Shown one piece after another: positions 1-32,635 of a stretch of DNA of 32,635 bases; positions within the stretch are counted from its first letter, which is position 1; every line of letters starts with the position of its first letter. Made by a program: the position numbers and the translations under genes. The notes under the pieces are model-generated. The model saw nothing but the letters and a program-made list of their open reading frames with translations, did no database searches and had not been told where the DNA came from. Origin of the DNA: Magnetococcales bacterium (GTDB lineage: Bacteria > Pseudomonadota > Magnetococcia > Magnetococcales > JADFWU01); NCBI GenBank assembly GCA_015234045.1, contig JADFWU010000037.1, forward strand, positions 1 through 32,635. The letters run 5' to 3'.

Positions 1-5
1 ATTAA

Positions 6-75
6 TTTGGGCGCTGCCCAAACCCGCTGGGGACCTTCGGTCCCCAGGCCCCTGTAGAAGTCGGCCCTTCGGGCC
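6..75. repeat. Three consecutive short hairpins at the left edge
   Basis: Three inverted repeats follow one another. Arms 6-12/16-22 (TTTGGGC/GCCCAAA), arms 27-35/39-47 (CTGGGGACC/GGTCCCCAG) and arms 63-67/71-75 (GGCCC/GGGCC) have loops of only three bases. The block lies just past the 3' end of the minus-strand Moco operon, so it could act as a terminator or be a dispersed hairpin-rich repeat. There is no T-run directly after the stems on the minus strand, so ordinary intrinsic termination is not clearly supported. The repeat may continue beyond the window. Confidence 0.5.
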
Positions 76-136
76 TCTGACGCAGTCAACTGCATAACTC
101 CTAAATTTATTTTTTCCGCGCCCCTCAATGATGGCA

Positions 137-769
137 TCAGCAAACGATCCCTTTATCCAAATAGTGTTTAGCCGCTTGCAAACAGTCGGGACTATTGATA
201 TTGAAAAAAGGGTCCATCTCCTTATCAGATTTCTGGAAACGCACTACGCTGTGGTCATGATCCCGCAACCACCATTTTATTGCGCGCTGATCGTCATCAA
301 GCGCCTGCTGAATAAGAGGCAACACAGCCCGTGGCCAAAGCCCAACCACCGGATGAACCCGTTCACCACTTTGCGCCACTGAAACTTGAGTTTCAGTCAA
401 TAATCCAGAGGCCAATCTATTCACTAAATCTTTTGGGAAAAAAGGTGTGTCCGTAGCGACAGTGACATACCACGGTGCCTTGTGAACCAACATCACCGAT
501 TCCAGTCCTGCCAGTGGTCCCATATGTCCCGAACGATGATCAGCGACAACAGACACCTCCAGCATACTGAAGTTATCTGGATCACTATTTGCACTGATCA
601 CGACACGTTCTACTTGCGGCTTCAGACGCTCATACACATGAACAATGAGCGGCTTACCAGCCAATGTGATCAAGCTCTTTTCCTGTCCACTCATGCGCCG
701 TGACAAACCACCGGCCAGCAAAACACCCACAGTTTGACTGATATCAATCAACGGGCCTGGACCACTCAT
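137..769 (-). CDS. mobA: Molybdenum cofactor guanylyltransferase MobA
   Basis: MobA transfers GMP from GTP to molybdopterin, giving the MGD form used by DMSO-reductase-family enzymes in the cytoplasm. The 210-residue length is normal for the family. Near the N-terminus is the nucleotidyltransferase signature LAGGLSRRMSGQEKSL, followed by a GKPLI segment. The metal-binding Asp lies in ATDTPFFP around residue 106, and a GPLAGLES segment precedes it. A serine replaces the glycine that usually follows RM in the signature. It is the last gene of the minus-strand Moco operon, 8 bases after moaC. A GAGGA ribosome-binding site sits just before the ATG at 769. MsrP-type enzymes use the cofactor without GMP, so MobA must serve some other molybdoenzyme outside this window. 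Confidence 0.9.
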   Translation of the reverse strand: MSGPGPLIDISQTVGVLLAGGLSRRMSGQEKSLITLAGKPLIVHVYERLKPQVERVVISANSDPDNFSMLEVSVVADHRSGHMGPLAGLESVMLVHKAPWYVTVATDTPFFPKDLVNRLASGLLTETQVSVAQSGERVHPVVGLWPRAVLPLIQQALDDDQRAIKWWLRDHDHSVVRFQKSDKEMDPFFNINSPDCLQAAKHYLDKGIVC

Positions 770-777
770 GAGTTCCT

Positions 778-1263
778 CTATTTGTGCACAAAGTGTCCAC
801 TGCGTCCACCGGATTTTTCCAACAAGCGAATAGCGCCAATCTCCATTTCCCGATCAATGGCTTTGCACATATCATAAATCGTCAGAGCAGCCACCGAGAC
901 AGCGGTCAAGGCCTCCATTTCCACACCAGTCGGACCGGTTGTTTTAACCGTCGCCAAAATGCGTACCTGATGGTGTTCAATATCGGTTTCAAAAGAGAGT
1001 TTAGCCCCGGAAAGAGTCAACTGGTGACACAGCGGAATCAGCATATCCACCCGTTTTGAAGCCATAATGCCTGCCAAACGGGCTACCTCCAGCACATCAC
1101 CCTTGCTCATGGAACGATCGACAATGCGGGTCAAGGTTTCCGGCTGCATGGTGACATACCCTTCAGCCACGGCAACACGAGCGGTATCGGGTTTGTCGGA
1201 CACATCCACCATTCGGCTTGCACCTTGGGCATCAAAATGGGTCAACGGTGGACGCGCATTCAA
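778..1263 (-). CDS. moaC: Cyclic pyranopterin monophosphate synthase MoaC
   Basis: MoaC works with MoaA to turn GTP into cyclic pyranopterin monophosphate, the first step of Moco synthesis. The 161-residue protein has every family landmark: MVDVS near the start, [17 protein letters not shown] in the middle (catalytic Lys), [21 protein letters not shown], and a C-terminal KSGGRSG loop with the second catalytic Lys. Translation probably starts at the TTG at 1263. This start is preceded at six bases by a near-perfect AAAGGAGG site, and the TTG overlaps the stop of the upstream moaE-mogA gene as TTGA, which suggests translational coupling. I see no other reasonable start in this frame. Confidence 0.95.
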
Positions 1264-2330
1264 TGTCCGCCTCCTTTTACCATACGCACGATATGCGGGA
1301 CAAGATCAGCAACTGCCGCCAAACTAAAAGTCGAACCGCGCCGAGAACCGGGCAGATTGACCACCAACGTCTCACCACGTACCGCAGCGACACCACGGGT
1401 TAACACTGCGCTACGTACCTGTTTTAAACCTTGACGTCGAATCTCTTCCGCTACGCCGGGAAGTACCTTGTCACACACAGCCTTTGTTGCCTCCGGCGTT
1501 ATGTCACGAGGACCAGGACCAGTTCCACCAGTGGTGAGAATCAGATTCAGATGGTCTGAATCTGCCCAATTGACCAAGCACTGTTCAATCTGGCCTTGAT
1601 CGTCTGGCAGAATCTCCCGATTGACCAGATCACCACCAAAACCGGCGATCATTTTGGCCAAGGCATCACCACTTGTGTCTTGGCTCAAGCTCCGACTGTC
1701 CGACAAGGTAAGCAGACCGACACGCAGGCCGTTCCAGTCTACTGTCTTATGGTTATGAATATGCCCATGATCTTTATGGTGACCATGGTGGCGGTGTCCA
1801 AGATGTTTACCATGATCCTGAGGGTGGTGGCTTTTCGGCTCTACAGGATGGGTATGAGCCAATCCTTTCAGATCATCCCAATGACATGCAGCGGCTTCAC
1901 AACCGGGACAAATATCCACCCAACGCTCGGTGCCATCAACCAGAAACTCTTTTTTCCAAAAAGTGGCTCGAATTTTCAGGTGGTCAATCACATAACGACA
2001 CGCTTCGAACGCTTCAGCACGGTGGGAAGAAGCGGTGATAACCAGCACGATATTTTCACCCACCTCCAGTCGTCCGATCCGATGGACCACATGAACCACA
2101 TCAACAGGGAAACGTCTCAAGGCATCCGCCTCAACCTGAGCCAATTCCCGTTCAGTCATACCGGGATAGTGTTCCAGTTCAATAGCCGCAACGGTATCAC
2201 CACCATCACCCGGTGTGCTTTCGCGCACGGTGCCAACAAAGAGGGCAATACCGCCCAAAGCAGCCCCCCCTTGAGTTGCCTGCTTCAACTCGTCCTCAAC
2301 GGAGAAATTCTCCCTCTGAACACGGATCAT
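1260..2330 (-). CDS. moaE: MoaE-MogA fusion with Cys/His-rich linker
   Basis: One 356-residue reading frame joins two Moco enzymes. Residues 1-138 are the large subunit of molybdopterin synthase (MoaE). They include the ALFVGTVR segment, [16 protein letters not shown], and the active-site lysine stretch [11 protein letters not shown] at 118-128, where the usual Pro before WKKE is changed. Residues 141-149 carry three cysteines (CPGC then C149). Residues 159-194 hold 15 histidines in a low-complexity linker. Residues 200-356 are a MogA/MoaB-type molybdopterin adenylyltransferase with [15 protein letters not shown] at 266-280. The two activities act at successive stages: sulfur insertion into the pterin, then its adenylylation before Mo insertion. 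The linker resembles metal-binding tails of nickel or zinc chaperones; a role in metal handling is inference. The ATG at 2330 follows a GAGGG site; the gene lies 33 bases after moaD and overlaps moaC by four bases. Confidence 0.92.
1270..1277 (-). promoter_or_regulatory. Ribosome-binding site deciding the moaC TTG start
   Basis: On the minus strand this reads AAAGGAGG, six bases before the TTG at 1263. It lies inside the last codons of moaE-mogA, so moaC translation is probably coupled to the fusion gene. Confidence 0.75.
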
Positions 2331-2363
2331 ATGGATGTTTCCCTCAACATGATGCTATTGATT

Positions 2364-2615
2364 CTATCCACCACTCACTGGCGGGAAAATGGCAATTTCA
2401 TCCTGATCCTTCACAGGCGTTTCAGGGTCAGCGTGAACCTGATTGACCGCAACTTGCAAATGACTTCCCTTAAGGGCTTCTTCATACGGTGCGCCCTTAT
2501 CGCGCAGATAGTTTAACAGCGTTTCAACGGTATTAACCCCTTCTACAAGCTCAATTTGTTCCGCACCCTGACCAATACGTTCTCTAACCCAAGCAAAATA
2601 GAGCACATCAATCAT
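2364..2615 (-). CDS. moaD: Molybdopterin synthase sulfur carrier subunit MoaD
   Basis: MoaD is the small ubiquitin-like subunit of molybdopterin synthase. Its C-terminal glycine is adenylated and thiocarboxylated, and it donates sulfur to cyclic pyranopterin in complex with MoaE. The 83-residue product starts MIDVLYFAWVRERIG and ends in FPPVSGG, with the essential terminal Gly-Gly exposed. DEIAIFPPVSGG is the typical last strand and tail. I chose the ATG at 2615 because the family begins at this hydrophobic strand; a TTG nine codons upstream is open but unlikely. It sits 33 bases before its partner moaE and follows moaA in the minus-strand operon. Confidence 0.92.
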   Translation of the reverse strand: MIDVLYFAWVRERIGQGAEQIELVEGVNTVETLLNYLRDKGAPYEEALKGSHLQVAVNQVHADPETPVKDQDEIAIFPPVSGG

Positions 2616-2661
2616 TTTATATTTTCCCATTAAGACAAACAAACCTACTCAACCTGAAAAA

Positions 2662-3702
2662 TCATCCGCCCAAACTGGACATACGATGCATTGGCGCCAT
2701 TTCCTGATAACGATCAAAGTCATGACGAAGCGGTTTTTTGGCGATTGCATCCAAGACACATGCTTGTAATGCCTCATCACTCAAACCAGAACGCAACGGT
2801 GTACGCAAATCCACCTCACCATCTTTGCCCAAACAGAGCACCAACTGTCCAAAAGCCGTTAGCCGTACACGGTTACAGGTATCACAGAAGTGACGTGATA
2901 CAGCGGAGATCAGACCAATATCAATACCCAACCCTTTCATATGGACATAGCGGGCCGGCCCACCCCCTTCTCGCTGATCTCCGGCTGTTTTGCCTTTTTT
3001 AGACAAACTGTTGCAGGTAAAGTCTTTCATGAAATCAACATCACCACCAAACACTTTTTGAATGCGTTCACAGATCGCTTTCATGGGCACATGATGTCCC
3101 ATTATGGCGCGTCCATCTTCACCAATGGGCATGGTCTCGATAAAACGCAGCAACACATTGCGTTCTCTGGCAAAACGGACCATGGCAGGGATCTCATCAT
3201 CATTGATTCCACCCATGACCACCATATTGATCTTTACCGGATTCAATCCTACCGACAGTGCCGCATCAATGCCTCTGAGCACCTGAATCAGATCGCCACC
3301 TTGAGTGATGTCGTTAAACCGGTCGGGATCGAGAGAGTCCAGTGAAATATTCACCCGCCTGATACCGGCCTCTTTCAGCGGCAGAGCTTTTTTCTCCAAC
3401 AGATAAGCATTGGTTGAGAGAGAAACCTCCTCCAGCGCGTCAATCGCCCCTAACCCATTGACCAAATCCATAATACGAGGCCGCAGCAGCGGTTCACCAC
3501 CGGTGAGGCGTACCCGCTCCACACCCAGAGATACAAACGCTTTTACCAAACGCAACGTCTCGGCAATGGTCAAGCGTTCGCTATCATTCAGTCGGGTCGT
3601 TTTGCCATCCGAACGGCAGTAACGACAGCGAAAATTGCACTTATCCGTGACGGATAAACGCAGATAACGAATCTCACGGCCATGAGGATCTATAATAGGC
3701 AT
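2662..3702 (-). CDS. moaA: GTP 3',8-cyclase MoaA (radical SAM)
   Basis: MoaA catalyses the radical SAM rearrangement of GTP that begins molybdenum cofactor synthesis. From the ATG at 3702 the protein is 346 residues. The SAM-binding cluster motif CNFRCRYC lies at residues 22-29, followed by the TGGEPLLR segment. The C-terminal second cluster is formed by HFCDTCNRVRLTAFGQLVLC. The protein ends in SLGG, the conserved Gly-Gly tail required for activity. A TTG two codons earlier is also open. It is the first gene of the Moco operon; the preceding same-strand lipoprotein gene ends only 38 bases upstream, so either the promoter lies inside that gene or the two are co-transcribed. No Moco riboswitch fits in this space. 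Confidence 0.95.
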   Translation of the reverse strand: MPIIDPHGREIRYLRLSVTDKCNFRCRYCRSDGKTTRLNDSERLTIAETLRLVKAFVSLGVERVRLTGGEPLLRPRIMDLVNGLGAIDALEEVSLSTNAYLLEKKALPLKEAGIRRVNISLDSLDPDRFNDITQGGDLIQVLRGIDAALSVGLNPVKINMVVMGGINDDEIPAMVRFARERNVLLRFIETMPIGEDGRAIMGHHVPMKAICERIQKVFGGDVDFMKDFTCNSLSKKGKTAGDQREGGGPARYVHMKGLGIDIGLISAVSRHFCDTCNRVRLTAFGQLVLCLGKDGEVDLRTPLRSGLSDEALQACVLDAIAKKPLRHDFDRYQEMAPMHRMSSLGG

Positions 3703-3740
3703 GGGCAACCCGGGTTGAACAGTTTGGATCGTTATCGGCT

Positions 3741-6700
3741 CTATTCGGAGACACCGCCACGCACAGGCAATACGTTGAGCCCATTGGATTTCGGGCTCAT
3801 CCAGATCGATGAATTAGAGCCAAAACGAACCGTCCAAGCATCGGAAGTAAAAACCGAACCACTGGTAGAGGTCCAAAAGTAATTGCTGTCAAAGTTGACG
3901 AAAGGATGACCGCTTTCAATGAAGTCAGTCTCGCCAAAATTGATCAGACTGTGTAGTTCTCGACGATTGGGAATACGCCAATCTCCAGCGGAAGAGCCAT
4001 CGGTTAGAGAGCATGCGCCTTCAGCCAATGCCTGAGTTTCGGTAAAAGCCGTAGTCCAATCTTTATTGGTAATGCAATTACCATCCTGAAGCCAGATGAG
4101 TCCGGTCACATTGTCTGTGACGGTTCCGTCACCATTGTCATTGAGCCGCACGGTTGGCCATGCGGCTCCGTTTTGGCTGGAAGCGTCGTCACCGGTTAGC
4201 AGGCTGGTGGTCTGGCCAGTTTTATGTAGGCCTACTGTACCGGCTGATCCGCTGTCACGAACAAGCCAGGCACTCAAGGTAACGTTGGTAGCTGTTCCGC
4301 TGCTGCGGTCATAAGCACTCGATGGATAGCCATAATTGGTATCAATGGTCCATGCTTTGCTGTTGTCCTTGGCAAAGTAGGTGGAGGTCCAGAAATAGGA
4401 GTTACCTGGCACCTCAAAGGGATGACCAGCCTCAAGGGTAGGTGTGCCCTGCCCCATATCCATCAGACTTTCCAACTCCACAAAATTAGGCATCCGCCAT
4501 TGTCCTGCTGTGGAACCATCAGTCAAACCGCATGTGCCATCAGCCATGGTGGAAGCGCTGGTAAGGGCATCATTCCAACTGATACTGGTCAAACAGGTTG
4601 AATTCTTCAGCCAAACCAGTCCGGTCTGAGCATCCAGAACCGTACCATCCCCTTGATCCGTAAAACGTGGTGAGCTTGCTGCTACGCCTTTTTGGTACTC
4701 TCCATCATGTCCGCTGCCATCACAGGTAATTTCCGCCCAACTGTCATCAAAACACCGGGTCTGTCCAGTTTTTGCCAACAACGGCTGAACTGACTCGCTG
4801 ATAGTCAAAGTATGCGCGGTATTATCACCCAAAGAGGCATTGGCATCAGGTGCCCCCAAGGTAACGGTAATGGTCTCACCGGCATCGGAAGTGGGATAGT
4901 CTTGCACCACAGCGATACGGATTGTGGCTGAACTGCTTTCCGGGGCAATGGAGAGCGGAGAAGTGGTAACAACCGTATAATCATCGTTGAGAGTCGCATC
5001 ATTGCTGGTAACCGAGAACGGCAGACTCAGAGTGCGACTGCTGAGTCCAGACAACGTAACGGGAATAGCAATTTTTCCTCCTTCATAGCCATTCTGAGAG
5101 GCCGAGGCAACGTTAATCTCCGGCTCCGGGTCGTCATCCTGGATGGTGACAGTAGCAGTGGCAGCGTCCAGAGAGGCATTTGTGGGAGAAGAGAGTGTGA
5201 TGGTGATAGTCTCGTCAGGTTCATCCACCGAATCATCAAGAAGAGAGAGGGTGATGGTACCGCTGGATTCACCACTATTAATAGTGAGGGTGTTGCTGCT
5301 GGCTGTATAATCAGTACCAGCCACGGCAGTGCCATCACTGGTAGCGTAATTCACTGTAATGGTGTTGGCTGCAACAACGTTGAGTGAAACACCGACATCC
5401 ACCGTATTGCCTTCACTTTGAGAAGCGCCAGTGATGGTCAACGTTCTAGGCACCGGGTTTACGGTGACTTCGACATTATCGCTGTGGGTGGCAAAAAGAT
5501 TGTCCGTAACGGTGAGCTGAAAAACCAATGTCTCAGCGCTGGCTACGGTAGGCGCGGTAAAGCTGACTGAACTGGTTGCACCACTATCGGAAAGAGTAAC
5601 ATCGGTTCCACTGGTCTGGGTCCATTGATAGCTGCTGATGGTCCCGTCACTGTCTGTTGAGGCGGCTGCGGAAAGGGTGATGGTACTCGCTTCGTCCACG
5701 CTTTGATCACTGCCTGCATTTGCCACCGGGTCTACGTTGGCAGGTTCAGTTACTGTTACTTGGATAACTGAATCCGCGCTGGCTTTGCCATCACTCGCCG
5801 TAAGAGTGACATTGAGTGAACCAGTGACATCGCTCTGAGCACTGAACTGCAATTGCCAATTGCCAGAACTTGTTTCGGTCAGACTCAGATCAGCATCACG
5901 CACCAAACTCTGGTCAGAGCTTGTCACCGAAAGAGTGGGCATGTCGCCAGCGTCATCATCACTCAGGGTAAAGGACACTGGATCTGTAGCAGAACCACTT
6001 TCCATTATAACGTTGGCAGCACTGCCAATCACCGGAGCACTATTCGCCGTATCAGTAGGAGCATTCTGCTCTTGAAGTATCGCTAAAAGATCATCGCTGT
6101 TCAGACCGCTTCCCTGTTGATAAAGAAGCAACGAACCCGCTAGAAGAGCATCACCAAGGCTACTGTCGATCTTGCCCGCAGTGACGTTGGTCATCACGGT
6201 CTGTCTTTCGGCATCAGCACTGGTTTGCAAACCAGTAATAGTGGTCAGCATGGTGCTGGCATCGTTCCGAGGCAAGGTCCCATCACTACTCATCTGGCTG
6301 TTAAGGTCTTGCAACTGGATACGAATATTTTGCAGATTGGTGAAGGTATCTCCACTCTGCTTGGCCATCTCAATAACGTTGTCTAACGCAACAATGGCCT
6401 GTTCTGTTAGTTCCTTGTTTACCGGTTGATTATCAAGTTTGCTGCTGGCAGTGGCAATATCCAAGGACACATCAGCGTTACTTGTGGTCTCGGAAATCGC
6501 CTGAGCCATATTGGTCCGGGTATCGTCCGCACTCAGACTGGTCCGCGTGGTGCCATCGCCACCGGTGGTGATAGTCAGATTGTCCGTGAGTAGTTCCAAA
6601 GTGAGATCCACCATGTGGGCCTGGATCTGTGCGGCAAAAAGTGCGCCATCCACACCCAACACGCCGGTATTGATAGCGCTGTTGCTATTGGCACCGTTGA

Positions 6701-7376
6701 TTGCGCCATCCGCCATGTCTGTGGCAAGAGCAGAGAGTGCCGCATCGAAGCGGGTGCTATCCACACCGCCGATGACTCGGCGAACCAATTCTGCGGTGGT
6801 CTCCATGGCACGCAGGGAAGAAGCTGCGTTGTCGCCGTCCATGGTGCCGGTGATGGGATCAAAATCGGTATCCTCACTGGTAGCACCAAAGTTAAACTGA
6901 CGCATAATGCTGGTAGAAGCACTTGAGAGATCACTCGCGGATGGCGTATTGCTGCCCGACTGGGCAATGGCCGTTTGTACGATCAGGCTGGTCAGAGTGC
7001 TGATGTTAACCGTATTAACACTGCTGCTTGAGGCCATACTTGTAAAAGTGGTCTCATTGACCCGATTGCTGGTGAGATCCTGACCACCTGCCGCTTCAAA
7101 CGTGAGCGGATAGGTACACTCATTGGGAACAGTAAAACTGTACCGCGCATCATCACCAGTAGTAACCGCCGAACCACAAAGACTGGCATCTGCGTTTTTC
7201 ACAGTAATGGTTGCACCATCAAGAGGGCCGTCACTCACGGTTCCTTTAACGACAGTATCTTGTTTGTGGCTGAAAACACATGCGCTCATCGACAGCGTCA
7301 TTGCTGTTGCCAGGGCCAAAATTTTTGTACGTCTCAGCTGTTTTCCATTACGCAGAATTTTGGTTGATAAAGACAT
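3741..7376 (-). CDS. Large surface lipoprotein with PKD-like, Calx-beta and twin DUF1566-type domains
   Basis: A 1211-residue envelope protein. The N-terminus is positively charged, then hydrophobic, and ends in LSMSAC, a plausible lipobox with lipidated Cys33. Residues about 40-100 look like a carboxypeptidase-regulatory-type beta domain (VKGTVSDGPLDGATITV). Residues about 110-430 are rich in Ser/Thr/Ala and probably helical. Next come an Ig/cadherin-like domain (about 445-550, NSAPVIG to VTVTEP), a PKD/REJ-like domain (about 553-648, VANAGSDQSVDE), two Calx-beta-like domains (about 649-870, with DGTAVAGTDY and DEPDETITITLSSP), and two copies of a DUF1566 (Lcl C-terminal) type domain (about 871-1211). 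Each DUF1566 copy contains GLVWL or GLIWL, a WRMPN or WRIPN motif and YFWTST. Adhesion or matrix binding is inference. The ATG at 7376 follows an AAGGGA site. Downstream it almost abuts moaA, with no functional link visible. Confidence 0.8.
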   Translation of the reverse strand: MSLSTKILRNGKQLRRTKILALATAMTLSMSACVFSHKQDTVVKGTVSDGPLDGATITVKNADASLCGSAVTTGDDARYSFTVPNECTYPLTFEAAGGQDLTSNRVNETTFTSMASSSSVNTVNISTLTSLIVQTAIAQSGSNTPSASDLSSASTSIMRQFNFGATSEDTDFDPITGTMDGDNAASSLRAMETTAELVRRVIGGVDSTRFDAALSALATDMADGAINGANSNSAINTGVLGVDGALFAAQIQAHMVDLTLELLTDNLTITTGGDGTTRTSLSADDTRTNMAQAISETTSNADVSLDIATASSKLDNQPVNKELTEQAIVALDNVIEMAKQSGDTFTNLQNIRIQLQDLNSQMSSDGTLPRNDASTMLTTITGLQTSADAERQTVMTNVTAGKIDSSLGDALLAGSLLLYQQGSGLNSDDLLAILQEQNAPTDTANSAPVIGSAANVIMESGSATDPVSFTLSDDDAGDMPTLSVTSSDQSLVRDADLSLTETSSGNWQLQFSAQSDVTGSLNVTLTASDGKASADSVIQVTVTEPANVDPVANAGSDQSVDEASTITLSAAASTDSDGTISSYQWTQTSGTDVTLSDSGATSSVSFTAPTVASAETLVFQLTVTDNLFATHSDNVEVTVNPVPRTLTITGASQSEGNTVDVGVSLNVVAANTITVNYATSDGTAVAGTDYTASSNTLTINSGESSGTITLSLLDDSVDEPDETITITLSSPTNASLDAATATVTIQDDDPEPEINVASASQNGYEGGKIAIPVTLSGLSSRTLSLPFSVTSNDATLNDDYTVVTTSPLSIAPESSSATIRIAVVQDYPTSDAGETITVTLGAPDANASLGDNTAHTLTISESVQPLLAKTGQTRCFDDSWAEITCDGSGHDGEYQKGVAASSPRFTDQGDGTVLDAQTGLVWLKNSTCLTSISWNDALTSASTMADGTCGLTDGSTAGQWRMPNFVELESLMDMGQGTPTLEAGHPFEVPGNSYFWTSTYFAKDNSKAWTIDTNYGYPSSAYDRSSGTATNVTLSAWLVRDSGSAGTVGLHKTGQTTSLLTGDDASSQNGAAWPTVRLNDNGDGTVTDNVTGLIWLQDGNCITNKDWTTAFTETQALAEGACSLTDGSSAGDWRIPNRRELHSLINFGETDFIESGHPFVNFDSNYFWTSTSGSVFTSDAWTVRFGSNSSIWMSPKSNGLNVLPVRGGVSE

Positions 7377-7529
7377 GGAATTCCCTTGAACTTGTTAATT
7401 ATTGGAATAAATATGCAGCCCACATGCCCAGCAAAGAGTTCAGAGTGTTACATATATTCAACGGTTACTGTTGGAAGTGACGCAGTTGAATGAATTTTGC
7501 ACCCGTCATTCCCGGGATGAAATGGACCC

Positions 7530-7606
7530 ACCTTCCTATAATCAGCTTCGAAATGAGCCATGATGGTAGCAGTTAAATTCCATCAGAAACAGAGGGAGAA
7601 TCCAAA
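7530..7606 (+). mobile_element. Possible left-end leader of the IS110-type remnant
   Basis: About 75 bases directly before the transposase start contain the kind of non-coding leader that intact IS110 elements carry upstream of tnpA. In that family the leader can encode a guide (bridge) RNA. No exact element boundary is visible because IS110 elements lack clear terminal inverted repeats. The assignment is inferred only from position. Confidence 0.35.
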
Positions 7607-7702
7607 ATGAATGTTTCCACCGTTGGCGTAGATATTTCCAAAAATGTTTTTCTGGTACATGGCGTAAACAAGCATGAAAAGGCGGGGTGTGTCGTCAGTT
7701 AG
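7607..7702 (+). pseudogene. Truncated IS110-family transposase, N-terminal stub
   Basis: The 31-codon frame starts MNVSTVGVDISKNVFLVHGV and ends at a TAG at 7700-7702. The VGVDISKNVF motif with its catalytic Asp9 is the start of the DEDD domain of IS110/IS1111 transposases, which normally run to 300-400 residues. A purine-rich AGAGGGAG ribosome-binding site lies about 15 bases upstream. Shifting by one base near 7688 would continue with Cys-Arg-Gln-Leu, which is common at this point in the family, so a frameshift probably came before the loss of the rest. The C-terminal Ser-containing Tnp_20 domain is absent from the window. Confidence 0.75.
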
Positions 7703-7855
7703 AAGTTTGATTGTTTTTTTTAAATGAATGACACTCAAGGGGCGGGCTGACGACCAAAATTCACGCTACATGCGATAAATACAACACGATAAATTAATAC
7801 CAATTTTCAGGTTGGGTATGCGGAATGTCGGTCATATGGCTTAACTGACGACACA
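7688..7855. repeat. 168-bp segment bounded by 14-bp perfect inverted repeats
   Basis: TGTGTCGTCAGTTA at 7688-7701 reappears as its exact reverse complement at 7842-7855. The first copy coincides with the point where the IS110-type stub is disrupted. This could be a small non-autonomous element with TG...CA ends. Alternatively, both copies may be remnants of the same transposase coding stretch in opposite orientation, because both read Cys-Arg-Gln-Leu in one frame. No flanking target duplication is seen. Confidence 0.45.
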
Positions 7856-7940
7856 TCTTAGTTAAAAAACCATCAAGCAAGGAAGATTCACAGCCTGTCA
7901 CAAGATTGATAACGCGAGTAGAACACCCTGAAATATCGTG

Positions 7941-8094
7941 ATTTCGATCCAAAATCAGACAATGAATCATAACCTGAGAGGAAGCCATGGTGATGTTTTT
8001 GCGCCGCTTTTGATATGCGAAGCAGATCATCAGAGCAAAAATATCTCCAGGGCTGGAACGGCTGACTGTTCAAATTTGAGACGGACCCCCTATA
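7941..8094. repeat. Dispersed repeat, copy A (longest)
   Basis: Copy A runs from ATTTCGATCCAAAATC through TTTTTGCGCCGC, CAGAGCAAAAA and GGCTGACTGTTCAAATTT to a C-rich end. Bases 7941-8033 match copy D at the right window edge closely. The second half, from about 7996, matches copies B (11862-11976) and C (27301-27395). It looks like the end of an insertion sequence or a miniature element, but no terminal repeat or transposase could be assigned. Confidence 0.7.
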
Positions 8095-8114
8095 AAACCA
8101 AGAGTCCCTCCTGA

Positions 8115-8224
8115 AGCGACATCAAGGCTCTACAAGTGGATTGCAGTCTCTGGCGATGAGTTGAGATTTAGCGACATCAAGGCTCGACAAGTGGATTGCA
8201 GTCTCTGGCGATGAGTTGAGATTT
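8115..8224. repeat. 55-bp tandem duplication (two units)
   Basis: The unit at 8115-8169 (starting AGCGACATCAAGGCTC, ending GTTGAGATTT) is repeated at 8170-8224 with one mismatch (T versus G after GGCTC). The duplication lies between the dispersed repeat and the 3' end of the next minus-strand gene. The near identity suggests a recent event, and copy number may vary. Confidence 0.9.
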
Positions 8225-8268
8225 AAAGTCGCATTCTAAGGCATTGTGCAGCTCGCACAGACCACCCT

Positions 8269-9990
8269 TTAAGGATAAACCGTCACAATCAAACGTCTTC
8301 CTGAACTATCCAGATAACCGACATTTGGCAAACCACCCGGCGCTAACAGTGCGCTGACAGGCTCATCAAAAGAAATATCCACATCATTAATTCTATAAAG
8401 CCGAATCACAAAATCCGTAGGCTCAGTCACTTCTGGAAAGGTCATGGTGTGGCTGAACTGGAAAGAGCCGGCATTCACATTTTTGTAAGCCCAAGCGGGT
8501 TCTACATCCATTTTTTGAGCTGTTAGGCGATCTGTGGCGTAGACATTATCGTCATACGCTTCAGCACAACTGTACATATCGGCTTGATCACAGCCAAACA
8601 AAGCGAGCTGAGACTCATAATCGGTGTGATAGCCCAACAGTGTCCAAGTCACTGTATATTCCTGACCACCAACAATCTGTTCCGGCAATTGAATATCAGT
8701 TAAAACCGGTGGAAAACGACGCTGTGCTTCTCCTTGAGGCGTTTCATTTGCATACCAGTCACTGGCTAATCCAGACCATGCATCAACCAGAGGATTTGGC
8801 AAATCACTCTCAACGGACGTAATGGTGGCTCCATCATCTCCTGTATCTGCTGTTTCATCACTCTCTGAAGTCGCAGGCAGAACCATGACACTCAACCGCC
8901 GTCCTGTGGTCCCGTAGTACGCTCTATCAGACAAACCACCGGGCAGCAGCAACGATACCGCTTGGCTTTGTGCCGCATCATCCTGTTCATTGATCCTATA
9001 AAAGCGCAGCACCATCTCTGTGGGTTTGTCTACCTCCGGCACGATCAACTGGTGTTGAAAGAGCGATTTCCGCGCAGGAATGGTTCCATACATCCACTCG
9101 GTTTCTTTATTGGCAACAGCACTGATCTTGCCGGATGTTTCTACATGATCACCATAAAAACGACCACACATCCCCTCAGCCTGCTCATCACAATCAAACA
9201 GCGCGACTGCCGATTGATAGCTGGCGTGATAACCAAGCACCCACCAACCAATATCCAGCGTTTCACCACCATGGATTTCAACAGGGAAATCCAAATCAAA
9301 CAACACCGGTGGCATACGCCGAGCAGCTTCAACCAGTTCAAAGTGGTTTAATGTATTCGAGCTATCCTGCCCTTCTTGGTAGATAAAAAGAAAACCACCA
9401 TCTGGATGAATCTCAATATTGCCACCAACGTCTATGGTCGTAATTTCTTCGGAATTTTCACCTGTTCCACCTAAACCAATGGTGCCACCCCCGACAGACC
9501 CAATTGAGATGGTGCCAGAAACGGTAGTATTTTCGACTGACCCCGTTGAGTTAACGCCGCCAGAGGTGGTGCTCTCACCTAATCCAGTGTAATAAGCAGC
9601 TGAATTTGCGGATGTACGCTGTCCAACATCTTCTATCGTAGTCTGAGATTTGACAGACAGGTCACCATCAATGGTAAAGTTATTAATGGTGACTGAATAA
9701 GCCTCAACCTCAACGTTCAGATCAGAACCTTGGGGCATTTTAGCTGGGTCTACACCGGCAAACGCACTGCCAGTTGGATCAGCATCAGGATCATAAAAGT
9801 AGAAAGAGATCGTCTCATCGTCACCCACAATCCAGAGATCCCCCTCTGTGACAACCTTAATGGACTCATCGGTCAGTTCGACCTCAACCCGAGGCTCATC
9901 CAGTAACACCTCAGCACGGCTATCCATGACCGGCACCATGACAAGTGCAATCAAGATCGATATGATATTAATATATTTTAGCCAACCCAT
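8269..9990 (-). CDS. Secreted protein with duplicated ~148-residue unknown domain
   Basis: I do not recognise the family. From the ATG at 9990 (preceded by GGTGGGAAG) the product is 573 residues; a GTG ten codons upstream is also open. Residues 1-26 form a hydrophobic signal peptide (GWLKYINIISILIALVMVP, cut near SRA). Residues about 27-110 are acidic. About 110-200 is Gly/Ser/Thr-rich and strand-like (TISIGSVGGGTIGLGG). The rest is two copies of one domain, about 226-372 and 425-573. Both contain PPVL, GGxxxxxxW, LGYHxxYxSxxALFxCD, a second Cys, PxPTxxVxRxYRIN, LLxPGGL and SGRRL or TGRRL. Two conserved Cys per copy suggest an intradomain disulfide, fitting an extracytoplasmic location. A role at the cell surface is inference. 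The neighbours are an SGNH hydrolase upstream and a giant lipoprotein downstream, all on the same strand. Confidence 0.75.
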   Translation of the reverse strand: MGWLKYINIISILIALVMVPVMDSRAEVLLDEPRVEVELTDESIKVVTEGDLWIVGDDETISFYFYDPDADPTGSAFAGVDPAKMPQGSDLNVEVEAYSVTINNFTIDGDLSVKSQTTIEDVGQRTSANSAAYYTGLGESTTSGGVNSTGSVENTTVSGTISIGSVGGGTIGLGGTGENSEEITTIDVGGNIEIHPDGGFLFIYQEGQDSSNTLNHFELVEAARRMPPVLFDLDFPVEIHGGETLDIGWWVLGYHASYQSAVALFDCDEQAEGMCGRFYGDHVETSGKISAVANKETEWMYGTIPARKSLFQHQLIVPEVDKPTEMVLRFYRINEQDDAAQSQAVSLLLPGGLSDRAYYGTTGRRLSVMVLPATSESDETADTGDDGATITSVESDLPNPLVDAWSGLASDWYANETPQGEAQRRFPPVLTDIQLPEQIVGGQEYTVTWTLLGYHTDYESQLALFGCDQADMYSCAEAYDDNVYATDRLTAQKMDVEPAWAYKNVNAGSFQFSHTMTFPEVTEPTDFVIRLYRINDVDISFDEPVSALLAPGGLPNVGYLDSSGRRLIVTVYP

Positions 9991-10390
9991 AATAAAACTT
10001 CCCACCAAAGAATGGTTCACACATGCTCCGAGAAACTGCTCTTGTGAACACTGTAAATTAAATCCGAGTCAATATACAGAAAAAAACAATATAAAGTAAT
10101 TACTATACAACAAAGCATTAACTAACAAATCAATATCTTCCTGTAACTTCCCATGTTAGCAAGACTTCCGAACATGGGAAGTTACAGGTTGCGTGGTATT
10201 TAATAGTAACGGGACCGTGTACAAAATTCACTCAACCCAATACGGCCGCATAGTCGCAGAAGCCATTTTGAGGATATCACGCCCATCAAGACAGAACAGA
10301 CATAGATCCATTTTATATATAAGAAGGGTGCTTGATAGGTTCAGAGACAGACACACTAAGAAGGAAACCAGGCCAGCATTTCATCGGTTC
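9991..10390. other. 400-bp intergenic region with one strong hairpin
   Basis: AT-rich gap between two minus-strand genes. The only clear structure is the hairpin at 10141-10187. The promoter of the downstream secreted-protein gene should lie here, but I could not place a convincing -35/-10 pair. Confidence 0.5.
10141..10187. repeat. Perfect inverted repeat with 17-bp arms and 13-base loop
   Basis: CTGTAACTTCCCATGTT (10141-10157) pairs exactly with AACATGGGAAGTTACAG (10171-10187). There is no T-run on either side, so this is not a standard intrinsic terminator. It lies about 200 bases beyond the SGNH hydrolase stop and about 150 bases upstream of the next minus-strand start. An RNA hairpin, operator or miniature element is possible. 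Confidence 0.8.
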
Positions 10391-11653
10391 TTAATTCTCA
10401 GATCGCGGTGCAGGTAAACGCTTCAACACCCGCTGACCAAGAATTTCCGCTACCTTTTTGCTGCCGGGAACCGTAAAATGACAGTAGTCGATATAGAGCT
10501 CGAAATCTGATTTCAAAGACTGGATTTCCTGGTTTATATCGACAAAGTCAAACTGATTCTGCATCACACGCGCCCGACTTGCGTCGGAAAGATACTCATC
10601 GAAGAAAAATTTACTCATCAGGATCAGACGTTCAATCAGTTCTGGTGCCATGTTTGGACCAACGCCAAATACCGTGGTACGCATACGGTTCTCAATCTCG
10701 GACCACTCTTTGTTGATTTGACGATAGAGCTGAGGTTGCAGACCAAAGATAAAATCCACATCATCGGCCTTTAACACAGCCATATAGTGGTCCAAAATCT
10801 GAAGAAAACGTTGGGTTGACTGTATAAACGATTCCTCCACCTCTTTATAGGCGGCAAAGCCGTATTTTTCCTGGTTCAGATCCTCTTTGAAAAAGAATTG
10901 CTGTTTTAGTTGCTCATCGACCATAGGATGGATAAATCTTTGATAGCCCAGCATAAACAACCGCATAACATTAGGCTGATAGGCACCCGCATTATTCCAC
11001 AGGTTAATATAATTACCAATCCGCGATTCGACCTGAGCATAGGGACGGCCAGACATCATGCCAAAATAGAGATCATTATACCCATCAACATTGATGACAA
11101 TATCCGGCGAATAGCGAGAAATGGTCTCCAGATAGTAGATCATTGATTGATGAAGAAGTCGGTCGGTTGCCGCAGCGTTGATCACTTCAAACTTCAAATC
11201 AGGGCGCTGTTTCTGGAGATAACGCTCCAACTGTCCAGCCGGCCCCAAAGCGTACGACAACACCCCAAGATGATAGGGATGTACTTCTGCAAAGGGCGGA
11301 AACTGCCCGATTCCGTACATCGCCGAGCCACCCATTATAAAAATGCGGATGACACCTTCGGGCTTTTCTACTGAAATCGGATTGTCTGAATAGAACCCGG
11401 CTTCCCAGTCAATAGTCGTTGGCGGATCAGAAGGATTCTCTTTAACCTCATTCCACAACGCAATACCCGGCGTGTTTCGAAACACATGGTATCCCGAAAT
11501 AATCTGAGCAAAATTGTATTGATTTGGGACAATTCCCTGAGCACGCAGAATCAGGAAGGAAGCGCCTTCCAACAGGAGCAGCACAAGAGAGATTGAGACC
11601 AGGGAGAGTGTGAAGTTTTTTGAAAACTGTTCAAATTTCGAAAGCGTTGCCAT
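10391..11653 (-). CDS. Membrane-anchored SGNH/GDSL-like hydrolase
   Basis: The 420-residue protein (ATG at 11653; a TTG four codons earlier is also open) has a single N-terminal membrane segment (SLVSISLVLLLLEGASFLIL) followed by a periplasmic domain. The SGNH blocks are visible: IRIFIMGGSAMYG with the nucleophile Ser near residue 110, INAAA (block II), VINVDGYNDL (block III with Asn near 193) and, close to the C-terminus, IDYCHFTVPGSKKVAE with the Asp-x-x-His pair. The fold covers esterases, lipases and acetyltransferase partners for polysaccharide or peptidoglycan; the substrate cannot be read from sequence. It stands alone between murJ and the secreted duplicated-domain gene. The ribosome-binding site is weak. 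Confidence 0.75.
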   Translation of the reverse strand: MATLSKFEQFSKNFTLSLVSISLVLLLLEGASFLILRAQGIVPNQYNFAQIISGYHVFRNTPGIALWNEVKENPSDPPTTIDWEAGFYSDNPISVEKPEGVIRIFIMGGSAMYGIGQFPPFAEVHPYHLGVLSYALGPAGQLERYLQKQRPDLKFEVINAAATDRLLHQSMIYYLETISRYSPDIVINVDGYNDLYFGMMSGRPYAQVESRIGNYINLWNNAGAYQPNVMRLFMLGYQRFIHPMVDEQLKQQFFFKEDLNQEKYGFAAYKEVEESFIQSTQRFLQILDHYMAVLKADDVDFIFGLQPQLYRQINKEWSEIENRMRTTVFGVGPNMAPELIERLILMSKFFFDEYLSDASRARVMQNQFDFVDINQEIQSLKSDFELYIDYCHFTVPGSKKVAEILGQRVLKRLPAPRSEN

Positions 11654-12019
11654 AACTCTGACCAAGAGGATGGAGTGTTTTTTTGATGAGTGAACGAGAA
11701 CATTCTATTAAACAAGCCCTATTCATTGCCAGCCTATTTTTTTTCATCAATCAAGAATAAATGCGCCTACCACAAACAACCTATTAATTTTAGAGTGTTT
11801 TTCTACCACACACATTTATAGAAAATTCGATTCAAAACTAGACAGTAGTGCGCGACCTGAGTGAAGGGCCTGGTACTTTTTTTTGCGCCGTTTTTGACAT
11901 GCAAAGAAGAATATCAGAGCAAAAACTACACCATGAACTAAACGGTTGACCGTTCAAATTTTAGACGACCCCCCATAACACCAGACAACGCATCCCACTC
12001 CGTTAAAGCATATTGGCAG
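11654..12019. other. Intergenic region with dispersed repeat copy B
   Basis: About 366 bases between the end of murJ and the start of the SGNH hydrolase gene. It is AT-rich near the SGNH start. The half next to murJ is occupied by dispersed repeat copy B. No gene or clear promoter was identified. Confidence 0.5.
11862..11976. repeat. Dispersed repeat, copy B (diverged)
   Basis: Copy B shares TTTTTTGCGCCG, ATCAGAGCAAAAA and GACCGTTCAAATTTTAGACG followed by a run of C with copy A. It is the most diverged of the four. It lies just downstream of murJ on the minus strand. Confidence 0.6.
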
Positions 12020-13624
12020 TCACTCTGACAACGACTCAGAAACGGACCGCTTACGCTTTAACAACACAGAGAACAGATCTCCAACCTCTTGCATACGCAA
12101 TAAAATAGCCACGCCAAAATAGAGTGCCATGGAACCAAAAATCAATGGAATCAACACGATCCCTTTTTCTGTCAATGACAACCCTGCTTGCCAATACTGA
12201 TCAACCCCCCAACTGAGAAACACCACCATCACTGCACTGGCAACAATCCCCTTACCAAAACAACCATAAAAAGCCCGACTGAGAGAGAACCCCGTCTTAC
12301 GCTTAAGATAGACCAATAACAGCACTGTATTGAGATAGGAAGCCAGGGAAGTCGCCAGCGCCAGCCCCACATGTTTAAGTGGAAACATCAGGATCACATT
12401 CATCACCATATTGAAGATCAAACAGGTGATAGCAATACGTACCGGCGTTTTAGTGTCTTTTAGAGCATAGAAGGCAGGTGTAATGATTTTCACCGCAGAA
12501 AAGGCCAACAAACCACTACCATAGGCCAACAAGGCACGAGAGGTCATCTCGGTTGTCTGTGCATCAAAGGCACCGCGCTCAAACAGCAGAGAAAGAATCG
12601 GCTCACGCAACACGATCAAACCCACTGCGGCAGGTAAATTGATCAACAACGTCATGCGTAGTGCAAAATCCAACTCCCGTTTCATGCCGTCGATATCCTG
12701 GCGAGCCGCACGAGCCGACAGCCCGGGCAAAATCGCCGTAGCCATAGCGATGCCGATAATCCCCAACGGGAACTCCACCATCCGATCCGCATAATAGAGA
12801 AAGGAGATCGACCCTTCCGGCAACCAGGAAGCCAGAAAGATATCAAACAATAAACTAATCTGCATCACCGACACGCCCAGCAGTGACGGCCCCATCAGGC
12901 TGAGAATCTGTTTAATGGCGGGATTACGCGGGTCCCAACGGAATTTCAACGGCATATTGATACGCAACAACGGTGGCCATTGAATCGCCAATTGAGCAAT
13001 ACCGCCGATCAGCACACCCACGGCCAAGCCCATGGCTGGTCGCTCCATGGTCGGTGCCAACCCCACTGCACCCAGAATAATAAAAACATTCAGCAAAATA
13101 GGCGTGGCTGCCGGAATGGCGAATTTGCGGTAGGAGTTGAGAATGCCGCCGGTCAATGCCACCAGTGAGATAAATAGAATATACGGAAAAGTGATGCGAG
13201 TCAGATCAACGGTGAGTTGGTACTTCTCCGGTTCATCGGTAAATCCAGGTGCCACCAACATGATGAAGCCAGGCATGAATAGCTCTACCACCACCACCAC
13301 AGCCGCCACCACCACCGCCAGAATGGTGAACACGCTCTGTGCCAAATGACGCACCTCTTCCGGTGTGTGATTGGCCATCACATCATTGAACACCGGCACA
13401 AATGCAGTATTAAACGCCCCTTCAGCAAACAACCTTCGCAGAAAATTTGGCAGCTTCAAAGCGACAAAAAAGGCATCCGCGCCCATTCCAGCACCAAAAG
13501 CACGCGCCAAGATAATGTCGCGCACAAAGCCCAGAACACGCGATAATAACGTATAAAAACCGATGGTGCCCACAGCCCGAACCAGTCGATTCTGATCCTT
13601 TTTGGCCGTTGCCGCGCTATTCAT
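12020..13624 (-). CDS. murJ: Lipid II flippase MurJ (MviN)
   Basis: MurJ moves lipid-linked peptidoglycan precursor across the inner membrane. The 534-residue polytopic protein has the family N-terminus, with LLSRVLGFVRDIILARAFGAG (membrane segment 1) and PNFLRRLFAEGAFNTAFVPVF. Many hydrophobic segments follow, consistent with the usual 14 of the MOP exporter fold. The length is typical (about 510-540). It is transcribed away from rpsT, an arrangement seen in many proteobacteria. The start is the ATG at 13624. The last ~20 residues are charged (KRKRSVSESLSE). Nothing appears truncated. Confidence 0.95.
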   Translation of the reverse strand: MNSAATAKKDQNRLVRAVGTIGFYTLLSRVLGFVRDIILARAFGAGMGADAFFVALKLPNFLRRLFAEGAFNTAFVPVFNDVMANHTPEEVRHLAQSVFTILAVVVAAVVVVVELFMPGFIMLVAPGFTDEPEKYQLTVDLTRITFPYILFISLVALTGGILNSYRKFAIPAATPILLNVFIILGAVGLAPTMERPAMGLAVGVLIGGIAQLAIQWPPLLRINMPLKFRWDPRNPAIKQILSLMGPSLLGVSVMQISLLFDIFLASWLPEGSISFLYYADRMVEFPLGIIGIAMATAILPGLSARAARQDIDGMKRELDFALRMTLLINLPAAVGLIVLREPILSLLFERGAFDAQTTEMTSRALLAYGSGLLAFSAVKIITPAFYALKDTKTPVRIAITCLIFNMVMNVILMFPLKHVGLALATSLASYLNTVLLLVYLKRKTGFSLSRAFYGCFGKGIVASAVMVVFLSWGVDQYWQAGLSLTEKGIVLIPLIFGSMALYFGVAILLRMQEVGDLFSVLLKRKRSVSESLSE

Positions 13625-13830
13625 AGCAGAAAAACCTTTGACCTGTGTCGTGTATTCCGAATAATCTGTCGAGTCTTATGACTTGGTTCAACATAGACAA
13701 TCTGACCTCTCTCACCTTTTACTTTGTTGGGCGGTCATGTCTGTTGGACAATTCAGCTTATATCCAATGAGTTTGTTTTTTTGTAACAAGCTCCATGATT
13801 TTTTTTCGTTAAACAGGGAAAGAGCGTCAA

Positions 13831-14106
13831 GTGGCCAATATTAAATCCGCAATCAAACGCAATCGTCAGAATGAAAAGAACCGTTCACGCAATCGCGATG
13901 CCATCTCACGGATGCGCTCTTTCATTAAGAAAGTACTCGAAGCTGTTGAAGCTGGCGATGTAGATCTGGCCAAAAAATCTTTGCATGATGCCACATCGGT
14001 GATCAGCAGAGTGGCTCAGAAAGGCATGATCCATCAAAAACAAGCGTCTCGCCGTGTGAAACGCTTGAACAAGCGAGTTAAAACACTGGCTCAAGCCAAA
14101 GCGTAA
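13831..14106 (+). CDS. rpsT: 30S ribosomal protein S20
   Basis: S20 binds 16S rRNA and helps assemble the small subunit. The 91-residue, strongly basic protein begins ANIKSAIKRNRQNEKNRSRN and carries the conserved HQKQASRRVKRLNKRV segment near its end. Translation starts at a GTG at 13831, preceded by AGGGA. A non-ATG start is known for S20 in other bacteria, where it matters for autoregulation. The gene is monocistronic, divergent from murJ, and is followed within about 35 bases by a strong intrinsic terminator. Confidence 0.97.
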   Translation: MANIKSAIKRNRQNEKNRSRNRDAISRMRSFIKKVLEAVEAGDVDLAKKSLHDATSVISRVAQKGMIHQKQASRRVKRLNKRVKTLAQAKA

Positions 14107-14138
14107 TTCGCTTTCCCTGCTTGAGAGAGTAGACACTG

Positions 14139-14171
14139 AAAAGCCCGCCGACTTTATCGAGCGGGCTTTTT
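14139..14171 (+). terminator. Intrinsic terminator of rpsT
   Basis: Perfect 10-bp stem AAAAGCCCGC (14139-14148) / GCGGGCTTTT (14161-14170) ending in a T-run. Because the A-run mirrors the T-run it may also stop the convergent envC-like operon. Confidence 0.92.
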
Positions 14172-14196
14172 GTGCGTCCTGAACAACTCTCTCCAA

Positions 14197-14240
14197 ACTG
14201 AACGACCACCCGCTAAAGCCGGTGGTTTGAACCTTGCGTA
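14197..14240. repeat. REP-like hairpin repeat, copy 1
   Basis: ACTGAAC, then ACCACC and GGTGGT arms, then TTTGAACCTTGCG. The same 44-base layout with about seven changes occurs at 20147-20190. Copy 1 overlaps the gap between rpsT and the end of the envC-like gene, which converge. Confidence 0.65.
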
Positions 14241-14242
14241 TA

Positions 14243-15406
14243 TTAATTCTTGAACTGCCTGGAAGAGAGCCATTTTTTGGCATTTGAGGTCTTACCTCCG
14301 CTGCGTATCTCAAAATAGAGACCCGCCGCATCATCCAAAGAACCAGTATCACCCGCTTTGGCGATGGACTCGCCCTCCTCCACCCAATCCCCCTGCATCA
14401 CCAACAGTTTTTGATTGTGACCATACAGCGAGTAGACATGATCCCCGTGACCTAAGATCAGCAACAAACCATAACCTCTGAACCAATCCGCATACACCAC
14501 CTGCCCACGAAAAATCGAACGCACCGGCGTTGATGCTGACGCAGGAAAGAATAGTCCTGGCGGCCTTGAGCGCGGTCGAATAGGTACCGGGCGAAACAGC
14601 TTGCCCTTCCGATCGGTGATATGTCCGAAGCTATCATCCCTGGCGATCATAACCGCCTGATCCTTCTCAACAGCATCTTCCAACTTGCTGACAAACTGCG
14701 TCAACGCCTCTTGCGCTTTCTTGAGTTCCTTAAGCTTCTTCCTGTGCAACCCCTTCTCTTTGCGTACCCGCTTAAGAAGAGCGACTCGAGCCTCGCGCCG
14801 TTTGTGCCACTCTTTCTGCTCTTGAGCCAACTGCTGTTCCAAATTGCGTAACGTCTCCAGAGAGGCTTTCCTCTGTTCAATACTGCTATTCAATTCATCC
14901 AAAGCGGTCCGAAAAGCCAAAAAATGACGACTTCTCGCTCGAATAAGATAGGTAAAGTAGCGCAATCCTCGCTGGGTTTTAACCGCATCACCATTGGAAA
15001 GCGCCAATTTCAAAGCACCCTGCTCCCCCAAGCCATACATCAAGCGCAAATGTGAAGCCAGTGCGTCTCGCTGTTCATCCACGGCAATTTCATTTTGGGA
15101 GACCGACTTCTTCAGCTGCGTAAGCAACTTCTCTTCATCGGCAATTTTATCTGAGAATTTATCCAGCCGTTCGCGCCCCTGATTGAGTTGCCGATCCAGG
15201 TCATCCACTTCGTCCAGAAGGGATTTCTCCTGTTTATTGGCATTTTTCAGGGCCGAACGCTCGCTTTTGAGGCGTTTTGTAATCGTCTGAAGCTGCGCCT
15301 TACTCCGGGTTAACTCATCGGGTGCAGGCTGTCTGGAGGCCTGCACCGGAAAAGCAAACATAAGAATAAGACAACAGAAAGACAGCTGCCGATAGAGGCC
15401 ATGCAT
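14243..15406 (-). CDS. envC: EnvC-like murein hydrolase activator (coiled coil + degenerate LytM)
   Basis: A 387-residue exported protein. Residues 1-23 are a signal peptide (FCCLILMFAFPVQAS). About 30-255 is a long charged coiled coil with repeated Leu/Lys/Glu heptads. About 295-385 is a LytM/M23-like domain (RGQVVYADWFRGYGLLLILGHGDHVYSLYGHN, then GLYFEIRSGGK). The HxH zinc-ligand motif of active M23 peptidases is changed to GLYFEIR, as in EnvC, so it probably activates amidases at the division site instead of cutting itself. It begins 15 bases after the gpmI stop and is the last gene of the hemerythrin-gpmI operon; gpmI-envC linkage is common in proteobacteria. The ATG at 15406 has only a weak ribosome-binding site. 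Confidence 0.87.
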   Translation of the reverse strand: MHGLYRQLSFCCLILMFAFPVQASRQPAPDELTRSKAQLQTITKRLKSERSALKNANKQEKSLLDEVDDLDRQLNQGRERLDKFSDKIADEEKLLTQLKKSVSQNEIAVDEQRDALASHLRLMYGLGEQGALKLALSNGDAVKTQRGLRYFTYLIRARSRHFLAFRTALDELNSSIEQRKASLETLRNLEQQLAQEQKEWHKRREARVALLKRVRKEKGLHRKKLKELKKAQEALTQFVSKLEDAVEKDQAVMIARDDSFGHITDRKGKLFRPVPIRPRSRPPGLFFPASASTPVRSIFRGQVVYADWFRGYGLLLILGHGDHVYSLYGHNQKLLVMQGDWVEEGESIAKAGDTGSLDDAAGLYFEIRSGGKTSNAKKWLSSRQFKN

Positions 15407-15421
15407 GAGTGTCAGTTTTTT

Positions 15422-16984
15422 CTACGATTGAAGAGTCACCAGAGCCTCACCGCTCATTTCTGCCGGTTGAGGCAATCCCATTAGCGCCAAAATTGTCGGC
15501 GCGACATCAGAGAGTCGTCCCGGCTTCAAGGCAGCCTCACGACCCACGTAGATCAATGGTACAGGATTTGTCGTGTGAGCGGTATGGGCTTGTCCCGTTG
15601 CAGTATCAACCATCATATCCGCATTACCATGATCCGCCGTGATCAACACCTCACCACCCATGGCCTGAATCCGCGCAACCAAACGCCCCACACAGCGATC
15701 AACGGCACCGATAGCCTCAACAGCCGCTTCGAATTTGCCAGTATGACCGACCATATCAGGGTTGGCGTAGTTGATGGCGATAAAATCGTAAGAAGACTCT
15801 TCCAGACGCTGCAACACCGCATCAGTCAATGCATTAGCAGACATCTCCGGCTGTAGATCATAAGTGGCCACATCGGGCGATTTGATCATCAAACGATCTT
15901 CACCGGGAAAAGGGTCCTCCCGACCACCATTGAAGAAATAAGTGACATGGGCATACTTCTCGGTCTCAGCCGCTCGAAGTTGCTTAAGTTCCAGCCCCGC
16001 CAATTCCTCCGGCAAGATCCGTGCAGGCCGCTCTGGTGGATAGCCCACCAGGATATTTTGCAACGTCTTATCATACTGCGTCATACACAGATAGGCTGAC
16101 AACGCCGGCATCCGATTGCGCTCAAAGCCATTGAAACCGCCCTCCCCGCCCGAAGGCGTAGTAAAGGCGTGGCTTATCTCACGGGCACGATCCGCGCGGA
16201 AGTTGATCATCAAAACCGCATCACCATCAGCGATAGTGGCCAACGGCTTACCATCCTTAACCATCAGGGTTGGACGGACAAACTCATCATCCTCACCTTT
16301 TTCATAGGATGCGTGCACCGCCGCTCGAGCACTTGAAGCATGAAGCCCTTTGCCTTCGGTCAACATTTCATACGCCTGAGCAACGCGGTCCCAGCGCATA
16401 TCCCGGTCCATGGCATAATATCGCCCACACACCGAAGCCAACACACCGGCCTTCATCGCGCCAAGGCTTTTTTCGAAGCCATCAATAAAGTCCAACGCAG
16501 AACGCGGTGGCGTATCGCGCCCATCAAGAAAACCATGGACAAAGATCTTCTCAATGCCGCGATCACGCGCCGCCTTAACCGTAGCTTCCATATGACTGGT
16601 ATGAGAATGCACGCCTCCCGGTGAAAGCAGACCCATGATATGAACCACACCACTGCCCGATTTGGCGGCATCAATGGCCTGATTCAGTGCAGCGTTATCG
16701 TAAAAGCTCCCGTCCGCTATGGCCCGGTTGATTCGGGCATAATCCTGGTAAACAATCCGCCCTGCCCCCAGATTGACATGCCCCACCTCTGAGTTACCCA
16801 TTTGACCATCAGGCAACCCCACATCGCCGGCTGAAGCCTGAAGCGTGGTGTTTGGACAGGTAGAGATCCAGTTGTCAAAATTGGGTGTCTGTGCATGGTA
16901 AATGGCGTTATTGTCGCTCTCTTGACGAACACCCCAACCATCCAGAATCACCAGAACCATCGGCTTAGGTCGCTTTATACTCAC
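15422..16984 (-). CDS. gpmI: 2,3-bisphosphoglycerate-independent phosphoglycerate mutase
   Basis: GpmI interconverts 3- and 2-phosphoglycerate in glycolysis using two Mn ions and a phosphoserine intermediate. The 520 residues include the N-terminal metal site VLVILDGWG, the catalytic serine in MGNSEVGHVNLGAGR (Ser65), HGFLDGRDTPP, INFRADRARE, and the C-terminal metal ligands in YANPDMVGHTG and ITADHGNADMM. The length is usual (about 510). Translation starts at a GTG at 16984 that overlaps the stop of the upstream hemerythrin gene (GTGA), with AAGGGAG five bases before it. Confidence 0.96.
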   Translation of the reverse strand: MSIKRPKPMVLVILDGWGVRQESDNNAIYHAQTPNFDNWISTCPNTTLQASAGDVGLPDGQMGNSEVGHVNLGAGRIVYQDYARINRAIADGSFYDNAALNQAIDAAKSGSGVVHIMGLLSPGGVHSHTSHMEATVKAARDRGIEKIFVHGFLDGRDTPPRSALDFIDGFEKSLGAMKAGVLASVCGRYYAMDRDMRWDRVAQAYEMLTEGKGLHASSARAAVHASYEKGEDDEFVRPTLMVKDGKPLATIADGDAVLMINFRADRAREISHAFTTPSGGEGGFNGFERNRMPALSAYLCMTQYDKTLQNILVGYPPERPARILPEELAGLELKQLRAAETEKYAHVTYFFNGGREDPFPGEDRLMIKSPDVATYDLQPEMSANALTDAVLQRLEESSYDFIAINYANPDMVGHTGKFEAAVEAIGAVDRCVGRLVARIQAMGGEVLITADHGNADMMVDTATGQAHTAHTTNPVPLIYVGREAALKPGRLSDVAPTILALMGLPQPAEMSGEALVTLQS

Positions 16985-17442
16985 CGAACTCCCTTTTTGT
17001 TGAAAAACTCTTTGTAACGCATATCATGATTATTGATATGCGAAAAAAGCCACTCCAGCAAGAAGAACTTCATATCAACCGTTGATCGCACATCCCGGCC
17101 CATCAGTTGTTGCTGATACCCTTTCAGCTGCTCTTCCAGCTTGTGATGCTGCGCCTTGTGCGCGTCCAACTGCGGATAGCCATGCTCCCGCATGGATTTT
17201 TCTTCGTCTCTGAAGTGCGTTTGCGTATAGCGAATCAACTCTGTAAAAATCCGATCAATCTCATTCCAGTCACTACTGGTGGGCTTGCGATGGAACAAAT
17301 CTTCAACGATCCCATGAAACGCCTTAATCAGATCAAGAAGCTGCTTATGTGCAGCATTAAAACGTGACACACCGACATCACGCAGTCGTTGATCAAGCTC
17401 TCTGCGAAAAGTAGCATGATCCTGAGGTCCAGTTACAGCCAT
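16981..17442 (-). CDS. Bacteriohemerythrin
   Basis: A soluble four-helix O2-binding (or iron-binding) protein with a non-heme di-iron site. From the ATG at 17442, which is preceded by AAAGGG, it has 153 residues. All seven family ligands are visible: His32, His76 and Glu80 (HFRDE), His95 and His99 (HKAQH), and His135 and Asp140 (HINNHD). It is a stand-alone domain without chemoreceptor or signalling parts. It is the first gene of an operon with gpmI and the envC-like gene and overlaps gpmI by four bases, so hemerythrin and a glycolytic enzyme are translationally coupled. A role in oxygen sensing or storage is family knowledge; why it is paired with gpmI is unclear. Confidence 0.92.
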   Translation of the reverse strand: MAVTGPQDHATFRRELDQRLRDVGVSRFNAAHKQLLDLIKAFHGIVEDLFHRKPTSSDWNEIDRIFTELIRYTQTHFRDEEKSMREHGYPQLDAHKAQHHKLEEQLKGYQQQLMGRDVRSTVDMKFFLLEWLFSHINNHDMRYKEFFNKKGVR

Positions 17443-18039
17443 GACACACCCTTTCAGAACGAAAAATACCAATCAAGAAGCATGACCACTCTTAAGGAGC
17501 TCAGAAAAAAACGCCTTCATTTCTTGGGTATTTCAATTTTGACAAAACCTGAACAGGCTCCTCCCCCCCCCTGGAGCAGACTTTCAGGAACGCAAACACC
17601 TACATATACATATCTAAAAAAAGCGAGCAACGCCGAATCATAAGACGAATAACGACCAAACCAAACATCCTTTTCACAAACCATTTCTGACCATTCTGAA
17701 TAATAATGAGAATAGATTCACCGCTGCAAAGTTTAACAGTATATATCAATAAAAACCAGACCTACATAAAAGCATTTTTCCCGTCTTCCGATCATTGACG
17801 GCATGTCAAAACTTACCGTCAGAATTTAACCATTTCTACCGACATAAACACACCTTTGAGTGCCTCCAAATCGGCATTATTCATATAAAATATAGAATTT
17901 CAATCGGTTATATTTTTCATGCAATCCCCACAAATCCAGGCCCAATAATTGCTTCCTTATGTTGAAAGCAGACAACAAACGCAACATCGTCATTTTGAGT
18001 CCAGAATAACAGACACGGATGTCTTAGAAGGAGCGCAAC
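17443..18039. other. 597-bp AT-rich intergenic region between divergent genes
   Basis: It separates the minus-strand hemerythrin operon from the plus-strand cyclic-nucleotide-binding gene, so it should hold both promoters. TATAAAAT-like sequences lie near 17884, but no -35 at good spacing was found. A run of nine C is present at 17563-17571. No convincing gene or RNA was seen. Confidence 0.5.
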
Positions 18040-18534
18040 GTGAATAGCCTTTCACAACTATTCCAACCAAGCTGGTACAAGCGGATATTGGGCCGCAAGT
18101 ATAGCGATGGAGAAGCCATTTTTCACAAAGGGGATCCCGGTGATACGCTTTTTATTATTCAGGCGGGAAAAGTAGCCATCTGTATGGATGATACACGCCC
18201 TGAAGAAGGCGTTGTCATTTTGGGAAAGGGCGACATCCTTGGCATTACGGCACTACTGAGAAATGGGCCACGTGTAATTACCGCACGCGCCGTGGGCAAA
18301 TGTTGGCTGTTAAGCGTTGATAAAAAACGGCTGATCAGCCGCATGCATACCGACCCGGCTCTGTCATTCAGAATCATGACCAAAGCCATTCAGCGATTGG
18401 AAAAATTAGCAGCGGCCTTTCCTCAACAACCGCAATCGGTATCCGCACGACCACAAGCTGCGCCGGCTTCGTCTGCATTACCGGTCTCTGTATCGTCACT
18501 GCCAGACATACGCACCAGCCCTATTCCTGCGTGA
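18040..18534 (+). CDS. Cyclic-nucleotide-binding-domain protein (stand-alone)
   Basis: A 164-residue protein with one cNMP-binding beta-roll at residues about 15-115 (EAIFHKGDPGDTLFIIQAGKVAI, then GDILGITALLRNGPRVITARAV). No helix-turn-helix or kinase follows. The phosphate-binding cassette keeps the Arg but has Leu-Gly-Ile where true cAMP/cGMP binders have Phe-Gly-Glu, so ligand binding is uncertain. The last ~35 residues are low complexity (Ala, Ser, Pro). The GTG at 18040 is preceded by GAAGGAG. Its final 112 bases lie on the opposite strand of the dCMP deaminase gene. Regulation by a small ligand or a scaffold role are both possible. Confidence 0.82.
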   Translation: MNSLSQLFQPSWYKRILGRKYSDGEAIFHKGDPGDTLFIIQAGKVAICMDDTRPEEGVVILGKGDILGITALLRNGPRVITARAVGKCWLLSVDKKRLISRMHTDPALSFRIMTKAIQRLEKLAAAFPQQPQSVSARPQAAPASSALPVSVSSLPDIRTSPIPA

Positions 18535-18938
18535 TCAGCAATGTCCTTGGTGCGATCATCGGGATAATCTCCGGCAAACATTACCTTGCTGATACCCACA
18601 TTCGCGAGCGCGCCCATACACATGGCGCAGGGCTGACAAGTCACATAAACCGTTGCATCCACTAAACGAATGCCGTGTCGTGCGGCATTCGCAATACCGT
18701 TCGCCTCAGCATGAGCACAAACACACAGATGCAGCCCTTCACCACTGGGAATATTTCTCTCACGCCGTATACAACTCTCTGGATGAGGATAACCGCTTGG
18801 CACACCATTAAATCCGGTTGCTAACAAACGCTTATCCCGCACAAATACGGCCCCCACCTTGCGCCCTGAAGCACAGGTACTCATTTGAGCCGCCAACTCT
18901 GCCGCTGACATCCAATGACGATCCCAATTTGGACGCAT
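18423..18938 (-). CDS. Deoxycytidylate (dCMP) deaminase
   Basis: A ComEB/dCMP-deaminase-type enzyme that turns dCMP into dUMP to supply dTMP synthesis. The 171 residues include the family opening KVGAVFVRDKRLLATGFNG, Cys-rich zinc segments, the active site HAEAN (His76, Glu78) and PCAMC (Cys104, Cys107). The ATG at 18938 is preceded by GGGAGAGGTGAA. The core ends near residue 140; the last ~30 residues (MSGSDDTETGNADEAGAAC and on) are low complexity and overlap, tail to tail, the last 112 bases of the cNMP-binding gene on the other strand. A related riboflavin-type or cytidine deaminase is less likely because of the GFNGVPSG motif. Confidence 0.88.
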   Translation of the reverse strand: MRPNWDRHWMSAAELAAQMSTCASGRKVGAVFVRDKRLLATGFNGVPSGYPHPESCIRRERNIPSGEGLHLCVCAHAEANGIANAARHGIRLVDATVYVTCQPCAMCMGALANVGISKVMFAGDYPDDRTKDIADHAGIGLVRMSGSDDTETGNADEAGAACGRADTDCGC

Positions 18939-19079
18939 TTCACCTCTCCCTCATTAACGCATAATAAAAAGCAAACAACTCAACAACAAAGACAAAATAT
19001 CAGCGTTGGTTTTCTTTTTTCCATTCTCGGTACAAACTATCATGATTATTGACCCGCTGCATCTACAGGAGCATCATCC

Positions 19080-20042
19080 ATGAAACGCCTTGCCTATTTA
19101 ATGATTCCGATACTCCTCCTGTCAGGCTGTTCCCAGGAACCAAGCGACAAGAAACAGTTTGTCACCATCGGTACAGGTGGCGTAACCGGCGTTTACTATC
19201 CCGCAGGCGGCGCACTCTGCCGAATGGTCAACAAAACCACCGACAGTCACAAGATCCGCTGTACCGTGGAATCCACTGGCGGTTCGGTCTACAACACCAA
19301 CACCCTGGCAGCCGGCGAACTGGAACTGGGCATCGCACAAGCCGATGTTGCGGCAAAGGCCGTGCAAGGCAGCGCCCCATTCAACCACGCTTTGAGCGAA
19401 GTACGCTCGGTACTGGCCCTCCATCCTGAAATGGTCACCCTGGTTGCCCGCCGCGATGCCAATATTCACAGCGTTGCAGACCTGAAAGGCAAAAGAATCA
19501 ATATCGGCAGTCCTGGCTCAGGCAACCGACGTACCGCAACGGAACTCCTACAAAGCTGCGGCGTGGAGGAGTCCGACCTGGCTTTGGCCGGTGCCTTAAA
19601 ATCCTCTGAAATGCCAGACGCACTGAGAGACAACAAACTGGACGGCTACTTCTATGTAGTCGGTCACCCCACCGCCAATATCAAAGACGCCGCCACAGGA
19701 ACCCCGGTCAACATCGTTCCCCTGACAGAGCCTTGCGCCGCCAAAGTTATTGCGGCTCACGACTATTTCGTCTCTACCGAAGTACCCGCCGGACTCTATC
19801 GGGATATCACCGAAGCCGTTCCCACCTATGGTGTCAAAGCGACACTCATCACCACCACAGCAGTTTCTGAAGAGACGATTTACCAAGTTGTGAAGGCGAT
19901 TTTTGAAAATCTGGATGACTTCCGCACTCTGCACCCTGCATTCAAAACACTCAACGCCGAATCCATGCGCCAAGGCACTACCGCGCCATTCCATGCCGGT
20001 GCCATTCGTTATTTCAAAGAAAAAGGCTGGATCACAGAATAA
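19080..20042 (+). CDS. TAXI-family TRAP transporter solute-binding lipoprotein
   Basis: The 320-residue protein has a lipoprotein signal (LMIPILLLSGCS, lipidated Cys17). The TAXI-type binding fold then begins with FVTIGTGGVTGVYYPAGGALCRMVNK and continues with GSVYNTNTLAAGELELGIAQADV. Such proteins capture carboxylates or glutamate-like solutes in the periplasm for a TRAP permease. No permease genes (4TM or 12TM) lie nearby, so its partner is elsewhere or it has another role. CTACAGGAG precedes the ATG at 19080. It is divergent from the dCMP deaminase and convergent with the coiled-coil gene. Confidence 0.92.
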   Translation: MKRLAYLMIPILLLSGCSQEPSDKKQFVTIGTGGVTGVYYPAGGALCRMVNKTTDSHKIRCTVESTGGSVYNTNTLAAGELELGIAQADVAAKAVQGSAPFNHALSEVRSVLALHPEMVTLVARRDANIHSVADLKGKRINIGSPGSGNRRTATELLQSCGVEESDLALAGALKSSEMPDALRDNKLDGYFYVVGHPTANIKDAATGTPVNIVPLTEPCAAKVIAAHDYFVSTEVPAGLYRDITEAVPTYGVKATLITTTAVSEETIYQVVKAIFENLDDFRTLHPAFKTLNAESMRQGTTAPFHAGAIRYFKEKGWITE

Positions 20043-20047
20043 CAAAC

Positions 20048-20074
20048 CGCGGGCCTGCCAAAAACAGGCCCGCG
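20048..20074 (+). terminator. Possible terminator hairpin after the TAXI gene
   Basis: CGCGGGCCTG (20048-20057) pairs perfectly with CAGGCCCGCG (20065-20074) around a 7-base loop, six bases after the stop codon. There is no T-run, so termination by this hairpin alone is uncertain. Confidence 0.6.
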
Positions 20075-20146
20075 ACACACCTTACGCTCATGAAATAATG
20101 ACAAGACTCCCTCAGAAAACATCAATCCGCATATCAAACTGCATAT

Positions 20147-20190
20147 ACTGAACAACCAGCCGCGAAAGCGGGTGGTTTGAGCCTTGCGCA
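20147..20190. repeat. REP-like hairpin repeat, copy 2
   Basis: ACTGAACAACC then CCGC-GAAA-GCGG, a stem closed by a GNRA-type loop, then GGTGGTTTGAGCCTTGCG. It matches copy 1 at 14197-14240. Like copy 1 it lies between two convergent genes. Confidence 0.7.
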
Positions 20191-20216
20191 TGGATAATCA
20201 AATAAGCAGCAACCAC

Positions 20217-20783
20217 CTACAGCAAATACTTCATAGCAGCAATAACAGCGCCTGAGCCAGCCACAACCACACCAAACGTCCAAATCATCAGACGATCCAT
20301 TCGCTTACTCAATTCAAAAAACCGCATATCCATACTTCGCTGCACTTCAACAAAACGCGCATCCACCTGCTCAAAGCGCTTGTCTATCTGATCTAAGCGC
20401 CGCTCCACCTGCTCAAAGCGCTTATCCACCTGCTCAAAGCGCTTATCCACCTGCTCAAAGCGCTTATCCATCTGCTCAAAGCGCTTATCCATCTGCTCAA
20501 AGCGCTTATCCACCTGCTCAAAGCGCTTAAACACTTCATCGAAACGGTTATCCACCTGCTCGAAACGCTTATATATATCTTCAAAGCGCTTATCCATCGT
20601 GGCGAAGCCTTGCTGCATCAACTCTCTTTGATGCGCCAACTCTCCTTCAACGCGCACGATACGTTCTCGAATTTCCATTTCAAACATATCGCGGGAATAA
20701 GGCAAAGAGCGTTCACCAGACAGTTCCGACCAGCGATTTTGGACGGTATCAACGATAAGCTGTTCAATCTCTGCGCGTTCCAT
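20217..20783 (-). CDS. Heptad-repeat coiled-coil protein with C-terminal membrane anchor
   Basis: The 188-residue protein has an N-terminal domain (1-60, RAEIEQLIVDTVQNRW) and then about 12 heptads of the type KRFEQVD at residues 66-150. A single membrane segment (IWTFGVVVAGSGAVIAAMKYLL) follows at 167-188. The DNA behind the heptads is a near-perfect 21-base tandem repeat (plus-strand unit CGCTTATCCACCTGCTCAAAG). It probably forms a long homo-oligomeric rod tethered to the inner membrane; the function is unknown. The ATG at 20783 is preceded by GGAATAGG. It resembles small DUF1640- or tail-anchored coiled-coil proteins that often occur as paralogs, but I cannot assign a family with certainty. 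Confidence 0.72.
   Translation of the reverse strand: MERAEIEQLIVDTVQNRWSELSGERSLPYSRDMFEMEIRERIVRVEGELAHQRELMQQGFATMDKRFEDIYKRFEQVDNRFDEVFKRFEQVDKRFEQMDKRFEQMDKRFEQVDKRFEQVDKRFEQVERRLDQIDKRFEQVDARFVEVQRSMDMRFFELSKRMDRLMIWTFGVVVAGSGAVIAAMKYLL
20349..20600. repeat. 21-bp tandem repeat array inside the coiled-coil gene
   Basis: About twelve units of the consensus CGCTTATCCACCTGCTCAAAG on the plus strand, with the central units almost identical. Each unit encodes one heptad. Such arrays expand and contract by slippage or recombination in whole-heptad steps. Confidence 0.85.
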
Positions 20784-20835
20784 AGCCTATTCCAATCAAG
20801 AGTGCGACATGCAGGTAATGTTTAACTCTACCCGT

Positions 20836-21459
20836 TTAGACATGTTCAGGGTCAAGAATACACAATAATTGATTCCAAAGCACTTTCATTCCCTCTCCAC
20901 TATGGGCTGAGACGGCGATAGGTTTACAAATTGCGTGACGCTCTATTGTCTGAATTTTTTCGGTAATCTTTTTCAAAGCGACCCGCCTTGGATTAGACTT
21001 GAGTTTATCCGCCTTGGTCACCACCGGCACCCAACCAATACCCAACGATTCCATCAGAGCGATCATCTCCAGGTCCGCATCCAACAGTGAGCGGCGAATA
21101 TCAATTAACATCAACACTGCTCGCAGCTGTGGACGACCGGAAAGATAGTCACCAATGGTTCTATTCCAGAGCTCGTACTGATCGCGCCTCACTTTCGCAT
21201 AACCATATCCAGGCAGATCGACAAACCACCAGTGCCGATTGATCAGAAAAAAATTCACCTCTCGCGTACACCCTGGTGTACCGCTCACGCGCACCAGTTT
21301 GCGACGATTGAGCAGCTTATTCATCAAGCTCGACTTACCAACATTAGAACGCCCAGCAAAAGCAACCTCCGCCAATGGCTCCTGCGGGAACTGCTTCGCC
21401 GCAGCGGCACCAATGATAAATTCAGCTTGCTTGACCGGTGTCTGAAACCCTTTTTCCAT
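20836..21459 (-). CDS. engB: Ribosome biogenesis GTP-binding protein EngB (YsxC/YihA)
   Basis: A circularly standard TrmE-Era-EngA-EngB-type GTPase needed for 50S subunit maturation. The 207 residues contain the G1 motif GRSNVGKSS (36-44), G2 in TPGCTREVNFF, G3 DLPGYGYAKV, G4 TKADKL and a G5-like SAHSGEGM. The length is normal. The ATG at 21459 is preceded by AAGAGATC. It is divergent from dusB, with 119 bases between starts. The protein is complete and conventional. Confidence 0.95.
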   Translation of the reverse strand: MEKGFQTPVKQAEFIIGAAAAKQFPQEPLAEVAFAGRSNVGKSSLMNKLLNRRKLVRVSGTPGCTREVNFFLINRHWWFVDLPGYGYAKVRRDQYELWNRTIGDYLSGRPQLRAVLMLIDIRRSLLDADLEMIALMESLGIGWVPVVTKADKLKSNPRRVALKKITEKIQTIERHAICKPIAVSAHSGEGMKVLWNQLLCILDPEHV

Positions 21460-21508
21460 TATTTTGATCTCTTGTTAGGCACGTTTTTTGGAAGAGTAAA
21501 AGAAAATA

Positions 21509-21537
21509 TTGAAAACTCAGCCTTATATTTCTAATAT
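21509..21537 (+). promoter_or_regulatory. Promoter of dusB-ntrB-ntrC
   Basis: TTGAAA at 21509-21514 and TAATAT at 21532-21537 are separated by 17 bases, a good sigma-70-type pair. It ends 42 bases before the dusB ATG. Confidence 0.65.
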
Positions 21538-21550
21538 TGCCTCAATATTA
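21532..21550. promoter_or_regulatory. Perfect dyad over the dusB -10 element
   Basis: TAATATTG and CAATATTA form 8-bp inverted arms around CCT. The left arm coincides with the predicted -10, a position typical of a repressor operator. The binding protein is unknown. Confidence 0.5.
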
Positions 21551-21578
21551 ACCATTATATGTATAGGAATTGATCAGG

Positions 21579-22613
21579 ATGCCCACTTTTGAGTCATCCG
21601 CATTCTTTTTTAGCAATTCAGCCCATCCACCTCTGATTCTCGCACCTATGGCTGGCGTTACAGATCTGCCCTTTCGGCGTATTGCTGAACGCTATGGCGC
21701 AGATTTAACCATTTCGGAGATGGTGGCATCCCAGGCAATGATCCGCAACACACCAAAAAGTCAGCGGATCATCCAAAAACCGGATGACGACACCATAAAA
21801 GCGGTTCAGATCGCAGGATCTGATCCAGAAATAATGGCCAAAGCGGCGAGAATGAATGTGCGCCACGGTGCAGACCTCATTGATATTAACATGGGCTGCC
21901 CTGTGAAGAAGATCATTAAAAGCGGATCAGGTGCTGCACTGTTGCGTGATGAAGCGTTGATTGCACGCATTGTCAATGCGGTAAAAAACGCGGTGGATGT
22001 ACCGGTAAGCGCGAAGATTCGCATCGGTTGGGATGATGTCAGCCGAAACGGCATTCGCATCGCTCAACTACTGGAATCACTTGGTGTGTCATGGATCACC
22101 GTGCATGGCCGAACCCGTGCTCAGATGTATCGTGGTCAGGCGGATTGGTCCTATATCGCTAAGATCAAAAAGGCGGTATCCATTCCGGTTGTTGGTAACG
22201 GCGACATCACCACACCTCAAAGCGCCCAGCAAGCGCTGGAATGCTCTGGCGTTGATGGCCTGATGATTGGACGCGGCACCATGGGCAAACCCTGGCTCTT
22301 TGAGCAGATTGCTCACCACTTGCAAGGCAAGACAGAGCCCGAAGGACCAGACGTGACAACACTTTATCAGATCATCAAAGATCACGTTCAGCAGATATTT
22401 TCCCATTACGGACTGGTCACGGGCAATCGCATGGCACGGAAACATTTAGCCTGGTATGTCAAAGGACTGCCAGACAGCGCCCACTTTCGCAATACAGTCA
22501 ATCACTCATTGGATGCGGCGCACACTTTGTCCCTTTTGGATGATTATTTTCAAGGCACGCTTCAAAAAACAGCGCCTGATTATGTCAACAACCCCTCAGA
22601 TATGGACGGTTGA
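21579..22613 (+). CDS. dusB: tRNA-dihydrouridine synthase DusB (NifR3)
   Basis: An FMN enzyme that reduces specific tRNA uridines to dihydrouridine. The 344-residue product (ATG at 21579 preceded by AGGA) has LAPMAGVTDLPFRR at the start of the TIM barrel, the catalytic cysteine in INMGCPVKK (Cys107), KIRIGWDD, TVHGRTRAQMY, VVGNGDI and MIGRGTMGKPW. It sits directly before ntrB and ntrC (10 and about 18 bases apart), the nifR3-ntrB-ntrC arrangement typical of alphaproteobacteria. A TTG three codons upstream is also open. Confidence 0.93.
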   Translation: MPTFESSAFFFSNSAHPPLILAPMAGVTDLPFRRIAERYGADLTISEMVASQAMIRNTPKSQRIIQKPDDDTIKAVQIAGSDPEIMAKAARMNVRHGADLIDINMGCPVKKIIKSGSGAALLRDEALIARIVNAVKNAVDVPVSAKIRIGWDDVSRNGIRIAQLLESLGVSWITVHGRTRAQMYRGQADWSYIAKIKKAVSIPVVGNGDITTPQSAQQALECSGVDGLMIGRGTMGKPWLFEQIAHHLQGKTEPEGPDVTTLYQIIKDHVQQIFSHYGLVTGNRMARKHLAWYVKGLPDSAHFRNTVNHSLDAAHTLSLLDDYFQGTLQKTAPDYVNNPSDMDG

Positions 22614-22622
22614 AAGAACGCG

Positions 22623-23684
22623 ATGCCCTATTTTTCAGCCTCAAACCTATTCGACCACATGACCACCGGCCTGATTGCCGTTGATCTTGAGGGACGTGTC
22701 AAGCGGGTCAACAGCGCAGCGGAACGGATTCTCGGCAAACCCCGTCGCCACCTGAACGGCCGACTGCTCAAGCAGTTGCTTCCCGGACATCCGGTTGCCA
22801 TGGATCTGATTGATCGAGCACAGACGCTCTCCATGCCATGCAGCACACGATCTGCCCGTTTATCGCCATCGCCACAGGTCAGCTTACCGGTTTCCATGAC
22901 TGCCGCGCCCATTCCTGATGAAGAAGGCGAAATCGTTGGCACTATTTTGCAGTTGGAAGAGACCAGCGCCATTGCCCAACTGGAAGAGGGCGAACGCCTT
23001 AATGATACTTTGGACTCTTTGAGCAGCCTGGCCCTATCCGTAGCCCATGAGGTGAAAAACCCACTGACCGGCATTCGCGGCGCGGCACAACTGTTGGAAA
23101 TGGAATCCACCTCTGAGACCGCTGCGGCTTATACCTCATTAATTCGCTCCGAAGTGGATCGCGTCAGTCGCCTGCTCGACACATTGCTCGGCCTGGCAGA
23201 CACGCCGCATCTCGAAGAGCAAAGCATGAATATCCATGAAATTTTGGATCATGTATTGCGCCTTTCTCAAGAGGCTTTACCAAACCCTGTTCTGGATTTC
23301 GATCCATCTTTACCGAACATCCGCGCGGACCGAGATCAGTTGATTCAGGTATTTCTCAATCTGGTTAACAATGCCATTGAAGCCACACAGGATCTGGGCT
23401 ATCCGCCGATCATTTCACTGAGCACCCGAATTGCCAGTCAGATCCGTTTGGAGCAAGGCCGGCGCAACCTTCATGTGGTAGTGGAAGTGCGAGACAACGG
23501 TCACGGCGTTCCTAGCGACATGAAAAAGCGGATTTTTCTGCCATTCACATCCACCAAAAACAAAGGCGTAGGAATTGGGCTGGCTATCTGCCAGAAGATC
23601 ATCCATGACCACGGTGGACAGATATCTTTGCAGAGCAAACCGGGAGAGACGATTTTTCGAATTTTCCTCCCAATACCGAGGTAG
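22623..23684 (+). CDS. ntrB: Nitrogen regulation sensor histidine kinase NtrB
   Basis: A soluble two-component kinase that phosphorylates or dephosphorylates NtrC according to PII status. The 353 residues have a PAS domain (about 5-115; MTTGLIAVDLEGRVKRVN), then the phosphoacceptor box LSVAHEVKNPLTGIRGAAQLLE with His142. The ATPase domain has the N-box FLNLVNNAIEA, VRDNGHGVP and the G-box FTSTKNKGVGIGLAI. No membrane segment is present. The H-box wording is characteristic of NtrB. It follows dusB by nine bases and precedes ntrC. Confidence 0.92.
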   Translation: MPYFSASNLFDHMTTGLIAVDLEGRVKRVNSAAERILGKPRRHLNGRLLKQLLPGHPVAMDLIDRAQTLSMPCSTRSARLSPSPQVSLPVSMTAAPIPDEEGEIVGTILQLEETSAIAQLEEGERLNDTLDSLSSLALSVAHEVKNPLTGIRGAAQLLEMESTSETAAAYTSLIRSEVDRVSRLLDTLLGLADTPHLEEQSMNIHEILDHVLRLSQEALPNPVLDFDPSLPNIRADRDQLIQVFLNLVNNAIEATQDLGYPPIISLSTRIASQIRLEQGRRNLHVVVEVRDNGHGVPSDMKKRIFLPFTSTKNKGVGIGLAICQKIIHDHGGQISLQSKPGETIFRIFLPIPR

Positions 23685-23702
23685 ACCCCAGGGGTTTGAA
23701 CC

Positions 23703-25178
23703 ATGGAGCATGCAAACAAAACCATTCTCGTCGCTGATGACGATCAAGCCATTCGATTTGTTCTTGAACACGCCCTGAGCCGGGCAGGATTTCAGGTCAA
23801 GACGTTTGAAGGCGGAAGAAAATTACTGGAACATGTTGATCAGGTGGGTGGCGATTTAGTAATCACCGATATCGCCATGCCCGACATCTCTGGACTGGAC
23901 CTACTCAAAACACTCAAGAAAACCCTACCAGACATACCGGTAATCGTAATTACTGCCCAGTCTACTCTGAATAATGCGGTTCAATCTTTTGAGCGCGGCG
24001 CTTACGAATATTTATCCAAACCATTTGATATCAACAAAATCGTTGATCTGACCAAACGAGCACTGAAGCCTGCCCAGCGACCGACACCTGCGACAACGCC
24101 TAAAGAAGAGCCGTTACCCAGTTCGGGATTTTCCGGTTTTATCGGTTCATCACGGGCCATGCAAGAACTGTTTCGAACCATTGGGCGACTCTCCAATACA
24201 GAGATGACTGTTCTGATTCATGGCGAGTCCGGCACCGGTAAAGAGTTGGTTGCCCGTTCAGTACACTCTTTCAGCCCACGCCGTGAAGGGCCGATGACGG
24301 CCATCAATATGGCAGCGATACCCAAGAATTTGATTGAAAGCGAACTATTTGGGCACGAGAAAGGCGCATTTACCGGCGCAATTTCTCAAAGAAACGGCCA
24401 TTTTGAACGCGCCCGAGGCGGCACGCTGTTTCTTGATGAGATCGGCGACATGCCCATGGATGCCCAAACCCGTCTGTTACGGGTGTTGCAAGACGGTACT
24501 TTTACGCGGGTTGGCGGTATTGAAACCATAAAAAGCGATGTACGTATTATCGCCGCGACCCATCAGGATCTACCCGCAGCCATCAGCGAAGGCCGGTTCC
24601 GCGAAGACCTGTTCTACCGCCTCAATGTCATTCCACTACATGTTCCAGCTCTGAGAACCCGGCGAGAGGACATCCCCATTCTGGCCGAACATTTCCTGAC
24701 CAAAGCGGCTGAGGAGATGAACATCAAAGCAAAACGGCTCGCGCCAGACTGCTTGGATCAACTTATTGCCCACGATTGGCCCGGTAATGTGCGTGAATTG
24801 GAAAACTTGATTTACCGGCTGATGGTGCTGGTGCCAGACGATATCGTCACGGCTGACCGGCTGAAACTGATTCATACCAAAAAATCTATTTCGAGAACAG
24901 AAAACAGTGAACCTCAAGAAAACCAACCAGAAACGCCACGGGAAAGCCCGTTACGCCAAGCCGTAACCCAAGAACTGGACCGCTATTTTGCTACTCTGGA
25001 CGGCTTACCTGCCAGCAATGTGTACGATGCCATCGTCCACCAGGTGGAAGGCGCACTTTTTTCACGTGTTCTCAGCGAAACCAACGGGAACCAAGTCAAA
25101 GCGAGCCAGATTCTGGGGATCAACCGCAACACACTGAGAAAAAAAATACGACAACAAGGCATTAATCCAAAAAAATAG
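23703..25178 (+). CDS. ntrC: Nitrogen regulation response regulator NtrC (sigma-54 activator)
   Basis: A transcription activator that works with RpoN at nitrogen-scavenging promoters. The 491 residues start with a receiver domain (phospho-Asp56 in VITDIAMP, Lys106). The AAA+ domain follows, with Walker A GESGTGKE (174-181), the sigma-54 contact loop GAFTGA (221-226), LFLDEIGDMP and VRIIAATHQDL. At the end is a Fis-type helix-turn-helix (GNQVKASQILGINRNTLRKKI). It is slightly longer than the usual 470 because of a Gln/Glu/Pro-rich linker before the DNA-binding part. It is immediately downstream of its kinase ntrB. An NtrX identity is less likely because of the dusB-ntrB neighbours. Confidence 0.93.
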   Translation: MEHANKTILVADDDQAIRFVLEHALSRAGFQVKTFEGGRKLLEHVDQVGGDLVITDIAMPDISGLDLLKTLKKTLPDIPVIVITAQSTLNNAVQSFERGAYEYLSKPFDINKIVDLTKRALKPAQRPTPATTPKEEPLPSSGFSGFIGSSRAMQELFRTIGRLSNTEMTVLIHGESGTGKELVARSVHSFSPRREGPMTAINMAAIPKNLIESELFGHEKGAFTGAISQRNGHFERARGGTLFLDEIGDMPMDAQTRLLRVLQDGTFTRVGGIETIKSDVRIIAATHQDLPAAISEGRFREDLFYRLNVIPLHVPALRTRREDIPILAEHFLTKAAEEMNIKAKRLAPDCLDQLIAHDWPGNVRELENLIYRLMVLVPDDIVTADRLKLIHTKKSISRTENSEPQENQPETPRESPLRQAVTQELDRYFATLDGLPASNVYDAIVHQVEGALFSRVLSETNGNQVKASQILGINRNTLRKKIRQQGINPKK

Positions 25179-25190
25179 GCTGCTCAAACG

Positions 25191-25219
25191 TTGACAGCTA
25201 TGGTGGTTTTCTTTAGCAT
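25191..25219 (+). promoter_or_regulatory. Promoter of the ATP synthase F0 genes
   Basis: A consensus TTGACA (25191-25196) and TAGCAT (25214-25219) with 17 bases between. The expected start near 25227 precedes the atpI ATG at 25245 by about 18 bases, and this supports that start codon. Confidence 0.72.
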
Positions 25220-25244
25220 GCACTCAGCTTTTGAGTGGTTACCA

Positions 25245-25487
25245 ATGGAAAAGTACCCTAAGAAAGCGGAAAAAAGCGGTTTGGGCATGGCTCTAAGCCT
25301 TGGATCAGAGATGGTTTCAGCCACTTTGATCGGAGTTGGAATGGGATATGGTCTTGATAGATGGCTTGAAACCAAGCCTTGGTTGACCATCCTGTTTCTC
25401 TTTTTCGGTATCGCCGCCGGATTCCGTAACATGTATCGGGCTGCTGTGAATTCCGATTCCAGCAACTCCAATTTTAGCGGGAATTGA
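25245..25487 (+). CDS. atpI: AtpI-like F0 assembly protein
   Basis: A small membrane protein encoded ahead of F0 genes and thought to assist c-ring assembly or Mg handling. From the ATG at 25245 it has 80 residues (MEKYPKKAEKSGLG). It has two membrane segments, the first GSEMVSATLIGVGMGYGLDRWL with the family's Gly-rich and Asp-Arg features, the second WLTILFLFFGIAAGFRNMYR. Upstream ATGs at 25200 and 25218 are open, but they would put the start inside the predicted promoter. It lies four bases before atpB. Confidence 0.8.
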   Translation: MEKYPKKAEKSGLGMALSLGSEMVSATLIGVGMGYGLDRWLETKPWLTILFLFFGIAAGFRNMYRAAVNSDSSNSNFSGN

Positions 25488-25491
25488 CCGA

Positions 25492-26280
25492 ATGACGACG
25501 TTGATCGCTTCCGCACATGCCTCCGCAGCGACGCATGCCGCAACAGCAGCACCTAAGATGGATCCTCTCCACCATTTTGAGGTACACAACTATGTGGATC
25601 TCTCGATGTTTGGTTTGGATATCTCAATCTCAAACTCTGTTGTCTGGATGTGGGTTGCAGTTGCTTGCGCCTTCGGCTTTTTCAAGTACGCCTTCCGAGA
25701 TCCGAAAGTTGTTCCCGGTCGCGCACAGCTGTTGGCAGAAACAGGGTTCCTGTTTATTCGACAGCTCGTTGAAGAGATGATCGGTAAAGAAGGCCGGAAA
25801 TATTTCCCAGCCATTCTGACACTGTTCTTCTTTGTGCTGTTCTGTAACTTGGTCGGTGTTATTCCTTCCTCGTATACGCCTACTTCACAGCTGATCGTCA
25901 CCGGCACACTTGCCATCGTGATCTTCTTCCTGTGTACGCTGCTGGGCTTTGCGAAACATGGCTTGAATTTTCTCAGTTTCTTCGTGCCCCATGGTGTACC
26001 TTCCGCCTTGCTGCTCCTGATGATCCCGATTGAGTTAATATCCTATCTGGCTCGTCCGGTTTCACTGTCCGTTCGTCTGTTTGCAAACATGACAGCTGGA
26101 CATACCGTCCTTGGTGTGCTTTTCTTCTTTACAGTAAGCCTGGATTGGTACGGTGCTTGGGTGCCTTTTGGTTTTTCCGTCGTTTTCAACGCATTCGAAA
26201 TGTTTATCGGCCTTATCCAGGCCTATATCTTTACCATTTTGACTTGTGTTTATATTAACGACTCGATTCATATGCACTGA
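25492..26280 (+). CDS. atpB: ATP synthase F0 subunit a
   Basis: The stator half-channel subunit that passes protons to the c-ring. The 262 residues have five to six membrane segments. The essential arginine is Arg195 in PVSLSVRLFANMTAGH, and the last helix contains FEMFIGLIQAYIFTIL with its conserved Gln. An N-terminal Ala/His-rich stretch precedes MDPLHHFEVH, where many alphaproteobacterial homologs begin, so a start at 25558 is possible. It follows atpI by four bases and precedes atpE by 75. Confidence 0.96.
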   Translation: MTTLIASAHASAATHAATAAPKMDPLHHFEVHNYVDLSMFGLDISISNSVVWMWVAVACAFGFFKYAFRDPKVVPGRAQLLAETGFLFIRQLVEEMIGKEGRKYFPAILTLFFFVLFCNLVGVIPSSYTPTSQLIVTGTLAIVIFFLCTLLGFAKHGLNFLSFFVPHGVPSALLLLMIPIELISYLARPVSLSVRLFANMTAGHTVLGVLFFFTVSLDWYGAWVPFGFSVVFNAFEMFIGLIQAYIFTILTCVYINDSIHMH

Positions 26281-26355
26281 TAGATGTCATCTCGACAATA
26301 GTGCTTATTAACTCTACAAACTGAATCCTGTGTCCGTTAGGGAGGAATAGAACAA

Positions 26356-26583
26356 ATGGAAAGCGCTGCCGCTTCGTTGATCGGTATGGGACTGTCTGCT
26401 ATCGGTTTTGCAGGCTCCGGTATTGGCCTTGGTATTCTCTTTGGTAAAACCATTGAAGCCATTGCTCGCCAGCCCGGTGCTGAATCCCAGGTCTCAAAAT
26501 ACATTTGGATCGGCGCGGCCTTCGTGGAAGCCATCGCTCTCTACGGTCTGGTCATCGCCTTTATCATCATGGGTAATGGTTGA
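26356..26583 (+). CDS. atpE: ATP synthase F0 subunit c
   Basis: The 75-residue proteolipid that forms the rotor ring. Helix 1 holds the glycine motif GSGIGLG (20-26), a polar loop RQPG follows, and helix 2 carries the ion-binding carboxylate Glu58 in FVEAIALYGL. No helix-1 Gln and no Ser/Thr beside Glu58 are present, so the ring is most likely proton-specific, not sodium-specific. A strong AGGGAGG site lies about ten bases before the ATG. Confidence 0.97.
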   Translation: MESAAASLIGMGLSAIGFAGSGIGLGILFGKTIEAIARQPGAESQVSKYIWIGAAFVEAIALYGLVIAFIIMGNG

Positions 26584-26601
26584 TAAAAAGAGAGTGAGAC
26601 A

Positions 26602-27165
26602 ATGATGATACCGATCGCACAGATCACATCTGCGGCTGGGGTAGGCGGTGGCCTCCCTCAGTTCGACACCAGCACTTTTGCTTCGCAAGGGTTTTGGACC
26701 GTTGTCTCTTTCGTCATCTTGATGTTCTTGATGGTTAAGCATGTCATTCCTGCAATCAATGATATTCTCGACGCACGTTCGAAAAGCATTGAAGGCGAGA
26801 TTGGCAAAGCCAAGAACATGCGGGAAGATGCTGAGAAAACACTTGCTGATTACCGCAAAAAATTGAAAGCGGCCTCTCAGGAAGCAACTCAGACCATCGA
26901 ATCCGCACGTCAGGACGCCAATCGCCAAAGGGAAGAATCTTTGGCTGAAGTGGACAAGGAAATCGCTAAAAAGCGTGATTCTGCCACTGAACAGATTGAA
27001 CTTGCCAAGCGTCAAGCAATGGAAGAGATTCAAACCATGGCTGTCGATATTGCCATGTTGGCGACTGAGAAACTGATCGCAAAATCAGTGACTAAGACGG
27101 ATGCCAACAAGATGGTTACCGAAGCCATTACAGAATTGAAGGACCAGGATATCAATCTTCACTGA
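26602..27165 (+). CDS. atpF: ATP synthase F0 subunit b (b' type)
   Basis: The peripheral stalk subunit linking F0 to F1. The 187 residues carry GLPQFDTSTFASQGFW ahead of a single membrane segment (TVVSFVILMFLMVKHVI), then a long charged helix that forms the dimeric stalk. The GLPQFDxSTF start is typical of alphaproteobacterial and cyanobacterial b' subunits, which normally pair with a separate b. No second b gene follows; a terminator does. The gene encoding b is therefore elsewhere, or this one forms a homodimer. F1 genes are also not in the window, as in split alphaproteobacterial operons. Confidence 0.92.
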   Translation: MMIPIAQITSAAGVGGGLPQFDTSTFASQGFWTVVSFVILMFLMVKHVIPAINDILDARSKSIEGEIGKAKNMREDAEKTLADYRKKLKAASQEATQTIESARQDANRQREESLAEVDKEIAKKRDSATEQIELAKRQAMEEIQTMAVDIAMLATEKLIAKSVTKTDANKMVTEAITELKDQDINLH

Positions 27166-27192
27166 TTGAGTGCCTGTTAAGTAAACAGTTTA

Positions 27193-27228
27193 AGCCTGTC
27201 CACACTCTGCTGTGGATAGGCTTTTTTT
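27193..27228 (+). terminator. Intrinsic terminator of the ATP synthase F0 operon
   Basis: AGCCTGTCCACA (27193-27204) pairs with TGTGGATAGGCT (27211-27222) with one G-U pair and a 6-base loop, followed by a T-run to 27228. Confidence 0.93.
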
Positions 27229-27529
27229 GTCTTTCCTGTAGGATAGTTGTGTATTTTTTTACATTTTGATATTTTTTCAGGTATAATTCAGGCTTCATTA
27301 GCATCAGATTTTTGCTATGCGAAGCTGATCATCAGAGCAAAAACATCACCAAAGCTGGAACGGCTGACTGTTCAAATTTTAGACGAAACCACTATATCAA
27401 TCACTGATCTGGCGTAAACCTGCCATGCGTCCCCAATCTCATGGCTATCAATAAAACGACAGCACAACAACGCCTATTTCAATATCAGCACCTCATAGTT
27501 CACCATTGATCCAAGGAAAAGAGGGTACC
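27229..27529. other. 301-bp intergenic region with dispersed repeat copy C
   Basis: It follows the F0 terminator. Dispersed repeat copy C occupies 27301-27395. No gene is visible; the promoter of the downstream response regulator should be at 27396-27529 but was not resolved. Confidence 0.5.
27301..27395. repeat. Dispersed repeat, copy C
   Basis: It shares ATGCGAAGC, GATCATCAGAGCAAAAA, GCTGGAACGGCTGACTGTTC and AAATTTTAGACGA with copy A but lacks the GCGCCGCTTTTG part. Confidence 0.65.
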
Positions 27530-27910
27530 TTGGCTGACATTCTGATCATAGATGATGATACAGATATTCTGATACATGCTGAAACAGTATTGGCCAAAGC
27601 GGGTCATACCGTTCGTACGGCTGTGGATGGCATTTCCGCGATACAGTTATTTCGTGAGATCAAACCAGATTTGGTAATAACCGACATATTCATGCCAACC
27701 AAGAGTGGCCTATCTCTCATTCCTGAGTTGCGTATCCACAATCCTGATATACGCATTATCGCCCTTTCAGGCGGGATGGATGGTGTCGGGATGGCAGGCT
27801 TTATTCTTGAGAGCGCAAAAAAAGCGGGGGCTCTGTTGACCCATGAAAAACCCGTTTCCAAAGAGGCTTTACTGGGACTTGTACAGGAAGCGCTTTCAAT
27901 CTCCCTATAA
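27530..27910 (+). CDS. Single-domain response regulator
   Basis: A 126-residue receiver domain with no output domain. Acidic pocket residues lie in ILIIDDDTD, the phospho-Asp is in VITDIFMP (Asp52), and the conserved Lys is in HEKPVS. The probable start is the TTG at 27530, preceded by AAGAGGG; translation from a TTG at 27506 would add eight residues. No kinase is adjacent. Such CheY- or Spo0F-like proteins pass phosphate or bind a partner; the pathway is unknown. Confidence 0.82.
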   Translation: MADILIIDDDTDILIHAETVLAKAGHTVRTAVDGISAIQLFREIKPDLVITDIFMPTKSGLSLIPELRIHNPDIRIIALSGGMDGVGMAGFILESAKKAGALLTHEKPVSKEALLGLVQEALSISL

Positions 27911-27977
27911 ATTCAAACCATATTTGAAAAACGTTTCACACGCCATATCCCGAACTTGAGATTAGAGAAAGAACCCT

Positions 27978-29129
27978 ATGGACGTTGGCTCCCCTCTCCC
28001 ACTGCTTCGCGCTCTATTGCGTGTCGCATCCATAACGCCACGTGATAATGGATGTCAGGAGATTTTGATCAATCGACTGACAGCGCTGGGCTTTACGGTT
28101 CATCGCCTGAAATATGGCTCGGTGGAAAACTTCTACGCCCGACTTGGCACAACGGGACGCAATTTTTGCTTTGCCGGGCATACGGATGTTGTTCCTGTAG
28201 GCGATCCAAACGCTTGGCAGGCTGATCCCTTTCAAGCCGAAATCCACGATGGTCTTCTCTATGGTCGTGGTGTGGTGGATATGAAAGGCGGTATTGCCGC
28301 CATGGTTGCAGCGGTTGAGCAATTTTTAGCCAACAGGCCGGATTTTATTCAGCATGACAGTCTATCGTTTCTGATCACCGGTGATGAAGAAGGCGATGCC
28401 ATTGATGGCACGGTCAAGGTGCTGGATTGGTTGGCGGAGCATAACGAGACATTGGATCTCTGCCTTGTTGGTGAACCATCCAATGCACGTATTTTGGGCG
28501 ATGCCATCAAGAATGGGCGGCGCGGATCAGTCAATGGTGAGATAACCATCCACGGTATTCAGGGTCATGTGGCCTATCCTCATTTAGCCAACAATCCACT
28601 GCATGCGGCTTTTCAAGCTTTTGCTGATTTGGCCGCCATTGAATTTGACACTGGCAATGAAAGTTTCTCTGCCACCAGTTTTCAATTTACTTGGATCAAT
28701 AGTGGCGATGGCACAACCAACGTGATACCAGCTGATCTCAAGGCTGGTTTCAACATCCGGTTCAATACCGAGCAAACGGCTGAAGGGTTGGAATCCCGTA
28801 TTCGGGACACCCTGTCCAACGCTTTGGCAAAATCCAAGACCATGTTTGATCTTGAGATGCGTTTATCCGGCCTTCCCTTTCTCAGTGCTGATGGAGCGCT
28901 ACTGTTTGAACTCTCAGAAGCCATTGAAGAGGTTACCGGCCAAAAGCCTGAAAGATCGACAGGCGGCGGCACATCCGATGCGCGGTTTATTTCTCAGGTT
29001 TGCCCTCAAACGGTTGAGTTTGGGCTTGTTGGACGAACTATGCACAAAGTGAATGAGTGCGCCCCTGTTGAGGATATTGAAAATTTGTCACGCATTTATT
29101 ACCGATTCCTTGAGCGCCTCTTTATCTGA
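27978..29129 (+). CDS. dapE: Succinyl-diaminopimelate desuccinylase
   Basis: DapE removes succinate from N-succinyl-LL-diaminopimelate in lysine and peptidoglycan synthesis, using two Zn ions. The 383 residues show FAGHTDVVPVGD (His68, Asp70), YGRGVVDMKGG (Asp101), TGDEEGDA (Glu137/Glu138), GEPSN, STGGGTSDARF and the C-terminal RTMHKVNE with the last zinc His. The length is normal (about 375). The ATG at 27978 is 67 bases after the response regulator. Confidence 0.95.
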   Translation: MDVGSPLPLLRALLRVASITPRDNGCQEILINRLTALGFTVHRLKYGSVENFYARLGTTGRNFCFAGHTDVVPVGDPNAWQADPFQAEIHDGLLYGRGVVDMKGGIAAMVAAVEQFLANRPDFIQHDSLSFLITGDEEGDAIDGTVKVLDWLAEHNETLDLCLVGEPSNARILGDAIKNGRRGSVNGEITIHGIQGHVAYPHLANNPLHAAFQAFADLAAIEFDTGNESFSATSFQFTWINSGDGTTNVIPADLKAGFNIRFNTEQTAEGLESRIRDTLSNALAKSKTMFDLEMRLSGLPFLSADGALLFELSEAIEEVTGQKPERSTGGGTSDARFISQVCPQTVEFGLVGRTMHKVNECAPVEDIENLSRIYYRFLERLFI

Positions 29130-29181
29130 TACTGTACTCACTATATTATTATCTCAATTTTCAAACGTTAGAGGAAATGGC

Positions 29182-29589
29182 ATGAAAGCACACAACAAAC
29201 CCCATAGTTTCTGGTCTTTGACCGCACTTTTTATCGCTCTATGTGGACTCTGTTTTTCTGGCTCCGCGCTTGCCCATCCCGGCGGATTGGATAAGAAGGG
29301 ATGTCACACTAATCACAAGACATCTGACTATCACTGTCACCAGAAAGCAGACAAAAAAACAGACAAAAAAACAGACAAAGAGTCTGATCACAAATCCAAA
29401 AAAGACAAACGCGCCAAGAAGAAAAATGAGAACGATGACAAAGAGGATCAAGAGAAGAAAGATAAACTAGACAAGCAGCAGAAAAAGAGCAGCAAAGATA
29501 AAGACAAAAAGAAAGAAAAGAGCAGCAAAGATAAAGACAAAAAGAAAGAAAAGAGCAGCAAAGATAAAGACAAAAAGGACGAGAAGTAA
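29182..29589 (+). CDS. Secreted Lys-rich protein with YHYH-like motif and 11-residue repeats
   Basis: A 135-residue exported protein. A signal peptide (1-31) ends in GSALA before HPGG. The short motif HPGGLDKKGCHTNHKTSDYHCH (with Cys41, His42, His45, His51, Cys52, His53) is the type found in YHYH-domain proteins and could bind metal. Residues 54-135 are almost entirely Lys, Asp, Glu, Ser and Gln. They end in three copies of an 11-residue unit (KSSKDKDKKKE) encoded by a 33-base tandem repeat at 29485-29583. I chose the ATG at 29182 for its GAGGAAA site. The function is unknown; the charged tail may bind wall polymers, nucleic acid or polyanions. Confidence 0.75.
   Translation: MKAHNKPHSFWSLTALFIALCGLCFSGSALAHPGGLDKKGCHTNHKTSDYHCHQKADKKTDKKTDKESDHKSKKDKRAKKKNENDDKEDQEKKDKLDKQQKKSSKDKDKKKEKSSKDKDKKKEKSSKDKDKKDEK
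29485..29583 (+). repeat. 33-bp tandem repeat, three units
   Basis: The units at 29485-29517 and 29518-29550 appear identical, and the third (29551-29583) differs in its last two codons. They keep the reading frame of the secreted Lys-rich protein and encode an 11-residue unit. Confidence 0.9.
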
Positions 29590-29629
29590 TCATCATGTCA
29601 CTCGTGACTTCTGACAGTTTGAATACCTC

Positions 29630-31537
29630 ATGACAGCCTCTGGTTCAGGAAGCGCCCGTATTCTGATCGTTGAGGACAGCCGGGTTCAGGCGCTTCTTCT
29701 GTCGCGCATTCTTGAAGAAGCGGGCCACACCCCAGCGACTGCAAACAATGGTCAAGAGGCTTTGGAACAGATTGCGTCAGAGCCTCCTCAATTGGTCATC
29801 AGCGACATCAACATGCCCATCATGGATGGCTATACCATGTGTCGCACGTTGAAAAACGATGCACAATTGAGCCATATTCCGGTTATTTTGCTCTCGGATC
29901 TCTCCAATATGGAAGAGATTGTGTTTGGTCTTGAGTCTCGTGCGGATAATTACATTCTCAAACCCTATGACTCAGATGATCTATTACAGAAGGTCTCTCA
30001 ATTACTGCAAAGCGAGCAAACAGCCTCTATTGAACCCGGCGAACCACTGCCTGTTACCATTGAGGGCAAATCGTTTAATATTCGCTCAGACCGCCCACAG
30101 ATTTTGCGTTTTCTGCTCTCCATCTATGCCAGTGCGCTGAAGAAAAACCGCGAGCTACACAAAACACAGGCAACGCTTAAACAGGTTAACGAAAACCTCG
30201 AATCCGCAGTAGACGTTTCTCAGTCTGCCAATCAGAAGCTGGCCATATCAGAAAACAACTATCGAATCCTGGTGCAAACGGTTCCAGACATCATCTATCA
30301 ACTGGACACCCAGGGCTGTTTTACATTTGTAAACTATGCGGTAGAAAAGCTGGGCTTTACCCCAGACGAACTAATCGGCCAGCACTTTAAGACCATTCTC
30401 AGTGACGACTGTTTTGAGAAAGTCAGCTATGACTGTGCTGTTCGTCCACTTATTGAGTCTGATCAACTGCCCAACATACCACCAAAACTGTTTGATGAAC
30501 GTCGAGGCCGAGATCGTAAGACCATGGATTTGGAAATAGATCTGGTCAATCATGAATCCGGCGAAACGATGTCAGGACTTCTGGAACAGTACGACGCTCC
30601 CCTGGTCACCGGCGAGGTAAACAGCGCAGGAATCACAGCTCCTGAAGGACAGGGCCATTATCTGGGCACGGTTGGTGTCATTCGTGATATTACCCGACGA
30701 AAAGAGGTAGAAGCGCGTCTTGCGGAGTCCAATCGTAAGCTAAACACCATGCTTGAGCGTGTGGAGCGTGCCAATCGCAAAGTGATCGACTCCATCCAGT
30801 ATGCAAAACGCATTCAGCAAGCCATACTGCCTCATAGTGAGCGTTTTTTCAGGAATTTACCGGACAGTTTTCTGCTTTGGCTGCCTCGGGATATCGTCAG
30901 CGGCGATCTCTATTTTACCGAGTTTCATTCTGATTGGGCGATTCTCGCGGTTTTGGACTGTACGGGCCATGGTGTACCTGGCGCATTTATGACCATGATT
31001 GCCAATGCCAGTCTTAAACAGATCATTGTTGATGAACGGGAACATGATCCCGCGAAGATACTGTATCGTCTCAATCGATTGGTTAAAGAGGCCTTGCGCC
31101 AGGATACCGGAGAAACCACTTCTGACGATGGACTTGATGCGAGCATTTGCTTTATAGATAAAGCCAATCATCAGTTAATTCATGCAGGTGCGCGACTGGG
31201 ACTATTCCATCTTCGCAACGGCAAAGCGATTCAAATCAAGGGCGACCGCATGAGCATTGGTTATCGCCGCTCTGACATTCATTTTGAATTCAATCACCAT
31301 GTCATATCACTGAATGAACACGATGCGTTCTATATGGCAACAGACGGGCTAGCAGATCAAGCAGGCGGTGATAAGGGATTTCCTTTTGGACACCGTCGAT
31401 TTATCAAACTGCTTGAACAGAACCACCGGGTTCCCATATCTGAACAGGGCACTCTGATCAATGATGCTTTGCATCACTATCAAGGCAAGAATGAGCGCCG
31501 TGATGACATCACGGTTATCGGGTTTCAAGTCAGTTAG
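29630..31537 (+). CDS. Receiver-PAS-PP2C (SpoIIE-type) protein phosphatase
   Basis: A 635-residue signalling protein. Residues about 10-125 form a receiver domain (phospho-Asp59 in VISDINMP, Lys in LKPYD). About 155-210 is a coiled coil. About 215-375 is a PAS domain (ILVQTVPDIIYQLDTQG to EARLAESNRK). About 395-635 is a metal-dependent PP2C/SpoIIE phosphatase domain with LPRDIVSGDLYF, LDCTGHGVPGAFM, SDDGLDASICFID, MATDGLADQ and a final RRDDITVIGF, so all metal ligands are kept. The likely job is dephosphorylating an anti-sigma-antagonist (STAS-type) or similar Ser/Thr target under two-component control. No such partner or kinase lies nearby. It begins 40 bases after the Lys-rich gene, with no clear ribosome-binding site. 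Confidence 0.87.
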   Translation: MTASGSGSARILIVEDSRVQALLLSRILEEAGHTPATANNGQEALEQIASEPPQLVISDINMPIMDGYTMCRTLKNDAQLSHIPVILLSDLSNMEEIVFGLESRADNYILKPYDSDDLLQKVSQLLQSEQTASIEPGEPLPVTIEGKSFNIRSDRPQILRFLLSIYASALKKNRELHKTQATLKQVNENLESAVDVSQSANQKLAISENNYRILVQTVPDIIYQLDTQGCFTFVNYAVEKLGFTPDELIGQHFKTILSDDCFEKVSYDCAVRPLIESDQLPNIPPKLFDERRGRDRKTMDLEIDLVNHESGETMSGLLEQYDAPLVTGEVNSAGITAPEGQGHYLGTVGVIRDITRRKEVEARLAESNRKLNTMLERVERANRKVIDSIQYAKRIQQAILPHSERFFRNLPDSFLLWLPRDIVSGDLYFTEFHSDWAILAVLDCTGHGVPGAFMTMIANASLKQIIVDEREHDPAKILYRLNRLVKEALRQDTGETTSDDGLDASICFIDKANHQLIHAGARLGLFHLRNGKAIQIKGDRMSIGYRRSDIHFEFNHHVISLNEHDAFYMATDGLADQAGGDKGFPFGHRRFIKLLEQNHRVPISEQGTLINDALHHYQGKNERRDDITVIGFQVS

Positions 31538-31619
31538 AAACGGTTTCAGAGCCTGTTTTGGGTTCAAGCAGGATCCGTAAAATGGAACTATTCAGTTCAT
31601 TACAGATCGGAGTTGATCA

Positions 31620-32510
31620 ATGAAAAACGATGAAGCCATTACTCCAGAATCCGTATACCTGAACCGCCGTAAATTCATTAAAACCGGTGTCACTGCCTTA
31701 GCGGCTGCTCCGCTGGCACTCTCCGCCCCCAACCTGCTTCACGCCGCAGAGAGTGAAGATAAGCCGACCGATTATGAAGAGATCACCAGTTACTGTAACT
31801 TCTACGAATTGGGCTCTCGGAAAAAAGATCCTGCCAAAAACGCCCACTGGCTGAAAACCGAACCCTGGTCTGTGGTAGTAGATGGTGAAGTCAACAAGCC
31901 AGGCACCGTTCCCCTTGAGACATTGCTGAAACCACACACACCCCAGGACCGCATCTACCGCATGCGTTGCGTTGAGACCTGGTCAATGGTCATCCCTTGG
32001 CAGGGCATCCCTTTGGCAGACATTCTCAAGCGATTTGAACCGACAGAAAAAGCCCGCTATGTTTCATTCGAAACCTTGCTGGACCCGGACACCCTCAAAG
32101 GCCAAGAGCGCCCTATCCTGGAGTGGCCCTATCGCGAAGGATTGCGCCTGGATGAAGCCATGCATCCACTGACCTTGATAGCCACAGGCCTCTATGGAAA
32201 ACCCCTACCCAACCAAAACGGTGCGCCACTACGGCTTGTCGTGCCGTGGAAATATGGTTTCAAAAGCATTAAATCCATTGTGCGTATCACACTGACCACC
32301 GAACAGCCGTACACCTCCTGGAACCATCATGGGCCCAATGAGTATGGATTCTACGCCAACGTCAATCCCGATGTGGATCATCCGCGTTGGAGTCAGAGTA
32401 AAGAGCGACGTATTGGAGAATTTTTTAAACGGGATACACTGATGTTCAATGGATACGGCGAAGCGGTTGCCCATTTATATAAAGGCATGGATTTGAAGCG
32501 TTATTTCTGA
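31620..32510 (+). CDS. msrP: Protein-methionine-sulfoxide reductase catalytic subunit MsrP (YedY)
   Basis: A periplasmic molybdoenzyme of the sulfite oxidase fold that reduces methionine sulfoxide in proteins. The 296 residues begin with a twin-arginine signal (NRRKFIK, Arg16-Arg17, then [11 protein letters not shown]). The molybdenum-coordinating cysteine is Cys117 in [15 protein letters not shown]. Later landmarks are [33 protein letters not shown] and the C-terminal MFNGYGEA. It is a little shorter than E. coli MsrP. CGGAG precedes the ATG. The cofactor is the non-nucleotide form, supplied by the Moco operon at the left. Its heme partner MsrQ is not seen in the ~120 bases left before the window ends. 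Confidence 0.93.
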
Positions 32511-32542
32511 GTGCCTGAACAGGCTCTATTGATCATACAGTC

Positions 32543-32635
32543 ATTTCGATCCAAAATCTGACAATAAATCACAACCTGAGTGGAAGCCCTGGTGATGTTT
32601 TTGCGCCGCTTTTGATGTGCGAAGCAGATCATCAG
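32543..32635. repeat. Dispersed repeat, copy D (cut by window end)
   Basis: It begins ATTTCGATCCAAAATC and proceeds through CCTGAG, GGTGATGTTTTTGCGCC and GCGAAGCAGATCATCAG, matching copy A at 7941-8033 almost base for base. It lies directly after msrP and continues past the window. Confidence 0.8.

Follow-up and report, generated by a model that had tools for sequence, protein, structure and literature searches.

A gene of the Magnetococcales contig JADFWU010000037.1 raises the question of what is gained when two successive enzymes of molybdenum cofactor (Moco) synthesis, MoaE and MogA, are carried on one chain, and what the Cys/His-rich segment between them is for. The whole 32,635-nt stretch that was analysed is called the window, and its features are listed in table 1. 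That one protein combines MoaE and MogA, as an earlier note had proposed, is borne out by an intact 356-aa ORF without internal stop in which both Pfam domains score above their cut-offs: MoaE (PF02391) at residues 4–119 (E 2.6e-36, 124.7 bits versus a cut-off of 23.4, profile positions 1–112 of 114) and MoCF_biosynth (PF00994) at residues 207–340 (E 4.1e-25, 88.6 bits versus 26.6). A frameshift or assembly artefact was ruled out, because the same one-frame fusion is intact in 41 other genomes.

Among solved structures, the N-terminal half came closest to MoaE of Burkholderia and of E. coli, and the C-terminal half to Thermus MoaB, Aquifex Mog, gephyrin G and Cnx1G (fold match 2is8; PDB 1uuy also among the matches). 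Lys119, Lys126, His103 and Arg104 of the MoaE half, aligned to E. coli MoaE (1fm0), and the motif GGTG..PRD.TPEA, Asp243 and Asp276 of the MogA half are kept in at least 95% of the 42 fused proteins; the former we take to be the catalytic positions of E. coli MoaE, and the Asp residues of LPDD and PRD.TPEA are presumably those of MogA. Membership of the two families predicts both activities. Against the NCBIfam MogA equivalog NF006932 the MogA half reached 124.5 bits, below the curated cut-off of 158, and only the MoaB part of the bifunctional MoaC-MoaB model NF002947 was matched (134.6 bits versus a cut-off of 285). No MoeA domain was found in the protein by Pfam, and it is thus not a MogA+MoeA chain of the gephyrin/Cnx1 type. 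The AlphaFold2 model of the fusion had a mean pLDDT of 87 and a pTM of 0.53.

Table 1. Features of the fusion gene and its cluster in the window.
Feature	Position	Strand	Basis or remark
moaE::mogA fusion gene	1260..2330	minus	intact 356-aa ORF, ATG start
MoaE domain, residues 1–139	1914..2330	minus	Pfam; alignment of 42 homologues
MoaE C-terminal tail, residues 140–154	1869..1913	minus	CPGC 141–144; predicted helix 142–154
His-rich stretch, residues 159–194	1749..1856	minus	HTH at 159–161 and variable tether
MogA/MoaB (gephyrin-G-like) domain, residues 199–356	1263..1736	minus	Pfam, NCBIfam, structure matches
moaA	2662..3708	minus	Pfam, NCBIfam
moaD, partner subunit of the MoaE domain	2364..2642	minus	Pfam, NCBIfam
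moaC	778..1263	minus	Pfam; TTG start
mobA	137..769	minus	Pfam, NCBIfam

The genes are arranged on the minus strand in the order moaA-moaD-moaE::mogA-moaC-mobA, and the start codon of moaC overlaps the stop codon of the fusion (TTGA), which suggests translational coupling. The fusion is the sole MoaE match and the sole MogA-type match in the genome, and we read it as the functional copy. Two further PF00994 loci comprise frames of 419 aa (on another contig) and 287 aa; assigned from size only, the longer is likely to be MoeA and the shorter is read here as CinA-like. Three molybdopterin oxidoreductases are encoded in the genome, which implies a need for the cofactor. No Moco riboswitch was detected in the window at Rfam gathering thresholds. 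An Oxidored_molyb (sulfite-oxidase-fold) gene at the window end (31620–32510, plus strand) is a candidate cofactor user. Directly upstream of the moa genes, positions 3741–7376 (minus strand) encode a predicted secreted protein of 1211 aa with PKD, Calx-beta and two Lcl_C (DUF1566-type) domains.

The fusion is order-wide in Magnetococcales. Besides the host it was found intact in 41 genomes, 40 of them Magnetococcales (41 of 48 genomes of the order, host counted); in G042 it is split by a frameshift, the six Magnetococcales genomes without a full match are 57–82% complete, and every one that is at least 83% complete has the fusion. A named Magnetococcales record (L031) carries the same fusion, as does G048, which belongs to a different order and is the sole genome sampled from it. 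Among the matches listed for 398 Pseudomonadota genomes there were no further MoaE-MogA fusions, MoaE and MogA lying in non-joining frames. This absence applies to the Pseudomonadota sampled; the scan of named genomes, which used short exact peptides that distant fusions may escape and found one other fusion, is no proof of absence outside Pseudomonadota. The order MoaE-linker-MogA, which the earlier note took to be non-standard, is indeed unusual: no paper describing it turned up in the literature that could be searched, and in our sample it occurs only in Magnetococcales and the one genome of another order.

Across Magnetococcales the fused proteins are only about 50–62% identical, and in the homologue genomes the gene adjoins moaC, often moaD too. 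The MogA tree unites 41 fused rows and G048 in a single clade (100/98), which includes the frameshifted G042 and has the stand-alone MogA of G170 as its neighbour (97/93). The MoaE tree gave the same grouping with weaker support (SH-aLRT 89), and 41 of the 42 fused rows still grouped, at 87, once the tail had been cut off. These trees point to a probable single origin of the fusion. A 367-aa ORF of a Deltaproteobacteria/Myxococcota MAG (L081) is an apparent MoaE-MobA fusion, the MobA part of which was read by eye only.

The earlier note had described three Cys (141–149) and 15 His in about 36 residues as one joining element. The counts hold, Cys being at 141, 144 and 149 and residues 159–194 including 15 His, but the segment divides into a CPGC motif, which lies in the MoaE tail, and a separate, disordered His tether. 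When the linkers of the 42 fused proteins were compared, CPGC (C141, C144) was constant in 41 and the tether hypervariable. The position of Cys149 is occupied elsewhere by Ser, Thr, Gly or others and is thus species-specific, so that a three-Cys site at 141/144/149 was ruled out. In the alignment to E. coli MoaE, CPGC takes the place of Arg140-Glu-Ser-Asp143 at equal length (E. coli segment RWVEA-RESD-QQAAKRW); the fusion has Cys141 where the E. coli-type tail has Arg140, a place that varies in other MoaE too, and the tails of 18 stand-alone Pseudomonadota MoaE are of the ordinary kind, mostly RxSD-like. A literature search on MoaE Arg140 returned nothing relevant. Downstream of CPGC, at least two further Cys or His are present in 41 of the 42 fused proteins, in many as HxH some 15 residues beyond the second Cys and in other families as His...Cys-His; Trp151 is kept in 36 of 42, and residues 142–154 are helical in the AlphaFold2 model. 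Judged from this pattern, CPGC and the downstream His/Cys probably make up a candidate soft-metal (Zn2+ or Cu+) thiolate site. One fused MoaE-MogA (L118, from G044) is a natural deletion that lacks CPGC, the linker Cys/His and nearly the entire linker, which means that the CPGC/His element is not indispensable and makes this protein useful as a natural control. A search of the DNA of the 398 Pseudomonadota genomes with the pattern WVxCxxCxAAAxH gave no matches, the pattern being too narrow and missing WVxxCPGC.

In the linker after CPGC, 16 of 54 residues are His, as compared with 2.7% of those in the two domains (binomial probability about 6e-13), and the other ORFs of the window have at most five His per 36 residues; the enrichment is therefore not due to chance. 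Low-complexity repeat expansion was ruled out, since no tandem repeat was called in the gene and the His codons are mixed (11 CAT and 5 CAC in this linker, 181:153 over the 42 homologues), which excludes a simple trinucleotide expansion. Over the homologues, the linker after CPGC measures 9–121 residues with 0–40 His (mean 17% versus 3% in the domains), and 21 of the 42 linkers are individually improbable for their His content. Residues 158–194 are disordered in the AlphaFold2 model. In L120 and L122 the linker after CPGC is only 10–11 residues long, and these short linkers, together with L118, indicate that the long His tether is not essential. Nothing relevant was found in the literature on His-rich Moco proteins. 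The variable His run may confer low-affinity metal capacity or only solubility.

Comparable tails were found on MoaE that are not fused to MogA. In a biased sample of 134 such proteins, 34 have a Cys no more than 12 residues after the tail WV and six have CxxC at that place, five of the six with at least two His as well. The stand-alone MoaE of a gammaproteobacterial genome (L177), with moaD directly upstream and no MogA domain behind it, falls among gammaproteobacterial MoaE and outside the fused clade, and its tail, which begins DCPGCRAGAHGQAHQHHHH, is of the CPGC/His type shared with the fusion. L173 and L203 are MoaE-MoeB fusions (PF02391 + PF00899, ThiF), and L205 and L207 were recognized as such by eye; like the protein studied here, they have a Cys/His tail followed by a second Moco enzyme, which is MoeB and not MogA. 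WVNCxxC is present in three of these four, His in addition in L173, L203 and L205, and in L173 WVNCERC is followed by a His-rich linker; some of the four have a rhodanese-like C-terminal part. The MoaE-MoeB fusions come from the classes to which L092 (Chromatiales) and L033 (Obscuribacterales) belong, and their MoaE is a lineage separate from the MogA-fused clade. Cys/His-rich tails, as read from the sequences, recur in separate MoaE lineages, in trees of few columns that do not separate convergence from old inheritance for the tails. Because similar tails occur on unfused MoaE, creation of the linker by the fusion event was ruled out; given those on MoaE-MoeB as well, the element that resembles a metal site is part of MoaE and not of the junction, and it is not specific to MoaE-MogA coupling. 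A long Cys/His-rich C-terminal tail was also observed on the stand-alone MoaE of L091 and L097 (Alcanivorax, Alloalcanivorax), reading GCCIRPD...HPDHHRVHHCDGDHS in L091, with a MogA/MoaB-type domain just downstream in another frame.

The reading we favour, with somewhat better than even confidence, is a bifunctional Moco enzyme with a disordered tether and a putative Zn/Cu site at CPGC. The MoaE half, together with the separate MoaD encoded in the operon, would produce molybdopterin (MPT), and the MogA half would adenylylate it to MPT-AMP for MoeA. MoaE is dimeric and MogA trimeric, so that a fusion of the two would have to form a mixed assembly; MoaE dimers and MogA trimers on a mostly disordered tether may build a higher oligomer, as in gephyrin, predicted to be a D3-type hexamer of three MoaE dimers and two MogA trimers, and MPT might be released near the next active site, for channelling or for simple protection. 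A precedent for such proximity is Cnx6, the MoaE orthologue of plants, which touches Cnx1 in vivo (PMC5694649). The tether would start as MoaE's own C-terminal helix, with the putative metal site beside the mouth of the MoaE active site. The proposal is based on the domains, the catalytic residues, the sole copy, the order-wide conservation and the invariance of CPGC, all established from sequence, and from these we infer the oligomer, channelling, metal binding and the identity of the metal. Copper on MPT has been described in Cnx1G (Kuper 2004, as cited in PMC11434336; PDB 1uuy), and by this analogy copper is an attractive guess; a tie of the linker to Mo, Cu, Zn or Ni supply, which the earlier note also raised, is hypothetical. 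Against the favoured reading, Cnx6 meets Cnx1 at the E domain, not at the MogA-like G domain; L118 and the short linkers of L120 and L122 do without a long His tether; the MogA half is under the equivalog cut-off; and the tails on unfused MoaE and MoaE-MoeB speak against a function bound up with the hand-over from MoaE to MogA.

Gephyrin, Cnx1 and NIT-9 likewise join successive Moco enzymes by a lineage-specific linker despite the dimer/trimer mismatch, and product-substrate channelling has been proposed for them, as here for MoaE-MogA. They join the MogA-like G domain to the MoeA-like E domain of the next step, whereas here MogA is joined to MoaE of the previous step and the MoeA domain is absent. 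To our knowledge, none of the three has a CPGC or a His-rich linker. For gephyrin, channelling between the fused G and E domains is credited to Belaidi and Schwarz 2013 (as cited in PMC11489736). Mycobacterial MoaX also contains MoaE in a fused Moco protein, but its partner is MoaD. The MoaC-MoaB protein (NF002947) has a MogA/MoaB-family domain behind another Moco enzyme, as here; that enzyme is MoaC, which in the window is a separate downstream gene.

A neutral, operon-born fusion would leave the two enzymes independent, with the linker as a spacer for dimer and trimer and its His richness as drift. The free variation of linker length and His count, the disorder of the tether in the model and the loss of the whole element in L118 are in keeping with this; the retention of CPGC in all but one of proteins so divergent, the His enrichment of the linkers, many of them individually improbable, and the similar tails of unfused MoaE are not, and we regard it as unlikely. 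The CPGC/His tail could instead serve MPT synthase in redox chemistry or sulfur handling and not as a metal site; its thiol pair might, for example, protect the MoaD thiocarboxylate or the nascent dithiolene, or re-sulfurate either. MoeB and rhodanese handle MoaD sulfuration, and the CxxC tails of the MoaE-MoeB-rhodanese-like fusions favour such a role, as does the location of CPGC at the tail start, at the place of E. coli Arg140. We nevertheless judge it improbable: the downstream His/Cys, which redox chemistry does not need, are kept with CxxC in nearly all proteins, and a thioredoxin-like fold is absent.

Separation of the halves after translation, leaving ordinary MoaE and MogA, would find an easily cut substrate in the disordered linker and a precedent in MoaX, for which cleavage is required for activity (PMC4326299); but cleavage of MoaX frees the C-terminal glycine of MoaD, which is encoded here by a separate gene, and nothing in MoaE-MogA requires it, which makes this course highly improbable. 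Very doubtful, too, is a bolder claim about the tail, namely that it forms a module of MPT synthase which recurs, having evolved in several MoaE lineages and persisted in fusions with MogA or MoeB, and which loads or protects metal. Such a module would hand Cu+ (or Zn2+) to the newly made dithiolene ahead of adenylylation and would be an in vivo source for the copper on MPT in Cnx1G.

To the known fusions MogA-MoeA, MoaD-MoaE and MoaC-MoaB the protein adds one that joins the steps of MPT synthase and MPT adenylyltransferase, is apparently undescribed and is fixed throughout an order, and it is a concrete protein for asking about the source of dithiolene copper and about MPT channelling. Should the tail bind no metal, the protein would be an ordinary tethered fusion.

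Elsewhere in the window, a 55-bp repeat in two copies (8115–8225, 98% matches) and a perfect 33-bp Lys-rich repeat in 2.9 copies (29483–29577) are covered by no listed ORF of at least 180 aa, and a 21-bp tandem repeat in 11 copies (20361–20596) lies within a predicted coiled-coil ORF (20217–20783, minus strand).
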